This document shows positions 1 to 64,000 of a stretch of DNA of 64,000 bases, piece by piece (positions within the stretch are counted from its first letter, which is position 1; every line of letters starts with the position of its first letter). A model generated the notes under the pieces. The model worked only from the letters and a program-made list of their open reading frames with translations. It searched no databases and had not been told where the DNA came from. This DNA is from Halarcobacter bivalviorum (GTDB lineage: Bacteria > Campylobacterota > Campylobacteria > Campylobacterales > Arcobacteraceae), in contig NZ_CP031217.1 in the NCBI RefSeq assembly GCF_003346815.1, positions 2,294,001-2,358,000 on the forward strand. Reading direction: 5' to 3'. The position numbers and the translations under genes were made by a program.

Positions 1-998
1 GGCATTGCAAATAACATAAAAGCTATTGCCATGATTAAAAATAAAATTAAATATAGATATGATCTTTTCCAAATAAATAAAACTAAGAAAACAAGAGCAA
101 CTACACCAATTGCAACTTTTTTATAAAACTCAAAACTAGAATTATTTGGGTTTAAATCTGTTTGAGTACTTACTAATTCTTCTTCAAATTTAATTGGAAT
201 AGTAATTTTTTCTAATCTATTTTTTGTTGTATTAAAATAGTTAAATGAGATAACTTTCTGATGAATTGGAATTACCACATAATATATCATATGTTGATTT
301 GGATAATTATCTTCAATTAACGTTACACCTTGTTCTTCAAAGCCTTTAATATAAAAGTCTTCAAAGTTTGAATAGTTTGCTTCTAAATCAATTATTGCTA
401 AGGCTTCTTTATTTGTATATTGTTTTGCTTTTGTATTTAATAGAGTTAAATCTTTTGCTATTACATTAGAAAAAAGTTCATCTCCTTTTGCAACTTCTGA
501 AAAAGTAATTTTAGGAGAAAATAGTTTTCTACTCTCTATTAATACATTATTATCATATAGTCTTACTTCAATTGTAGGTAATAAAAAGTTTGAATCATAG
601 GCTTTAAAATAGTATTTATTTGTATATACATTTTTAGAATTTGCTGTTAAACTCCAACTATTTTGTGCATTTAGTGGAAGCATATTAACACCATCTATAA
701 AATGTGTTTCAATTCTATCATAATTTGTTCTTGTAATTAATGCTTTTATATCAATTTCAAATCTTTGGTTTTTGTATATATGTTTTGGATAGTTTATATA
801 AGAAAGGTATAAATTTTTACTTACAACAGGAGGAGTTTGTGCTCCTACTGTTAAATCATTATCTTGTAAAAAAACGTTTGTATTATTTGAAGGAGCCGTA
901 TTAGTATTTCCATTAAAAACAGAACTCTCCTCTTTTGTAAAGTCATTTGCAAAAACAATACTAAAAAAAACTAATACTAATACTAATATTTTTTTCAC
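1..998 (-). CDS. exported membrane-anchored protein of unknown function, 3' end outside the window
   Basis: The frame is open from a GTG at 998 to the window edge, about 332 codons, so the C-terminus is missing. The GTG overlaps the purQ stop (TAGTG), which points to translational coupling. Residues 2-16 form a signal peptide (KKILVLVLVFFSIVFA, cleaved near AND). A periplasmic region of about 270 residues without cysteines follows. It is rich in beta-type stretches and has a low-complexity Asn/Thr/Pro segment at about 25-55. Two hydrophobic segments near residues 295-330 are separated by WKRSY, so the protein is probably anchored in the inner membrane with a large periplasmic domain. I do not recognise the family. 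From memory, C. jejuni also has a putative periplasmic protein gene directly after purQ, so the position may be conserved. No enzymatic motif is visible. Confidence 0.75.
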   Translation of the reverse strand, partial: MKKILVLVLVFFSIVFANDFTKEESSVFNGNTNTAPSNNTNVFLQDNDLTVGAQTPPVVSKNLYLSYINYPKHIYKNQRFEIDIKALITRTNYDRIETHFIDGVNMLPLNAQNSWSLTANSKNVYTNKYYFKAYDSNFLLPTIEVRLYDNNVLIESRKLFSPKITFSEVAKGDELFSNVIAKDLTLLNTKAKQYTNKEALAIIDLEANYSNFEDFYIKGFEEQGVTLIEDNYPNQHMIYYVVIPIHQKVISFNYFNTTKNRLEKITIPIKFEEELVSTQTDLNPNNSSFEFYKKVAIGVVALVFLVLFIWKRSYLYLILFLIMAIAFMLFAM

Positions 999-1669
999 TA
1001 CTTTAAAAACCCTTTTAACATTGCAACACCATCATCACAACCTAATAGTTCTTCCATTGCTCTTTCTGGGTGAGGCATAAGTCCAAATACATTCTTTTCT
1101 TTATTACAAATACCTGCAATATTTGCAACTGAACCATTTAAGTTCATTAATTCACCATTTTCATCACAATATTTTAAAAGGATTTGACCATTTGCTTCAA
1201 GCTCTTTTAATCCTTGCTCATCAATATAGTAATTTCCATCATGATGTGCAACTGGAATATTTACTACATCATCTTTTTTTAATAAAGATAAAAAGATATT
1301 GTCATTATTTATAACTTTTAAGTGGTTATATTTAGAGATAAAATGTAAAGAGTCATTTCTTTTCATAGCACCAGGTAATAAACCAGCTTCAAGTAAGATT
1401 TGAAATCCATTACAAATACCTAAAACTTTTCCACCTTTAGAAGCATATGCCTGAACAGAATCCATTACATTTGCAAATCTAGCAATTGCTCCAGATCTTA
1501 AATAATCTCCATAAGAAAATCCACCAGGAATTACTAAAAGATCAGTATTTGCTGGAATTTCTTTATCTTTGTGCCAAACTATTGTTACTTCACAACCTAA
1601 CTTTTCAAAAGCATATTTTGTGTCATATTCACAATTAGTACCCGGAAATTGTAATACAGATACATTCAT
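998..1669 (-). CDS. purQ: phosphoribosylformylglycinamidine synthase, glutaminase subunit PurQ
   Basis: PurQ releases ammonia from glutamine for the FGAM synthase step of purine biosynthesis and works with PurL and PurS. The 223-residue protein is a class I glutamine amidotransferase. The nucleophile is Cys86 in VLGICNGFQ, and the His-Glu pair is H200/E202 in MPHPER. The oxyanion region PGGFSYGDYLRSGA is clear. The length is normal for the small, stand-alone PurQ used together with PurS. It follows purS by 4 bp and overlaps the next gene by 1 bp, so purC-purS-purQ form one operon with the upstream protease gene. purL is not in the window. Confidence 0.97.
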   Translation of the reverse strand: MNVSVLQFPGTNCEYDTKYAFEKLGCEVTIVWHKDKEIPANTDLLVIPGGFSYGDYLRSGAIARFANVMDSVQAYASKGGKVLGICNGFQILLEAGLLPGAMKRNDSLHFISKYNHLKVINNDNIFLSLLKKDDVVNIPVAHHDGNYYIDEQGLKELEANGQILLKYCDENGELMNLNGSVANIAGICNKEKNVFGLMPHPERAMEELLGCDDGVAMLKGFLK

Positions 1670-1673
1670 AATA

Positions 1674-1919
1674 TTAACCTAAAATTTCGATTTGATAATC
1701 TTCAATTACTGTGTTAGCAAGAAGTTTCTCACACATCTCTGTAACTTCTTTTCTAGCTTCTTCTTCATTTGAAGAGTTTAATTCCATAATAATTTGTTTA
1801 CCAACTCTAACGTCTTTTACAATCTCTTTAAATCCAAGAGTATCTAAAGCATGGTGAGTTGCTTTTCCTTGATCATCAAGTACACCTTGTTTTAATGCTA
1901 CATTTACGATTGCTTTCAT
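1674..1919 (-). CDS. purS: phosphoribosylformylglycinamidine synthase subunit PurS
   Basis: PurS is the small structural subunit that bridges PurL and PurQ in the three-part FGAM synthase. The 81-residue protein begins MKAIVNVALKQGVLDDQGKA and contains the family's ALDTLGF segment, with a beta strand at the C-terminus (EDYQIEILG). It lies between purC (16 bp upstream) and purQ (4 bp downstream), the usual arrangement for bacteria with the split enzyme. Confidence 0.96.
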   Translation of the reverse strand: MKAIVNVALKQGVLDDQGKATHHALDTLGFKEIVKDVRVGKQIIMELNSSNEEEARKEVTEMCEKLLANTVIEDYQIEILG

Positions 1920-1935
1920 CTAGTCTATTTCCTTT

Positions 1936-2649
1936 TTATTTATTTAAAATTCTATTTAATACGTTTTCATAGGCAACTTTTAGTCCACCTTTTCCTTTTC
2001 TAAATCTATCTTTATCCATAGATTCACCTGATTCTACATCCCAAAATCTACAGTTATCAGGAGATAACTCATCAATTAAAATTATATTTTCATTACTGTC
2101 ATAACCAAATTCTAGTTTAAAATCTACTAATTTAAGCCCCTTTTCAAAAAAGTAAGGTTTTAAAATATCATTAATTTCTCTTGCTACTCTTCTTAATTTG
2201 TCTAGCTCATCTTGGTGTTTAACTAATCCTAAAATTAATGCATGTTGGTCATTTATTTTTGGGTCACCTAATTCATCATTTTTATAATCAAACTCTACTA
2301 AAGTAAAAGGTAAAATCTTTCCATCTTCAATACCTAAAGTTCTTGTTAATGAACCAGTAGCAATATTTCTAATAATTACTTCAATAGGTATAACTTTACA
2401 TTTTTTATGAAGCATATTATTATCATCAAGCATTTCAACAAAGTGTGTTTGAATTCCATTCTCTTTTAAGTACTTAAAAAGTTCTGTAGAGATTTTATTA
2501 TTTAAAGCACCTTTTCCTGCTTCACTTGATTTCATTTCACCATTAAACGCAGTTAAGTCATCTTTAAATTCAGAAATTAAAAGATTTTCATCTTCTGTCT
2601 TCCAGATTTTTTTCGCTTTACCTTCGTATAAAAGCTCAGTTTTGTTCAT
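1936..2649 (-). CDS. purC: phosphoribosylaminoimidazole-succinocarboxamide (SAICAR) synthase
   Basis: PurC joins aspartate to CAIR using ATP in purine synthesis. The 237-residue protein has the family start [11 protein letters not shown], the substrate-binding segment [14 protein letters not shown], and the C-terminal signatures VDFKLEFG and [14 protein letters not shown]. The length is typical of the compact bacterial enzyme. It starts 14 bp after the S41 protease gene and is the second gene of that operon. Confidence 0.97.
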
Positions 2650-2663
2650 ATGTGTGTTTCCTT

Positions 2664-3956
2664 TTATTTCATAATTATTAAACTTTTTAAAATACCAATT
2701 GATGTATTTAATTGATTATCCTTAGCAATATCTTCTTCTGTTAAGATTTTACTATCTTCTTCTTTTTCTTCACTCTTTTTATTTACACCATTCTCTTTAT
2801 CAAGTTCAACTTCTAAATGTTTTTTTAAGTCTGCTTCTTTTAATTTAAACTCAGCATTTTTTTCAGCAACAACTTCACCTTCGTGAGAGATTACATCAGG
2901 TGTAATTCCTGTCGCTTGAATAGTTCTTCCACTTGGAAGATAATATTTTGCAATAGTTATTTTAATATTTTCACTTCTATCTTGTGTAATAGGTAAAATT
3001 GCTTGAACTGAACCTTTACCAAAAGTTTTTTCTCCAATTACTACAGCTCTTTTATGGTCTTGTAAAGCACCACTTACAATTTCTGAAGCTGATGCTGAAC
3101 CACCATTTACTAAAACTACAAGTGGTACATCAGTAATTGTTTCAGCTATTGTTGCATTGAACTTCTCTTCTTCTTCACTGTTTCTTCCTTTTTGAGAAAC
3201 AATAATTCCTTCATCAACAAAAAGATCAACTACTCCTATTGCTTGTGTTAATAATCCACCTGGGTTATTTCTTAAATCTAAAATAATACCTTTAGTTTTA
3301 GGATTTTCTTTAATAGCTTTCTTTAAATTTGTTGTAACTTTTCTATCAAAACTTGAAATTCTTACATATAATAAATCTTCATTTTCAATTGTTTTAGAAA
3401 ATACAGATTGAATTTTAATAATATCTCTTACAATATCGATTTTTAAAGGTTTATTTTTCCCTTCTCTTACCAATGTTAAGCTAATAGGAGTTTTTGGTTT
3501 TCCTCTCATTAATGATACAGCTTCATCTAAAGTCATATTTAATGTAGAATGATCATCTATTTTTAAAATTATATCCCCTGCTTTTACACCTGCTTTATAT
3601 GCTGGTGTACCATCAATTGGAGCAATAACTGTTAAAGCTCCATCTCTCATACCTACAGTAATTCCAAGTCCTCCAAACTCTCCTTGAGTTTGAATACTCA
3701 TCTCTTTTGATGATTTTTTATCTAAATATGTAGAGTGCGCATCTAGTTCTTGCATAAGACCTTTTAGTGCTTTATCAACTATTTCTTGTAGCTTTATATC
3801 ATCTACATAGTATTTTTCAACAGTACCAATTACTTGTGTTAGTTTTGACAGAGATTCAAATCTTGTTTGATTATTTTCTTCTTCTTGTTTTTCATTTGCA
3901 AAAATTGATTGAGATAATAGTAAAACAATCGCTGAAATTAATATAAATCTATTCAT
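2664..3956 (-). CDS. ctpA: S41-family carboxy-terminal processing protease
   Basis: This is a periplasmic serine protease of the CtpA/CtpB class that trims or degrades exported proteins. Residues 1-20 are a signal peptide (cleavage after IFA). A PDZ domain lies at about 90-165 ([12 protein letters not shown], then [13 protein letters not shown]). The S41 domain follows, with [11 protein letters not shown] near 227 and the catalytic Ser289 in GGSASASE; K314 in GEKTFGKG is the general base, at the family's usual 25-residue spacing. The last 60 residues are highly charged. The gene is first in the operon with purCSQ, an arrangement I recall from C. jejuni (the Cj0511 region). The ATG is preceded by AAGGTTGATTA, a weak ribosome-binding site. 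Confidence 0.95.
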
Positions 3957-4068
3957 TAATCAACCTTAATTCTTTAATAAGAACACGATTATATAAAATT
4001 TTTTATAAAAGTAAGGTTTTATAATTTTTTTTGTATTATTTAAACCTAAATTTTAAAGAAGGTTTTAA

Positions 4069-4650
4069 ATGAGTCTTAAAGAAAATGTTGATTATGTAAA
4101 AAATGAATTAAGTAGTGAAGAAAAGTTCTTAGAAAGCTTTGTTAAGATAGAAAGATTTTATAAAAAATATAAAATGATAATTATTTTACTTGTTATTGTT
4201 ATAATTGGTTTAGTTATAGGGATATTTGCTACAAAACAGATTCAAGCTTCAAATAAATTAGAAGCTAATATCGCATTTAATAAAGTAATGGAAAATCCAA
4301 AAGATACTGAAGCACAAAATATTTTAAAAGATAAAAGTTTACAACTTTATGAAGTAGCTTTATATGCTCAAGCTTTAGAAGATGGAAAATTTAATGATAC
4401 TAAACTTAAATATTTTAAAGAGTTAGTAGCTTATCAAAAAGCTTTAGAAGAGAATAGTATTGAAAAATTAAATACAGTTTCTATGGAAAAAGACTTTTTA
4501 TTAAAAGAGTTTGCAATTTTTAATAAAGCATTATTACAAGCAAAAGAGGGAAAATTTGAAGATGCAAAAGCAACTTTAAAACTAATTCCAGCTGATTCAC
4601 AAGTTAATGATTTAGTTACAGCATTAAACCACTACTTAGTTACAAAATAA
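4069..4650 (+). CDS. YfgM-like inner-membrane protein with periplasmic helical-repeat domain
   Basis: This 193-residue protein has a charged cytoplasmic N-terminus of about 33 residues, one membrane segment at about 35-54 (IIILLVIVIIGLVIGIF), and an all-helical periplasmic domain with repeated helix pairs of TPR type (ALYAQALEDGKF, then LLQAKEGKFEDAKATL). Length and layout match E. coli YfgM, which assists periplasmic folding at the Sec translocon and is encoded beside bamB. Here too the next gene, 9 bp downstream, encodes a BamB-like lipoprotein. The functional name rests on architecture and context, because sequence identity to YfgM is low. The start is supported by AGAAGG ahead of the ATG. 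Confidence 0.72.
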   Translation: MSLKENVDYVKNELSSEEKFLESFVKIERFYKKYKMIIILLVIVIIGLVIGIFATKQIQASNKLEANIAFNKVMENPKDTEAQNILKDKSLQLYEVALYAQALEDGKFNDTKLKYFKELVAYQKALEENSIEKLNTVSMEKDFLLKEFAIFNKALLQAKEGKFEDAKATLKLIPADSQVNDLVTALNHYLVTK

Positions 4651-4659
4651 GGAATATAA

Positions 4660-5637
4660 ATGAAACACTTACTTTTACTAGCAAGTTTACTTTTTCTATT
4701 TGCAGGATGCTCTTCAAAAGAGTATTATGAACCAGAAGATACAGTAGGAGACTATAATTCTACTAAATCTACAGCTTTAAGTGGGAGTATCACTTATATT
4801 AATAAAGATGGGGCAACTTTAGATAGCCAAAATATTATTACTAAAAGAGGTGTTTCTAATTTTAAAATACCTGAAGGTTATAAATTTCTAAATATTGTTG
4901 AAGATACTGTTATTGCATCTAACTACAAAGATACTGTACTTGTAGGAGATAAAGAGATTAAAGTTGACTCTGTTGTTGTTGCAGCAACAGTAAACAATAA
5001 TAAACTTGCCCTACTATTCTCAGATAACTCAATTATGTTATATGATATGAATACAGAAAAAACTCTTCTTAAAGAGTATTATACACACTCATTTGTAAAT
5101 GATACTAGAATTGCAAATCCATACTTTATGAGTAATATTATTCTATTCCCTACTTTAGATGGGAAAATTATTGTTGTTTCTGATTCTACAAATAAAGTAG
5201 TAAGAAATATCGTTGTTGACCCAAATGGACAATTTAACAATATCATTTTCTTAGATGTTGTTGATGACACATTAGTTGCTGCAACTGGAAATAAAGTTAT
5301 TTCTGTGGGACAAGGTGTATTAAACCTTAAAGATTACAATATTAGAGATATTATTACAAAAGATAAAAATATCTATATTGCAACAATTGATGGGCAAATT
5401 ATCAAAACAGATATTTCACTTAATATTATTGATAGAAGAAAATATAAATTTGCAAAAATTTACTCTTTAGCTTTTGGCGAATCTTTATATGCTTTAGAAT
5501 CACAAGGTTTTTTAATTAAAATTTCTAAAGATTTTAAAACAGATACAATCTATGATTTTGACTTTGATAATGAAGAAAAAGTAATAGCTATTGGTGATAC
5601 TATTTACTACAATGATGAGGCTATTACTCTTAAATAA
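4660..5637 (+). CDS. lipoprotein with predicted beta-propeller fold, BamB-like
   Basis: This 325-residue lipoprotein has a type II signal peptide with lipobox LFAGC (Cys17). The mature part is made of repeated short beta strands of the pattern hydrophobic-x-hydrophobic-x-D-x-x-x-x-I (for example DGKIIVVSDSTNKVV, KNIYIATIDGQIIKTD). This is typical of PQQ/WD-type propellers such as BamB, the outer-membrane assembly lipoprotein. The partner gene upstream resembles YfgM, so the pair copies the E. coli yfgM-bamB arrangement. The cysteine two residues after Gly-Gly-type BamB lipoboxes cannot be compared further without alignment. Other propeller lipoproteins are possible, and BamB identity is inferred. 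Confidence 0.7.
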   Translation: MKHLLLLASLLFLFAGCSSKEYYEPEDTVGDYNSTKSTALSGSITYINKDGATLDSQNIITKRGVSNFKIPEGYKFLNIVEDTVIASNYKDTVLVGDKEIKVDSVVVAATVNNNKLALLFSDNSIMLYDMNTEKTLLKEYYTHSFVNDTRIANPYFMSNIILFPTLDGKIIVVSDSTNKVVRNIVVDPNGQFNNIIFLDVVDDTLVAATGNKVISVGQGVLNLKDYNIRDIITKDKNIYIATIDGQIIKTDISLNIIDRRKYKFAKIYSLAFGESLYALESQGFLIKISKDFKTDTIYDFDFDNEEKVIAIGDTIYYNDEAITLK

Positions 5638-5646
5638 GCTTCTATA

Positions 5647-5672
5647 AAAAAGAGTTCTTTTGAACTCTTTTT
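5647..5672. terminator. bidirectional intrinsic terminator between converging genes
   Basis: An 11-bp perfect stem (AAAAAGAGTTC, loop TTTT, GAACTCTTTTT) lies between the BamB-like gene and the stop codon of truD. It has an A-run before and a T-run after, so it can stop transcription from both sides. Confidence 0.85.
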
Positions 5673-6672
5673 AAACTCTTAAATTCCTATTTGCAATATT
5701 TTCAATTAATACTGTTGCATACGAACCTTTAGGTAAAGTAAACTTTAAAGTACATTTTGAAGTCTCTTTATTATATGAGATATTAATATCCTTTGGATAT
5801 ACAATTGCATCTCTTCTATACCCTTTTTCTTGAATATAAGTATCATCATATTTCTCTTCAATTTTTCTTGCTTTATTAGTACTTCTAAAAGCATATCTTC
5901 CAGGTAAAAGACCTGTAGGAACTATTTTTCTATTTTTAAAATCTTCAAGTATATTTTCTGTTAAACTTTTAGGAGTGAAGAATTTATCATCTTTATAACT
6001 TCTAAAAACATCTCCTGCTAAAGCTTTAAACTCCTCATTACTATGAGCAAGTCTAGCTACTAACCATTTATTAAAAAAATCACTTTGATAGGCAGAAACT
6101 AACATCTTCGCTAGTTTTCTATCTTTGATAAGTAAATCCCCATAAATATATCTTCTTGCTTTATCTAAGTTTTCTTGGGCATCATGTCCAAATCTTTGAA
6201 AACCAAAATAGTTTGGCATACCAGCTTTAGAAATCTCTTTTAAAAGTTTCTCTATTTTATATAAATCTTCTTCTTTTACTTCATGTAAAGTTATCTCAAA
6301 ACTATTACTTTCCAAATCTCCAATGTTTAGTTTTGTACTATGCAAAAAAGTCTCTTTTATCTCTATTTTGGGATGTCTAAATTTATTTAAATCCTTTGCA
6401 TATTTTCTAGGTATTGATATATATTGAGTTGTTGTTGCATTTTTATCTTTTAATCCTGCATAACCTAACTCATTTTCATAAATTCTTAATCCTTTAGATA
6501 AACTCTCTAATAAATCCCATGTTCCAAGACTCTTTTTCTTTATTTTTGCAATAATAAAATTTCCACGATTTGTAAACTTAATTGGGTTTTCCACAACAAT
6601 GAAATCATCTATATTTTGGTAAAATTTAAAATTAATTGGTTTATGTTTTTGTATAAATTCTCTTTTTATCAT
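5671..6672 (-). CDS. truD: tRNA pseudouridine(13) synthase TruD
   Basis: TruD converts U13 of tRNA(Glu) to pseudouridine. The 333-residue protein carries the catalytic-Asp motif GLKDKNATTTQ near residue 80, the NYFGFQRFG motif near 165, and the TruD insertion segment after it. The C-terminal GSYATVLIENI segment is also typical. It is transcribed alone, diverging from the MazG-like gene across a 62-bp gap. Its stop codon lies inside the shared terminator. Confidence 0.95.
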   Translation of the reverse strand: MIKREFIQKHKPINFKFYQNIDDFIVVENPIKFTNRGNFIIAKIKKKSLGTWDLLESLSKGLRIYENELGYAGLKDKNATTTQYISIPRKYAKDLNKFRHPKIEIKETFLHSTKLNIGDLESNSFEITLHEVKEEDLYKIEKLLKEISKAGMPNYFGFQRFGHDAQENLDKARRYIYGDLLIKDRKLAKMLVSAYQSDFFNKWLVARLAHSNEEFKALAGDVFRSYKDDKFFTPKSLTENILEDFKNRKIVPTGLLPGRYAFRSTNKARKIEEKYDDTYIQEKGYRRDAIVYPKDINISYNKETSKCTLKFTLPKGSYATVLIENIANRNLRV

Positions 6673-6734
6673 CTGCTATCTTTATTTATTTTTTTGGTAT
6701 TATATAACAATTTATTCTTCAAAAGGATTAACAT

Positions 6735-7082
6735 ATGGATATGGAAAAAATTAAAACTATAATCAAAGAGTTTTCTACAAATAGAAATTGGGAAGAGTTT
6801 CATAATCCAAAAAATCTTTCTATGGCACTTAGTGTAGAAGCTTCAGAATTAGTTGAGATTTTTCAATGGTTAACCCTAGAACAAGCACAAAATCTTTCAA
6901 GTGATAAAAAAGAGCATGCAAAACAAGAGATAGCTGATATTGCAATTTACTTAATAAGAATGTGTATGAAGTTAGATATAAATTTAGAAGAAGCTATTTT
7001 TGAAAAGATGAAATTAAATGAAAAAAAATATCCCTTAGTTGATGAAAAGGGAAATAAAATAGAGTATGGAAAAAAACAATGA
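6735..7082 (+). CDS. MazG-like nucleotide pyrophosphohydrolase
   Basis: This short all-alpha NTP pyrophosphohydrolase has 115 residues, single-domain size as in the RS21-C6/dCTPase type. The metal-binding EExxE...ExxD pattern is seen as EASELVEIFQW near residue 35 and KQEIADIAIYLIRM near 65. Such enzymes hydrolyse (d)NTPs, often non-canonical or excess dCTP, to the monophosphate. Its TGA overlaps the ATG of the deoxyribosyltransferase (ATGA), so the two are translated together and probably act in the same nucleotide clean-up or salvage step. AAAAGGA precedes the start. Confidence 0.88.
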   Translation: MDMEKIKTIIKEFSTNRNWEEFHNPKNLSMALSVEASELVEIFQWLTLEQAQNLSSDKKEHAKQEIADIAIYLIRMCMKLDINLEEAIFEKMKLNEKKYPLVDEKGNKIEYGKKQ

Positions 7083-7576
7083 AAAAAATATATATTGCAG
7101 GTCCAGATGTTTTTGAACAAGACTCTATTGAGATTGGTAAAAACTATGTAAAACTATGCAAAAAGTATGGTTACAAAGGTTTATACCCTTTAGATAATAT
7201 TGTTGATTTTAAACAAGAAAAAAGAAAAATAGCAAAAGATATCTATTTAGCAAATAAAAAACTAATTGATTCTTGTGATATTGTAATTGCAAATTTGAAC
7301 TCATTTAGAGGGAAAGAAAGCGACAGTGGAACTATTTGGGAATGTGGATATGCAACTGCTTTAGGAAAAAAAGTTTATGGATATTTAAATAGAGACACTT
7401 CATATCAAGACCAATTTTCAAATGAAGAAAAAATGTCAAACAAAGAAGGTTTTGTTGACTTACATGGAAGAACAATTGAAGATTTTGATTATCCAGTTAA
7501 CTTAATGATTGCCTGTTCTGTTGAAGATATCATTGTAGGAAGTTTTGAAGATGTATTAAAATCTTTAAAGGATTAA
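7079..7576 (+). CDS. nucleoside 2-deoxyribosyltransferase
   Basis: This enzyme transfers deoxyribose between nucleobases or hydrolyses (deoxy)nucleosides and nucleotides. The 165-residue protein starts with the family motif KKIYIAGPDVF, continues with a DIVIANLNSFRG segment, and has the catalytic region SDSGTIWECGYATALGKKV with the glutamate in WECG. It overlaps the MazG-like gene by 4 bp. The following kinase frame begins 3 bp after its stop, so all three genes seem to be one transcript. Whether the true substrate is a nucleoside or a nucleotide (DNPH1-like) cannot be decided by eye. Confidence 0.88.
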   Translation: MKKIYIAGPDVFEQDSIEIGKNYVKLCKKYGYKGLYPLDNIVDFKQEKRKIAKDIYLANKKLIDSCDIVIANLNSFRGKESDSGTIWECGYATALGKKVYGYLNRDTSYQDQFSNEEKMSNKEGFVDLHGRTIEDFDYPVNLMIACSVEDIIVGSFEDVLKSLKD

Positions 7577-7578
7577 CA

Positions 7579-9354
7579 ATACGAAATTATAAAAAAAATA
7601 GCACCATTCACAAATTAAAAATTAGATTTACACTTTTATTTATAGCATTAACTGCTTTTAGTTTTATTGTTTTTAATTATGTATCAACAAAAACAAATGA
7701 ATATCATTTAGACCAAAGAACAATAACTTATGAAAGAGCTTATAATACTATTTATAATCAATATAAAGAACTCTCTTTTGTAATTTATACTGGACTTTTA
7801 AAACTGACAAATGTACAAAATAGATTTGATAATATAAATAAAAATAACAAAGAACAAATACAAAAAGAACTATATTTACAAACTATACAAAGATATAATA
7901 CTTTAAAAAATAAATATCTTGCAAATATTACCTATTTACTTCCAAATGGAGAAATTTTCCTTGATATGCATAATCCTTTTGATAAAACTCATAAAATTTG
8001 TACAAGTGAAACAATTGATTATATTAAAAAGTATAAAAAAGAGATTGATACTTTCGAAATAAAAGATGAAGATACTGGTTTTAAATTTATCTATCCAATA
8101 AAAAATAGTAATGAAGTAGTAGGTTTTTTAGCTATTACTTTTAGTGAACAAGGACTTACTTCTTCTTTAATGAAACAATACTATGTTTTAACAAATTTTA
8201 TTATCAAAACAGATAATTTTTCACCTTCTTATTTAGAAAAAACAGAAAAATATAAAGCAGCTCATTTTGAAGGTTTTTTACATAATACTTCTATTGTAAA
8301 AGAGTTACAGAATATTTCAAGAAAAGATATTTTACAGATTAAACCTACAAAAAACATCTCTATGAAAATATATAAAGAAGCTATGAAAAAAGAACCTAAT
8401 TCAATCTTCATGTATAAGGATAATCTAACTACAACAACTATTCCAATTATAAATAAACTTACAAATAAACAAGAGGCTTTTTTAGCTATTTTAAGTAAAG
8501 AAGAGGGATTAATTAGTCTTACAAATAACTATAGATTAATTCTTGTTCTTTTTATTTTTTTATGTGCTGCTATTTTATTAGCTCTTTATTTTCAAATTTC
8601 AAGAAGCATTATAGAAAAAGAGAACCTAAATAAAATTATAAAAAAAGATAAACAACTTCTAGAGCAGATGAAACTTGCTCAAATGGGAGAAATGATAGGG
8701 AATATTGCCCATCAATGGAGACAACCTCTTTCAATGATTAGTACAGCAGCAAGTGGTTTAAAAATGAAAGAGGAGTTTGGACTTTTAGAGAGTAAAGATA
8801 TCCCAGAATTTACAGATACTATAGTTACTAATGCTAAATATCTTTCAGAAACAATTGATACCTTTAGAGATTTTATAAAAGAGAATAAAGATACAAAAGA
8901 TACAATTATTCAAGAAAAGATTGATGAGACTCTAAAAATAATAAAAGCAAGTTTAGAAAATAATCATATTAAACTTATTAATAAAGTTGATTATTCAAAA
9001 AGCTTAAAAGTAGAGATTGTAGGAGAAGAGTTAGCTCAAGTTTTAATCAATATTTTAAATAATGCAAAAGATGTAATTATTCAAAGAAAAATAGAAAAAG
9101 GAGCTATTACTCTTGATTTAATCATGAAGAAAAATTCTTTTCAAATTACTATTGAAGATAATGCAAAAGGTATAGACCAAGAGGTTTTACCTAAAATATT
9201 CAATCCTTATTTTACTACAAAACATCAATTTCATGGGACAGGTTTAGGACTTTACATGAGTAAAATTATTGTAGAAAAGCACCTTCATGGTTCCCTAGAA
9301 GTACAAAATACTAAAAAAGGTGCTAAGTTTACTATTACTATTCCTCTTCAATAA
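7579..9354 (+). CDS. membrane sensor histidine kinase, probable ATA start codon
   Basis: The frame is open from 7549, but no ATG, GTG or TTG occurs in it before the ATG at 7966, which lies deep inside the sensor domain. The sequence before that ATG clearly encodes the N-terminus: a basic stretch, TM1 (RFTLLFIALTAFSFIVF, about 16-32), and the start of a periplasmic ligand-binding domain. The only well-placed start is ATA at 7579, six bases after AAAGGA and just after the previous stop. From there the protein has 591 residues, with TM2 near 319-340, H-box GNIAHQWRQP (His near 378), N-box NILNNAKDV, and G-boxes EDNAKGI and GTGLGLYMSK. No response regulator is adjacent. It overlaps the converging helicase gene by 17 bp. 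Confidence 0.85.
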   Translation: MRNYKKNSTIHKLKIRFTLLFIALTAFSFIVFNYVSTKTNEYHLDQRTITYERAYNTIYNQYKELSFVIYTGLLKLTNVQNRFDNINKNNKEQIQKELYLQTIQRYNTLKNKYLANITYLLPNGEIFLDMHNPFDKTHKICTSETIDYIKKYKKEIDTFEIKDEDTGFKFIYPIKNSNEVVGFLAITFSEQGLTSSLMKQYYVLTNFIIKTDNFSPSYLEKTEKYKAAHFEGFLHNTSIVKELQNISRKDILQIKPTKNISMKIYKEAMKKEPNSIFMYKDNLTTTTIPIINKLTNKQEAFLAILSKEEGLISLTNNYRLILVLFIFLCAAILLALYFQISRSIIEKENLNKIIKKDKQLLEQMKLAQMGEMIGNIAHQWRQPLSMISTAASGLKMKEEFGLLESKDIPEFTDTIVTNAKYLSETIDTFRDFIKENKDTKDTIIQEKIDETLKIIKASLENNHIKLINKVDYSKSLKVEIVGEELAQVLINILNNAKDVIIQRKIEKGAITLDLIMKKNSFQITIEDNAKGIDQEVLPKIFNPYFTTKHQFHGTGLGLYMSKIIVEKHLHGSLEVQNTKKGAKFTITIPLQ

Positions 9355-12121
9355 CCTTTGTAAACTCTTCATAAAGGTTATCTAAAAGAGCAGTATCTAA
9401 TTTTAGTTTTAAATTAATAGGTTTATTGTTTTCAAAACTCTGTGTATTTGCTAAACCTAAGTAGATAAAATTTTGAACTTTTTTATCTACATGGGAAAAT
9501 TTTCTTACAAAAATATGCAGTTTAACTCCAAATTTTTTGTTTTCAACTAATCTTTTTCCATCACCTTTTTCACTACTCATAGAGGGTTTACTTGAATAAG
9601 TAAAAATCTCTTTTGATAAAAAAGCATTTTGATACTTAGCCCCTTTTGTAAACTTATCTTTTTCTATAGTAATAAAAAGGAAAAAATCATCTTTATATTT
9701 TAAAAATCCACTTCCTCTAAAAGAGCTATGAATCTTCTCAAAATTACATAATTGTGCAATATTTAACATATTATATTTTTCATAAAGTTTTAAAAATGGT
9801 AACCCATAATCAATGTTTCCAAACTCTTTTTCATATCTAATAAGCCCATAATTTAAACTATCTAAAAAGAATTCTTTTTTTAATTTATCTTCTAAAACTC
9901 TTTTAAAGTCTACTGTTAAATAAAGAGTATTCTCTTTTATAAAAACCAGTTTTAAAACTCTTTGTTTTTGTGCACTATCAAAAAACTCTTCATTTAAAAA
10001 TCTAAAACTGTGAGAAATAGTATCTTTAGAAACATTAATTAAATACTTAGTTAAATAGTTTTGGGCCTCTTTTAAATTAATAGACTCATTTAAAATAAGA
10101 TACTTTAAAAGAGCAAATTCATAGACTCTTTTTATAGGAAGTAAACCTTGGATAAATCTAAGTGCTTTTAAAAAGTTTTCATCTTCACAAACTCTGTTGT
10201 ACTCTTCATTTTTTTCTACTTTACAAAGAAACTCTTCATAGGATTTTGAATAAGAGATAAAATCTAAAACATTTATATATTCATCATAATGTATAAAGTC
10301 ACTCATCATTGGAGTTGTCTTTAGATTTAGAGAATTTTTAAACTCTAAAAACTTCTCTTTTAGATATTTAAGAGTATTAAAATTTTCACTATCTATTTGA
10401 GCTAAAACTCTTTTTTTAGAAATTTCATCCATAATAATATAAGCATTTGGAAAGTTTGCAAAGTTATTATTCACAGAGAGTTTTATACTATCCTTATCAA
10501 ATCTTTTTTTCCCCATTAAGGCTATTGCAATAAGATAAGCTCTATTATGATTTCCTATAAAATCAAGTATTGTTAAAAACTCTTTATCACTATTTTTTCT
10601 TAATCCACGCCCTAATTGCTGTACAAAAATAATAGAAGAGTTTGTAGGTCGAAGCATAAGTATTGTATTTACATTAGGAATATCAACACCTTCATTAAAA
10701 ATATCTACAGTGAAAATAACTTCTAACTCATTTGTACTACTTTGAAGTTTTTTAATTGAGTTTTCTCTTTTTATAATAGAGTCTTCACTTGTTAAAGAGA
10801 TTGCTTTTATTCCTCTTTTATTAAACTCCTCACTCATAAAAGTTGCATGTTCTTTTGAAGCACAAAAACCTAAAACTCTTCTTTTATCTCCACTAAATCC
10901 ATAAAAATTCATTTTTTCAAGGATAAAATCTACTCTTTTATTTATCATTAAAAATTTTGAAAGTTTTTTTATATTATTTAAATCAATATTCTCATAATCT
11001 AATTCTTTAATATCTTCTATTCCAAAATAGTGAAAAGAGCTCACTAAAGATTTATCTAAAGCCTCAGTTAAACCAATATCACAAGCTACATTGTCATCAA
11101 AATAATCGAAAATAGAGACTTCATCTGTTCTATTTGAAGTAGCAGTTAAACCAAGCAAAAACTTTGGCTTAAAATATTTATTTATAAACTCATAACTCTT
11201 ACTTGCTATATGATGAGCCTCATCTACAACAATATAATCAAACTCCTGTTTTCCAAACTTTGTATAATATTTATTAAGAGTTTGTACTGTTGCAAAAATA
11301 AAATCACAATTTATATCCTTTTTATTTCCTGTAAAAAAGCCCATTGTTCTATCTTTTATCATAGTTTCAAAACTTTTTCTTGCACTAATTAAAATATCTT
11401 CCCTATGAACGATAAATAAAGCTTTTTTTGCATTAAACTGTTTTATATCTAAAACACTTAAGTAGGTTTTTCCTATTCCTGTAGAAGCTATTACAAGGGC
11501 TTTATTTTCTGCATTATTTCTTAAAAAGTCTAATTTTTGTAAAGCCTTTTCTTGCATATAATTTAGTTTAAACTCTTGTTTAAAAGAGAAATTCTCTATA
11601 CTTTTTTGTTCTGTTTTAAATTTTTTATATGAACTTAAAAACTCTTCACTAACATCAATTGAACTACTCCATAAACTATTAAAATCAGAAAATAACTCTT
11701 TTATAAAAAGGTCATCTTTTTTTAAAACAGTTTTTATATTCCACTCTATATTTGATTTAAAAGCACTTGAAGTTAAATTTGAAGAGCCAATTAAAACTTT
11801 ATACTCCTCTTCATACTCAAAAAGATATGCTTTAGGATGAAAGCCAATAGAAGTAGAATAGCAGTCAAAAACCTTAAGCTCTATATTATCAAACTCTCTT
11901 AATTTGGCTAAAGCTTTTTCATCGGTAAAATTAAGATAAGTAGAACTTAAAACCTTTCCTTTTACTCCCTTTTCTTCACACTTTTTTAAATCATTTAAAA
12001 TTAGTTGAAGACCAGAGTAGTTGATAAAGGCAACATTAAAATAAAAAGCCTTACAAGATTGAAGTAAAGAGGTAAATTGATTATAAAAATTTTTATTAGA
12101 AGAGTTTGTAATTAGTTTCAT
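9338..12121 (-). CDS. PLD-domain SF2 helicase with C-terminal DUF3427-type region
   Basis: This 927-residue protein has three parts. Residues 1-130 form a phospholipase-D-like nuclease half with HPK at 95-97 and GSSNLTSSA after it. A superfamily 2 helicase core follows: Walker A ASTGIGKTY near 215, DEAHH near 300, LGLTATSNR, and motif VI QLGRGLRK near 505. A long C-terminal region ends in a beta-rich segment like DUF3427. The family is often carried alone in bacterial genomes and is suspected to act on foreign or damaged DNA. The family's role is not settled and I infer nothing firmer. It is monocistronic, preceded by the DUF2237 gene 23 bp upstream, and overlaps the kinase gene tail to tail. 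Confidence 0.88.
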   Translation of the reverse strand: MKLITNSSNKNFYNQFTSLLQSCKAFYFNVAFINYSGLQLILNDLKKCEEKGVKGKVLSSTYLNFTDEKALAKLREFDNIELKVFDCYSTSIGFHPKAYLFEYEEEYKVLIGSSNLTSSAFKSNIEWNIKTVLKKDDLFIKELFSDFNSLWSSSIDVSEEFLSSYKKFKTEQKSIENFSFKQEFKLNYMQEKALQKLDFLRNNAENKALVIASTGIGKTYLSVLDIKQFNAKKALFIVHREDILISARKSFETMIKDRTMGFFTGNKKDINCDFIFATVQTLNKYYTKFGKQEFDYIVVDEAHHIASKSYEFINKYFKPKFLLGLTATSNRTDEVSIFDYFDDNVACDIGLTEALDKSLVSSFHYFGIEDIKELDYENIDLNNIKKLSKFLMINKRVDFILEKMNFYGFSGDKRRVLGFCASKEHATFMSEEFNKRGIKAISLTSEDSIIKRENSIKKLQSSTNELEVIFTVDIFNEGVDIPNVNTILMLRPTNSSIIFVQQLGRGLRKNSDKEFLTILDFIGNHNRAYLIAIALMGKKRFDKDSIKLSVNNNFANFPNAYIIMDEISKKRVLAQIDSENFNTLKYLKEKFLEFKNSLNLKTTPMMSDFIHYDEYINVLDFISYSKSYEEFLCKVEKNEEYNRVCEDENFLKALRFIQGLLPIKRVYEFALLKYLILNESINLKEAQNYLTKYLINVSKDTISHSFRFLNEEFFDSAQKQRVLKLVFIKENTLYLTVDFKRVLEDKLKKEFFLDSLNYGLIRYEKEFGNIDYGLPFLKLYEKYNMLNIAQLCNFEKIHSSFRGSGFLKYKDDFFLFITIEKDKFTKGAKYQNAFLSKEIFTYSSKPSMSSEKGDGKRLVENKKFGVKLHIFVRKFSHVDKKVQNFIYLGLANTQSFENNKPINLKLKLDTALLDNLYEEFTKVIEEE

Positions 12122-12144
12122 TTAGTTAAAAAGAGTCTTCCTTC

Positions 12145-12501
12145 TTAGATTTTATACTCTAAAAGTATCTCTTTTTTTATAAATTTTGTTGTTGCATTTG
12201 ATGTAGCTTCTGCATCAATTTTAGGAGCACAACCTGCTTCATAAGCCTCTTGCCATCTTAAAGCACATAAACACCATTTATCACCCTCTTTTAGACCTGG
12301 AAAATCAAATTGAGGTACAGGAGTTGATAAATCATTTCCCTTTGATTTTGAAAACTCTAAAAACTCATTTGTCATAATTGCACATACAGTATGTGTTCCA
12401 AAATCTTCAGGAGTTGTTCTACATACTCCATCTCTATAAAATCCTGTCATAGGAGAAGTACAACAAACTTGTAAATTTGTTCCTAAAATATTTGTTTGCA
12501 T
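12145..12501 (-). CDS. DUF2237 family protein
   Basis: This 118-residue soluble protein of unknown function has the family's cysteine-rich pattern: NLQVCCTSPMTGFYRDG near the N-terminus, then CRTTPEDFGTHTVCA, and WCLCALRW near residue 77. The six or more conserved cysteines could bind metal or form disulfides, but no activity is established for the family. AAGGATAG precedes the ATG. It may be cotranscribed with the helicase gene 23 bp downstream, although no functional link is visible. Confidence 0.9.
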   Translation of the reverse strand: MQTNILGTNLQVCCTSPMTGFYRDGVCRTTPEDFGTHTVCAIMTNEFLEFSKSKGNDLSTPVPQFDFPGLKEGDKWCLCALRWQEAYEAGCAPKIDAEATSNATTKFIKKEILLEYKI

Positions 12502-12609
12502 TTTCTATCCTTTTATTTGCAAGATTTTATACTTTTAAACTTTAGGATAAAAAAAGTTTCTAAACTTTATTAATAAATTTATCTTTTTATAATTTTTATT
12601 ATTTGAAAG

Positions 12610-13461
12610 TTATTTTGATATAGTAAGTTTTGTTCCTAAATCAGCCATTCCACAATTATACAAAGAGCTAGTTACAATACCATCAACACCAGTTTGTACA
12701 AACTCTTGCACATTTGAAATATTAATTCCTCCTGCAGCTAATAATTTTATATTTTCATAACAATATCTATTTTTATGAGAAACTGCTTTTTTAATTAACT
12801 CTAAACTTCCTTTATCTATTTGAATAACATCAACCCCATACTCCATCAAAGCTTTTATATCTTCAAAACAAGATGACTCAACTACTATTTTCTTTTCAGG
12901 AGCCATTTTTTTAAAGCTATTGATTTTTTGATAAAACTCTTTATTTGAAGTATATATTTCTCTATGTTGCTTAAAAAAAAGTATTGTCTCACTTAAACCC
13001 AAACGATGAGGCATTGCTCCCCCATTTAAAATTGAGTTTATACAAAATTTTTTAGCAAAAGGAAAACTTTTTCTTGTAGTAAGAAGTTCACATGAAGGAT
13101 TTATCTCTTTTATCAAAGTTACCATTTTATTTGTAGTTGTCGCTATTTTACAACTATATTCCAATAAAACTTGTACTAATTTATAAGCTTGATGAACACT
13201 ATTATAATCTCCCTCAAACTCTATTAAAGTCTCATCTTTTTTAAGTCTACTCTTACTAGGGACAAAAAATAATACTTCACAAGATAAAAGTTTAATAATT
13301 CTAGCTGCTTCTTCAGTAGAAGAAACTGTAATATCTTCTCTTGTAAAAACTTTTAGTTTTGCTTTTTTACCCTTACAATCTTGAAGATAAGTAGTTAAAT
13401 CAAAATATGGTAAATCCTCTTTTATATACTCTTGTAACTCAAAATCACTAATTATATTCAT
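12610..13461 (-). CDS. modD: ModD, quinolinate-phosphoribosyltransferase-like protein of the molybdate locus
   Basis: This 283-residue protein has the nicotinate-nucleotide pyrophosphorylase (QPRT) fold: DLPYFDLTTYL at the start, then TTRKSFPFAKKFCINSILNGGAMPHRLGLSE in the active site (shown in part), and the barrel end IKLLAAGGINISNVQEF. ModD proteins are QPRT homologues found with mod transporter genes. Their role is not firmly known, and a cofactor- or nucleotide-linked function has been suggested. It is the last gene of the mod operon, 8 bp after the second permease gene, which supports ModD over NadC. A plain NadC is the main alternative. Confidence 0.88.
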   Translation of the reverse strand: MNIISDFELQEYIKEDLPYFDLTTYLQDCKGKKAKLKVFTREDITVSSTEEAARIIKLLSCEVLFFVPSKSRLKKDETLIEFEGDYNSVHQAYKLVQVLLEYSCKIATTTNKMVTLIKEINPSCELLTTRKSFPFAKKFCINSILNGGAMPHRLGLSETILFFKQHREIYTSNKEFYQKINSFKKMAPEKKIVVESSCFEDIKALMEYGVDVIQIDKGSLELIKKAVSHKNRYCYENIKLLAAGGINISNVQEFVQTGVDGIVTSSLYNCGMADLGTKLTISK

Positions 13462-13469
13462 CTTTTTTC

Positions 13470-14153
13470 CTATATAATTTTTTTATTTTTCTTTTGTAAA
13501 ATATTTAAACTTATAAAAAAGATTAAAGATATTACAACTAAAATAGCACTCAAAGCTAATGCTAAATCATACTCTCCATCAAATACTGCATTATAAATTG
13601 CTAAAGAGATAGTATCTGTCTTGCCTACAATATTTCCACCTAAAACTAGAGTTATCCCAACTTCACCTAAAGCTCTTGCTGCTGATATTAAAAGAGCAAC
13701 AAATAAAGAGCTTTTTATTGTAGGAAGAACAATAAATAAAAAAGTTTTAAGTTCACTCTTTCCACTTAAAAAAGAGGCTTCTTTTATCTGAGTAGGAAAC
13801 TGTTCAATACTTGCTTGTAGAGGTTTTACCATTAAAGGAAGTCCTGCAATAAAACTTGCAATTACTAAACCAGTAAAACTAAAAATAATACTAATATCAA
13901 AGCTTTGAAAAAAAGACCCAATAAAACCATTTCTACCTAAAAGGAGAAGAAGGAAAAAACCTACAGCAATAGGAGGAAAAATCAAAGGAAGTGTAACAAT
14001 CGTATCCAACAACCATTTGAACTTAAGTTTTTCCTTCGCTAAAAAATAGGCTAAAGGTGTACCTATAAGTAATAAAAGAACTACACTTACACCTATTGTT
14101 TTTGCACTTAAAAGTAAGGGATGCCAAATATATTCAAACTCTATATCAATCAT
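13470..14153 (-). CDS. modB: molybdate/tungstate-type ABC permease, second copy
   Basis: This is the inner-membrane permease of an oxyanion importer. The 227-residue protein has five or six membrane helices and the cytoplasmic EAA loop (EASFLSGKSELKTFLFIVLP, near 127-146) that docks on the ATPase, followed by ARALGEVGITLVLGGN typical of ModB. It overlaps modA2 by 4 bp (ATGA). The operon holds only one ATPase gene, so this permease probably shares ModC (14864-15715) with the first permease. Specificity could be tungstate or another oxyanion. Confidence 0.9.
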   Translation of the reverse strand: MIDIEFEYIWHPLLLSAKTIGVSVVLLLLIGTPLAYFLAKEKLKFKWLLDTIVTLPLIFPPIAVGFFLLLLLGRNGFIGSFFQSFDISIIFSFTGLVIASFIAGLPLMVKPLQASIEQFPTQIKEASFLSGKSELKTFLFIVLPTIKSSLFVALLISAARALGEVGITLVLGGNIVGKTDTISLAIYNAVFDGEYDLALALSAILVVISLIFFISLNILQKKNKKII

Positions 14154-14854
14154 AATCCATATTTTTTAAAGACTTCTTTTGCTTCATCTGATAATAAATA
14201 GGCTAAAAACTCTTTACACTTTTTTGTTTTACAATTTTCTAATTCCCCTGCAACAATATTAATTTCAGAATAGTATTTTTGAGGAACTTCAAAAAAACCA
14301 CCTATTTTATCTCTATTTGCAAGAGCTGCTGTTAGATTAACAATTCCAACATCTACTTCATTTGTAATAATATATGTCATTGAGTGAGGAACTGTAGCTA
14401 CTGTATAAAGTCTATTTTTAACTTCTTCATATAGCTTTGAATTTTTTAAAAACTCTTCTCCTGCAATTCCATAAATAGCTTTTTTACTTTGAGGAATAGA
14501 GATTTTTTTTATTTTAGACTCTTTTAATTGTTCGATATTTTCTAGCTCTGTATTTTTTGAATAAGCAATTACTAATTTTCCTTTTCCAAGATTATAAAAA
14601 TTTTTAAAAACCAATGCACTTTTCTTTTCTAAAAAATTTCTATCCCCAATAATTAAAGAGATATTAGTCTGTTTTGCTTGTGCACTTACTTGCTTCATAT
14701 TCCCAAAAAAAGCATCTATTTTTTTATCTTTTTTTTCATAATTAGCAACTATTTCCATTAAAGGTTTTTTATAACCTGCACCAGCAGCTACTTTAAGATT
14801 TTGTGCATTCAAAAATAAAGAGAAAGCACATACTATAAATACTATTTTTTTCAT
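14150..14854 (-). CDS. modA: periplasmic oxyanion-binding protein of the molybdate family, second copy
   Basis: This 234-residue exported protein has a signal peptide ending at LNA and ModA-like landmarks: KVAAGAGYKKPLMEIVANYE at the start, GKGKLVIAYSKN in the middle, and the C-terminal LAYLLSDEAKEVFKKYGL. It differs strongly from the first ModA in this locus. In particular it has AGAGYKKP in place of AVAANVSYA in the first ligand loop, so the two are not recent duplicates. Binding of molybdate, tungstate or another tetrahedral anion is possible. The gene is paired with the second permease by a 4-bp overlap. Confidence 0.85.
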   Translation of the reverse strand: MKKIVFIVCAFSLFLNAQNLKVAAGAGYKKPLMEIVANYEKKDKKIDAFFGNMKQVSAQAKQTNISLIIGDRNFLEKKSALVFKNFYNLGKGKLVIAYSKNTELENIEQLKESKIKKISIPQSKKAIYGIAGEEFLKNSKLYEEVKNRLYTVATVPHSMTYIITNEVDVGIVNLTAALANRDKIGGFFEVPQKYYSEINIVAGELENCKTKKCKEFLAYLLSDEAKEVFKKYGL

Positions 14855-14863
14855 TTTCTTCTT

Positions 14864-15715
14864 CTATGTATGAATTGTTGGAGCAAAAGCTTTTGTACTT
14901 ACTCGAACATCTTGTCCTACTCTTAGCTCTTTTGCTTCATTTGAACTAATTGTAACTTCAACAAGTTGTTGTCCTATTGCAATAATTGCAACATAAATTA
15001 CATCCACTTTTATAATATCAAGAAGTTTTCCCTCAAAAGAGAATTTTGCACTTCCACTTGTTTTAAGTAATACACTCTTTGCAGTTCCATCATCTACAAT
15101 TTTCCCATCTTTTAATACAATTACTCTATTACTAAGTTTATAAATTTCACTTGGGTCATGGCTTACTAAAATAGTTGTGGTCTCAAACTCTTTATGTAGT
15201 TGTAATATCTCATCTTGTAGTTTTATTCTCATAGTTGGGTCTAGTGCTGATAAAGGCTCATCCATTAGAAGAAGTTTTGGTCTATTCATCAAAGCTCTAC
15301 AAAGACTAACTCTTTGTTTTTGACCTCCACTTAAGCTATTTGGTAACCTATTTTTAAGTTCCCAAAGCTCTGTGATTTCTAGAAGATGATTTGCTAACTC
15401 TTTATCTTTATTTACAAAAAATAGATTCTCTAAAACTGTCATATTAGGAAAAAGTGCATAATCTTGAAAAACAAAACCTATTTTTCTTTTTTGTACAGGT
15501 AAAAACTCTTTTTCATCTTGCCAAATCTCATTATCAACTTTAATTATTCCCTGCGCTTTTTCAAGTCCAGCTAAACTTCTAAGAAGAGTTGTTTTACCAC
15601 TTCCACTAAGTCCAGTTAAAGCAACAAAATCTTTACTTCTAATATCTAAATTTACATCTAAATTCATCACTCCATTTGAACCATGAAGCTCTTTTTTTAT
15701 CTCTATTTTTATCAT
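14864..15715 (-). CDS. modC: molybdate ABC transporter ATP-binding protein
   Basis: ModC powers oxyanion uptake at the cytoplasmic face of the membrane. The 283-residue protein has Walker A GLSGSGKTT near 34-42, Q-loop VFQDYALFPNMTV, signature LSGGQKQRVSLCRAL, Walker B LLLMDEPLSALD, and the switch His in LVSHD. A C-terminal TOBE/Mop-like domain (about 225-283) ends in VSTKAFAPTIHT. This can bind oxyanion and give feedback inhibition, as in other ModC proteins. Its start overlaps the stop of the first permease by 4 bp. It is the only ATPase for two permeases in the operon. Confidence 0.94.
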   Translation of the reverse strand: MIKIEIKKELHGSNGVMNLDVNLDIRSKDFVALTGLSGSGKTTLLRSLAGLEKAQGIIKVDNEIWQDEKEFLPVQKRKIGFVFQDYALFPNMTVLENLFFVNKDKELANHLLEITELWELKNRLPNSLSGGQKQRVSLCRALMNRPKLLLMDEPLSALDPTMRIKLQDEILQLHKEFETTTILVSHDPSEIYKLSNRVIVLKDGKIVDDGTAKSVLLKTSGSAKFSFEGKLLDIIKVDVIYVAIIAIGQQLVEVTISSNEAKELRVGQDVRVSTKAFAPTIHT

Positions 15716-16413
15716 CTATGAAGTCCCGTAAATTTTTTATTATATTTTTGATTAAAAATATATACACAAAGTAAAACTATGAAACTTATTACTAACATTA
15801 TTGCACTATAAATATGAGCTGAACTATAATCAATAATCTCTACAAATTCATAGATTGCTACAGCTGCTACTTTTGTCTCTTCAGGGATACTTCCTCCAAC
15901 CATTAAAACAACACCAAACTCTCCAACAGTATGAGCAAAAGTTACAATAAGTGCTGTTAAAAGTGCTGGTTTAATATTTGGTAGAGCTACTTTTATCAAA
16001 GTTTCAAACTTACTTTTTCCTGCTATATAACTTGCTTCAAGCATATTTTTATTTATACTCTCAAAACCACTTTGTAAAGGTTGTACCATAAAAGGAAGAG
16101 AGTAAAAACAACTTGCTATTACGACACCCGTAAAGTTAAAAACAAGTTTTATTCCTAATACTTCATCAAAAAAAGCACCAATTGGTGAGTTTATAGATAA
16201 AGCCCAAAGAATATAAAAACCTATTACAGAAGGAGGTAATACAATTGGTAAAGCTGTAACTGCTTCTATAAAAGGTTTTGCTCTTGATTTAGTTTGAGAC
16301 AAATACCAAGCTAGAGGCAAAGATAAAATAAAAAGTATAATAGTAGTGATAAATGCTAATTTAAAAGAGATTAGCAAAGGGTTTAAATCTAAATTTATTA
16401 TTGCTTCAATCAT
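15712..16413 (-). CDS. modB: molybdate ABC transporter permease, first copy
   Basis: This 233-residue inner-membrane permease has the ModB signature region: about five membrane helices, a periplasmic loop (SINSPIGAFFDEVLGI), the EAA docking loop EASYIAGKSKFETLIKVALP near 128-147, and HTVGEFGVVLMVGGSIP after it. It lies between the Mop-protein gene (8-bp overlap) and modC (4-bp overlap), so the group is translationally coupled. Together with ModA1 and ModC it makes a complete molybdate importer. Confidence 0.94.
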   Translation of the reverse strand: MIEAIINLDLNPLLISFKLAFITTIILFILSLPLAWYLSQTKSRAKPFIEAVTALPIVLPPSVIGFYILWALSINSPIGAFFDEVLGIKLVFNFTGVVIASCFYSLPFMVQPLQSGFESINKNMLEASYIAGKSKFETLIKVALPNIKPALLTALIVTFAHTVGEFGVVLMVGGSIPEETKVAAVAIYEFVEIIDYSSAHIYSAIMLVISFIVLLCVYIFNQKYNKKFTGLHR

Positions 16414-16807
16414 TTAACACTTCCAAAATTGCTAAATCACTTGCTTTAAATAATAAGATAATTTCTTCTTCTAAAGCCAAGTTCATTTGTTCTAAAGAGT
16501 TTGTTGTAATAATTGCTTCAATAAATGTTCCATCTACATCACAAGTTACACTACTTAATAGTTCCCCTATTTCTATATTTGCTATTTTTCCAAGGAGTCT
16601 ATTTGAAGAACTTAAAAAGCCTTCAAAATTTTTTGCTAAGGTAATATTAGTAGGTTTTACTGATAATAAAACTTTTTTTTGTTCTTTTATCTCTTCATTT
16701 AAATCTAAACTTATCATTGAAAGAGTTTTTGAGTTAAATGAGAAAGAGACTAAATTTAAACTCTCTTTACTTTTTATTTTTAAAACTTTTGCCTCTAGTT
16801 TATTCAT
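16406..16807 (-). CDS. small molybdate-binding protein with TOBE/Mop domains
   Basis: This 133-residue cytoplasmic protein looks like a di-Mop protein. The C-terminal half (about 66-133: NRLLGKIANIEIGELLSSV, then FIEAIITTNSLEQM, and FKASDLAILEV) matches the Mop/TOBE fold found twice in the ModE of this locus. The N-terminal half is a more diverged copy. Such proteins store molybdate or tungstate or buffer their concentration. It overlaps modA1 by 4 bp upstream and modB1 by 8 bp downstream. Repeat number and ligand are inferred from the family. Confidence 0.8.
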   Translation of the reverse strand: MNKLEAKVLKIKSKESLNLVSFSFNSKTLSMISLDLNEEIKEQKKVLLSVKPTNITLAKNFEGFLSSSNRLLGKIANIEIGELLSSVTCDVDGTFIEAIITTNSLEQMNLALEEEIILLFKASDLAILEVLND

Positions 16808-17550
16808 GGTACTAAATATCCAAATTGTTTAAATATCTCTTTTGCTTTTTCACTTAGAATAAAATCATAAAAGGCTTTAACCTCTTTATTTCCTTCTGCT
16901 TTTTTTAAGATGATTATTCCTTGATTAATTGGAGTATAAAGTTTTGGGTCAACATCAGTCCAATTAATTCCTTCTTTATATTTTTTCATCTTATCACTAT
17001 ATAGTGATGATTTTGCAATAAAACCAAGCTCGGCTGCTGTAATTGCATATGAAACAGTTTGTGAAATAGACTCAGCATAAACAAATTTCTTCTCTATATC
17101 TTCATATAGTTTTGCATTTTTTAAAGCTTCAACAGCAGCTTTTCCATAAGGTGCTGTTTTAGGATTAGCAATTGCAATTTTTTCAATATTTTTTTCACTT
17201 ACAATATTGATTCCCTTTGAAAAATCTTGCTCTTTAGAACTTAAAATTGCAAGACTTCCTTGAGCATAAATTAAAGGTTTTGTTAAACTTAAACCATCAT
17301 TATCTAAAGTAATAGGATATTTCATATTTGCAGCCATAAATAATTGATATGGTGCTCCATTTTTTATCTGTGCTGTTAATTTTCCACTACTTCCAAGAGT
17401 AACTAATACTTTTGTATCTGGGTTTTGTTTATTAAACTCTTTAATTAAATCTTCAATTGCATAACTTACATTTGCTGCAACTGCAATGTTAATTGTGCTT
17501 GCTACTAAACTAGAAGCTAAAACAAACATCAAAAACAATAATTTTCTCAT
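16804..17550 (-). CDS. modA: molybdate-binding periplasmic protein, first copy
   Basis: ModA captures molybdate in the periplasm and delivers it to ModBC. The 248-residue protein has a signal peptide (cleavage near LVAS), the first ligand loop AVAANVSYAIEDL, LGSSGKLTAQIKNGAPYQLF typical of ModA (about 53-72), and ANPKTAPYGKAAVEAL in the second lobe. The end SEKAKEIFKQFGYLVP is canonical. It is encoded directly after modE (1 bp apart) and before the Mop gene, so it belongs to the ModE-controlled transcript. Confidence 0.95.
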   Translation of the reverse strand: MRKLLFLMFVLASSLVASTINIAVAANVSYAIEDLIKEFNKQNPDTKVLVTLGSSGKLTAQIKNGAPYQLFMAANMKYPITLDNDGLSLTKPLIYAQGSLAILSSKEQDFSKGINIVSEKNIEKIAIANPKTAPYGKAAVEALKNAKLYEDIEKKFVYAESISQTVSYAITAAELGFIAKSSLYSDKMKKYKEGINWTDVDPKLYTPINQGIIILKKAEGNKEVKAFYDFILSEKAKEIFKQFGYLVP

Positions 17551-17551
17551 C

Positions 17552-18334
17552 TTACTTCCCTATCATTATGTCACTTGATTTAATAATTGCACAAACAGGC
17601 ATCTCTTCTTTCAAGTCTAATGTTTTAATGGAGTTCGTAGTAATCACAGATACTACAGAATCTCCATTTCCTATATCAACTACTAATTCAGAGTTTATTA
17701 CATCTTTTGTAATAGCTGACACTTTTCCTTCAAATTTATTTCTAGCACTTAATACAATATTAGTATCTGTACTTATAAGTACATTACTTGATTTAAAAAA
17801 TGCAGTAACTTCATCACCTTTTTTTATATCTAAATCTTGAGCAGCAGCTTTAGTTATACTAGAGATTAGCGTATTTCCACTTTTTAGTTTGATAAGGACT
17901 TGGGCGTTTACTTCTGAAAGTATTATTGATTCAACAATACCTTGAATTTGATTTCTGGCACTAATTTGCATAGCTAATCTCCCTATTGTTTTAAGTGTTC
18001 CTGTATCTATATCAGTCATCTGTTTTAATCTATTTAAAAAACTTTTTTGTTCCTCTTTTAAAAATAGATATGTCTTTAATAGATTTTCACCATAAACGGT
18101 TAATGAAGTTCCTCCTCCACCTTTTCCACCTTTTTCTGTAGTTACTACAGCTTGTGAAGATAGATTGTTCATAGTATCAACTGCTTCCCATGCTTTTTTA
18201 TAACTCATGGGTACTTCTTTTGCAGCTTGACTTATTGAACCACATTTTTGTATTGCAAAAAGTAAGTCAATCCTTTTTTCTAATAAAAAAGGTTGATCTA
18301 ACAATTCTAAAGTTAAATTTGATGAAATTTCCAA
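17552..18334 (-). CDS. modE: ModE-type molybdate-responsive transcription regulator
   Basis: ModE represses mod transport genes when molybdate is plentiful. A winged helix-turn-helix (SISQAAKEVPMSYKKAWEAV, then the wing GGKGGGGTSLT) is followed by two Mop domains, each starting SARNxxxG (about residues 125-190 and 195-260). I take the TTG at 18334 as the start. It sits five bases after AAAGGA and gives 260 residues starting MEISSNLTLELL. A longer frame back to TTG 18370 has no ribosome-binding site and would cover a likely -10 element. modE heads the operon, so it probably controls itself. Confidence 0.92.
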   Translation of the reverse strand: MEISSNLTLELLDQPFLLEKRIDLLFAIQKCGSISQAAKEVPMSYKKAWEAVDTMNNLSSQAVVTTEKGGKGGGGTSLTVYGENLLKTYLFLKEEQKSFLNRLKQMTDIDTGTLKTIGRLAMQISARNQIQGIVESIILSEVNAQVLIKLKSGNTLISSITKAAAQDLDIKKGDEVTAFFKSSNVLISTDTNIVLSARNKFEGKVSAITKDVINSELVVDIGNGDSVVSVITTNSIKTLDLKEEMPVCAIIKSSDIMIGK

Positions 18335-18340
18335 TGCATT

Positions 18341-18440
18341 CCTTTTTTCTTTATATACTATAGTAAACAACGCGTTGCATAAAAAAAAGATTCATGCATC
18401 AAAATCGTAGCGTTATATACCTTAATACATATTGAATCTT
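18341..18440 (-). promoter_or_regulatory. modE: modE upstream region with candidate ModE operator and dyads
   Basis: Between fbp and modE lie CGTTATATA (18411-18419), which resembles the half-site of E. coli ModE boxes, and an imperfect mirror half TACATATTG seven bases on. A wider perfect inverted repeat AAGATTCA/TGAATCTT (18387-18394 and 18433-18440) encloses them. CAACGCGTTG (18368-18377) is a perfect palindrome. On the minus strand TATAGTATATAAAG (18362-18349) can serve as the -10 element just before the AAAGGA of modE. The operator assignment is tentative. Confidence 0.4.
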
Positions 18441-18451
18441 AATTATTTTTT

Positions 18452-18473
18452 GTAGCCTTAAGAGGCTACTTTT
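18452..18473 (+). other. inverted repeat after fbp
   Basis: GTAGCCT and AGGCTAC pair in a 7-bp perfect stem with loop TAAG. Four T residues follow on the plus strand, whereas on the minus strand (the direction of fbp) only A residues follow. It is therefore a poor terminator for fbp. It may end a short plus-strand transcript or just slow polymerase. Confidence 0.35.
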
Positions 18474-19314
18474 AACTATTTATATAATCTTCTACTTTTT
18501 GTACTTCAGAAGAGGAACCAAAATAAATAGGTGTTTTATCATGAAGTTCTACATTAGTCATATCTAAAATACGACCTCTTTCACTTATTGCTCTTCCACC
18601 TGCTTGTTCAATTATATATGAGATAGGAAAAGCTTCAAATAGTACTTCTAGTTTTCCATTTGGGAAAGATTTTGTTGCAGGAGAGGTATATAAACCACCT
18701 CTTTTGAATAAAATCTGATGAGTATCAAGGGCTAAAGAATCAGAATATCTTAATCTATATCCTTCATTAAAAAAGCTATCAATTAGCTCTTTATGCTCTT
18801 TTGTCCACTCACTAGCAACTCCACCTGTTGAGTTGATATTTCCTTTTTTCTCTAAAGTTAAAGGGTCTTGTTCTATAAACTCTCCATCTTCATATGAAAA
18901 ATAAATCACACCTTCCGATTTTGAAGCGAATACTAATTGAAAAGTTGGTCCATAGGTAATATACATAGCTGCTTTTAAGTGGAAAGCATCCATTTGATGT
19001 TCATAAATTCCAAAAATAGTTCCTAATGAAAAATCTACATCTAATAAATCAACATTATCAATAGCAACATAAGAGATTTTATATTTTCCATTTTCATTGA
19101 TAGTTGTATAATCTTTACTATCTTTTCCTATAAATCCATGTACTGATTTTACTCTTTTAAATTCTCTTTCAATAATTTTTGAACAATAATCATGAATACT
19201 ATCATGCATTTGTCGTTCAGTTAATCCACTTGATAAAAACTTTTCACAATCAACAAATACATTTTTTTCTATATCTTCTGCAATATTTGTAATGGCATTA
19301 AAAACTGCAATCAT
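18472..19314 (-). CDS. fbp: class I fructose-1,6-bisphosphatase
   Basis: Fbp removes the 1-phosphate of fructose-1,6-bisphosphate in gluconeogenesis. The 280-residue protein shows the metal site region ISYVAIDNVDLLDVDFSLGT (about 78-97, with the acidic residues in the DxxD pattern), then GIYEH. It also has the sugar-phosphate site RYSDSLALD and GGLYTSPATKSFPNGKLEVLFEAFPISYIIEQAGG near 210-245 (given in pieces here). It is a little shorter than the usual 320-330 residues at the N-terminus, where the AMP-site region lies. It is encoded 67 bp after pfkA, putting opposing enzymes side by side. Confidence 0.92.
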   Translation of the reverse strand: MIAVFNAITNIAEDIEKNVFVDCEKFLSSGLTERQMHDSIHDYCSKIIEREFKRVKSVHGFIGKDSKDYTTINENGKYKISYVAIDNVDLLDVDFSLGTIFGIYEHQMDAFHLKAAMYITYGPTFQLVFASKSEGVIYFSYEDGEFIEQDPLTLEKKGNINSTGGVASEWTKEHKELIDSFFNEGYRLRYSDSLALDTHQILFKRGGLYTSPATKSFPNGKLEVLFEAFPISYIIEQAGGRAISERGRILDMTNVELHDKTPIYFGSSSEVQKVEDYINS

Positions 19315-19381
19315 AAATCTTAGCCTTTTCTATTTTATTAAATTTTATAATATCAAGTAATTGATTAAAAGCTTATATAGC

Positions 19382-20359
19382 TTAGTTTACCAATCTTCTT
19401 GCTAAATCAAGTAACTCTTTTTTTATCTCATATTTTGAAGAGTTTACATAATCAATTGAAACAAATTGGAACTCACTTTTATTATATACAATTACGCTAC
19501 TTTCAGAGTCCTCTTTTAAAATCTCCTCTATTGCAAAAGTTACAAACTCAGAAGCCATAAGCCTATCATATACAGTAGGATTTCCTCCCCTTTGAATATG
19601 ACCTAAAATTGTTGCTCTTGTCTCTATTCCAACATCTTCTTCAAGCCACCTTACAAGCTCATTTGTAGTTGTACATCTATTTTTTGAACAACCCTCTGCA
19701 ACTACACAAACTATATATTTTCTACCCTCTTTTAACTCTTGTTTTAATCTTTTTCCAATCACTTCTAAATCATAATCAAGCTCAGGTATCATACAAACCT
19801 CAGCTCCACAAGTAATAGCAGAAACAAGAGCTAAATAACCACAATCTCTTCCCATTGTTTCAATTACACAAGCTCTTTTAAAAGAAGCCGAAGTATCTCT
19901 AATAGCATCGGTTGCTTCTCTAATAATATTTAAAGCTGTATCTACACCTAAACAATATTCTGTTCCAAAGATATCATTATCAATAGTAGCTGGAATTCCA
20001 ATAAATTTTATTCCAAAATCTTTATAAAATTGGTCTAAGGCTCTAAATGAACCATCTCCACCTAAGATTATAAGTTTATCAATTCCATGTTTTTGTAAGT
20101 TTTCAAAGGCTTGTTTTCTATACTCTAAGTCGAAAAATCTTTTTGACCTCGAAGATCTTATTTTTGTTCCACCCTCATGCATTATTCCAGCTACATCATC
20201 ATAAGAGGCTTTTTTAATATTTCCATCAATCAACCCCTCTAAGCCATCATAAATTAAAAAAGGTTCAATTTTTTTATTAAAACAGTAATCTACAAACTGC
20301 TTAATTGCAGGATTCATTCCTGCACAATCTCCACCTGATGTTAATATTGCTATTGCCAT
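19382..20359 (-). CDS. pfkA: 6-phosphofructokinase, probably ATP-dependent
   Basis: PfkA phosphorylates fructose-6-phosphate at the committed step of glycolysis. The 325-residue protein has LTSGGDCAGMNPAI, GGDGSFRALDQF near 100, GIPATIDNDIFGTEYCLGVDTA near 120, ETMGRDCGYLA near 165, and ATILGHIQRGG near 250. The Gly of GGDG and the absence of Lys before TIDND argue for ATP rather than pyrophosphate as donor. Most Campylobacterota lack this enzyme, so its presence next to fbp is notable. It overlaps nothing and starts 3 bp after the AI-2E-family gene, so it is in that operon. Confidence 0.93.
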   Translation of the reverse strand: MAIAILTSGGDCAGMNPAIKQFVDYCFNKKIEPFLIYDGLEGLIDGNIKKASYDDVAGIMHEGGTKIRSSRSKRFFDLEYRKQAFENLQKHGIDKLIILGGDGSFRALDQFYKDFGIKFIGIPATIDNDIFGTEYCLGVDTALNIIREATDAIRDTSASFKRACVIETMGRDCGYLALVSAITCGAEVCMIPELDYDLEVIGKRLKQELKEGRKYIVCVVAEGCSKNRCTTTNELVRWLEEDVGIETRATILGHIQRGGNPTVYDRLMASEFVTFAIEEILKEDSESSVIVYNKSEFQFVSIDYVNSSKYEIKKELLDLARRLVN

Positions 20360-20361
20360 TT

Positions 20362-21399
20362 TTAACCTTTTGCTTCTTTTTTACTTGGAATATCTGACAT
20401 CAATACTGCTAACCATTGTGTACTCTTATTTGAACTAAAAGCTATTTTTAATGTCATTGTAATAGGAACAGCAAGGAACATTCCAACAATTCCTAGAACC
20501 CAACCCCATAAAATAAGTGAGAAAAAGATAACTAAAGGAGATAAACCTAACTCTTTACCCATTAGTTTTGGCTCAATAATATTACTAATCGAGATATTTA
20601 TTACCACATAAAAAACTATTAAAAATAAAGTTGTATTTAAATCTAAACTAACAAGAGATAAAAGTATTGCTGGTATTGAAGCTATGATAGACCCAACAAC
20701 TGGAACAAAATTAAATAACATTGCAATTACACCCCAAAGAATTGGATAATCTACATCAAAAATAATAAGCCCTACGGCAATAATAAATCCTGTTAAAAAA
20801 CTTGTTGTACTTTTTACTAAAAAATATTTTTGGATATTGTGAGAAAAAAGATTAAAGTGCTCTAACTCTTCACTATTTTGTTTAAAGATTACTTTTAGTT
20901 TTCTCTCAAATGATTTTGACTCAGCCAGGATAAAAGCAACTCCAATTACTATTAGTAAAAACTTAGAAAGAAAAGTTCCAATACTTCCTATAATATTTGT
21001 AGTAAAACCAAAGAAAGAGCTAAAATTTAAAGCATCTAAAATCATCTTTTTATCAACAACTACTCCATAAGTCTCCCCAAGAGCAATTATTTTTACAACT
21101 AAACCTTGAAGTTGTTGCTCATATTGAGGCATATTTGAAATAAAGTTCTTAAGTGAAATATTTACAATATATGCAAGCAGTAAAGAGATTAAAATAAAAA
21201 TTGAAATTACTAAGATATAAGAGATTACTCTAGGGATATGTCTTCTTTCTAAAATTCTTAAAAGTGTAGAAAAAATTGATGAAATAAAAATTGCTAAAAA
21301 TAAAATTACAACAATTTCACTTGCAACTTTTAAACCTGCAATGATAATTACTAAAGAGGCTAAATAAAAAAAATAGTGTCTAATATTTATTGCATCCAA
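20362..21399 (-). CDS. AI-2E family transporter-like membrane protein
   Basis: This 345-residue protein has about eight membrane helices in the family's order. Two come early (HYFFYLASLVIIIAG; IVVILFLAIFIS), followed by a third and a long soluble stretch at about 85-135. The conserved region at about 215-310 contains YPILWGVIAMLFNFVPVVGS, then ISNIIEPKLMGKELGLSPLV, and ILWGWVLGIVGMFLAVP. Members include TqsA/YdiK-type exporters and Na+/H+ antiporters, so the substrate cannot be named. It follows the DUF502 gene by 1 bp and is followed by pfkA. Confidence 0.92.
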   Translation of the reverse strand: MDAINIRHYFFYLASLVIIIAGLKVASEIVVILFLAIFISSIFSTLLRILERRHIPRVISYILVISIFILISLLLAYIVNISLKNFISNMPQYEQQLQGLVVKIIALGETYGVVVDKKMILDALNFSSFFGFTTNIIGSIGTFLSKFLLIVIGVAFILAESKSFERKLKVIFKQNSEELEHFNLFSHNIQKYFLVKSTTSFLTGFIIAVGLIIFDVDYPILWGVIAMLFNFVPVVGSIIASIPAILLSLVSLDLNTTLFLIVFYVVINISISNIIEPKLMGKELGLSPLVIFFSLILWGWVLGIVGMFLAVPITMTLKIAFSSNKSTQWLAVLMSDIPSKKEAKG

Positions 21400-21400
21400 A

Positions 21401-22084
21401 TTAAGCTTCCTTGTTATTCTCTTCTAAAAACTGTGACAATGTTTTAAAATCTTCAATATTTTTTGGTTCTGTTTTTACTATATCAGCTAAAGACTTAACT
21501 CCCATTGACAAAAGGTATTGTAAATTTGAATCAAAAGTTGCCTCTTCAATAACTTTAATTTTATCTTTATGTACTTCAAACATATAACCCCCATTTGGAA
21601 TTGGTGTCATCGATAAAACAACTGTATAATGATCTTTTATAATAGACTCTTTTGTTGAGTACATCAAACCAACATTATAATCATCTTTAGAAAAACCTCT
21701 TATTAAAACAACAAGTACTTTTTTCTCTCCAGATTTTGAGGTATTAAAAATATTTATTAACTCTTTTATAGTAGCATAGCCTGGAATTTTAGAATAAACT
21801 TTTTGTACTATATCAACTAGTTTCGTTTCTGCAAATACTCCTATAATATATGCAAAAGCTCCCATAATAAATACCCCAACGATAGTCCATAAAAAAGGAT
21901 ATTTCTCAGGCTCAAATCCAAATAGTTCAAACATATTTCCAGTTAATTGATTTATTTTTTCATAAACCCAAATTACAATTATTGTGATGGCTGCAATAGG
22001 AGCTAACCAAAAAAGACCTTTTAAAATTACTGTGATAACATGGTCTTTTCCATGAGAAAAATATTTTTTAGTTTTTTTTACCAT
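21401..22084 (-). CDS. DUF502 family membrane protein
   Basis: This is a two-helix membrane protein of the DUF502 family. I chose ATG 22084 (227 residues, MVKKTKKYFSHGKDHVITVI), because GGGAAGAA lies just upstream. An in-frame extension to 22120 has no such signal. TM1 is at about 18-38 (LKGLFWLAPIAAITIIVIWVY) and TM2 at about 60-82 (LWTIVGVFIMGAFAYIIGVF), followed by a cytoplasmic domain with IPGYATIKELINIF and TPIPNGGYMFEV, both typical of the family. The function is unknown. It heads the operon with the AI-2E-type protein and pfkA. Confidence 0.9.
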   Translation of the reverse strand: MVKKTKKYFSHGKDHVITVILKGLFWLAPIAAITIIVIWVYEKINQLTGNMFELFGFEPEKYPFLWTIVGVFIMGAFAYIIGVFAETKLVDIVQKVYSKIPGYATIKELINIFNTSKSGEKKVLVVLIRGFSKDDYNVGLMYSTKESIIKDHYTVVLSMTPIPNGGYMFEVHKDKIKVIEEATFDSNLQYLLSMGVKSLADIVKTEPKNIEDFKTLSQFLEENNKEA

Positions 22085-22246
22085 TTCTTCCCTTCTTAAA
22101 TAAAAGATTATTATAACCATTTAGAGGCTTTATTTCACTAAAAATATATAGATTTATCATATTTTTTATTAAGTGCACAAATTTTTTGAATAATTTTTAT
22201 ACAGCTGTTAATTAAATTTCCTATTCATTTAAGATAAAATTTCTTT

Positions 22247-23854
22247 ATGGAAAATACACTATTAATTATATTTGTTTCACTTGCGTTAGCAACTATTTTA
22301 AATCTAATTTTAAAAAGACTATCTATTTCTCATATTATTGGATATATTTTAACAGGAACTATTGTTGCAACAATATTTAATTTTAATGAGAAGAGTACTC
22401 TTCATACTTTGGAATTAATTGCTGAATTTGGTATTGTTTTTTTAATGTTTACTATCGGTTTAGAGATGCCTTTAGAGAGAATAAAAAAATTAAAAAAACT
22501 TCTTTTTGGAAATGGTCTTTTACAAGTTTGTATTAGTGCAATAATCATCTTTGTAACTACTCATTTTATATTTAAACTTGATTTCACTTCATCTTTAATA
22601 ATCTCACTAGCTTTCTCTTTATCATCAACAGCTATTGTATTAAGTTATTTAAAACAATCAAAAGATATTTATACTCCCTACGGAGAAAAATCTACTGCTA
22701 TCTTAGTTTTTCAAGACTTAGCAGTTATTCCTATCTTATTACTTATTACTTTTCTTTCATCTGAGGGAAGTTCTATTGAGATAATTTTGTTTAAAACATT
22801 TATTTCTGCTTTAGTAATTATTGCACTTATGTTTACTATTGGTAAAAAAGTTATGGGTTATTTATTACAGTTTTCTTCAAACACCAGATTAGAAGAACTA
22901 TTCTTAGCTTCGGTTTTATCGATTGTTTTAGGTGCTTCTTTATTAGCCCATGAGTTTGGTTTTACCTATTCACTTGGAGCTTTTATTGCTGGGATGATTA
23001 TTGCTGAGACTAAATATCATATAAAAGTTGAATCAGATATTTCAAGTTATAAAGATTTACTTCTTGGAACATTCTTTTTTTCAGTTGGAACTAAAATAGA
23101 TATCTCTTATTTTATTGAAAATATTTTTTATCTATTTGCTGTTTTAGTTCTTGTAATGCTAATAAAAGCAGTTGTTGTATATTTTATTGTTAAACAAGAT
23201 TCAAATAAGAGTGACTCTATTAAAGCAGCTCTTGCTTTATGCCAAATTGGAGAGTTCTCTTTTGCTGTTTTTGCTCTTGCTAGTGCAGATGGTTTATTAG
23301 AAGAAAATCTTAGTAATTTTCTTATTTTAGTTACTGTTCTATCAATGATTTTAACACCTTTTATTATCAATAATATTTATAAACTCTCTTCATATATTAT
23401 TGTTGAGTTTTATGAGTCAGATAAGATTACTCCTATTAATAAAAAGAACCATATCGTTATTTGTGGTTATGGAACTTTAGGAAGAATTATTGCAAAAGAG
23501 TTAGAAAAACAAAAAAAAGAGTTTGTAATAATTTCAGACAATTTAAAGCATGTAGTTCTTGCAAGAAAAAATGGATATATGGCATATTTTGGACACTTAG
23601 AAAAGTTACCTGTTATTGAATCACTAAAAGTAGAAGATGCTTCAAGTATTATAATAACACTTAGCAATATCTCTAAAAAATCTCTGATTTGTGAAGCAAT
23701 TTTAAAATATGATGAAAATGCAAATTTAATAGTAAAAATTGATTCAAAAAGTGAAAAACAATATTTAAGTGATTTAAATATTAAAAATTTTATTCATGCT
23801 CAACAAGAGACAGCTAACTTAATAATTCAAAAAAGTTTAGAAGCTATAAGCTAA
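22247..23854 (+). CDS. Kef/CPA2-type monovalent cation:proton antiporter with RCK domain
   Basis: This is an inner-membrane antiporter exchanging K+ or Na+ for protons. The 535-residue protein has about twelve membrane helices with CPA2 landmarks: SISHIIGYILTGTIV (about 27-41), EFGIVFLMFTIGLEMP, FSLSSTAIVLSYLK, FQDLAVIP near 155, and the CPA-type core HEFGFTYSLGAFIAGMIIAET. A cytoplasmic RCK (TrkA-N) domain begins near 400 (IVICGYGTLGRIIAKELE, with the GxGxxG nucleotide site). No TrkA-C domain is obvious at the end. It is monocistronic with its own 126-bp upstream gap. Confidence 0.93.
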   Translation: MENTLLIIFVSLALATILNLILKRLSISHIIGYILTGTIVATIFNFNEKSTLHTLELIAEFGIVFLMFTIGLEMPLERIKKLKKLLFGNGLLQVCISAIIIFVTTHFIFKLDFTSSLIISLAFSLSSTAIVLSYLKQSKDIYTPYGEKSTAILVFQDLAVIPILLLITFLSSEGSSIEIILFKTFISALVIIALMFTIGKKVMGYLLQFSSNTRLEELFLASVLSIVLGASLLAHEFGFTYSLGAFIAGMIIAETKYHIKVESDISSYKDLLLGTFFFSVGTKIDISYFIENIFYLFAVLVLVMLIKAVVVYFIVKQDSNKSDSIKAALALCQIGEFSFAVFALASADGLLEENLSNFLILVTVLSMILTPFIINNIYKLSSYIIVEFYESDKITPINKKNHIVICGYGTLGRIIAKELEKQKKEFVIISDNLKHVVLARKNGYMAYFGHLEKLPVIESLKVEDASSIIITLSNISKKSLICEAILKYDENANLIVKIDSKSEKQYLSDLNIKNFIHAQQETANLIIQKSLEAIS

Positions 23855-23862
23855 TAAGCCTA

Positions 23863-23928
23863 AAATAAAAAAAGAGCAAAGAAAAATCTCTGCTCTATAC
23901 TACTATGAAGGACGTTTAATTAGTAGGT
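23863..23928 (-). ncRNA. candidate small RNA opposite the antiporter-bioF gap
   Basis: The minus strand here carries a strong intrinsic terminator with no gene to serve. Its stem is AGAGCA-g-AGA/TCT-t-TGCTCT (23896-23873), with loop TTTT, and TTTTTTATTTT follows (23872-23862). Upstream on the same strand a perfect TATAAT lies at 23940-23935, and a second possible extended -10 (TGCTATAGT) at 23956-23948. A transcript from about 23928 would be about 65 nt. A 6-bp stem, CTACTA (23926-23921) with TAGTAG (23905-23900), encloses a loop containing CGTCCTTC, which is complementary to Shine-Dalgarno sequences. This is a prediction from sequence only. Confidence 0.5.
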
Positions 23929-24033
23929 GAAGAAATTATAACTACTCACTATAGCAAAACAGTAGCATTTAGAAAAAATTTAACAATTTTTAAAAATTTT
24001 TTGTATATAATTATAAAATTATTAGGAGTAATA

Positions 24034-25128
24034 TTGTACGAAAAAGAGTTGAACTCAATCAAAAAAGCTAATAGATATCGTACTAGAAAGGTCTTTGATA
24101 CTAATCTTGTTGATTTAGCCTCAAATGACTATTTAGGTCTTGCCTCTCAAAAAATACTTTTTGAAAATACTTACAAAAAACTCTATCAAGAAAAATTCAC
24201 TTCACCAAAAGCATCAATTGTTGTAACAGGATATAGCCAATTTCATAAAGATTTTGAAGATGATTTAAAAAAATACAATGGTTTTGAAGATGCAGTTGTA
24301 GTTGGAAGTGGTTTCTTAGCAAATATCTCAATGATTGAAGCACTTGTAAGAAAGGGTGATATTTTATTTATTGATGAAAACTATCATGCAAGTGGAATGC
24401 TAGCAACTAGACTTCTAAATAAAAATCAAGTAGTTATTTTCAAACATAATGACTGCCAAGACTTAAAAAAGAAATTTGAAAATCAAGATGCAAAGGGACG
24501 AAAAATTATTGCCATAGAAGGAGTTTATTCTATGGAAGGTGATTTAGCTCCTAAAGAAATTTTTGATTTTGCAAATGAAAAAAATGCTTTACTAATAGTT
24601 GATGAAGCACACTCTTCTGGAATCTTAGGAGATAAGCTTTTAGGAATTTTTGATTTATATAAAATCAAACCCAAAGAAAATCATATAAAAATGGGAACTT
24701 TAGGAAAAGCCTATGGAAGTTATGGAGCATATATTCTTGCTTCAAAGACTATAATTGATTTTCTTGTAAATAGAGCAAAAGCCATTATCTACACAACTGC
24801 TCCATCTTTATTTGATATAGTTTTAGGCCATGAATCATTAAAATATATACAAGAAAATAAAGAACAATTTAAAGAGAAAATTGATTCTAACTTACAACTT
24901 GTAAACAATATTTTAGGTTTAAACTCTCAAAGTTTAATTATTCCTGTGCAAATAGCAGATAACAAAAAAGTTTTAGAACTTCAAAAAAGTTTAGAACAAA
25001 AAGGTTATCTTGTAGGAGCAATAAGACAACCTACAGTTAAAAGTGCAATAATAAGACTTATTGCAAAAACTGATATTAAACAAAGTGACTTAGAGTATGT
25101 TTGTAATTTTTTAAAGGAAGCAAAATGA
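24034..25128 (+). CDS. bioF: 8-amino-7-oxononanoate synthase-like alpha-oxoamine synthase
   Basis: This PLP enzyme condenses an acyl-thioester with an amino acid; BioF makes the biotin precursor from pimeloyl-ACP/CoA and alanine. I chose TTG 24034 (364 residues), five bases after AGGAG; the frame extends upstream to 24001 without a ribosome-binding site. Landmarks are LASNDYLGLAS near residue 30, FVVGSGFLAN-type AVVVGSGFLAN near 85, DENYHASG, VDEAHSSGILG near 190, and the PLP lysine in MGTLGKAYGSYG near 230. It is slightly short for BioF. The following gene overlaps by 4 bp. Related enzymes (Kbl, serine palmitoyltransferase) are less likely because of the length and the SYG after the lysine. 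Confidence 0.85.
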   Translation: MYEKELNSIKKANRYRTRKVFDTNLVDLASNDYLGLASQKILFENTYKKLYQEKFTSPKASIVVTGYSQFHKDFEDDLKKYNGFEDAVVVGSGFLANISMIEALVRKGDILFIDENYHASGMLATRLLNKNQVVIFKHNDCQDLKKKFENQDAKGRKIIAIEGVYSMEGDLAPKEIFDFANEKNALLIVDEAHSSGILGDKLLGIFDLYKIKPKENHIKMGTLGKAYGSYGAYILASKTIIDFLVNRAKAIIYTTAPSLFDIVLGHESLKYIQENKEQFKEKIDSNLQLVNNILGLNSQSLIIPVQIADNKKVLELQKSLEQKGYLVGAIRQPTVKSAIIRLIAKTDIKQSDLEYVCNFLKEAK

Positions 25129-25367
25129 AGAAACTACTTTTAATCTTAGCCTTTTCACTTACAGCCTTTGCTAGTGAAAATACTTTTGTAAACATGAAGA
25201 ACTGTGAAAGTATAGTGCTTTCAAAACTAACAACACTTATCTCTTGCCATCAAATGGATTACTTAGTTGAGTACAGAAATATTGATGATGAAGAGAAAGA
25301 TAGAATAAAAAAGGTTACGGTTGTAACACCTAAAAGCCAAGTAATAATAAAAAATGTAGGAAAATAG
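25125..25367 (+). CDS. small exported protein, unknown function
   Basis: This 80-residue protein has a clear signal peptide (KKLLLILAFSLTAFA, cleavage before SEN), leaving a mature part of about 63 residues with two cysteines (NCESI and ISCHQ) that could form a disulfide in the periplasm. The end is basic and beta-like (VTVVTPKSQVIIKNVGK). It overlaps bioF by 4 bp (ATGA) and ends 1 bp before the carbonic anhydrase gene, so it is translated within that operon. I do not recognise the family. Confidence 0.75.
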   Translation: MKKLLLILAFSLTAFASENTFVNMKNCESIVLSKLTTLISCHQMDYLVEYRNIDDEEKDRIKKVTVVTPKSQVIIKNVGK

Positions 25368-25368
25368 C

Positions 25369-26019
25369 ATGATATTAAATGAATTAATCAAAGGAAATGA
25401 GAACTTTAGACAGAATCAATTCTTGGAGTTAGAAAATGACTTACAAGAATTGGTTGAACATGGACAAAAACCTGAAGTTCTTTTTATTGGATGTTCAGAT
25501 AGTAGAGTTACACCTGATTTAATGCTTAACTCAAAACCTGGAGATATGTTTATTTTAAGAAATGTTGGGAATTTTGTTCCCCCTTATAAACATGATGAAG
25601 ATTATCATGGTAGTGCTGCGGCTATTGAGTATGCAGTTGCTGTTTTAAAAGTAAAACATATTATTGTATGTGGACACTCACACTGTGGAGCTTGTAAGTC
25701 TTTATATGAGGAAATACCAGATACAAAATCATTAATTCATGTAAAAACTTGGTTAAAACTTGGGGCAAAAGCAAAAGAGAGAACTCTTAAAAACCAAAAA
25801 TTTAATACAGAAGAAGAGAAATATAGAGCTACGGAGCGAAACTCTATTAGATACCAACTTGAAAATCTTTTAACTTATCCAGATGTAAAAAGATTACTTG
25901 AAGAGGGGAAACTTAAAGTTCATGGATGGTATTATGACATCCAAACTGCTAAAATAGATTATTTTGATAGTAGTGATGATACATTTAAACCTTTAAGTGA
26001 GTTTACATATGAACCATAA
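25369..26019 (+). CDS. beta-class carbonic anhydrase
   Basis: The enzyme interconverts CO2 and bicarbonate in the cytoplasm, which matters to capnophilic Campylobacterota. The 216-residue protein has zinc ligands Cys42 (GCSDSRV, with the Asp44/Arg46 dyad), His103 and Cys106 (CGHSHCGA). It also carries ILRNVGNFVPP and the GSAAAIEYAV segment of plant-type beta enzymes. It lies in a tight plus-strand group between two small exported or membrane proteins. The next gene overlaps its end. Confidence 0.96.
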   Translation: MILNELIKGNENFRQNQFLELENDLQELVEHGQKPEVLFIGCSDSRVTPDLMLNSKPGDMFILRNVGNFVPPYKHDEDYHGSAAAIEYAVAVLKVKHIIVCGHSHCGACKSLYEEIPDTKSLIHVKTWLKLGAKAKERTLKNQKFNTEEEKYRATERNSIRYQLENLLTYPDVKRLLEEGKLKVHGWYYDIQTAKIDYFDSSDDTFKPLSEFTYEP

Positions 26020-26332
26020 TCCAGAAGTTAGAAGACTTCCTAAAAAAACTGTTGCTATAATTGCCATTATGTCTATAGTAACAATTTTAGGTTTTGGCTT
26101 TGTAATGATTACAAAAAACCTAAAAATGGAAGAAGTCTTAAATAATCTTGGACACAAAAATATTTCTAGCATTAAAGTAGTAAATAGAATGAGTGTTGAA
26201 GATACGCAAACAAAAGTAAAAAGTACAGTTTATAAAGTTACTTTTTTTGATAAGACTTTAAATAAAGAGTGTATAGGTTTTGTACATAGAAGTAATGAAG
26301 GAAACTACACTAAAGATATAGACTGTAAATAA
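26009..26332 (+). CDS. small single-pass membrane protein, unknown function
   Basis: This protein has 107 residues from the ATG at 26009, which overlaps the end of the carbonic anhydrase gene. A GTG at 25997 would add four residues. A basic N-terminus (EVRRLPKKT) is followed by one membrane helix at about 14-34 (VAIIAIMSIVTILGFGFVMI) and a periplasmic domain of about 70 residues with two cysteines (KECIGF and the DIDCK end). It is probably cotranscribed with carbonic anhydrase and mqnE. No family is recognised. Confidence 0.75.
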   Translation: MNHNPEVRRLPKKTVAIIAIMSIVTILGFGFVMITKNLKMEEVLNNLGHKNISSIKVVNRMSVEDTQTKVKSTVYKVTFFDKTLNKECIGFVHRSNEGNYTKDIDCK

Positions 26333-26348
26333 TAAATAAGAAGAGATA

Positions 26349-27410
26349 ATGAGTGTTTTAGAAAAGATTAAAAATAAACAAAGACTTGGACTTGAAGATG
26401 CTATAAAATTATATGATTTAGACCTTTTTGAATTAGCATCTATTGCAAATGATATTAGAAGAGAAAAACATGGAGATAAGACCTACTTTAATATAAATAG
26501 ACATATCAACCCTACAAATATTTGTAAAGATGTTTGTCAATTTTGTGCATATAGTGCAAGTAGAAAAAATCCAAATCCTTATACAATGAGCCATGAACAA
26601 ATTTTAGAAATAGTGAAAAACTCATCTAAAAATGGTATTAAAGAAGTACATATTGTTTCAGCACATAATCCAGATACTGGTCTTGAATGGTATTTAGATA
26701 TTTTCAAAAAAATAAAAATGGAATTCCCTCAAATTCATGTAAAAGCTTTAACAGCAGCAGAAATCCACTTTTTAGCACAAGAATATAAGCTAAGCTATGA
26801 AGAGATTATTAAAAAAATGATTGAAAGTGGTGTAGATTCTATGCCAGGTGGTGGTGCTGAAATTTTTGATGAAAAAGTGCGAAAAAGAATTTGTGGGGGG
26901 AAAGTTACATCTCAACAATGGCTTGATATTCACAAACTTTGGCACAAAGCTGGACATGAAAGTAATGCAACTATGCTATTTGGACATATTGAGACAAGAG
27001 AGCATAGAATAGACCATATGTTAAGATTAAGAGATTTACAAGATGAGACTGGAGGATTTAATGCATTTATTCCTCTTGTATACCAAAAAGAGAATAACTA
27101 TTTAAAAGTAAAAGATTTTCTAACTGGTCAAGAAATTCTTAAAACAATGGCAATTGCAAGAATTTTATTAGATAGTATTCCTCATATCAAAGCTTATTGG
27201 GTAACTTCAACAGTAAAATTAGCTCTTTTAGCACAAGAATTTGGAGCAAATGACTTAGATGGAACTATTGAAAAAGAGTCTATTCAAAGTGCAGCTGGAG
27301 CTAAAAGTGCAAATGGAATGCCTCTTCAACAATTTGTTGATTTAATTAAAAACTCTGGATTTACTCCTGTAGAAAGAGATTCTGTTTATAATGAGATAAA
27401 AGTTTGGTAA
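26349..27410 (+). CDS. mqnE: aminodeoxyfutalosine synthase MqnE
   Basis: MqnE is a radical SAM enzyme that joins 3-[(1-carboxyvinyl)oxy]benzoate to SAM in the futalosine route to menaquinone, the usual route in Campylobacterota. The 353-residue protein has the CxxxCxxC cluster motif (CKDVCQFC, near residue 58) preceded by HINPTNI, then KEVHIVSAHNPD, and MPGGGAEIFDEKVRKRIC near 165-182, which separates MqnE from MqnC (usually LPGGGAE). The IPHIKAYWVTS segment near 280 also fits. AAGAAGAG precedes the ATG. It is the last gene of the group. Confidence 0.95.
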   Translation: MSVLEKIKNKQRLGLEDAIKLYDLDLFELASIANDIRREKHGDKTYFNINRHINPTNICKDVCQFCAYSASRKNPNPYTMSHEQILEIVKNSSKNGIKEVHIVSAHNPDTGLEWYLDIFKKIKMEFPQIHVKALTAAEIHFLAQEYKLSYEEIIKKMIESGVDSMPGGGAEIFDEKVRKRICGGKVTSQQWLDIHKLWHKAGHESNATMLFGHIETREHRIDHMLRLRDLQDETGGFNAFIPLVYQKENNYLKVKDFLTGQEILKTMAIARILLDSIPHIKAYWVTSTVKLALLAQEFGANDLDGTIEKESIQSAAGAKSANGMPLQQFVDLIKNSGFTPVERDSVYNEIKVW

Positions 27411-27422
27411 CTTTATCTCATT
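27390..27422. terminator. long hairpin spanning two converging stop codons
   Basis: AATGAGATAAAAGTT and AACTTTATCTCATT pair as a 14-bp stem with one bulged A and loop TGGT. The hairpin covers the mqnE stop and reaches the last codon of the response-regulator gene on the other strand. There is no long T-run on either side, so it may act as a bidirectional end or protect both 3' ends. Confidence 0.55.
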
Positions 27423-28701
27423 AAAAAATTGACTTTTTCTGTTTCTTTAACTCTTCATTCTCTTTTTGAAGATTTGTAACTAAATCTTTTAAATCATTTA
27501 TTCTTTTTTTATTTTCTAAATCTTTTTTAATAAAAGAATCTAATTCTCCTGTCTTTGCCGATAACATTGTTTCTAAATCATTTATTGTTTTCTCTTGTCT
27601 TTTATTCAAACTTTTAATACTATTTAAAGCTCTATACATCTGATCAAACTGCTTACTCTTATCTTGTTTTGTCATTAAATTTAATTTATCATACTCTAAA
27701 TTGTTTTTTTCATAAGCTTCTAATTGATTAAGTAACTGCTTTCTTTTTAACTCATTTTGAGAAGCTTTATTCTCCAATGAAATATTAGCATTTGAAAGAT
27801 CAATTATCTTTTTATTCAAAAGCTCTTTTTCACTAACTAATTGACTTATTGCTTTTTTATACTGAGTTACTTGCTCTAAATATTTTTTATAGCTCTCTCT
27901 TTTTTTAAGTTCATCTTCTGTTACTAAAAATCTAACTGCTATATACTCTTTAATCTCCTTATTAGAAGAATCAAAGATTGGAATAATCTTAGTATTTACA
28001 AAAAAAGTAGAACCATCTTTTGCTAAGTTTTTAAAAGTACCACTCCAAATTTTACCACTTTGAATAGTATCCCATAAAGTTTTGAAAAAATCCTTTGAAA
28101 TCTCTGGATGCCTTATTAGCTTATGAGATTTACCAATTAACTCACTCTCTTCATAGCCAGTAACAACACAAAATCCTTCATTTACGTAAGTAATCTTGCC
28201 ACTTAAATCTGTTTTTGAGACAATTGCTTCTTGATTTAAAATATCTAAATAAGTTTGTAACTCTTTCTTTTGATTTTCATAACTTTTTTTATAAAATATA
28301 TCATTACAAATCCTATCTAACCTCTCATTTATAATATTTAAATCAATTGGTTTCATAATATAACTATCAATATGTAAATATATAGCTTGTAATAGTTGTT
28401 CTGTCTCCGTTCTTGCTGTAATTAACATAGAAGGAATATCTTTATCTATTTCTTTAATCTTCTCAAACATCTCTAAGCCATCCATTTTAGGCATATTAAT
28501 ATCACTAATTACTAAATCAAATTTTTCATTTTTTGAATAAGCATCTTGAAAAGCTAAAAAGCCATCTAAACCATTAGAACAAAGTTTAACTGTACTAAAT
28601 TTTCGCTCTAAAAATTTACCTAATTTTTCCCTTGCTAACTCTTCATCTTCTACATATAAAACTTTTAAACTTTTAATTTTTTCATTTATTTCTATCATCA
28701 T
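27421..28701 (-). CDS. response regulator with PAS domain and C-terminal coiled coil
   Basis: In this 426-residue cytoplasmic signalling protein, residues 10-130 form a receiver domain (LYVEDEELAREKL, phospho-acceptor Asp in LVISDINMPKMDGLEMF near 62, Lys in SYIMKPID near 112). Residues 155-265 form a PAS domain (TYVNEGFCVVTGYEESELIG, then KDGSTFFVNTKIIPI), which may bind a flavin or haem. The last 150 residues are heptad-rich and predicted coiled coil (ISLENKASQNELKRKQL). No DNA-binding or GGDEF output domain is present, so it probably works by protein contact. It follows the kinase gene by 20 bp and is its likely partner. Confidence 0.9.
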   Translation of the reverse strand: MMIEINEKIKSLKVLYVEDEELAREKLGKFLERKFSTVKLCSNGLDGFLAFQDAYSKNEKFDLVISDINMPKMDGLEMFEKIKEIDKDIPSMLITARTETEQLLQAIYLHIDSYIMKPIDLNIINERLDRICNDIFYKKSYENQKKELQTYLDILNQEAIVSKTDLSGKITYVNEGFCVVTGYEESELIGKSHKLIRHPEISKDFFKTLWDTIQSGKIWSGTFKNLAKDGSTFFVNTKIIPIFDSSNKEIKEYIAVRFLVTEDELKKRESYKKYLEQVTQYKKAISQLVSEKELLNKKIIDLSNANISLENKASQNELKRKQLLNQLEAYEKNNLEYDKLNLMTKQDKSKQFDQMYRALNSIKSLNKRQEKTINDLETMLSAKTGELDSFIKKDLENKKRINDLKDLVTNLQKENEELKKQKKSIF

Positions 28702-28721
28702 AAATCCTTTAAAAAAGATAT

Positions 28722-30590
28722 CTATAGCTTATCTACTAAATCACTATCAATTGGTTTTTTTAAACTTCGATAAGCTAACTCTTTATACTTTTGTTCTATC
28801 TCATTTTCAGAAATTAAAATAAGTTTATTTTCTGAATTATTCACTAAAAAATCTAACTCCTCTTCTGTCATTTTATCTATGTCAACAATTAGCTTTTCAT
28901 CTCTTTCCATATATTTTTTTAGTTCATCAAAAGAGAAAGCTTGAAGAACTTTATACTTTTTATTTAAATCAATTACCAAATTAAAAAATAGTACGGGGTC
29001 ATTATTTAAAACTATTATCTCTTCTTTTCTCTCTATTAAAGTAGAAACATCCTCACTATTTGTACTTTTTATCTCTAAAAGATTCATACTCTCTAACAAG
29101 TGTTTATTTTTAGGAAAAACAACAGAGAACCTTGACCCCTTATCTACTTCACTTTCTACACTTATTTTTGCGTCTAATAATTTTGTTAACTCTTTACAAA
29201 TAGCTAAACCTAAACCTGTACCACCATATTTCCTTGTAGTACTCCCATCTGCTTGTTTAAACCTATCAAATATATGTTCTAACTTATCTTTTGAGATTCC
29301 TATTCCATTATCTTCAACAATAACTTTAAAGTTTTTATTTTCATCAACCACTAAAAACTTTACTTGTCCATTTTCTGTAAATTTTAAAGCATTACTTAAT
29401 AGATTTTTTATTATTTGGTTAATTCTATCTTTATCACTAAATATATAATTCAATGATTTATCAATATGGAAAACAAAATCAATATTTTTCTCTTTTACTT
29501 GAAGGTTAAACATATCATAAATACCATGCATTAACTCTTTTAAATCAATTTTATCATTATTTAAAGTTATCTCCCCTGCTTCTAGTTTTGAAAGGTCTAA
29601 CACATCATTAATAAGAAAGAGTAAATCTTTTCCACATCTATTTATAATCTCTAAATTTTTAATCTCTTTTTCATTTAAAATACCTCTTTTATTTTTCATC
29701 ATTACATTACTTATTACATTGATTGAATTAAGAGGTGTTTTTAACTCATGACTCATATTAGCCATGAAATCATCTTTTGCTTTATTTGCATCTAAAAGCT
29801 CTTTTTTTTGTTCTTCTAATTTATTTTTCTGAATCTCTCTTATCATAGTTAATTGTTGCATATTGATATAAGCTTCATTAATTCGTTTTGACATTTTGTT
29901 AAAAGTATTAGCAAGAGTATGTAACTCATTTTTTTCAATATTGCCTAATTTAATTTCAATTAACTCATGCTCAACAACATCAAACTTTTTTGTTGAATCA
30001 ATAATAATATTAAGAGGTTCTACTAAATGTTTAGTCGAGAAGATTAAAAATAGAACTCCTAAAGTAATCATACTTGCAAGAATATTTAATAAAATTAAAT
30101 AAATTGACTCTTCCATATTCTCAAAAATTTCTGATTCTTTAATAAATAAAAAGATGTAATAATTTCTATTATTGTGAGAAAACTCTATTCCATGAGTTAA
30201 TAAATTTTTAGAAAAACTATATTTTAAGTTAGGAAGTCTAATTACCGATTTTATATTTTCAATATTAGATGAGACTACTCCATGTAAAAAAAGAAACCTT
30301 TGTTTCTCCTCAATAATAGCTAGACCTGAAATATCTGTAGTTGCTTCTATTGCATGGGCAATAGAACTTAACTCTTTAATATCTTTTTTTTCTGTATTAT
30401 TAATTAATATATCTTTATATACTTTTTCAATCTTTATAAATACTTTTTCTAGTTTTCTTTTTTCATTTGTATATTCTGTGAATATTTGAAAGACAACAAA
30501 AATAAATACAAAAATAAAATATGTAAGATATACTTGTTTAAATAAGTTTGAACTAATACTATTTTTAAATCTTTCTATTATATTTAACAT
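28722..30590 (-). CDS. hybrid sensor histidine kinase with shortened receiver-like end
   Basis: The start is uncertain. The frame is open to ATG 30674, but TATAAT near 30656 on this strand would start transcription after that codon, so ATG 30590 (MLNIIERFKNSIS, 622 residues) is preferred. From that start, TM1 is at about 15-37, a periplasmic sensor follows to 160, TM2 is at about 165-185, and a HAMP-like segment comes next. A HisKA domain (NMSHELKTPLNSIN, His near 283) and HATPase boxes (NLLSNALKFT, EDNGIGI, GTGLGLAICKELT) are present. The last 100 residues resemble a receiver domain that keeps the Asp (IVDIDKM) and Lys-Pro (LKKPID) but lacks the usual MPxMDG loop. It precedes the PAS response-regulator gene. 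Confidence 0.88.
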   Translation of the reverse strand: MLNIIERFKNSISSNLFKQVYLTYFIFVFIFVVFQIFTEYTNEKRKLEKVFIKIEKVYKDILINNTEKKDIKELSSIAHAIEATTDISGLAIIEEKQRFLFLHGVVSSNIENIKSVIRLPNLKYSFSKNLLTHGIEFSHNNRNYYIFLFIKESEIFENMEESIYLILLNILASMITLGVLFLIFSTKHLVEPLNIIIDSTKKFDVVEHELIEIKLGNIEKNELHTLANTFNKMSKRINEAYINMQQLTMIREIQKNKLEEQKKELLDANKAKDDFMANMSHELKTPLNSINVISNVMMKNKRGILNEKEIKNLEIINRCGKDLLFLINDVLDLSKLEAGEITLNNDKIDLKELMHGIYDMFNLQVKEKNIDFVFHIDKSLNYIFSDKDRINQIIKNLLSNALKFTENGQVKFLVVDENKNFKVIVEDNGIGISKDKLEHIFDRFKQADGSTTRKYGGTGLGLAICKELTKLLDAKISVESEVDKGSRFSVVFPKNKHLLESMNLLEIKSTNSEDVSTLIERKEEIIVLNNDPVLFFNLVIDLNKKYKVLQAFSFDELKKYMERDEKLIVDIDKMTEEELDFLVNNSENKLILISENEIEQKYKELAYRSLKKPIDSDLVDKL

Positions 30591-30711
30591 CACTTTTGAA
30601 CTTAAAGTTTCACTCCTATATTTTTTATTAATCATTATATTATTAAAAAATACTATTATAGTATCATTTTCCATTATAATTTTATAAGATTTAAATTACA
30701 AAGGATATTTA

Positions 30712-31815
30712 ATGAAAGATAATTTTTCTATTTTAATACTTGATGATGTACAAGATAATATCTATTCATTAGAGTTATTAATTGAAGACTTAGATATTAA
30801 TGTCTATTCAGCTTTAAAAGCAAATGATGCTATTAATATTCTTATGAAAGAAGATATAGATTTAATTCTTTGTGATATACAAATGCCAGATATAGATGGA
30901 TTTCAGTTTGTAGAATATATAAAAAATATAGATAAACTAAAAGATATACCAGTTATTTTTATCACCGGAATTTATGATAAAGATTTCTATCAAAAGAAAG
31001 GTTATGATTTAGGCGCAATTGAATATATCTCAAAACCTATAGATGATGTTCTTTTAACTTCTAAATTAAAAGCATATATTGAATTATTTAATAAAAATAA
31101 ACAGATAAAATCCTCTTTAGAAAAGGCAAATAAGCTTGCTGTACATAATACAAAGATGGCAAGTATTGGAGAGATGATTGGCGTAATCTCTCATCAACTA
31201 AAACAACCTTTAAATGTTTTGTCAATCTATTGTGATGATATTAAATTTGCCTATACTTTTAATGAACTAAATGATGAAGTTATTAATGACTTTTCTGAAA
31301 ACACTAAAAAACAAATCCATTATATGAGAGATACAATTGATGGTTTTTTAAACTTTTTTAAAGAAGATAAAAATAAAAATAGTTTTGAGATAAAAAAAGT
31401 TATTGAAAAAACAAAAGAGTTACTAACTCCTCAAATAGAGATGAATCAAGTTGAAATAGAGACTCAAATTCTTTCAAACTATACTTTAAATGGTATAGAA
31501 ATGGAATTATCTCAAGTTCTTATTAATCTAATTACTAACTCTATTCAAGCCTTTATTGAAAAAGATATTAAAGAAAGAAATATTGAAATAATCTCTTTTA
31601 CTAAAAATGAAAAAAACTATTTAGTAATAAGTGATAATGCAGGTGGAATAGAAGAGAGCAATTTAGAAAAGATATTTGATCCTTATTACACGACAAAAGA
31701 GGATGGCACAGGTATTGGTTTATATATGGTAAAACTTGTAATAAAAAATAGTTTTAACGCTAATTTAAAAATTGAAAACTCTAAAAATGGAGTTAGATTT
31801 GTAATTCAATTTTAA
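30712..31815 (+). CDS. receiver-histidine kinase fusion protein
   Basis: This cytoplasmic 367-residue protein has an N-terminal receiver domain (about 5-120: ILILDDVQDNIYSLEL, acceptor Asp in LILCDIQMPDIDGFQF, Lys in IEYISKPIDD). It is joined by a short coiled coil to a HisKA-like domain with H-box GVISHQLKQPLNVLS (His near 158), N-box NLITNSIQAF, and G-boxes SDNAGGIEE and GTGIGLYMVK. It has no membrane segment, so it probably receives phosphate or a signal from another kinase. It diverges from the neighbouring hybrid kinase and may be part of the same circuit. AAAGGATATTTA precedes the ATG. Confidence 0.93.
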   Translation: MKDNFSILILDDVQDNIYSLELLIEDLDINVYSALKANDAINILMKEDIDLILCDIQMPDIDGFQFVEYIKNIDKLKDIPVIFITGIYDKDFYQKKGYDLGAIEYISKPIDDVLLTSKLKAYIELFNKNKQIKSSLEKANKLAVHNTKMASIGEMIGVISHQLKQPLNVLSIYCDDIKFAYTFNELNDEVINDFSENTKKQIHYMRDTIDGFLNFFKEDKNKNSFEIKKVIEKTKELLTPQIEMNQVEIETQILSNYTLNGIEMELSQVLINLITNSIQAFIEKDIKERNIEIISFTKNEKNYLVISDNAGGIEESNLEKIFDPYYTTKEDGTGIGLYMVKLVIKNSFNANLKIENSKNGVRFVIQF

Positions 31816-33414
31816 CTATTTTGGTTGATGAAATTGTAGAAGAAATTCTATTTCTATACCAGCTTCAGTTTTCACAAAATTAATTGGATAGGCAATATTT
31901 ATTGAATACATTTCATTATTTAAAATCTCAATAATTTTGAAAAATTCTAAAGGAGATTGTACAAGCATATTTACTAAATAATCAAAAGTTACAAACTCAT
32001 TTTTAGAACTTGATTTAAAGTTTAGTCTTGTCTCTTTTGAAAATAGCATTTTAAGTTGCTCTGTTACAGTAATAATAGACATAAATTCATTTGATAAATA
32101 TATCTCTTTATACTCTTTTGTCTCTTGCTCTTTTTTAGCTTTAAAACCTTCAACATTAATACTTGCTTTTAATACTGGTTTTTTACTCTCTTTAAATTCA
32201 ATATCTATTTTCTCATACTCTTTTTGTAGTTCTGGCTTGATAACCTTAATAAAAGTATCTTTATTTAACATATTAATATCAAGTAATAATCTATCATTAT
32301 CAACTGTTAATTCTGTTAATACTACATCATAAGGGATTACTTCTAAAGCTTTTAATACTTTAAACTCTACATCAGAATTTAAAGATAAATGGTTAGGAAG
32401 AATTATCTTCTTTTTTATTTCCTGTTTAACTACAACTTCTTGTTTTTGAACTACTTCTTTTTTACTCTCTTCAATTCCTAACCATTTCTTATATGGTAAA
32501 ACAAAAGCACTTGCTGCAAAAACTACAGCAAAAATAGCTAAAACTATAATAAAGTTTCTAACTGTATTTGTAGGTTTAGGTCTTGGTTTTATAAAACTTT
32601 TATGGGAATGAGTATCTTTTGATAATTGAAATAACTCTTCATCTACAGATATTGGATGATAAGTTACATCTATCATAAACTCTTCACTCATTTGTGATAT
32701 CTGTTCACTTGTTAAAATTTTAATATTATATAAAAGTGATATTTTCTCAATAAAAATATTTTTACTACCTTCATAAAACTCTTCAATTGTATTTTGAATT
32801 GCCTCATGTAGTTCTAAGCTATATACTTCATCAAATAGCTTTTGTCCTAAAACTTCATTTTCATAAAATTTACTCTGCTTAATATCATCAAAAGCAGTTA
32901 ATTGAATCTTTTTATTGAAAACTATCTCATTTTTTTCATTTAAAACTACACAAAAAGCTTGGTCATTAAAAAGTAAAACTACTAAATTATTATTGCAAGG
33001 ATTTTGCTCTATATGTAGATTTAAAATATGATATGCAGAGAAGATATAATCAACTCCACATTTTTCAAAATAGTTTTTTGTTTCAAAAAGAGTATTTTTT
33101 GAAACTGCGATATTGTAATCATTATTTAAAGATGTGATTTCACAATCTTTTGGTTTTGCACCTTTCTTTTTTATAAGGGCAGTATCATCAGCAATTAATA
33201 GTGTAGAAATATAGGTATTATTTATTTCTGAAGCATGATTATTAAGTTTTGTAGCAATGTCTCTACCTAAGATATCATCTTTTGCAATAAAAGTAGAACT
33301 ATTTGTCTCAACAATATCATTATTGCTAAGTCTCTTATAGTTTATTTTTAATTGATTAGTATATTTTATTGCATTAATATATAATGATTCTTTGGAAAAC
33401 ATTTTAAAACTCAA
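31816..33414 (-). CDS. single-pass membrane protein with PilM/GspL-like layout, unknown function
   Basis: This 532-residue protein has no clear signature motif. Residues 1-270 are a soluble cytoplasmic domain with alternating strands and helices (ISTLLIADDTALI; NLVVLLFNDQAFCVVLNEKN; IFIEKISLLYNIKIL), reminiscent of the actin-like fold of PilM/GspL. One membrane helix lies at about 286-306 (NFIIVLAIFAVVFAASAFVLP). The periplasmic part contains a Lys/Val-rich linker (VVQKQEVVVKQEIKKK) and two ferredoxin-like stretches, the layout of PilN/PilO or GspL-M fusions. The gene follows DUF374 and miaB. From memory, C. jejuni has a membrane-protein gene at the same place (Cj0456c). A pilus or secretion role is inferred only from layout. 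Confidence 0.7.
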   Translation of the reverse strand: MSFKMFSKESLYINAIKYTNQLKINYKRLSNNDIVETNSSTFIAKDDILGRDIATKLNNHASEINNTYISTLLIADDTALIKKKGAKPKDCEITSLNNDYNIAVSKNTLFETKNYFEKCGVDYIFSAYHILNLHIEQNPCNNNLVVLLFNDQAFCVVLNEKNEIVFNKKIQLTAFDDIKQSKFYENEVLGQKLFDEVYSLELHEAIQNTIEEFYEGSKNIFIEKISLLYNIKILTSEQISQMSEEFMIDVTYHPISVDEELFQLSKDTHSHKSFIKPRPKPTNTVRNFIIVLAIFAVVFAASAFVLPYKKWLGIEESKKEVVQKQEVVVKQEIKKKIILPNHLSLNSDVEFKVLKALEVIPYDVVLTELTVDNDRLLLDINMLNKDTFIKVIKPELQKEYEKIDIEFKESKKPVLKASINVEGFKAKKEQETKEYKEIYLSNEFMSIITVTEQLKMLFSKETRLNFKSSSKNEFVTFDYLVNMLVQSPLEFFKIIEILNNEMYSINIAYPINFVKTEAGIEIEFLLQFHQPK

Positions 33415-33417
33415 CCT

Positions 33418-34032
33418 TTATTGCATGGCGTTTTCTAGCATTTTTTCTTTTATAAGTTCTTTTGCTTCTTCCATTTCCATATTGCTAATATCTAAAGGTT
33501 CTTGAATAAAGAACTCTAAAGTACCAAAAGGTTTTGGTAAAACAAACTTATCCCAAGAGTTAAATTGCCAATATTTAGTTGCTTTATAGTTAAATATCAA
33601 AATTCTAGCATTTGTTTTCTTTGAGATAGCAACAATCCCGTCAGCAACTGAATGTCTTGGTCCTCTTGGACCATCAGGAGTTATTGCTACATCATTTTTT
33701 GCTTTTATCTCTTTAATAGCAGAAATTAGAGCTTTTGCTCCACCTTTACTGCTTGAACCTCTAATAGAGTGAATACCTAAATATTCAACTGTTCTTGTTA
33801 TAGCTTCCCCATCTTTATGTTGACTTATTAAAGCACTAACTTTCCCATTTAATTTTAGTTTCCTATAATTAAATGGTTGCATTAGAAGCTCTCCATGCCA
33901 AAAAGCCACAACAAAAGATTCATTTTCATCTATCTTAGGGTGATGAAAAACTTTTTTACTTGTAAAATATATGAACTTTACAAAGAGTTGTAAGAAAAAA
34001 GGTACAACTCTTGTAATTAAAAAAATTTTCAT
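33418..34032 (-). CDS. DUF374 lysophospholipid acyltransferase-family protein
   Basis: This 204-residue membrane-associated protein of the DUF374 family is related to LPLAT/LpxL acyltransferases. Motifs are FWHGELLMQPF near residue 48 (His-containing catalytic block), SQHKDGEAITRTVEYLGI, RGSSSKGGAKAL, and TPDGPRGPRH near 118-127. These proteins are thought to acylate a lipid such as a lipid A or phospholipid precursor; the precise acceptor is unknown. It begins right after the miaB stop and ends 3 bp before the next gene. From memory the order matches C. jejuni Cj0457c beside miaB. Confidence 0.9.
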   Translation of the reverse strand: MKIFLITRVVPFFLQLFVKFIYFTSKKVFHHPKIDENESFVVAFWHGELLMQPFNYRKLKLNGKVSALISQHKDGEAITRTVEYLGIHSIRGSSSKGGAKALISAIKEIKAKNDVAITPDGPRGPRHSVADGIVAISKKTNARILIFNYKATKYWQFNSWDKFVLPKPFGTLEFFIQEPLDISNMEMEEAKELIKEKMLENAMQ

Positions 34033-35346
34033 TTAGTTTACCACTTCACCTTTTAATGCCGTTCTTGTTGCATCAGTAATCTTAACTTTTACGATTTGTC
34101 CTAATAACTCATCACTACCTTTTACAAAAACTTGGCAATAGTTATCTGTAAAACCAGCAATTTCACCATTTGGTTTTAAAGATTCAAATAAAACTTCTAC
34201 AGTTTTTCCAATATTTGAATCCATTAATTCACTTTGATGTAATTTATGAAGTTCAATAACCTCTATAAGTCTTGCACTTCCAATTTCATCTTCAATCTCT
34301 AAATCTTTAAATTCTAAAGCTTTAGTATTTGGTCTTGGAGAGTATTTAAAGTTAAAAATTTGGTCAAATTTAACTTGTTTGATTACATCAATTGTATCTT
34401 CAAAATCTTCTTGAGACTCACCTGGGAAAGCTACAATAATATCAGTAGTGATTCTAACATTAGGAACTAAATCTCTAATTTTTTTAGCCCTATTTAAAAA
34501 CCACTCTTTTGTATATCCTCTTTTCATAGCTTTTAATACTTGTGTTGAACCACTTTGTAAAGGCATATGAATACATTTTGAAATCTTAGGATTTTTTGCA
34601 AATTCTTCAATAAACTCATCATCCATATGTAAAGGATGAGGAGAAGTAAATCTAATTCTCTCTAAACCTTCAATCTTTGACACTTCTTGTAAAAGTTTAG
34701 TAAAGTTTGTTTTTTCTCTTCCATCAGAGAATCTTCTTCCATAAGAGTTTACATTTTGACCTAATAAAGTAACCTCTTTTGCTCCCTTTGCAACATCTTT
34801 TTGAACTTGTTCAACAATCATCTCTGGTGGAATAGAGATTTCATCACCTCTTGTTGCAGGAACAATACAGTAAGTACACTCTTTATCACATCCAATAGAA
34901 ATATTTACAGATGTTTTATATAAGGAATTAGAATTTTGTGCAAATTGGTAAGTTGAGTCATCATAATCAATATCTATCTCAACAGAACCTTTTTTATCAA
35001 CTACATCTTTAATCTTTGAAATATTTCTTGCTCCAACAACAAAATCTACATAAGGAGCTCTTTTTATAATATCTTCACCTAAGTGGCTTGCAGTACATCC
35101 ACAAACACCAATCTTAGCATCTTTTTTCTTTTTAATATTGAACTGTCCAATTTCAGAAAAAAGTTTTTGAACAGGTTTCTCTCTTACTGAACAAGTATTA
35201 ATAATAATTAAATCAGCTTCTTCCATCTGATCTGTTGTAATATAGTTTTTATGCTCTTTTAGTTCAGCAATAATATGTTGACTATCAGTGTCATTCATTT
35301 GACACCCTAGCGTTTGTATAAATAGTTTCTTTTCTTCTTTACTCAT
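34033..35346 (-). CDS. miaB: tRNA-2-methylthio-N6-dimethylallyladenosine synthase MiaB
   Basis: MiaB adds the 2-methylthio group to i6A37 of tRNAs. The 437-residue protein has the N-terminal methylthiotransferase domain with three cluster cysteines (TLGCQMND near 14, NTCSVREK near 50, GVCGCTAS near 83). The radical SAM motif CxxxCxxC is in [19 protein letters not shown] near 155, and GQNVNSYG follows. A TRAM domain ends the protein. The RGDEI context and length identify MiaB rather than RimO. It follows the HP0268-type gene by 23 bp. Confidence 0.96.
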
Positions 35347-35369
35347 TTATCTTTATTCACTTTTTATTA

Positions 35370-35612
35370 TTATAAAGCATGTACCTCATACATGTATTCT
35401 TCATCAGCAAGCCCATACTTTACTTCTCTGAAATATACGTTATACCCCTCATCCTCTAACGCATCAACTAAAGACATCATATCTTTGTGAGAGTTGTCTC
35501 TATCAAAATAGAATATTTTTTCACCACTTTTAGTTAATTCTTCTTTGATTTTATCAAGTTGAACTTTTTTTGGTTTCTCAGTAAGTTCATTTCTTGCAAA
35601 TAATAATTCCAT
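35370..35612 (-). CDS. HP0268-family small nuclease-like protein
   Basis: This 80-residue protein matches the pattern of H. pylori HP0268, a small protein reported to nick DNA and cut RNA at purines. Shared features are the exact length, KIFYFDRDNSHKDMMSLVDA in the centre, and the acidic/aromatic end ADEEYMYEVHAL. It is restricted to Campylobacterota, so it also serves as a lineage marker. It heads the minus-strand operon with miaB, DUF374 and the PilM-like gene, and diverges from nusA. The activity is inferred from the family only. Confidence 0.85.
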   Translation of the reverse strand: MELLFARNELTEKPKKVQLDKIKEELTKSGEKIFYFDRDNSHKDMMSLVDALEDEGYNVYFREVKYGLADEEYMYEVHAL

Positions 35613-35689
35613 TTAAATACCTTTTTGTTTTTAATTAGCTAAATAGTTTATCTTAAAGTTGCTTTAATTTGTATAAAAGAACTTTTTGA

Positions 35690-35741
35690 TATAATATTGT
35701 TCTACTCACATTGAAAATCAAAAAACATTACATTTCAATGT
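35690..35741 (+). promoter_or_regulatory. nusA: nusA promoter and leader hairpin
   Basis: TATAAT at 35690-35695 is a strong -10 element. Just after the expected transcription start, ACATTGAAA (35708-35716) and TTTCAATGT (35733-35741) form a perfect 9-bp inverted repeat with a 16-base AT-rich loop, 21 bases before the nusA ATG. No T-run follows, so it is not a terminator. It may affect mRNA stability or feedback on nusA. Confidence 0.5.
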
Positions 35742-35762
35742 TAAAATAAGAAGGTAATATTA

Positions 35763-36926
35763 ATGGATAAGATTATTGATATATTGGACTCTATTGCCTA
35801 TGAAAAAGGCCTTAAGATAGAGGAAGTTGAAACAGCACTAAAAGAAGCACTTATTAAAACTGCTGAAAAAATGGTGGATGAAACTTTAACTTTTGATGCA
35901 AATATTGACAGAGCAAATAAAAAATTAGAGCTTTCACAAAAAGTTGAAGTTGTACCAGATGGAGATAGTAGATCTTTAGGACTTGATGAAGAAGGTAATA
36001 ACGTAAACCCTGAAAACTTCATTGAACTAAGTGAAGCTAAAGAAATAGACCCAGATTTAGAAGTTGGGGATACAGTTGATTATGACTTAGAATTTGAGAA
36101 TATGGGAAGAAATGCTGCAACAATTTTACATAGTAATTTTGAATACAGAGTACAAAGATATTTAGAAGAGACTTTAGTTAGTAAATATAAAAATAAAATT
36201 GGAAAAACTATTAGCGGAACAGTAACTAGAGTTGACAGACAAGAAAATACTTTTGTAGAGATTGGTGAAGTTAAAGGAATGCTTCCTAGAAAATCTAGAA
36301 TTAAAGGTGAATCTTTTAGAATTGGAGATACAGTAAAAGCTGTAGTAAAAGCTGTAAATATTGATAAAGCAAATGGCTTAATCATTGAAATTTCAAGAAC
36401 ATCACCTAAATTCTTAGAATCACTTTTAAGAGCAGAAGTTCCTGAATTAAAAGATGAAATTATCTCTATTGAAGCAAGTGCAAGAATTCCTGGAAGTAGA
36501 GCTAAAATTGCTTTAGCAACTACTGATGCTTCAGTTGACCCTATTGGTTCAATTGTAGGTGTGAAAGGTGTTAGAATTGGTGCCGTTTCAAAACAGTTAA
36601 GTGGAGAAAATATCGATTGTGTTGAGTATTCAGCAATTCCTGAAATGTTTATTTCAAGAGCTTTATCTCCTGCAATTATTCAAAGTGTAAAAATTGAAAC
36701 TCCTGCTGAAGGAAATGTAAAAGGAAAAGCAGTAGTAACAATTCCAAGTGACCAAAAATCAAAAGCAATTGGAAAAGCTGGATTAAACATCAGACTTGCT
36801 TCAATGTTAACTAAATATGAAATTGAATTAGTTGAAGTTGGTGGAGTATCAGCTTCAGCAGGTTCTGAAAATCAAGAAGCTGATAAAACAACTGATACTG
36901 CAAGTTTAGAGGCACTATTTAAATAA
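35763..36926 (+). CDS. nusA: transcription termination/antitermination factor NusA
   Basis: NusA binds RNA polymerase and modulates pausing, termination and antitermination. In this 387-residue protein, the N-terminal polymerase-binding domain (about 1-125) starts MDKIIDILDSIAYEKGL. An S1 domain follows (GKTISGTVTRVDRQENTFVEIG, from about 145), then two KH domains (IASARIPGSR-type ASARIPGSRAKIAL; GSIVGVKGVRIGAVSKQLSGE; SKAIGKAGLNIRLAS). It lacks the acidic repeats of E. coli NusA, as is usual in this phylum. The last 25 residues are an acidic, Ser/Ala-rich tail. Its stop overlaps the cysS start (TAATG). Confidence 0.96.
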   Translation: MDKIIDILDSIAYEKGLKIEEVETALKEALIKTAEKMVDETLTFDANIDRANKKLELSQKVEVVPDGDSRSLGLDEEGNNVNPENFIELSEAKEIDPDLEVGDTVDYDLEFENMGRNAATILHSNFEYRVQRYLEETLVSKYKNKIGKTISGTVTRVDRQENTFVEIGEVKGMLPRKSRIKGESFRIGDTVKAVVKAVNIDKANGLIIEISRTSPKFLESLLRAEVPELKDEIISIEASARIPGSRAKIALATTDASVDPIGSIVGVKGVRIGAVSKQLSGENIDCVEYSAIPEMFISRALSPAIIQSVKIETPAEGNVKGKAVVTIPSDQKSKAIGKAGLNIRLASMLTKYEIELVEVGGVSASAGSENQEADKTTDTASLEALFK

Positions 36927-38326
36927 TGGCACTTTTTATATTTGACTCAGTAAAAAAAGAAAAAGTTGAGTTTAAAGCTATAAAAAACAATGACGTAAAA
37001 GTTTACGTTTGCGGACCTACAGTGTATGATGATTCACACTTAGGTCACGCTAGATCTGCAATTGCCTTTGATATACTACACAGAACACTAAAAGCAAACA
37101 ACTATAATGTAACTATGACAAAAAACTTCACTGATATTGATGACAAAATCATTAAAAAAATGAATGATACAAATAAATCTTTAGAAGAAGTTACTAACTA
37201 CTATATCACAGCATATAAAAATGATATGAATATTTTAAATATTTTAGATAATACTTTAGAGCCCAAAGCTACAGAAAATCTTGATGTAATGATTGAAATG
37301 ATTGAAGATTTAATCTCTAAAGATATTGCTTATGCTATCTCTGATGGGGTATATTTTGATGTATCAAAAGATAAAGAATATGGAAATATTTCCCACAGAG
37401 CAAGTGATGAAAACTCTCAAGCTAGAGTTGAAGTAAATACTCAAAAAAGAAACTCTAGTGATTTTGCACTTTGGAAGTTTGAAAAACAGAATGATGTAAG
37501 TTTTGATGCCCCATTTGGAAAAGGAAGACCAGGTTGGCATATTGAGTGTAGTGCAATGATAAATAAACATCTTGCATATAAAGATGAAACTTACCAGATT
37601 GATATTCATGGTGGAGGAGCTGACCTTCTCTTCCCTCACCACGAAAATGAAGCTGCACAAACAAGATGTTCAACAAAAGCTCATCTAGCAAAATATTGGA
37701 TGCATAATGGTTTTGTAACAATAAATGGAGAAAAAATGAGTAAATCTTTAGGAAACTCATTTTTCTTAAAAGATATTGTTAAAGCCTATTCAGGAGAAGT
37801 TATTAGATTCTATCTTTTAACAGCTCAATATAGAACAAATTTTAATTTTAATGAAGAGGATTTAATCGCTTCTAAAAAAAGACTTGATAAATTTTATAGA
37901 GTTAAAAAAAGAGTTTATGGAGTGGGACAATCAACTGTAAATAAAGAGCTTCAAAATGATTTAATGAAAGCTTTAAATGATGATTTGAATACTCCTAAAG
38001 CAATAGCTATAATAGATGAATATATAACTAAAGCAAATGAGACTTTAGATAAAGAACCAAAAAATAAAAATATCAAAAAAGAGTTAGTTGCAAGTTTTGA
38101 ATTTATTAATGATTTATTAGGTGTTGGTTTTAACGATGCTTATAAATATTTTCAATTTGGAATTAGTCACGATGATATTCAAAAAATTGAAGAATTAATC
38201 TTAAAAAGAACAGAAGCCAAAAAAAACAAAGATTTTGAAACTGCTGATAAGATTAGAGATGAAATCTCAGCCTTAAATATTTCTATTATGGATACGCCAA
38301 ATGGCGTAGTATGGGAAAAGCTATAA
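36926..38326 (+). CDS. cysS: cysteinyl-tRNA synthetase
   Basis: CysRS charges tRNA(Cys). The 466-residue class Ia enzyme has YVCGPTVYDDSHLGHARSAI near 28-47 (zinc Cys and HIGH-like HLGH), GWHIECSAM near 205, HENEAAQT near 235, and KMSKSLGNS near 270. The C-terminal anticodon region with LILKRTEAKKNKDFETAD near 430 is complete. It overlaps nusA by one base. A hairpin covering its last codons closes the transcript. Confidence 0.97.
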   Translation: MALFIFDSVKKEKVEFKAIKNNDVKVYVCGPTVYDDSHLGHARSAIAFDILHRTLKANNYNVTMTKNFTDIDDKIIKKMNDTNKSLEEVTNYYITAYKNDMNILNILDNTLEPKATENLDVMIEMIEDLISKDIAYAISDGVYFDVSKDKEYGNISHRASDENSQARVEVNTQKRNSSDFALWKFEKQNDVSFDAPFGKGRPGWHIECSAMINKHLAYKDETYQIDIHGGGADLLFPHHENEAAQTRCSTKAHLAKYWMHNGFVTINGEKMSKSLGNSFFLKDIVKAYSGEVIRFYLLTAQYRTNFNFNEEDLIASKKRLDKFYRVKKRVYGVGQSTVNKELQNDLMKALNDDLNTPKAIAIIDEYITKANETLDKEPKNKNIKKELVASFEFINDLLGVGFNDAYKYFQFGISHDDIQKIEELILKRTEAKKNKDFETADKIRDEISALNISIMDTPNGVVWEKL

Positions 38327-38339
38327 GCTTTTTTCATAC
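38309..38339 (+). terminator. hairpin terminator at the end of cysS
   Basis: GTATGGGAAAAGCT pairs with AGCTTTTTTCATAC (14 bp including two G-U pairs, loop ATA). It covers the cysS stop codon and includes six T residues in the 3' arm. It is a probable end of the nusA-cysS transcript. Confidence 0.65.
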
Positions 38340-38352
38340 AATTTACTAAGAA

Positions 38353-38450
38353 TTTTCTGCTACAAAACTAAACATTTTTTTCTGCTATTTTATTGCTACT
38401 ATTAATTATCATACAAATATCATAACTTCTATTTATCATTAAGATATATT
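38353..38450 (+). promoter_or_regulatory. lactate permease upstream region with direct repeats
   Basis: The 140-bp gap before the permease holds two copies of TTTTCTGCTA (starting near 38353 and 38379) and three ATCAT repeats (38408, 38419 and 38436 approximately, spaced 11 and 17 bases). TATATT at 38445-38450 may be the -10 element, and AGAAGGA precedes the ATG. The repeats are candidate regulator sites; no known consensus is matched. Confidence 0.3.
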
Positions 38451-38466
38451 ATTAGAAGGAGTCACT

Positions 38467-40158
38467 ATGGGAATTGGGACACAAGCACTTTTTGCTGCTT
38501 TACCAATATTCATTGCTGCAATTTTATTAGTTGGATTTAGATTTCCAGCTAAAAAAGCAATGCCTATTGTTTATCTTGCAACTACAGCAGTTGCATATTT
38601 AGTATGGGAAGTTACATTCAATAGAATTTTAGCTTCAACAATCCAAGGTCTACTTATTACAGTTGCGGTTCTGTGGATTATTTTCGGTGCTATTTTATTA
38701 TTAAATACACTTAAACACTCTGGTGCAATTGCAGTAATTAGACAAGGATTTAACAATATTAGTCCAGATAGAAGAGTTCAAGTAATTATTATTGCTTGGT
38801 TATTTGGTTCATTTATTGAAGGTGCATCAGGTTTTGGTACACCAGCAGCTATTGCAGCTCCACTTTTAGTTGCAATTGGTTTTCCAGCTATGGCAGCAGT
38901 TATGGTTGGTATGATGATTCAAAGTACACCAGTATCATTTGGAGCTGTAGGAACTCCTATTTTAATCGGTGTAAACAAAGGTTTAGATAGTGCTGCAATT
39001 AGTACTACTTTAGATAACCTTGGTTCTAGTTGGGAAACTTATTTACAAATTATCACAAGTGAAGTTGCTATTGTTCATGCTATTACTGGAACATTAATTC
39101 CTCTATTTATGGTAATGATGTTAACAAGATTTTTTGGTAAAAACAAATCTTGGACAGAAGGATTAAATATTATTCCTTTTGCTATTTTTGGTGGTTTAGC
39201 ATTTACAATTCCTTATGCTTTAACAGGTATCTTCTTAGGTGCAGAGTTCCCATCATTAATCGGGGCACTTATTGGTTTACCAATTGTTGTATTCGCAGCT
39301 AAAAAAGGTTTCTTATTACCAAAAACAACTTGGGACTTTGCTCCAAAAGAGGAGTGGCCAGTTCATTGGGTAAGTAAATTAGAGATTAAACTTGATGCAA
39401 TGAGCACAAAAGCAAATATGTCATTAACTAAAGCTTGGATTCCATATGTATTAGTTGCGATTATTCTTGTTATAACAAGAGTTTCTTCAGAAGCTAAAGC
39501 CTTTGTTTCTTCTTGGGTTATTCCATTCAAAGATATTATGGGAGAAGGTTTAGGATATGCTATAACTCCACTATATTTACCAGGTGGTATTTTAGTATTT
39601 GTAGCTCTTGTAACTTATTTCTTACATAAAATGGAATTTAAAGAGATGAAAGCTGCAATTGGAGAATCTTCGCAAGTAATGATTGGTGCAGGATTTGTAC
39701 TTGTATTTACTATTCCTTTAGTTAGAATTTTAATTAACTCAGGAATTAATGAGTCAGGATTTGATTCTATGCCTGTTGCTATGGCAAACTTTGTTGCAAC
39801 TTCAGTTGGAGATATTTATCCACTATTTGCACCTCTAGTTGGAGCATTAGGTGCTTTCATTGCAGGAAGCAATACAGTTTCAAATATGATGTTATCACAA
39901 TTTCAATTTGGTGTAGCAGATGCTTTAAGTATTTCTACTGCATTTATGATTGCACTTCAAGCAGTTGGAGCAGCAGCAGGTAATATGATTGCTATTCACA
40001 ATGTAGTTGCAGCATCAGCTACAGTTGGTTTACTTGACCAAGAGGGTGAAACATTAAGAAGAACAATTATCCCTACTATTTACTATTGTTTAGTTGCGGG
40101 GATTTTAGGTCTTATTGGAATGTATGTGTTAGGTTTAACTGACCCATTAATGAAATAA
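38467..40158 (+). CDS. L-lactate permease (LctP/LutP family)
   Basis: This proton-linked lactate/glycolate importer of 563 residues has about thirteen membrane helices. The family motif [23 protein letters not shown] occurs near 118-140 (shown here as [19 protein letters not shown]), followed by [19 protein letters not shown]. Near the end are [14 protein letters not shown] and [19 protein letters not shown], both conserved in LctP. It is a single-gene unit. No lactate dehydrogenase or lut genes are in the window. Lactate is a main carbon source for many Campylobacterota, which fits. Confidence 0.94.
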
Positions 40159-40184
40159 CTATAAAGGCAAAAGCCTTTATAGTT
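40157..40184. terminator. bidirectional intrinsic terminator
   Basis: AACTATAAAGGC, loop AAAA, GCCTTTATAGTT form a 12-bp perfect stem between the converging lactate permease and iron-transport ATPase genes. T-rich sequence follows only briefly on the plus strand, but symmetry and position support shared termination. Confidence 0.75.
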
Positions 40185-41188
40185 TAAACTTTCTCTCTTA
40201 CTATTTTTATATCTTCTAATTTAATATCTAAAAAACAATTCTGCATACTAGTTAAACAATCAATACAAAAAGCTTTTACAGTAAGTTCCATATTTTCATA
40301 ATCATCCAATGAAACTTCTAATTCATAATAGTCTCCACAATAAGAGATATCTAAAATAGAGGCTTTTATTTTTGTTTCATCAGCAGTAACTTCAATTTTA
40401 TCAATAGGAATAACAGCAAGGTTTTCCAAAGAAATAGTTGAGCCTAAATCTTCAACTAATTTATAAGGGAGTCTATTAATTCTATTTAAAAAATTTGCTA
40501 CATAATATGATTTTGGTTTTTCAAAAAGTTCTTGTGAAGTTCCAAATTGCTCTATTTTTTTATTATTAATAATAGCAATTTTATCAGACATACTTAAAGC
40601 TTCTTTTTGGTCATGGGTAACTAAGATTGCACTAAGACCTAAATCTTTAATCATCTTTTTTAACCAAACTTTTGTCTTATTTCTTAAGATTGTATCTAAG
40701 TTTGAAAAAGGTTCATCAAGTAATAAAACTTTTGGCTCATAAGCTAATACTCTTGCAATAGAGACTCTTTGTTGTTGTCCACCACTTAATTCATGTATTT
40801 GTTTATATCTATGGTCAAATAAGTCAAATTGCTTTAATAAAGTATCAACTCTTCTTTGTTTCTCTTCTTGTTTTAATTTATATAATGCAAACTCTATATT
40901 TTCTTTTACATTTAAATGAGGGAAAAGTGCATAATCTTGAAAAATATATCCAATATCAGTATTACATTCATGTTTACCATTATTTACTAAACAAGTTTCA
41001 TTTAAAAATATTTCCCCTTTATACTCTGAATGTAAAGAGGCTATACATCTTAAAATAGTACTTTTTCCACAACCACTAGGACCAAGAATCGTTACAATTT
41101 CTCCAGCTTCAACATTAAAAGAGATATCTTCTAAAATTTTAGTTTCACCAAAAGAAACTGATAAGTCATTTACACTAATTCCTATCAT
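40184..41188 (-). CDS. fbpC: ferric iron ABC transporter ATP-binding protein
   Basis: This is the ATPase of an Fe3+ importer. The 334-residue protein has Walker A GPSGCGKST near 38, Q-loop FQDYALFPHL, signature LSGGQQQRVSIARVL, Walker B LLLDEPFSNLD, and switch VTHDQKEA. A regulatory C-terminal domain of about 100 residues follows. Three cysteines near the end (FCIDCLTSMQNCF) are unusual and could sense metal or redox, although this is only a suggestion. It is the last gene of the fbpABC operon, 6 bp after the permease gene. Confidence 0.92.
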   Translation of the reverse strand: MIGISVNDLSVSFGETKILEDISFNVEAGEIVTILGPSGCGKSTILRCIASLHSEYKGEIFLNETCLVNNGKHECNTDIGYIFQDYALFPHLNVKENIEFALYKLKQEEKQRRVDTLLKQFDLFDHRYKQIHELSGGQQQRVSIARVLAYEPKVLLLDEPFSNLDTILRNKTKVWLKKMIKDLGLSAILVTHDQKEALSMSDKIAIINNKKIEQFGTSQELFEKPKSYYVANFLNRINRLPYKLVEDLGSTISLENLAVIPIDKIEVTADETKIKASILDISYCGDYYELEVSLDDYENMELTVKAFCIDCLTSMQNCFLDIKLEDIKIVREKV

Positions 41189-41194
41189 AAACTA

Positions 41195-42775
41195 TTAATC
41201 CTTAATCATTTTTTTTACTAATATTAAAACAGAAACAATACCTAATAAAACAATAAACATAGCAGGAACACTTGATTCTACTACTTGTGCTTGAGTTACT
41301 AACTCATGAGATAAAACAGCAAGTGTATCATAATTAAAAGGTCTTAAAATCATTGTAAGAGGTAACTCTTTAATTACTTCAATAAAAATTACAATAAAAC
41401 TTGCCATAGCTGAATTTTTTATCAATGGAAACATAACTTTTAAAAATGTTTGGAAAGAACCTATTCCCATTGTTTTACAAGCATCATCATAACTTTGAGG
41501 AATTTTTGAAAAACCAGCCTCATAGTTGTTAATTGAAATTGCTATAAATCTAACTGTATAACCAAATATAACTGCAATAATTGTACCACTTAGTAAGATA
41601 TTAAAACTCTTGTCAATCAGAGCAAAGAAACTTAATATCCCAACAGCAACAACAGCTCCTGGAATTGAGTAACCCAATTTAGAGATTTGCATTAAATTGT
41701 CAGCAAGTTTACTCTTATGTAATCTTACATTATAAACTAATACAAAAGCTAAAATTGTAATAAATGTAGCTGAAAATACACCAATAGATAGTGTTTGATA
41801 AAGAATCGTTAAGAAGTCTTCATCTATTACCTCTTCATATGATCGATAAAACCAAACTGTCATTTGAGAAAATGGTAATAAAAATCCAAAGAAAAATGGA
41901 ATAAAACAAGCAATAAAAGCAAAAAAATTACTAAATCCAGTTAGTTTCTGCTTTGCAATAGGTTTAAAATCTTTTCCACTACTTTTATATCTTTTATTTC
42001 TTCTTTGAAATCTCTCTAAAAAGATTAATATAAAAATAAAAAGCATTAACATTGAAGCAAGTTTAGAAGCATCTTCTACACTTCCCATTCCAAACCAAGT
42101 TCTAAAAATACCTGTTACAAAAGTTGCTACACCATAATAATCCATTACACCAAAATCAGCTACTGCTTCCATTACTGCTAGAATTACACCTGCTACAATT
42201 GCTGGTCTTGAAATAGGAATTACTACTTTATAAAAGATTTGAAAATTGTTTAATCCCATAGTCTTTGAAGCATCAATAATAGAAGAAGATTCTGCTCTTA
42301 AATAAGTTTTACATACAATATAAACATATGGATATAAAACTAAAGACATAACAATAATAGCACCTTCAATAGACATAATGTCAAAGAAGTAAACTTCAGA
42401 TAAGTCTTTTCCTAATAATTCTAAAATAAAAGTTGTCACACTACCCGTAATATCAAACATTCCACCATAAATATATGCAACAATATATGTAGGAATTGCA
42501 AAAGGTAAAATCAAAGCATAATGAAAAAATGAAGAACCAGTAAAGGTAAAAAGTGAGGTCAAATATGCTGTAGTAAAGCCTAAAATAGCTGTAATTACAG
42601 CTACTCCTACCATAATATATAGTGAGTTAAAAATATATTCAAATAATACAGTTTCTACTAGATGTTTCCAATTCTCTCCACCTATGAATATATTTGTAAA
42701 TAAAATAATTGCTGGTACTGAAATAAGTAGTGTTATAAAAACACTACTTACTGTAAGTTTATTAATATGTTTCAA
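41195..42775 (-). CDS. fbpB: ferric iron ABC transporter permease, fused two-domain type
   Basis: This 526-residue protein has about twelve membrane helices in two homologous halves, as in FbpB/SfuB. Each half has an EAA docking loop: SIIDASKTMGLNNFQIFYKVVIP near 165-188 (abbreviated DASKTMGLNNFQ) and SYDDACKTMGIGSFQTFLKV near 425-444. It passes Fe3+ from FbpA through the inner membrane. It lies 16 bp after fbpA and 6 bp before fbpC. Confidence 0.93.
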   Translation of the reverse strand: MKHINKLTVSSVFITLLISVPAIILFTNIFIGGENWKHLVETVLFEYIFNSLYIMVGVAVITAILGFTTAYLTSLFTFTGSSFFHYALILPFAIPTYIVAYIYGGMFDITGSVTTFILELLGKDLSEVYFFDIMSIEGAIIVMSLVLYPYVYIVCKTYLRAESSSIIDASKTMGLNNFQIFYKVVIPISRPAIVAGVILAVMEAVADFGVMDYYGVATFVTGIFRTWFGMGSVEDASKLASMLMLFIFILIFLERFQRRNKRYKSSGKDFKPIAKQKLTGFSNFFAFIACFIPFFFGFLLPFSQMTVWFYRSYEEVIDEDFLTILYQTLSIGVFSATFITILAFVLVYNVRLHKSKLADNLMQISKLGYSIPGAVVAVGILSFFALIDKSFNILLSGTIIAVIFGYTVRFIAISINNYEAGFSKIPQSYDDACKTMGIGSFQTFLKVMFPLIKNSAMASFIVIFIEVIKELPLTMILRPFNYDTLAVLSHELVTQAQVVESSVPAMFIVLLGIVSVLILVKKMIKD

Positions 42776-42791
42776 ATCTATCTAAAGCCTC

Positions 42792-43799
42792 TTATCTCCA
42801 ACCTGCTCGATCGAAGATTTTAACAGCTTTAGCATTATTTTCACCTAAAGTATTGATAGAAATTGTATCATCTTCAAAAGTTCCCCAAGAAGAAACAAGT
42901 TCAGAAGGCTTAACACCTTTTAAAACTGGATATTCAAAGTTACCTTTTGCAAATAATTCTTGTGCATCTGCACTTGCTAAAAACTCAACAAATTTAATTG
43001 CATTCTCTTTATTTGGAGAATATTTAGCAACACCTGCTCCTGATACATTAATATGAGTTCCACCATTTTCAAATTTAGGGAAAATAATCTTAACTTTTTT
43101 AACTGCTTCAGCTTGAGCAATCTCTTTATTGTCTACCATTTTACCAATGTAGTAAGTATTTGCAATTGCAATATCACCAATTTTGTTAGCAATAGCTTTT
43201 ACTTGATATCTATCATTTCCTTTTGGTTTATTTGCCATATTTGCAACAACACCTTTAGCCCACTCTAAAGCTTTCTCTTCCCCATGATGTGCAATCACTG
43301 CTGCTAATAAAGATTGATTATATACATTGTTTGAAGATCTAACCATAATTTTCCCTTTAAATTTAGGGTCTGCTAAATCCTCATAAGTTTTTAACTCATT
43401 TTCAATTCCACTTCCAATTCTATATACAGCAACTCTTGATCTTTTAGTAAGTGCAAACCATTGATTATCTTTGTCTCTTAATTTTTCAGGAATATTCTTT
43501 GTTAAATACTCTGAATCAATTGATTGGAAAAGATTTTTTTGTTTTGCTTGGTATAAATTTCCAGCATCTACAGTAATTAAAACATCCGCAGGAGAATTTT
43601 CACCTTCTGTTTCCATTCTTTTAATTAATGCTGTAGCATCTGCTTTTACAACATTTACTTTGATTCCTGTTTTATCTTCAAACATTTTAAAAAGTTCTTT
43701 ATCTGTATCATAATGTCTATGAGAGTAAACATTTACTTCATTTGCCGCGAATAACGAACTTGCAAGTACAAGTGTTCCTAATGCTAGTTTTTTTAACAT
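42792..43799 (-). CDS. fbpA: ferric iron-binding periplasmic protein
   Basis: FbpA binds Fe3+ in the periplasm. The 335-residue protein has a signal peptide (ALGTLVLASSLFA, cleaved before ANEVN), then VNVYSHRHYDTDKELFKMFE, where YSHRHY supplies candidate iron-binding His/Tyr residues as in the FutA/FbpA families. NTYYIGKMVD near 225 carries the conserved paired tyrosines, and GAGVAKYSPNKENAIKFVEFL is typical. It is the first gene of the operon, and two Fur-box-like sequences lie upstream, so expression should rise under iron limitation. Confidence 0.94.
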   Translation of the reverse strand: MLKKLALGTLVLASSLFAANEVNVYSHRHYDTDKELFKMFEDKTGIKVNVVKADATALIKRMETEGENSPADVLITVDAGNLYQAKQKNLFQSIDSEYLTKNIPEKLRDKDNQWFALTKRSRVAVYRIGSGIENELKTYEDLADPKFKGKIMVRSSNNVYNQSLLAAVIAHHGEEKALEWAKGVVANMANKPKGNDRYQVKAIANKIGDIAIANTYYIGKMVDNKEIAQAEAVKKVKIIFPKFENGGTHINVSGAGVAKYSPNKENAIKFVEFLASADAQELFAKGNFEYPVLKGVKPSELVSSWGTFEDDTISINTLGENNAKAVKIFDRAGWR

Positions 43800-43812
43800 T
43801 TATGTCCTTTTT

Positions 43813-43890
43813 GTTAATGATAATAGTTATTGAAATATTAATCAATAATCTCTTAGTTCTTCCTTAATATTAAGAACGATTATCATAATA
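43813..43890 (-). promoter_or_regulatory. two Fur-box-like operators upstream of fbpA
   Basis: Against the E. coli Fur consensus GATAATGATAATCATTATC, the plus-strand sequence at 43813-43831 (GTTAATGATAATAGTTATT) matches 15 of 19 positions. The minus-strand sequence at 43890-43872 (TATTATGATAATCGTTCTT) matches 14 of 19. Both lie within 100 bp of the fbpA start, the second next to a possible -10 (TATATT). Campylobacterial Fur boxes differ somewhat from E. coli, so affinity is uncertain. Confidence 0.7.
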
Positions 43891-43902
43891 TAATGAAGAC
43901 AT

Positions 43903-43934
43903 AAAAAAAGGGAAGGTTTTTAAACCTCCCCTTT
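43903..43934 (-). terminator. intrinsic terminator of the rpsF-ssb-rpsR operon
   Basis: Read on the minus strand, AAAGGGGAGGTTT pairs with AAACCTTCCCTTT (one G-U pair) and is followed by a T-run at 43909-43903. It lies 18 bp after the rpsR stop. Confidence 0.9.
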
Positions 43935-43952
43935 AATACTTTACTAATAAAA

Positions 43953-44210
43953 TTACTTTGCGTATGCTGCGTCAGTAACGTCTTGAGTATTTACAATATA
44001 TGGAACTAGTGCCATGTGTCTAGCTCTTTTAATTGCTTTTTCTACCATCTCTTGAGAGTTTTTAGAGTTACCAGTAAGTCTTCTAGGCATAATCTTACCT
44101 CTCTCACTCATAGAAATTTTTAATAAATCAGTGTTTTTGTAATCAATGAAATCAACTTTCATTTCAGTGTATTTACAAAATTTTTTTCCGTATTTTCTTC
44201 TTTCAGCCAT
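43953..44210 (-). CDS. rpsR: 30S ribosomal protein S18
   Basis: S18 binds beside S6 on the platform of the small subunit. The 85-residue protein has a basic start ([20 protein letters not shown]), [26 protein letters not shown] (shown in part), and the C-terminal [13 protein letters not shown], all canonical. It is the last gene of the rpsF-ssb-rpsR operon, with a terminator directly downstream. Confidence 0.98.
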
Positions 44211-44226
44211 TTTTTATCCTTATCTT

Positions 44227-44757
44227 CTAGAACGGTATTTCATCGTCATCGATATCGATTTCAGGTATGTTATGTTCTGGCGCATTTTGTTGCCCTTGAT
44301 TCATACCACCATAACTATTTTGCCCAGCATTTTGCTGTGGTTGACTATATTGATTTTGTGATGCTTGATTATAATTACTTTGAGGAGCATAACCACCTTG
44401 AGTATTTTCATAACCTACATTTTGTGCTTCAGATTTAGTATCTAACATTTTCATAGTATCAACTCTTAGAGCATGTTTACTTCTATTAGAACCATCTTGA
44501 GCAGTCCACTGTTCAAAAACAAGTCTACCTTCTAATAAAACTTTTGAACCTTTTCTTAAGTATTGGTTAGCAACTTCAGCAGATCTTCCAAAGATATTAA
44601 AATCTAAGAAACAAACTTCATCTTTTTGTTCACCAGTTTGAGTCTTATATCTATGGCTAGTTGCGATTGCACCTTTTGCAAGGGCTGCTCCATTAGGCAT
44701 ATATCTTAATTCGATATCTCTTGTAAGATTTCCTACCATTACTACTTTATTATACAT
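44227..44757 (-). CDS. ssb: single-stranded DNA-binding protein
   Basis: SSB coats single-stranded DNA in replication and repair. The 176-residue protein has the OB fold (1-110: MYNKVVMVGNLTRDIELRYM, EVCFLDFNIFG, LLEGRLVFEQW), then a Gln/Asn/Gly-rich linker (about 115-165), and the acidic tip DIDDDEIPF that recruits partner proteins. It lies between rpsF (22 bp) and rpsR (16 bp), the usual order in bacteria. Confidence 0.98.
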   Translation of the reverse strand: MYNKVVMVGNLTRDIELRYMPNGAALAKGAIATSHRYKTQTGEQKDEVCFLDFNIFGRSAEVANQYLRKGSKVLLEGRLVFEQWTAQDGSNRSKHALRVDTMKMLDTKSEAQNVGYENTQGGYAPQSNYNQASQNQYSQPQQNAGQNSYGGMNQGQQNAPEHNIPEIDIDDDEIPF

Positions 44758-44779
44758 AAGATGTTCCTATTTATTTTTA

Positions 44780-45133
44780 TTAGTTAGCTTTTTTTGCTGC
44801 CTCATCGCTCATTTTTGTCCATGCAGCGATTTCTTTTTTATTTTCATATTTAATGAAAATGAATCTAATGATATTTTCATTGATTCTATAGTTTCTTTCG
44901 ATTTCTTTTAGTGAAGTTGGCTCACCTTTGAAATAAACAACAAAGTAGTAACCTCTTTTGTGTTTTTGAATTTCATAAGCTAAGTTTCTTGAACCCATAT
45001 CATCACAAGCAACGATTTCTCCACCATTCTTAGTGATTAAAGCTTTTACTGCTTCGATTTGTGCCGCAGTCTCTTCTTCTGTAAGAGTTGGCTTAACAAT
45101 AAACATTGTTTCATAATGTTTTAATTTTGACAT
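44780..45133 (-). CDS. rpsF: 30S ribosomal protein S6
   Basis: The 117-residue S6 protein has the start [19 protein letters not shown], the central [22 protein letters not shown], and [19 protein letters not shown], all canonical. The last 20 residues are a basic/acidic extension. It is the first gene of the rpsF-ssb-rpsR operon. In many bacteria the S6:S18 complex binds the rpsF leader, and the structured region upstream (45164-45205) is a candidate for this. AAGGAG precedes the ATG by seven bases. Confidence 0.97.
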
Positions 45134-45150
45134 CTATTTTCTCCTTATAG

Positions 45151-45205
45151 TTTGTGCCGGTATCTTTACAAATATCAGCAAGGACTTTTTTGTAAAGTTG
45201 CTGAT
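45151..45205 (-). promoter_or_regulatory. rpsF: rpsF leader with interlocking inverted repeats and ACCG box
   Basis: On the minus strand the 73-bp holA-rpsF gap reads ATCAGCAA (45205-45198), CTTTACAAA (45197-45189), seven bases, TTGCTGAT (45181-45174), one base, TTTGTAAAG (45172-45164), then ATACCGGCAC and the AAGGAG site. Each pair is perfectly complementary, in the order a-b-a'-b'. The two stems cannot both form easily with such short joints, so they may be alternatives. The ACCG sequence recalls the S6:S18 binding motif described for rpsF leaders in other bacteria, but that assignment is an inference. Confidence 0.5.
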
Positions 45206-45206
45206 T

Positions 45207-46187
45207 TTATCTAATTAAAACTGAAACTTTTCTAAGGCAAGCTTGTAAATAGAGATTTGAGTCATGAATTTTTGAAGATTTTAGTTCTAGTTCTATAGAA
45301 AGCAAATAATTTAATATCTCTAAGAACTTCTCTGGTTTTATATTTATTGCTAATCTTGTCTTTTTTTCCCAAACATTTTTAGGAGGAACGAAACCTAATA
45401 TCTCTTTTGCATTTGGAACACCATGAACTCTTGCATATGAACTTATCATAAATAGTTGTTGTACAAATGAAGTCACTTGAGTTAGAAGATAAATTTCATT
45501 CATTCCTTCTTCTAAAAGAAGTTCTAAATCATCACTAATATCTTCTGAAGATAAAAGGTTATGTAAGAACTCTTCAAAATTTACAGCTCCTATCCCAAAA
45601 CAGTGAGCATTTACTTTATCAGTAGTAATTTTTTCATTTAAAATTGCAAGTTTTTCTAAATCATTTACACATAAAGATAGATCTTGTCTATGCATAAAGT
45701 AAAGATGATTTAGTGCTGAAATTTCATAATTTAAGTTTAACTTTCTTGCATGAGTCTCTATAAGTTTTACTGCCTCATTTGCAAAAGGAGAAAAAAATCT
45801 TACACTAACTGCATTTAATTTAGGTGTAAAATATCCATCCATAGCTTTAAAGTCACTATCTCCCATACAAGCAAAAATAACTTTTGAATCAGGATTTATA
45901 GAACAAGCTTCAAGAAGCTCAGTTACATCTTTTTTAGGAAGTTTTTTATCTATTTTGATAATAAGAATATTATTTGAAGAAAATAGTGATGATTGAAGTA
46001 ATTTATCTTTTGCATATTTAAAATTATAATCATCAAAGTAGAGTTTTTCTATCTCATCTTTATTTCCCAATTGATTAGCTACTAAATTAGTATAATACTC
46101 AATTAAAAAAGATGATTGCCCATAAAACATATAGGCATTAAAAACTTCGTTTTGTTTTAATTTATTATCAAATTCATTTCTATACAT
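45207..46187 (-). CDS. holA: DNA polymerase III delta subunit-like protein
   Basis: HolA opens the sliding clamp in the clamp-loader complex. The 326-residue protein has the family outline: MYRNEFDNKL...FNAYMFYGQSSFLIEYYTNLV at the start in place of a P-loop, a Rossmann-like segment (SNNILIIKIDKKLPKKDV; DSKVIFACMGDSD), the SLCVNDLEKLAIL helix near 185, and a C-terminal collar domain. The sequence is diverged from E. coli HolA, as usual in Campylobacterota. From memory it is next to rnr in C. jejuni. Here two plus-strand genes and a methyltransferase lie between them. Confidence 0.88.
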   Translation of the reverse strand: MYRNEFDNKLKQNEVFNAYMFYGQSSFLIEYYTNLVANQLGNKDEIEKLYFDDYNFKYAKDKLLQSSLFSSNNILIIKIDKKLPKKDVTELLEACSINPDSKVIFACMGDSDFKAMDGYFTPKLNAVSVRFFSPFANEAVKLIETHARKLNLNYEISALNHLYFMHRQDLSLCVNDLEKLAILNEKITTDKVNAHCFGIGAVNFEEFLHNLLSSEDISDDLELLLEEGMNEIYLLTQVTSFVQQLFMISSYARVHGVPNAKEILGFVPPKNVWEKKTRLAINIKPEKFLEILNYLLSIELELKSSKIHDSNLYLQACLRKVSVLIR

Positions 46188-46306
46188 TTTGCAATAATAA
46201 CTAAAACTTGCTTTTTTTGTACTTTTTTTACTTATTAAATAACTCTTCTTATATCTTTTATTATTTCAGATTTAGTTACAATATCAAAAATAAAAAAAGG
46301 TTATTT

Positions 46307-46705
46307 ATGGAGATTGAAATTTCAACCCCTGCTTTACTATTTCCAGCAGTCTCTTTACTATTACTAGCTTATACAAATAGATTTTTAACAACAGGCCAAC
46401 TAATTAGAGCTTTAAGTTCACAAGCTAGAAAGGGAGAAATTGGAGAGTTTAGAGGACAGATTGAAAACTTAAAAAAGAGATTAGAACTAACAAAATGGAT
46501 GCAATTTTTTGGAGCTTTATCACTTCTTATGTGTACTATTTCTATGTTTTGTCTTTTTTTAGGCTTTTATATTTTTGGTAAACAGATTTTTGGATTAAGT
46601 TTAATCTCTATGTGTTTATCACTTGGTATCTCTATTTGGGAAGTTTATATTTCATCAAATGCTTTAAATCTTGAATTAAAAGATTTAATGGAAAAATGTA
46701 GTTAA
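46307..46705 (+). CDS. DUF2721 family membrane protein
   Basis: This 132-residue protein starts at ATG 46307, which follows AAAAAAAGG by six bases; a longer frame to 46208 is low-complexity and overlaps the holA promoter region. Three membrane helices are seen (TPALLFPAVSLLLLAYTNRF; FFGALSLLMCTISMFCLFLGFYI; IFGLSLISMCLSLGISIWEVYI), with a basic helix between the first two (ALSSQARKGEIGEFRGQI). This is the layout of DUF2721. The function is unknown. It is cotranscribed with the DsrE-like gene 20 bp downstream. Confidence 0.85.
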   Translation: MEIEISTPALLFPAVSLLLLAYTNRFLTTGQLIRALSSQARKGEIGEFRGQIENLKKRLELTKWMQFFGALSLLMCTISMFCLFLGFYIFGKQIFGLSLISMCLSLGISIWEVYISSNALNLELKDLMEKCS

Positions 46706-46725
46706 AAAACTTATTAGGAGTTATT

Positions 46726-47064
46726 ATGCAAACTGAAGCAAAAATTTTATGGACAAGTGACAATAAAGAAACAGTTGAAAATATGGTACTTTTATATGCA
46801 CACAATGCAAAACTAAAAGCTTGGATGCAAGAAGTTACTATTTTAGTTTGGGGAGCAAGTCAGAAGTTAATCCATGAAGACAAAGAGATTCAAGAAAAAA
46901 TCAAACAGATGTCAAAAGATGGAGTTAAATTTATTGCTTGTTTAAAATGTGCTGATAACTTAGAGATAACCTCAACATTAGAAGCTTGCGATATTAATGT
47001 TTATTACACAGGAGAACTTCTAAGTCAATGGATTAAATCAGGGGATACAATTCTTACTGTTTAA
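46726..47064 (+). CDS. DsrE-family small protein
   Basis: This 112-residue cytoplasmic protein has the DsrE/YchN-like fold: KILWTSDNKETVENMVLLYAHNA at the start, EVTILVWGASQKLI in the second strand, then CLKCADNLEIT and a final AINVYYTG-type DINVYYTGELLSQW. Two cysteines (CLKC near 80-83, and ACD near 95) lie where sulfur-carrying DsrE proteins hold active cysteines, so a role in persulfide or redox chemistry is possible. The family is broad and the substrate is unknown. It overlaps the converging methyltransferase gene by 4 bp. Confidence 0.82.
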   Translation: MQTEAKILWTSDNKETVENMVLLYAHNAKLKAWMQEVTILVWGASQKLIHEDKEIQEKIKQMSKDGVKFIACLKCADNLEITSTLEACDINVYYTGELLSQWIKSGDTILTV

Positions 47065-47663
47065 TCTATTTTCTTATATAGCGCATAAATAAACTCTCTT
47101 TTATCTAAACTTGGCATCGTAAATTCAAAAGTTTCAGACTCTAAAAGTTTGAAAGCTTTGCCAAGATAAAAATTAAATTCTTCTATATCATACTGCTTTA
47201 AAGGTAAACTTGCACATTTTTCTGCTGTTCCTTTTTTATATTGAGCAAATAGAATTAAACCATCTTTTCTAAGACTTTGTTTTAAACTTTCAAAATAGTT
47301 TTTTATTTCATCTTCCTCAATCAAAAAATGAAGAACTGCCCTATCAATCCAAACATCACACTCTTTTTTAAAAGGTTTTGAAATATCAAATTGAAAAAAC
47401 TCTACATTTTTACCTTTGATTCTCTTTTTTAAAATATTTAAAGCCTCTAAACTTATATCATTTAAAACTGTTTTACCTTCTCTTAGAGCTAAAATGTCTG
47501 CTATCTTTGAAGTTCCTACTCCACTCACAAATACATCTTTATTTTCTAACTTTTCTATCTTCTGTAAATATTTTAAAGTTTGAGAAAAATCTTTCTCAAA
47601 CCAACCTAAAATCTCTTCACATTGTGTATTAAAAATTTTATCCCAGTGCTTTTGCTTTTCCAT
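47061..47663 (-). CDS. class I SAM-dependent methyltransferase-like protein
   Basis: This 200-residue protein shows the Rossmann methyltransferase order, with motif I in the changed form VFVSGVGTSKIADILA near 45 (GxGTS rather than GxGxG), motif II acid VLNDIS near 70, VEFFQFDISKP near 90, and the post-motif DVWIDRAVLHFL near 110. The last 50 residues contain KREFIYALYKK. The substrate is unknown; it could be a small molecule, a thiol or a metalloid. It follows rnr with a 1-bp overlap and so is read from the rnr transcript. Confidence 0.82.
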   Translation of the reverse strand: MEKQKHWDKIFNTQCEEILGWFEKDFSQTLKYLQKIEKLENKDVFVSGVGTSKIADILALREGKTVLNDISLEALNILKKRIKGKNVEFFQFDISKPFKKECDVWIDRAVLHFLIEEDEIKNYFESLKQSLRKDGLILFAQYKKGTAEKCASLPLKQYDIEEFNFYLGKAFKLLESETFEFTMPSLDKREFIYALYKKID

Positions 47664-49519
47664 TAGTATTTTAATGACCCTACAATTTTTTTAGTAAGAA
47701 TATCACTTGATTTTATAACAACTTTTTGTTTAGAAAAAAGTACTTGTCCCTTATAATTATCTAAATAGATTTTCATACCTGGCATTATGCCATAAGAGAC
47801 ACAAACACCTTTTTCATCATCTGTTATTTTAACTTTTATCTCAAGACCAAGATTTTTAGCAGCCCATCTAGCATATTTTCTATCTTCAAAATCCCAAACC
47901 ATTTGATCTATTTTTCGCTCTTGAATTGAGATATGTTCACAGATTTCATCTATATTTTTAGGAGTCTCTTTTGTTTTAAGCATACGGTGTAATACTAAAT
48001 CAGAATATCTTCTAATTGGACTCGTAAAGTGCGAATAAGAAGAGAAACCTAAACCAAAGTGTCCTAAGTTTTTAGAAGAGTATTTTGCTTGTGTTTGTGC
48101 ATGAATAATTAACTCATCTATCTCATCTTTTATTACAGAATGTTTTGCTTTCTCTTGAATATGTGTAATTGTATCATGCACATCATTTTGTAGTTTTGCT
48201 TTAATACCTAAAGCATTTACATCATCAACTAATTTCGAAATAGCTTTAAAAGGTGGTTCTTCATGTATTCTAAAGATTCCTACAGAGTTTACTTTTTTAC
48301 TAGCTTCAATATTTGCTAAAAGCATACACTCTTCCACTAACTGGTGAGAAGGTGACGAGGTCTCAACATCAATACCTTCTAACTCATATTGTCTATTAAG
48401 TTTTAATCTATACTCAACACTTCTAAAATCATAACCCTTTTTAAGTCTTTCATATCTAAAAGATTTTGTAACCTCATATAAAGAGATTAAAGTATCAAAA
48501 ATCTCTTTTTCCTCTTCAGTATAAGTATCAAATTTTTTCTCTAATACTCTATCAATTCTTCCATAAGAAAACTTTCTTCTTGATTTTATTATTGCTTCAA
48601 AAACTTCAGATTTTAGTACTGCTTTATTTTCAATATCTAAATAGATTTTAAATACATAAGAGTATCTTTCAACACCCTCTTTTAATGAACACATATCTTC
48701 ACTAAGTTCATTTGGAAGCATTGGTAAAACTTTTCCTGGTAAATATGCAGAAGTACTCTTTAAAAAAGCTAATTTATCAAGTTCACTTCCCTCTTTTACA
48801 AAATAAGAGACATCAGCAATTCCAACATAAAGAATTTCATTTTCTTCATCATAATAAATTGCATCATCATGGTCTTTTGCACTAGCTGGATCGATTGTTG
48901 TAAAAGCTAAATGAGTTAAATCAACTCTTTGTTTGGTATCATCCATTTTTGCTTCTACTTCAAGGGGCTTATTTAGTCTAAACTCTTCATTATATAGATA
49001 TAAAGATATTTGTTCATCAATCTTTGCATCAGAAATGTTTCCAAGCTTTTTTATTACTTCAAAGTTTTTATCATCTATTAATAAAATATCATTTTCATTA
49101 GCTTCAATCTCTTTTTTAACTTGAAGTTCAATATTCTCTTTTAAAGTAAAAAAAGCATTATCTCTTTTATAAATTAGTATCTCTTTTTTATTTCCTTCTA
49201 AAACTCTTATAACTTTTGCTTTTGTTTTACTTCTTGGATTAAAAACTCTTTTTGCTAATACTAAATCCTTATCATATGCACCAGATAAATTTTCAAAATC
49301 TATTTTTACATCTTTATGTTCATTTGCTAAATCTTTTAAGGTTGCATTATTTTTATTGATTTTTACAATAGCAACTTTATATTTAGAATTTATTTCATAT
49401 AAATCATTACTTCCAATTATAATTATATTTTCATCTATAAACTCTTGAAGTACTTCTTTTTCGCTATTTGAGAAATCATTTATACCTTTTACAATTTTAG
49501 TAAAAATTTTTTTCAACAA
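47663..49519 (-). CDS. rnr: exoribonuclease R (RNase II/R family)
   Basis: RNase R degrades structured RNA from the 3' end. The 618-residue protein has a short cold-shock/OB region (about 60-180), then the RNB domain with IDPASAKDHDDAIYYD near 205-220 (the metal-binding aspartates), GKVLPMLPNELSEDMCSL, HEEPPFKAISKL near 425, and SPIRRYSDLVLHR near 500. It ends with an S1-like domain (about 540-610). It is shorter than E. coli RNase R (813), the usual size for Campylobacterota. It diverges from the binding-protein gene. Confidence 0.95.
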   Translation of the reverse strand: MLKKIFTKIVKGINDFSNSEKEVLQEFIDENIIIIGSNDLYEINSKYKVAIVKINKNNATLKDLANEHKDVKIDFENLSGAYDKDLVLAKRVFNPRSKTKAKVIRVLEGNKKEILIYKRDNAFFTLKENIELQVKKEIEANENDILLIDDKNFEVIKKLGNISDAKIDEQISLYLYNEEFRLNKPLEVEAKMDDTKQRVDLTHLAFTTIDPASAKDHDDAIYYDEENEILYVGIADVSYFVKEGSELDKLAFLKSTSAYLPGKVLPMLPNELSEDMCSLKEGVERYSYVFKIYLDIENKAVLKSEVFEAIIKSRRKFSYGRIDRVLEKKFDTYTEEEKEIFDTLISLYEVTKSFRYERLKKGYDFRSVEYRLKLNRQYELEGIDVETSSPSHQLVEECMLLANIEASKKVNSVGIFRIHEEPPFKAISKLVDDVNALGIKAKLQNDVHDTITHIQEKAKHSVIKDEIDELIIHAQTQAKYSSKNLGHFGLGFSSYSHFTSPIRRYSDLVLHRMLKTKETPKNIDEICEHISIQERKIDQMVWDFEDRKYARWAAKNLGLEIKVKITDDEKGVCVSYGIMPGMKIYLDNYKGQVLFSKQKVVIKSSDILTKKIVGSLKY

Positions 49520-49554
49520 AACTATTCCTTTTCTTTCTTAATATAATATTATGA

Positions 49555-49560
49555 TATAAT
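49555..49560 (+). promoter_or_regulatory. -10 element before the ModA-like gene
   Basis: TGATATAAT (extended -10, core 49555-49560) lies 33 bases before the ATG. A second TATAAT is at 49542-49547, and the minus strand of the same 73-bp gap must hold the rnr promoter. Confidence 0.5.
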
Positions 49561-49592
49561 TTATTTTTTAAAGTTATTCATAAGGAAACTAA

Positions 49593-50351
49593 ATGCTTTT
49601 CAAAATAATTTTTACTCTTATTCTGTTATTCAGCACTTCACTTCAGGCAAATAGTAGCAAACCTACACTTATATTTTATTGTGGCATCACAATGGTAAAA
49701 CCAATTAAAGAGATGGCAAAAATTATTGAACAAAGATATAACTGCACAATTAAAATCTCACAAGGAGGTTCAAAAGACCTTTATGACGCTTTAAAATACT
49801 CTAAAGTAGGAGATTTATATCTACCTGGTAGCAACTCATATAGAAAAAACAATTTAAAAGATGGCTACTTATTAGAAGCTGTTGAAATAGGTTATAACCA
49901 AGCTGCAATTTTCATAAGAAAAGATTTAAAAAAAGAGATAACTTCACTTGATTCTTTTATTGATACCTCTCTTGCTTCTATTCTTTGTACTCCAAAATCT
50001 GGAAGCATAGGAAGAGAAACAAAAAATATTCTTACAAAATATAAAGGAGAAGAGTTCTTTTATGATGCTTTTGATAATGCTGTAGAAATAGGAACAGATT
50101 CAAGAAATTTAAATAAGGCTTTAATTGAAAAAAGAGCAGATATTACTATTAATTGGAGGTCAACAGGGTATTGGCCAGAAAACAATAAATATATAAAAAT
50201 AGTTGAAATTGATGAAAAATTTGCACAAAAGAAAAAATTAGAAATCTCTTTACTTAAATTTTCAAAAAATAAAGAGATTGCAAAGGCTTTTATGAATTTT
50301 GCTTCTTCACAAGAGGGTAAAGATATTATGAAAAAATATGGCTTCTTATAG
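49593..50351 (+). CDS. ModA-like periplasmic binding protein paired with a histidine kinase
   Basis: This 252-residue exported protein has a signal peptide cleaved at LQA-NSS. The two-lobe oxyanion-binding fold is seen in TLIFYCGITMVKPIKEMAKI, SQGGSKDLYDALKYSKVGDLYL near 62-83 (shown in full length only as SQGGSKDLYDAL), GYNQAAIFIRKDL, CTPKSGSIGRE, and the C-terminal FASSQEGKDIMKKYGFL. No permease or ATPase is adjacent; a histidine kinase starts 9 bp later. The likely role is therefore signal capture for that kinase, as AioX does for AioS, rather than transport. The ligand could be a molybdate-, phosphate- or arsenite-like anion. Confidence 0.87.
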   Translation: MLFKIIFTLILLFSTSLQANSSKPTLIFYCGITMVKPIKEMAKIIEQRYNCTIKISQGGSKDLYDALKYSKVGDLYLPGSNSYRKNNLKDGYLLEAVEIGYNQAAIFIRKDLKKEITSLDSFIDTSLASILCTPKSGSIGRETKNILTKYKGEEFFYDAFDNAVEIGTDSRNLNKALIEKRADITINWRSTGYWPENNKYIKIVEIDEKFAQKKKLEISLLKFSKNKEIAKAFMNFASSQEGKDIMKKYGFL

Positions 50352-50360
50352 GATATAAAC

Positions 50361-53452
<3,092 letters not shown>

Positions 53453-53465
53453 TCTATAATTAATT

Positions 53466-53496
53466 AAAGTAAGAGAATTTTCTCTTACTTTTTTTT
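53466..53496 (+). terminator. intrinsic terminator after ilvC
   Basis: AAAGTAAGAGA and TCTCTTACTTT form an 11-bp stem with loop ATTT, followed by TTTTT. It ends only seven bases before the next ATG, so the deacetylase gene depends on read-through or on a promoter inside the hairpin region. Confidence 0.85.
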
Positions 53497-53502
53497 CTAT
53501 CT

Positions 53503-54585
53503 ATGGCAAAAAGAAAAGTAACAAAAAGAAAAACTACAAGAAAAAAACCTTCTAATATTAAAAATATTAATTTTAAACTAATTAATATCCTTTTATTAAT
53601 AATCCTTGCCCTATTAATTGCAATAGGAGTTCTAATCTATTTAGTTGATGCTAAGAAAGTTGAAAAATCTAAAAAAGAGATTATCAAAATAGAGAAGCAA
53701 ATTAAAGAAGACCTAAATAAAATACAAGAAACAAGTGAAGATAAACTAAACAATTATTTTAAAGATGTAAAAAAAGATGATTTTGAAGAGTATACAGAAG
53801 ATTTATATAAAGAGTATATTCCAGAAAAAACTGAGACTAAAAAAGAACCTATTAAAGAAGATACAAAAAAAGAAGAAGAGACTCTACAAACAGAAGAGAA
53901 ACCTGTATTCCATAAAGCTCTTCCAATAAAAACAAATAAACCTAAATTAGCAATCGTAATTGATGATGTAACTACTACTTATCAAATTAATAAACTACTT
54001 AATGTTGGATATAAAACAACTCTATCAATACTACCTCCTACTTCAAGAAATGGAAGTACTACAGAGATGGTTAAAGATTTACCTTTTTATATGATTCACT
54101 TTCCTATGGAAGCAAAATACTTTAAAGGAGAAGAGCAATATACTCTTCATATTAAAGACTCATATGAGCAAATTGAAAAAAGAGTTGCACAAATGAGAAG
54201 TTGGTATCCAAATGCACAATTTACAAATAACCATACAGGTAGTAAATTTACTGAAAATAAAGAAGCTATGGATAAACTATTTAGAGCTTTAAAAAAATAT
54301 AATTTTACTTTCATGGATAGTAGAACTACAAGTAAAAGTGTAGGTAAAATTATGGCAGAAAAATATAATATGCCATATCTTGCAAGAAATATCTTTTTAG
54401 ATAATGAACAAGATTTTAATTATATTCAAAACCAATTAAAACAAGCAATTAGAATTGCTAAAAAAAGAGGACATGCTATTGCAATTGGGCATCCTTATGA
54501 TATAACAATAAAAGTTTTAAGAGAATCAAAACCCCTACTTAAAGATTTAGAATTAATCTACGTTAATCAACTTCCAAATTTATAA
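53503..54585 (+). CDS. divergent polysaccharide deacetylase-family protein (YibQ type)
   Basis: This 360-residue protein has a strongly basic N-terminus (AKRKVTKRKTTRKKPSN), one membrane helix at about 27-48 (INILLLIILALLIAIGVLIYLV), a charged coiled-coil/linker (about 50-140), and then the divergent deacetylase domain. The domain has PKLAIVIDDVTTTYQINKLL, TLSILPPTSRNGS, FYMIHFPMEA, NNHTGSKFTENKEAM, FMDSRTTSKSVG and AIAIGHPYDI. This is the YibQ family, found in envelope-division contexts. Its 3' end (54535-54585) is duplicated at 56670-56720. From memory the C. jejuni homologue (Cj0633) sits directly between ilvC and dprA, whereas here a 2.1-kb block intervenes. Confidence 0.9.
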   Translation: MAKRKVTKRKTTRKKPSNIKNINFKLINILLLIILALLIAIGVLIYLVDAKKVEKSKKEIIKIEKQIKEDLNKIQETSEDKLNNYFKDVKKDDFEEYTEDLYKEYIPEKTETKKEPIKEDTKKEEETLQTEEKPVFHKALPIKTNKPKLAIVIDDVTTTYQINKLLNVGYKTTLSILPPTSRNGSTTEMVKDLPFYMIHFPMEAKYFKGEEQYTLHIKDSYEQIEKRVAQMRSWYPNAQFTNNHTGSKFTENKEAMDKLFRALKKYNFTFMDSRTTSKSVGKIMAEKYNMPYLARNIFLDNEQDFNYIQNQLKQAIRIAKKRGHAIAIGHPYDITIKVLRESKPLLKDLELIYVNQLPNL

Positions 54586-54587
54586 CA
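54535..54587 (+). repeat. direct repeat, left copy (3' end of the deacetylase gene)
   Basis: This 53-bp sequence starts CTACTTAAAGATTTAGAA and ends AAATTTATAACA. It encodes the last residues of the deacetylase (LLKDLELIYVNQLPNL and stop). It matches 56670-56722 at 51 of 53 positions; one difference is silent and the other changes Val to Ile. Confidence 0.9.
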
Positions 54588-54590
54588 ATC

Positions 54591-54680
54591 TTATAATCTT
54601 TTTTCAAGACCAATAGCTACTAATATTATCAAAGGGATAAAAAAGATAGCCAATTTAATTTTTTCTTTATCAATTTGCAT
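54591..54680 (-). CDS. possible 29-residue single-helix membrane peptide
   Basis: The open frame MQIDKEKIKLAIFFIPLIIL... has a charged N-terminus, one hydrophobic helix (residues 9-25) and the end LEKRL. AGGAAG lies eight bases before the ATG, and the frame overlaps the last codons of the first paralogue gene, so translation could be coupled. The other two paralogues lack the equivalent start. It is too short for statistical support and no family is recognised. Confidence 0.4.
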   Translation of the reverse strand: MQIDKEKIKLAIFFIPLIILVAIGLEKRL

Positions 54681-55290
54681 TTTGATTACTTCCTAATGTT
54701 TTATATTTATCCTCTTGTTCTTTTGATTGGTAGTTTTTAAAGAAGTTTACAACATCTGTTAAAAGTTCTATCATCTCAGATGGATTTCCTCCAAATTTTC
54801 TTGCTCCTTCTTCTAGTCTATTTATTTCATCTTGGAAATAGTTTTTTGTACTTTCAACTGATATAAACTCTTTTTTAGGATTTTTTTGTGAAGGGCCACT
54901 TTCTGTAACATTTCCATTTAAATCTTCAGCAAGTGTATTGTGAAATGACTCCCAAAGGTTTGTACTAATGGACATAAATTTTTTTATATCTAGTTCTGCC
55001 AAATAGTTAATGAATTCACTTTTAGCACTTTGATCTTTTTCAAATACTGAATTTTCAAACCATTTTTCCCCATTTGCAATACCTAGAGCATTATATCTTT
55101 GTAATCCAAGTTGATATTTTTCATCATACTCTTCTTCTTTTGAGTCAGCTTTTGTTGATTTTTCTGCTTTGTAAGACTCAAAGTTTTCTAAAGCACTTGA
55201 AAAGTCGTTATTTGATTGAGTTTTAGAAGTAGAATTATTACTTTGAGTTTGATAGCTTGTATATCTTTGTTGAGTCTCTGTTATATTCAT
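54670..55290 (-). CDS. tandem paralogue 1 of an unknown protein family
   Basis: This 206-residue soluble protein has no signal peptide, membrane helix or cysteine. The first 68 residues (MNITETQQRYTSYQTQSNN..., Ser/Thr/Asn/Gln-rich, then acidic KADSKEEEYDEKY) are almost identical to paralogue 2. The middle differs (LDIKKFMSISTNLWESFHNT; NVTESGPSQKNPKKEF), and the C-terminal 55 residues are again shared (EEGARKFGGNPSEMIELLTD, NFFKNYQSKEQED, YKTLGSN). AAAGGA in the end of gene 2 precedes its ATG, 2 bp after that gene's stop. The function is unknown. The unordered N-terminus could be a secretion signal of flagellar type, but nothing proves it. Confidence 0.85.
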   Translation of the reverse strand: MNITETQQRYTSYQTQSNNSTSKTQSNNDFSSALENFESYKAEKSTKADSKEEEYDEKYQLGLQRYNALGIANGEKWFENSVFEKDQSAKSEFINYLAELDIKKFMSISTNLWESFHNTLAEDLNGNVTESGPSQKNPKKEFISVESTKNYFQDEINRLEEGARKFGGNPSEMIELLTDVVNFFKNYQSKEQEDKYKTLGSNQNAN

Positions 55291-55292
55291 TT

Positions 55293-55919
55293 TTAATCCT
55301 TTGAAAATAAAGGTGGATTATTATTTCCTAATGTTTTATAGTTATCCTCTTGTTCTTTTGATTGGTAGTCTTTAAAGAAGTTTACAACATCTGTTAAAAG
55401 ATTAGTCATATATGATGAATCTCCTCCAAATTTTCTTGCACCTTCTATAAGTTCGTTAAGTTCATTTTCAAAATAATTAATTGTACTTTCTATTGAAAAA
55501 AACTCTTTTGAAGGGTTTTTTTCATATTTTCCAGATACTATATTTCCATTTTCATCCTCCATTAATTTAGCTCCCAAAGATGAATGAAGTTTTCCATTTA
55601 TTAACATATAGTCCTCTACTGGCAAATTAGATAGATAGTTAATAAATTCATTTTTAGCATTTTGATCTTTTTCAAATACTGAATTTTCAAACCATTTATT
55701 CCCTCCATCTTGAAAAGCATTATATCTTAGTAATCCAAGTTGATATTTTTCATCATACTCTTCTTCTTTTGAGTCAGCTTTTGTTGATTTTTCTGCTTTG
55801 TAAGACTCAAAGTTTTCTAAAGCACTTGAAAAGTCGTTATTTGATTGAGTTTTAGAAGTAGAATTATTACTTTGAGTTTGATAGCTTGTATATCTTTGTT
55901 GGGTCTCTGTTATATTCAT
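55293..55919 (-). CDS. tandem paralogue 2 of an unknown protein family
   Basis: This 208-residue protein shares the N-terminal 68 residues with paralogue 1 except one (Leu for Gln in GLLRYNA) and the conserved block KWFENSVFEKDQNAKNEFI. Its centre (NLPVEDYMLINGKLHSSLGA; MEDENGNIVSGKYEKN) is its own. The C-terminus is EGARKFGGDSSYMTNLLTDV, then NNPPLFSKD as in paralogue 3. The same AAAGGA ribosome-binding site is reused, lying in the last codons of gene 3. No catalytic motif is visible. Confidence 0.85.
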   Translation of the reverse strand: MNITETQQRYTSYQTQSNNSTSKTQSNNDFSSALENFESYKAEKSTKADSKEEEYDEKYQLGLLRYNAFQDGGNKWFENSVFEKDQNAKNEFINYLSNLPVEDYMLINGKLHSSLGAKLMEDENGNIVSGKYEKNPSKEFFSIESTINYFENELNELIEGARKFGGDSSYMTNLLTDVVNFFKDYQSKEQEDNYKTLGNNNPPLFSKD

Positions 55920-55921
55920 TT

Positions 55922-56557
55922 TTAATCCTTTGAAAATAAAGGTGGATTATTACTTCCTAATGTTTTATAGTTATCCTCTTGTTCTTTTGATTGGTAGTCT
56001 TTAAAGAAGTTTTTAACATTTGTTAAAAGATCAATTATATACGATCGATCTCCACCAAATTTTCTTGCACCTTCTATAAGTTCGTTAATTTCATCGTTAA
56101 AATAGTTTATGGCACTTCCAATTGATGAAAATTCTTTTGCAGGGTTTTTTTGAGCTGAGCCTTCTTTTGTTATAGCATTTCCCTTTCCATCAGGAATAAG
56201 TTCTAAATCAGCAAAAGAATTCATAAAATTTCCATTTAAAAACATATAGTCATCTACTGACAAGTTAGATAGATAGTTAATAAATTCATTTTTAGCATTT
56301 TGATCTTTTTCAAATACTGAATTTTCAAACCATTTATTCCCTCCATCTTGAAAAGCATTATATCTTTGTAATCCAAGTTGATATTTTTCATCATACTCTT
56401 CTTCTTTTGAGTCAGCTTTTGTTGATTTTTCTGCTTTGTAAGACTCAAAGTTTTCTAAAGCACTTGAAAAGTCGTTATTTGATTGAGTTTTAGAAGTAGA
56501 ATTATTACTTTGAGTTTGATAGTTTGTATAAGTTTGATATTTAGTACTGATTTCCAT
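55922..56557 (-). CDS. tandem paralogue 3 of an unknown protein family
   Basis: This 211-residue protein is the first gene of the array as transcribed. Its N-terminus differs at the very start (MEISTKYQTYTNYQTQSNN) and then joins the common sequence. The centre (DYMFLNGNFMNSFADLELIPDGKGNAIT, partly shared with paralogue 2) and the C-terminal EGARKFGGDRSYIIDLLTNV are followed by NNPPLFSKD. AGGA six bases before the ATG and TATACAAT/TATACT elements in the 112 bp upstream indicate a promoter for the whole array. The function is unknown. Confidence 0.85.
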   Translation of the reverse strand: MEISTKYQTYTNYQTQSNNSTSKTQSNNDFSSALENFESYKAEKSTKADSKEEEYDEKYQLGLQRYNAFQDGGNKWFENSVFEKDQNAKNEFINYLSNLSVDDYMFLNGNFMNSFADLELIPDGKGNAITKEGSAQKNPAKEFSSIGSAINYFNDEINELIEGARKFGGDRSYIIDLLTNVKNFFKDYQSKEQEDNYKTLGSNNPPLFSKD

Positions 56558-56669
56558 TATTTATCCTATTTTGAAATAATAGTATATTGTATAATCTTAA
56601 ACATTAAAAATAATATTAGATGTAATATATTATCATAGATATTTATATTTTATGACTTACAAATATAAA

Positions 56670-56722
56670 CTACTTAAAGATTTAGAACTAATCTACATTA
56701 ATCAACTTCCAAATTTATAACA
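56670..56722 (+). pseudogene. displaced 3' fragment of the deacetylase gene (right direct repeat)
   Basis: This copy of the last 16 codons and stop of the deacetylase gene (51 of 53 bases identical to 54535-54587) has no gene body before it. The codons still read LLKDLELIYINQLPNL and stop. It lies 53 bp before dprA, where the intact gene would be expected from C. jejuni gene order. It is probably the original gene end, pushed away when the 2.1-kb block came in. Confidence 0.85.
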
Positions 56723-56775
56723 TTTTTTATTATTCATGAAGTTTATTTTTTATATTATCTTTTAAAAGGTTTATA

Positions 56776-57546
56776 ATGATAAATAAAATTGAATTTAAAA
56801 TTAATGAACTGAACTCAATGAAAAGCTACCCAAAAGAACTATTTTATATTGGTAATTTAAAATTACTAAAAAAAAGAAAAATAGCCATGGTAGGCTCAAG
56901 AAAACCTAATTTATATGCTCAAAAGATGACTCACCTTCTAGCAAGTGGACTTAGTAAAAGAGATATGACTATTGTAAGTGGTGCTGCTATTGGCGTTGAC
57001 AGTATTGCCCATAAAGCTGCTGGAGCAAAAAATAGTATTGCAGTTGTTGCAAATGGTTTAGATATAAGATATCCTGCTATAAATAAAAAACTTATTGAAG
57101 AGATTGAAAAAGATGGCTTAATGCTTAGTTCTTATAAAAAAGGTGAGAAAGCAAGGGTATATACTTTTATTGAAAGAAATGAACTAGTTGTTGCTTTAAG
57201 TGAGATTCTTATTGTAACTTATGCAGATGAAAATAGTGGAACTCTTAGCTCTATTAATTATGCACTTAAAATGGGCAAAAAAGTCTATACTATACCCCAT
57301 AGATTAGAAGAGAGTAAGGGAACACAAAAACTACTTGATGAAGGTCTAATTACTCCTATTCATTCAATTGAAAAATTTCTTAACAGTTTCGGAGAAGAGA
57401 AACAAAATGATAATGCCTTTGAAAAATACCTAAAAACTTTTCCTACTTATGAAGATGCGGTAAGTAAATATGCAAGTAAAATTTTTGAACTTGAATTGGA
57501 AGGTAAAATTAAAATAGAAAGAGGATTTATTAAACCCCTTTTCTAA
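56776..57546 (+). CDS. dprA: DNA-processing protein DprA
   Basis: DprA loads RecA on incoming single strands during natural transformation. The 256-residue protein has a Rossmann fold with AMVGSRKPNLYAQKMTHLLA near 37-56, IVSGAAIGVDSIAHKAA near 74-90, FIERNELVVALSEILIVTYADENSG near 135 (shown in family form FxxRN...; here RNE replaces the more common RNR), and ALKMGKKVYTIPH. It is shorter than typical DprA, with a reduced C-terminal winged region. It overlaps the converging nhaA gene by 4 bp. Confidence 0.9.
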   Translation: MINKIEFKINELNSMKSYPKELFYIGNLKLLKKRKIAMVGSRKPNLYAQKMTHLLASGLSKRDMTIVSGAAIGVDSIAHKAAGAKNSIAVVANGLDIRYPAINKKLIEEIEKDGLMLSSYKKGEKARVYTFIERNELVVALSEILIVTYADENSGTLSSINYALKMGKKVYTIPHRLEESKGTQKLLDEGLITPIHSIEKFLNSFGEEKQNDNAFEKYLKTFPTYEDAVSKYASKIFELELEGKIKIERGFIKPLF

Positions 57547-58733
57547 TCTAAATTACAAACTCTTTTTGATTTTGTAAAACGAAGAACCAAATAACCTAAG
57601 ATTCCAGATAAAAAAGAACCTATTAAAATTCCTAATTTATCTGTATGATAAAAGATATCTGATTCATTATAAGCTAATGAGTTAATAAACAGACTCATTG
57701 TAAAACCTACTCCTGTCAAGATGGATACTCCATATATTTGAGACCAAGTAGCACATTTAGGTAATTTTGCTAATTTATATTTTACTGCTAAATAAGTAAA
57801 TAGAAATACTCCCACTTGTTTTCCTACAAATAAACCTAAAATAATCCCTAAAGATACCCCTGTAGTTATTTTTTCAAAAGAGATTCCACTTAAATCTACT
57901 CCTGCATTTACAAAAGCAAAAAGAGGTAAAATATAAAATGCAACCCAATAATGAATATGATGTTCTAAGGATTTAGCAGGAGAGACTCTTTTTCGTTTTT
58001 CATTTACTGCATTTAAAGGAATAGTAAAAGCAACAATTATTCCAGCTAAGGTAGCATGGACTCCTGACTTTAAAACAAAAATCCAAAGAACAGCACCTGT
58101 TATCCAATAAAAGCCTAATCTTGTTACATGAAATCTATTTAATATAATTAAAAATAAGATACAGATAACTGCCATTGAGATTGCATGAAAAGATAAGTCA
58201 GCGGTATAAAAAACTGCAATAATTAAAATAGCACCTAAGTCATCAAAAATAGCAAGTGCCATTAAAAATATTTTTAAAGTTGTTGGGATTCTTTTTCCTA
58301 AAAGAGATAAAATACCAAGAGCAAAGGCAATATCAGTAGCTGTTGGAATTGCCCAACCTCTTAGGGCAAAATCATCTCCATAATTAAAGATTAAAAAGAT
58401 AATTGCAGGAACAACCATTCCTCCTAAAGCAGCAATTGCAGGCAAGGCTACTTTGGAAGCTGAAGAGAGGTGTCCAGCAAGAAGTTCTCTTTTTATTTCT
58501 AAACCTATAAGTAAAAAGAAAATTGCCATTAATCCATCATTTATCCAAAGAATTAAAGGTTTATCAATATCTAAGATTGCACCTATTTTAAAAGTAATTT
58601 GTGTATGTAAGAATGTGGTATAAAATCCTGAGAAATCAGAATTTCTTAGAGCTAAAGCAATTATTGTAACGAAAATTAAAATAAGTCCAGAGGTTGACTC
58701 ATTTTTCATAAATTTTTTAACTAATATTTTCAT
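57543..58733 (-). CDS. nhaA: Na+/H+ antiporter NhaA
   Basis: NhaA expels sodium in exchange for protons, useful in saline habitats. The 396-residue protein has about twelve helices with ALRNSDFSGFY, INDGLMAIFFLLIGLEIKREL near 60-80 (shown in part), GWAIPTATDIAFALGILSLLG near 128-148 with the paired Asp-type ion site, LKIFLMALAIFDDLGAILIIA near 155 (aspartates of the exchange site), and GVSLGIILGLFVGKQVGVF. The length is normal. It is monocistronic with a large dyad upstream. Confidence 0.96.
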   Translation of the reverse strand: MKILVKKFMKNESTSGLILIFVTIIALALRNSDFSGFYTTFLHTQITFKIGAILDIDKPLILWINDGLMAIFFLLIGLEIKRELLAGHLSSASKVALPAIAALGGMVVPAIIFLIFNYGDDFALRGWAIPTATDIAFALGILSLLGKRIPTTLKIFLMALAIFDDLGAILIIAVFYTADLSFHAISMAVICILFLIILNRFHVTRLGFYWITGAVLWIFVLKSGVHATLAGIIVAFTIPLNAVNEKRKRVSPAKSLEHHIHYWVAFYILPLFAFVNAGVDLSGISFEKITTGVSLGIILGLFVGKQVGVFLFTYLAVKYKLAKLPKCATWSQIYGVSILTGVGFTMSLFINSLAYNESDIFYHTDKLGILIGSFLSGILGYLVLRFTKSKRVCNLD

Positions 58734-58740
58734 TTTAATA

Positions 58741-58815
58741 CCTTAACTTCAAAGATAATAATTCTATTTTATTATTAAAAACTTTACAGAAAATTAAATT
58801 ATTATCTTTTTAAGG
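58741..58815. other. large imperfect inverted repeat between murC and nhaA
   Basis: AAAGATAATAATT (58751-58763) and AATTATTATCTTT (58797-58809) are perfectly complementary, and CCTTAA (58741-58746) pairs with TTAAGG (58810-58815) after a four-base bulge. The loop is 33 bases. No T-run follows on either side, so a classical terminator is unlikely. It may form an mRNA end structure for murC or a leader element or operator for nhaA. Confidence 0.5.
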
Positions 58816-58818
58816 TTA

Positions 58819-60126
58819 TTAATTGTGTCTTAATTGATAAGTTATATCTCCTGCACCAACACCAAGAACTATTCCATCACTATATTCGTGAATAACTTTT
58901 TCATCTTTAATAAGTTCTACTTTTCCATCACTTGTTCTTATTTTATCTGCAAAAATAGGATTATATAAAGCAAACTCTTTTTCAAAATCAATCTCTAATT
59001 TTTGCTCTCCAGGAATTGTCCAGATAGGTAAAATTACAAGTTCATCACATCTTCTAAAACACCTTTTAAAACCTTCTAAGTTATCATGTGTTCTACTATA
59101 TTTGTGTGGTTGCCAAATAACTATTCTTTTATCAATATTTGTTAAGTTATCATAAACCTCAACAGATTTCATTGTAGCTTCAATTTCTGTTGGATGGTGT
59201 GCATAATCATCTACTACCACAAGCTTATCATTTTTTTGAACAATATCAAATCTCTTTTTTATTCCCTTATAGTTAGAAATATTTTTTCTAATTTGTTCAA
59301 TATCTATCTCATTTAAAGCAGCTAAAATTGCTAAAGAAGCATCTATTGCAATATGGTATCCAAACCCCCAAACTTCAAAAGAACCAAAATCTTTTAACTC
59401 AAATCTAGTATGTGGTTCTCCATCTTTTAGAAGATATGATAAGTTTTTAATATCTACACTTGGATAAAGATAAGTTGCCTCTTCTATTTCAAGTTTTTTA
59501 ATATACTCATCTTCTGCATTTAAGACTCTTTTAGCAGCTAAATTAATAAACTTTTTATAGGCTTCAAAAAACTTTTCATAATCATATTGATAGTATTCCA
59601 TATGTTCTGGTTCAGCATTTGTAACAATTGAACAATAAGGATTTGAAAGTAAAAAGCTTGCGTCAGATTCATCAGCTTCAAAAGATACTAAATCATTTAC
59701 ATATCTAAAGTTAGAACCAAAATCCTTTGAGATAGCTCCAATTAAAGCTGAACTTTCTAAGATTGAAGCTAAGATTGCTGTTGTAGTTGATTTACCATGA
59801 GCTCCTGCAACACAATAGTTTTTCTTATCTCCTAAAATAATAGGTAAAGCTTCTTTTCTTGAAATAGTTCTAATCTGTTTTAATCTTGCTTCTATTAACT
59901 CAGGATTTTCATCTGTAACAGCAGCAGAATAGATTACAATATCTAAATCATCACTAATATTTTTTGCATCTTGAGGGCATGAAACTTTAATCCCCTCTTC
60001 TTCTAAAGCTTTAGTAATTGGTGAACTTTTTATATCTGAACCACAAACTTCATAACCATCATTTTTTAAAAATCTTGCTAAGGCAGAAAGACCTATTCCA
60101 CCAATACCTATAAAATGTACTTTCAT
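58819..60126 (-). CDS. murC: UDP-N-acetylmuramate-L-alanine ligase
   Basis: MurC adds the first amino acid of the peptidoglycan stem peptide. The 435-residue protein has the UDP-binding start VHFIGIGGIGLSALARFL, the P-loop AGAHGKSTTTAILAS near 108-122, EADESDASFL near 155, NAEPEHMEYY (ligase His-type region), VVDDYAHHPTEIEATM near 300, and WQPHKYSRT. The start ATG immediately follows the stop of the upstream small gene (TAATG overlap). It is the last gene of the dapC group. Confidence 0.97.
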   Translation of the reverse strand: MKVHFIGIGGIGLSALARFLKNDGYEVCGSDIKSSPITKALEEEGIKVSCPQDAKNISDDLDIVIYSAAVTDENPELIEARLKQIRTISRKEALPIILGDKKNYCVAGAHGKSTTTAILASILESSALIGAISKDFGSNFRYVNDLVSFEADESDASFLLSNPYCSIVTNAEPEHMEYYQYDYEKFFEAYKKFINLAAKRVLNAEDEYIKKLEIEEATYLYPSVDIKNLSYLLKDGEPHTRFELKDFGSFEVWGFGYHIAIDASLAILAALNEIDIEQIRKNISNYKGIKKRFDIVQKNDKLVVVDDYAHHPTEIEATMKSVEVYDNLTNIDKRIVIWQPHKYSRTHDNLEGFKRCFRRCDELVILPIWTIPGEQKLEIDFEKEFALYNPIFADKIRTSDGKVELIKDEKVIHEYSDGIVLGVGAGDITYQLRHN

Positions 60127-60710
60127 TAATTTTCCAGTAGATGTTTTAAATTTTCATACTCTTCTTTTAGTAAAGTTTTATTCTCTTCTAAATAACTCTT
60201 TACTTCTTTATTAAATGAAGTGATAAAGTATCCATATTTTTCTTCACTATTACAAGAGTTTAAATCTACTTCATTTTCATAGAAATCATCAAGTTTAGTT
60301 TTATTTGCAAGGGCAATAATATGAACTTGTAAAGAATCAACTAAAATTTCATCTTCAACAATATTTGAAAGAACAAATAGTAAATCCTTTGCTCCATCAA
60401 AGTTATCATAACTCCACTTCTCAATTCCATGCTCATAAAGAGCTCTTATATAATACATATGGTCATCATCTAAAGTTAGTTTTTGATTATTATTAACAAT
60501 AATTTCTACTTTCTCAAATGATGTTTCTAAAATTGTTTGATAAACAGAGTTAATCTTTTCTTCATCTAAATCTAAAATCAACATAGAATCTAATACTTCA
60601 TATAATGCTGAAATATCTCTTGCTGCAATTGCATTGATTCTAGTTTTTTCTAAATAGTCTAAGAACTCTGGATTAGTCCTAGCCTCTTGTAACTCTTCTT
60701 TATCCATCAA
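60126..60710 (-). CDS. conserved-looking helical acidic protein, unknown function
   Basis: This 194-residue cytoplasmic protein is almost entirely helical and rich in Glu, Asp, Asn and Leu (AARDISALYEVLDSMLILDLDEEKINSVYQTI, given in part as ALYEVLDSMLILDLDEEK). It has no signal peptide or membrane helix and one cysteine (SCNSEEK). Short helical repeats may indicate a TPR-like scaffold. It overlaps dapC by 11 bp and murC by 1 bp, so it is translated between them. No family is recognised, and a link to cell-wall precursor synthesis is only suggested by position. Confidence 0.78.
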   Translation of the reverse strand: MMDKEELQEARTNPEFLDYLEKTRINAIAARDISALYEVLDSMLILDLDEEKINSVYQTILETSFEKVEIIVNNNQKLTLDDDHMYYIRALYEHGIEKWSYDNFDGAKDLLFVLSNIVEDEILVDSLQVHIIALANKTKLDDFYENEVDLNSCNSEEKYGYFITSFNKEVKSYLEENKTLLKEEYENLKHLLEN

Positions 60711-61830
60711 TAAAATCCTTTAATCTTTTTAATACTTCTTCAGTTTTCTTTTCATTTTCTACAAGTGCAATTCTTACATATCCTTTACCGATTCCATTTC
60801 TTCCTAAGAAACTTCCTGGTAAAACTTTTATATTTTTTTCTCTATAAAGATTTCTAGTAAACTCTAGCTCATCTTCTACTTCAAGCCAGATATAAAAAGT
60901 AGCTTGAGGAGCTTTTACTCCTAAAATCTCATATGCAAGTTCAAAATTTCTTTTATAAATTTTTCTAAATTCATCTACATGAGATGTTTCATTCCAAGCA
61001 ACTGCGGCTGCTTTTTGTAAGGGAACAGGAGAAGCACAACCTACATAAGTTCTATATTGCATATACTCTTCTAAAATATTTTTATCCCCTGCAATAAAAC
61101 CAGATCTTAGACCTGGAGCCGAACTTCTTTTTGAGATAGAGTTCATTACAAGTACATTTTTAAAAGAGCTATTTCCCACTTCAATACTTGCTTCAAGTAA
61201 AGATACTGGTTTATTATTCTCATCAAAATAGATTTCTGAATAACACTCATCATTTACTAAAATAAAATCAAACTCTAAAGCCTTTTTAACCCAAAGACCT
61301 AACTCTTCTTTTGTCATCTCTGCTGATGTAGGATTATTTGGATAATTTAAAATAACTAAATCACATCTTTTTAGCTCTTCATCACTAAGTTCTGCTTTGA
61401 AATTATTCTCTTTTAATAAATCAATATGAATAACCTCTGCCCTACTTGCTATTGCGGCACCTTCATAAATTTGGTAAAAAGGGTTTGTAAAAGCAATTAC
61501 TGGATTTTTTTTATCAAATAATGCAAATTGAGGAAAATTAAAAAGTACCTCTCTTGTACCAAAAGTAGGTATTATTTCACTCATTTCAAGTTCTACATTA
61601 AATCTGTTTTTTACAAAAGAGAGCATTGCCTCTTTAAGTTCTGGTAAACCTGCACTTGCTGGATATTTTTGTAAAAGTGATGTTGTATTTTTTAATTCAT
61701 CTTGAATAAACTGAGGTGTTTCAAATTTTGGTTCACCTATTGTTAAAGCTGATAACTCATAGTTTTCATTTGGTGTAATATCTTTTAAAAGTTCTGTTAA
61801 CTTTTCAAAAGGGTATTGTTCAAATTTCAT
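60700..61830 (-). CDS. dapC: succinyldiaminopimelate aminotransferase-type PLP enzyme
   Basis: DapC transfers an amino group to N-succinyl-2-amino-6-ketopimelate in diaminopimelate and lysine synthesis. The 376-residue fold-type I aminotransferase has LTIGEPKFETPQFI near 26, PASAGLPELKEAM near 57, NYPNNPTSAEMTKEEL near 155, and VNDECYSEIYF near 195. The PLP lysine is in MNSISKRSSAPGLRSGF near 230. The murC neighbour supports DapC over a general class I aminotransferase. The order dapC-unknown-murC is tightly overlapping. Confidence 0.88.
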   Translation of the reverse strand: MKFEQYPFEKLTELLKDITPNENYELSALTIGEPKFETPQFIQDELKNTTSLLQKYPASAGLPELKEAMLSFVKNRFNVELEMSEIIPTFGTREVLFNFPQFALFDKKNPVIAFTNPFYQIYEGAAIASRAEVIHIDLLKENNFKAELSDEELKRCDLVILNYPNNPTSAEMTKEELGLWVKKALEFDFILVNDECYSEIYFDENNKPVSLLEASIEVGNSSFKNVLVMNSISKRSSAPGLRSGFIAGDKNILEEYMQYRTYVGCASPVPLQKAAAVAWNETSHVDEFRKIYKRNFELAYEILGVKAPQATFYIWLEVEDELEFTRNLYREKNIKVLPGSFLGRNGIGKGYVRIALVENEKKTEEVLKRLKDFIDG

Positions 61831-61838
61831 TTTTTTCC

Positions 61839-63266
61839 TTACTCTTCAATAACTGGGATTAATAACTGGCTATATTTTTTCATATCAAATGAGATCAAAT
61901 CTGGGTTTGTATATAAAAACTTCCAAGAGAATCTCTGTTTAAACATCTCATCTTTTAGAGGTAAAATTTGTAGAGTATTACTCTGTTTTTTTAACTCTCT
62001 AATAGGATTCTCGTCATTTGAGATTATTTCTACTTTTTGATTAAATATTTTTGCTAAATTTTCAAAATGGTTTAAAAGAGTTGTTTTATCAGTCTCTTCC
62101 CCTATTGGGTCCATATCAAAAATCTTTGTTTTTGTTTTTAATTGACTTGCCACATCAAAAATAACAGGAGAAATCTGTTCATATGAATTTATATCATTTA
62201 CGATAACTGTTGTTTTTTTGATACTTCCAGTTAGCTCTTCACCTAATTTAAAAATTGGTACTTTTAGAGTTTTTATCTCCCTTGCATACTCTTTAACTCT
62301 AAACATCTCATTTGTAAGAATCACCATACCAATATCATATTTTTTCATATCATTTTTTAAATGTCTTCGCATATCAATATAGTGATAATCTATTCTAATT
62401 AAAACAGAGTCATCATCTTTAAAACTCTCTTTAATATAGTCTAAAATACCAACTGTTGTAGGTCGTGTAATTCTAATAATCATCTTAGTATTTTTAAACA
62501 TTTGATTTAGATATTTAACCTCTTTTACCACATCCATAATTCTTTGTTTTGTTTGGATGTACATATCTAAATAAAAATAAAGATGATGTCCAAATGGCAT
62601 AGGAAACTGTCCTTGTGATTTTCCTATTGCATTATAAACTTGCATTAAAACTGTTGGTTTACCAATTACAAGAATTGTATCATTTGGTTTTAAAATCAAA
62701 GAAGGTTTAATATTTATTAATCTTTCCCCTCTATAAAGACCAAATATCTTCCACTCATTTTGTTCAATTGAGCCAATATATCTATAAGCATATGAGCTTC
62801 CAAATGGAATCTTAATCTCCATAATCTCACCCTGCTTTAATCCAATATTTTGTGCCATTACAGGAATATTCGGAAGTCTTTCAACCATACCATTTGCTAA
62901 TACTTCAATCCCTTTATAAATATTAATATACGGATCCTCTATTTCAATCCCCCAATAATCTAAAATAGAGATATGTAAAGTATTTTTTCTAGCTTTAATA
63001 TTTTTAATAACATTTAACATTTCATCTTTTGAATTAAGTGCAATTAAGGCTTGTACGTGAATATCTTTGTCAAGTACCATTGCTAACTTAGATTCAGATG
63101 TTGGATCAAATTTATAAAATGTAAAATTTGATGGTTTTTGATCTGGAACAATTGCATCATTCATATAAACTACATCATAATTGTTTTCAGTCGTATTAGA
63201 CTCAACAATTCTACGCATTAATTTCTTAGCAACAATTCCATCAAGAATAATTAATATCTTTTTCAT
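61839..63266 (-). CDS. COG3400-type protein with TrkA-C-like domain
   Basis: This 475-residue soluble protein has an N-terminal Rossmann-like region ([19 protein letters not shown]) without the GxGxxG nucleotide motif and a second similar unit ([21 protein letters not shown]). A TrkA-C-like ligand-binding domain lies at about 165-215 ([28 protein letters not shown]). The C-terminal half (about 235-475) contains further alternating strands and helices ([28 protein letters not shown]). Such proteins are thought to belong to K+ transport regulation, but the missing glycine motif makes NAD/ATP binding doubtful. The gene begins 84 bp from tgt and precedes dapC by 8 bp. Confidence 0.8.
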
Positions 63267-63312
63267 GGCAAGATTATATCTTTTTATCTCTAATCATTTA
63301 CTTTTGTTTAGA

Positions 63313-63318
63313 TATAAT
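63313..63318 (+). promoter_or_regulatory. tgt: -10 element of the tgt promoter
   Basis: GTTTAGATATAATCA contains TATAAT at 63313-63318, 31 bases before the tgt ATG. The TTTAGATATAATC context is the same as before ilvC, showing the T-rich upstream type of promoter common in Campylobacterota. Confidence 0.6.
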
Positions 63319-63349
63319 CATATTTTTAATAACAAAAGGAATATTTTTT

Positions 63350-64000
63350 ATGGAATTTAAAATTGATGCAACTTCACATCATAAAGCAAGAGCATGTACA
63401 ATTAAGACAGCACACAGTGAGATAAAAACTCCTGTTTTTATGCCTGTTGGAACACAAGCAACTGTAAAAGCTCTTGATGCAAATGACCTGCTATCTATGG
63501 GTGCAAAAATCATCTTAGGAAACACTTACCATTTATATTTAAGACCAGGAAGTAAATTAGTAAAAAAATTTGGTGGACTTCATGGATTTTCAAAGTTTCC
63601 AAACTCATTTTTAACAGACTCAGGAGGTTTCCAAGCTTTCTCTTTAAGTGATAACTCAAAACCTGATGAAAATGGGATTATGTTTAAATCTCATATAGAT
63701 GGAAGTAAACACTATTTCACTCCTCAAAGTGTGCTTGATACACAATATGATTTAGGAAGTGATATTATGATGATTTTAGATGACCTTGTAGCTTTACCTA
63801 ATACAAAAGAGAGAATTAAAAAGTCTATTGAAAGAACTACTAAATGGGCACAAGAAGCTATTACTTATCATAAAGAGCAACAAGCAAAAGGTATTGGAGT
63901 AGAGCAAAATATCTTTGCAATTATCCAAGGTGGAACAGATAAAGAGTTTAGAAAAATGAGTGCCCAACAACTTTGTGCTTTAACTGACTTTGATGGTTTT
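63350..64000 (+). CDS. tgt: queuine tRNA-ribosyltransferase, 3' end outside the window
   Basis: Tgt replaces guanine 34 with the queuosine precursor in tRNAs with GUN anticodons. The first 217 residues are present: [17 protein letters not shown] near 28, [13 protein letters not shown] near 55, [12 protein letters not shown] near 89 (catalytic Asp region), [17 protein letters not shown], then DIMMILDD, and [17 protein letters not shown] near 195. The ATG follows AAAAGGAATATTTTT. The frame is open to the window edge; the zinc-binding and second catalytic Asp regions lie beyond it. Confidence 0.96.

Follow-up and report, generated by a model that had tools for sequence, protein, structure and literature searches.

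A duplicated deacetylase gene end brackets a probable foreign insertion between dac and dprA in Halarcobacter bivalviorum

The window analysed here, a stretch of 64,000 nucleotides of the H. bivalviorum genome (assembled as a single 2.68 Mb contig), contains a small array of related genes lying between dac, which encodes a divergent polysaccharide deacetylase, and dprA. The features of the locus are as follows.

53503..54585, plus strand: dac, divergent polysaccharide deacetylase (PF04748, Pfam E 1e-60), the 3' end of which is the target
54535..54587, plus strand: left repeat copy, comprising the last 16 codons and stop codon of dac plus 2 bp
54591..54680, minus strand: truncated fourth gene, a 29-codon ORF beginning MQIDKEKIKL...; full-length relatives have 238-250 codons
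54670..55290, minus strand: paralogue 3, 206 amino acids, no known family
55293..55919, minus strand: paralogue 2, 208 amino acids, no known family
55922..56557, minus strand: paralogue 1, 211 amino acids, no known family
56670..56722, plus strand: right repeat copy, read as the displaced native dac 3' end, running on into spacer like that of the empty sites in congeners G008, G009, and G010
56723..56775, plus strand: native dac-dprA spacer, aligning with the spacers of empty sites
56776..57546, plus strand: dprA (PF02481, Pfam E 8e-55)

The insert is not distinct in base composition (27% GC, against 26% for dac and 29% for dprA). Neither the ORF list nor Pfam revealed an integrase or recombinase ORF between 54588 and 56669, no transposase is present in the insert, and no terminal inverted repeats were detected at its ends (p 0.19).

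The initial annotation had reported a 53-bp direct repeat covering the 3' end of dac and recurring before dprA, and both the positions and the identity of the copies (51 of 53) are confirmed. The copies begin 2135 bp apart, with 2082 bp between them, and their boundaries are abrupt, flank similarity being no more than expected by chance (upstream p 0.91, downstream p 0.30). Searching the whole genome with the repeat returned two strong matches only (E 2.5e-25 and 6e-19; next best 0.02). In a 458-kb sample (17%) of this chromosome, every other near-identical pair inspected falls in the coding sequence of paralogues, and the repeat at 54535/56670 is the sole pair seen there that links a gene 3' end to a gene-less copy. 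An ATG upstream of the right copy opens a 22-codon ORF (56652-56720; MTYKYKLLKDLELIYINQLPNL) that reads into the copy, probably by chance. Elsewhere in the genome, at G000:C1:2426088-2430520, short codon repeats of serine/aspartate type (TCTGAATCAC..., GTATCTGTGTC...) form a long tract, probably a repetitive surface protein gene.

Comparison with relatives identifies the ancestral arrangement. The dac gene is present in all 15 congeners, with 57-82% identity where full length, and in seven of these (G008, G009, G010, G005, G006, G002, and G012) the dac-dprA site is empty, with a single 3' end and 59-65 bp from the dac stop codon to the dprA start. Among 15 genomes looked at from other genera of the family, 13 have dac and dprA adjacent, the exceptions being G080, with an inverted dprA, and G084, with approximately 1.2 kb between the genes. 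Together with the empty congener sites, this indicates that adjacency is ancestral. The inverted dprA of G080 (L104) leaves the dac end approximately 27 bp from the dprA 3' end. Two congeners show other disturbances of these genes: in G006, dac is apparently frameshifted some 40 codons before its end (L045, approximately 5717-5720; two tblastn segments in different frames), and in G010 the dprA match extends only to codon 133, beyond which lie minus-strand genes (L043:2958-8470), so that dprA is apparently interrupted. By eye, these minus-strand genes have the look of a defence island (ThiF/E1-like, JAB-like, and nuclease-like).

An alignment of the right copy plus the next 53 bp with the empty G008-G010 junctions extends as far as dprA and scores 139, the null mean being 59. 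Its continuation into spacer homologous to empty sites identifies the right copy as the displaced native end. The left copy completes dac, to which it is fused, and gives way to foreign sequence. The two copies differ from each other at two of 53 positions, whereas the empty sites of the nearest relatives differ from both at 8-13 of 53, which places the insertion later than those splits. The earlier proposal that about 2.1 kb entered at the dac 3' end and pushed the old end rightward is supported by the empty sites and the native-like right copy. Single-copy relatives, which it had predicted, were seen in the seven congeners, so the double end is not a feature of all relatives, and the right copy, having no sizeable gene attached, is not part of a functional gene.

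The insert consists chiefly of three tandem minus-strand paralogues of 206-211 amino acids, the second and third 70-79% identical to the first. No family in Pfam, NCBIfam, or PHROGs matched them, and their structure model was weak (pLDDT 63) with no significant match in the PDB. Relatives occur in only seven of 104 genomes of the family, in four of 20 genera, and none was found in plasmids, phages, or IMG/VR. Some of these relatives share 66-73% identity between genera, and window copies 1 and 2 cluster with copies of two other genera (support 99/97) and not with most copies of a congener. The sporadic occurrence of the family argues that the block was very probably acquired laterally, and lateral spread likely accounts for the distribution of the paralogues. 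Congener G007 carries six tandem copies at approximately 630-bp spacing (L055:2928-6671) and two more single copies elsewhere in its genome. In the window, the first 180 bp or so of the three paralogues (54670-56557) are nearly identical and the remainder diverges, a pattern suggestive of recent amplification or gene conversion.

The left edge of the insert is informative. In genomes of two other genera (G051 and G091), a paralogue is followed by a gene for a 238-250-amino-acid protein starting MQIDK. In the window this gene follows paralogue 3 and breaks off after approximately 24 codons, near 54609 and about 22 bp from the repeat; the match of the fragment has E 7.6e-5 (66% over residues 1-29). 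The left edge is therefore a broken gene and not the terminus of an intact element. No full-length copy of this partner gene was found in IMG/VR.

The same site has received other DNA. With one genome taken per species, dac-dprA is occupied in nine of the 16 genomes of the genus (the window and eight of 15 congeners), the eight others having 0.47-6 kb between the two genes. Cargo at these sites includes genes for histidine kinases and response regulators, for a molybdopterin oxidoreductase, for an EamA transporter, and for a CMAS-type methyltransferase, as well as GNAT, AraC, and LysE genes and small ORFs, most cargo genes facing dac. Only G014 and G015 share cargo, G004 and G011 having just response-regulator similarity; the other cargo, which the initial annotation had suggested looking for, is nearly all different. 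Pfam searches of the window genes and nine cargo proteins identified transporters, regulators, and enzymes; neither these searches nor inspection of the smaller ORFs by eye revealed integrase or mobility genes in the cargo. Of the neighboring intervals, dprA-nhaA is open in a single genome in which both genes are visible, and ilvC-dac remains closed. With the same conserved flanks, differing cargo, and no mobility genes found in that cargo, dac-dprA fits the description of an integrase-free insertion hotspot. Such hotspots are commoner in transformable species, and ones driven by recombination in the flanking core genes are known (PMC5635113).

A clear duplication of the dac 3' end was seen at none of the eight other occupied congener sites, where a degraded old copy is possible. 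An att-like repeat signal in G007 scored 33 (null maximum 29), uncorrected for its being the best of seven queries and with part of it being the stop region of a LysE gene, and a displaced dac tail in the right flank of G004 is suggestive only (p 0.02, uncorrected). In G004 and G011, dac tails are replaced at nearby positions without clear duplication.

We propose, with a probability of about 0.5, that a foreign fragment was captured at dac-dprA by recombination that was either one-sided homologous or illegitimate, probably following natural transformation. The donor would have been a linear piece of foreign chromosome carrying the paralogue array and the first part of the gene that follows it. 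It may have come with a dac 3' end of its own, from a strain whose site already held the same cargo, or have been circularised with one. Homologous recombination within dac would join the left side, and the right side would be closed upstream of the resident 3' end, either by an illegitimate join or by a single crossover of the circle. The outcome would be two copies, a replacement end on the left and the resident end on the right, with ordinary chromosomal DNA between them. Natural transformation is the likely route of entry, since the genome encodes dprA and comEC and the family includes a naturally transformable member, Aliarcobacter butzleri (PMC8308473). In Escherichia coli, experiments have produced both one-sided homologous integration and single crossovers leaving duplications of 109-950 bp, although one-sided events usually delete recipient DNA rather than duplicate it (PMC3240628).

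Capture is supported by the single-copy empty sites in seven congeners, the native-like right copy, the patchy paralogues, the truncated fourth gene, and varied cargo in which no integrase was found. Against it, 53 bp would be a short tract for a crossover within the repeat itself, and an integrase element would likewise leave a repeat whose end falls 2 bp beyond the stop codon. No donor with the same cargo beside dac was found among the sequences searched; the left copy may represent the dac end of a donor, and of its two differing bases one is common to other relatives, so that it is not clearly a donor allele. We also looked for a donor tract in the identity profile of ilvC-dac against G008-G010, where identity fell to 77-79% over the final 120 bp of dac; the drop coincides with the gene end, and no clear mosaic was apparent.

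The nearest rival, which we consider possible but unlikely, is a purely illegitimate insertion at a staggered or resected break, or by template switching, with 53 bp of target duplicated by fill-in. It dispenses with a donor dac copy, accounts for the broken edge gene, the missing inverted repeats and integrase, and the near-identical copies, and agrees with the replaced dac tails of G004 and G011, but it requires a 53-nt overhang or a switch that happened to end 2 bp past a stop codon.

A site-specific integrative element, decayed or moved in trans, with recombinase-mediated crossover inside the 53 bp and a replacement 3' end brought by the element, is improbable. This was the type of event to which the initial annotation likened the locus, and it would account for a direct repeat running from within the gene through its stop codon, the restored gene, and the displaced native end; six tyrosine recombinases in the genome score above the cut-off. 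The insert edge, however, is a broken gene, neither the insert nor the congener cargo examined contains an integrase, and the eight other occupied sites lack a clear duplication. The repeat occurs nowhere else in the genome, and the proposed search for a phage or integrase by means of it was negative: neither repeat nor dac end was found in plasmids, phages, or IMG/VR, and a 131-bp stretch holding the left copy matched no phage or plasmid record. Recombination after natural transformation, offered originally as an alternative, fits better. It is very doubtful that the dac 3' end is a true attachment site for undescribed integrase-less elements mobilised in trans, which would spread varied cargo, together with a replacement gene end, through the genus, older repeats having eroded beyond recognition elsewhere. 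Transposition or assembly error has nothing beyond the direct repeat itself to recommend it and is scarcely credible, given that target duplications made by transposases are usually far shorter than 53 bp, that transposase and terminal inverted repeats are lacking, and that the copies differ by two bases and have different flanks within a single contig.

Capture of a foreign fragment, the reading we prefer, makes the locus a well-preserved and informative example of a known process. Both edges of the insert are legible, in the displaced native end, the replaced end, and the broken cargo gene, so the route of capture is testable with few strains. The locus also carries a caution: a duplicated gene 3' end is by itself no proof of an integrase.

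Three known systems invite comparison. Integrative elements that insert at protein-gene 3' ends bring a replacement 3' end, displace the old one, and leave direct repeats, all of which have counterparts here, but the present locus has a broken edge gene and no integrase, and the other filled sites show no clear repeat. Homology-facilitated illegitimate recombination and single-crossover integration of partly degraded DNA likewise join a foreign insert at a homologous segment, and single-crossover products include partial gene duplications as here, of 109-950 bp in the laboratory against 53 bp in this genome; the classical process deletes recipient DNA, whereas here the end is duplicated and the donor is not among the sequences searched (PMC3240628). 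Integrase-free hotspots between core genes resemble dac-dprA in their differing cargo, conserved flanks, and lack of integrase or transposase, although they were described among strains of one species and ours extends across species of one genus (PMC5635113). Such hotspots are common, the join is seldom so readable, and in contrast to them one dac-dprA site keeps a duplicated gene end.
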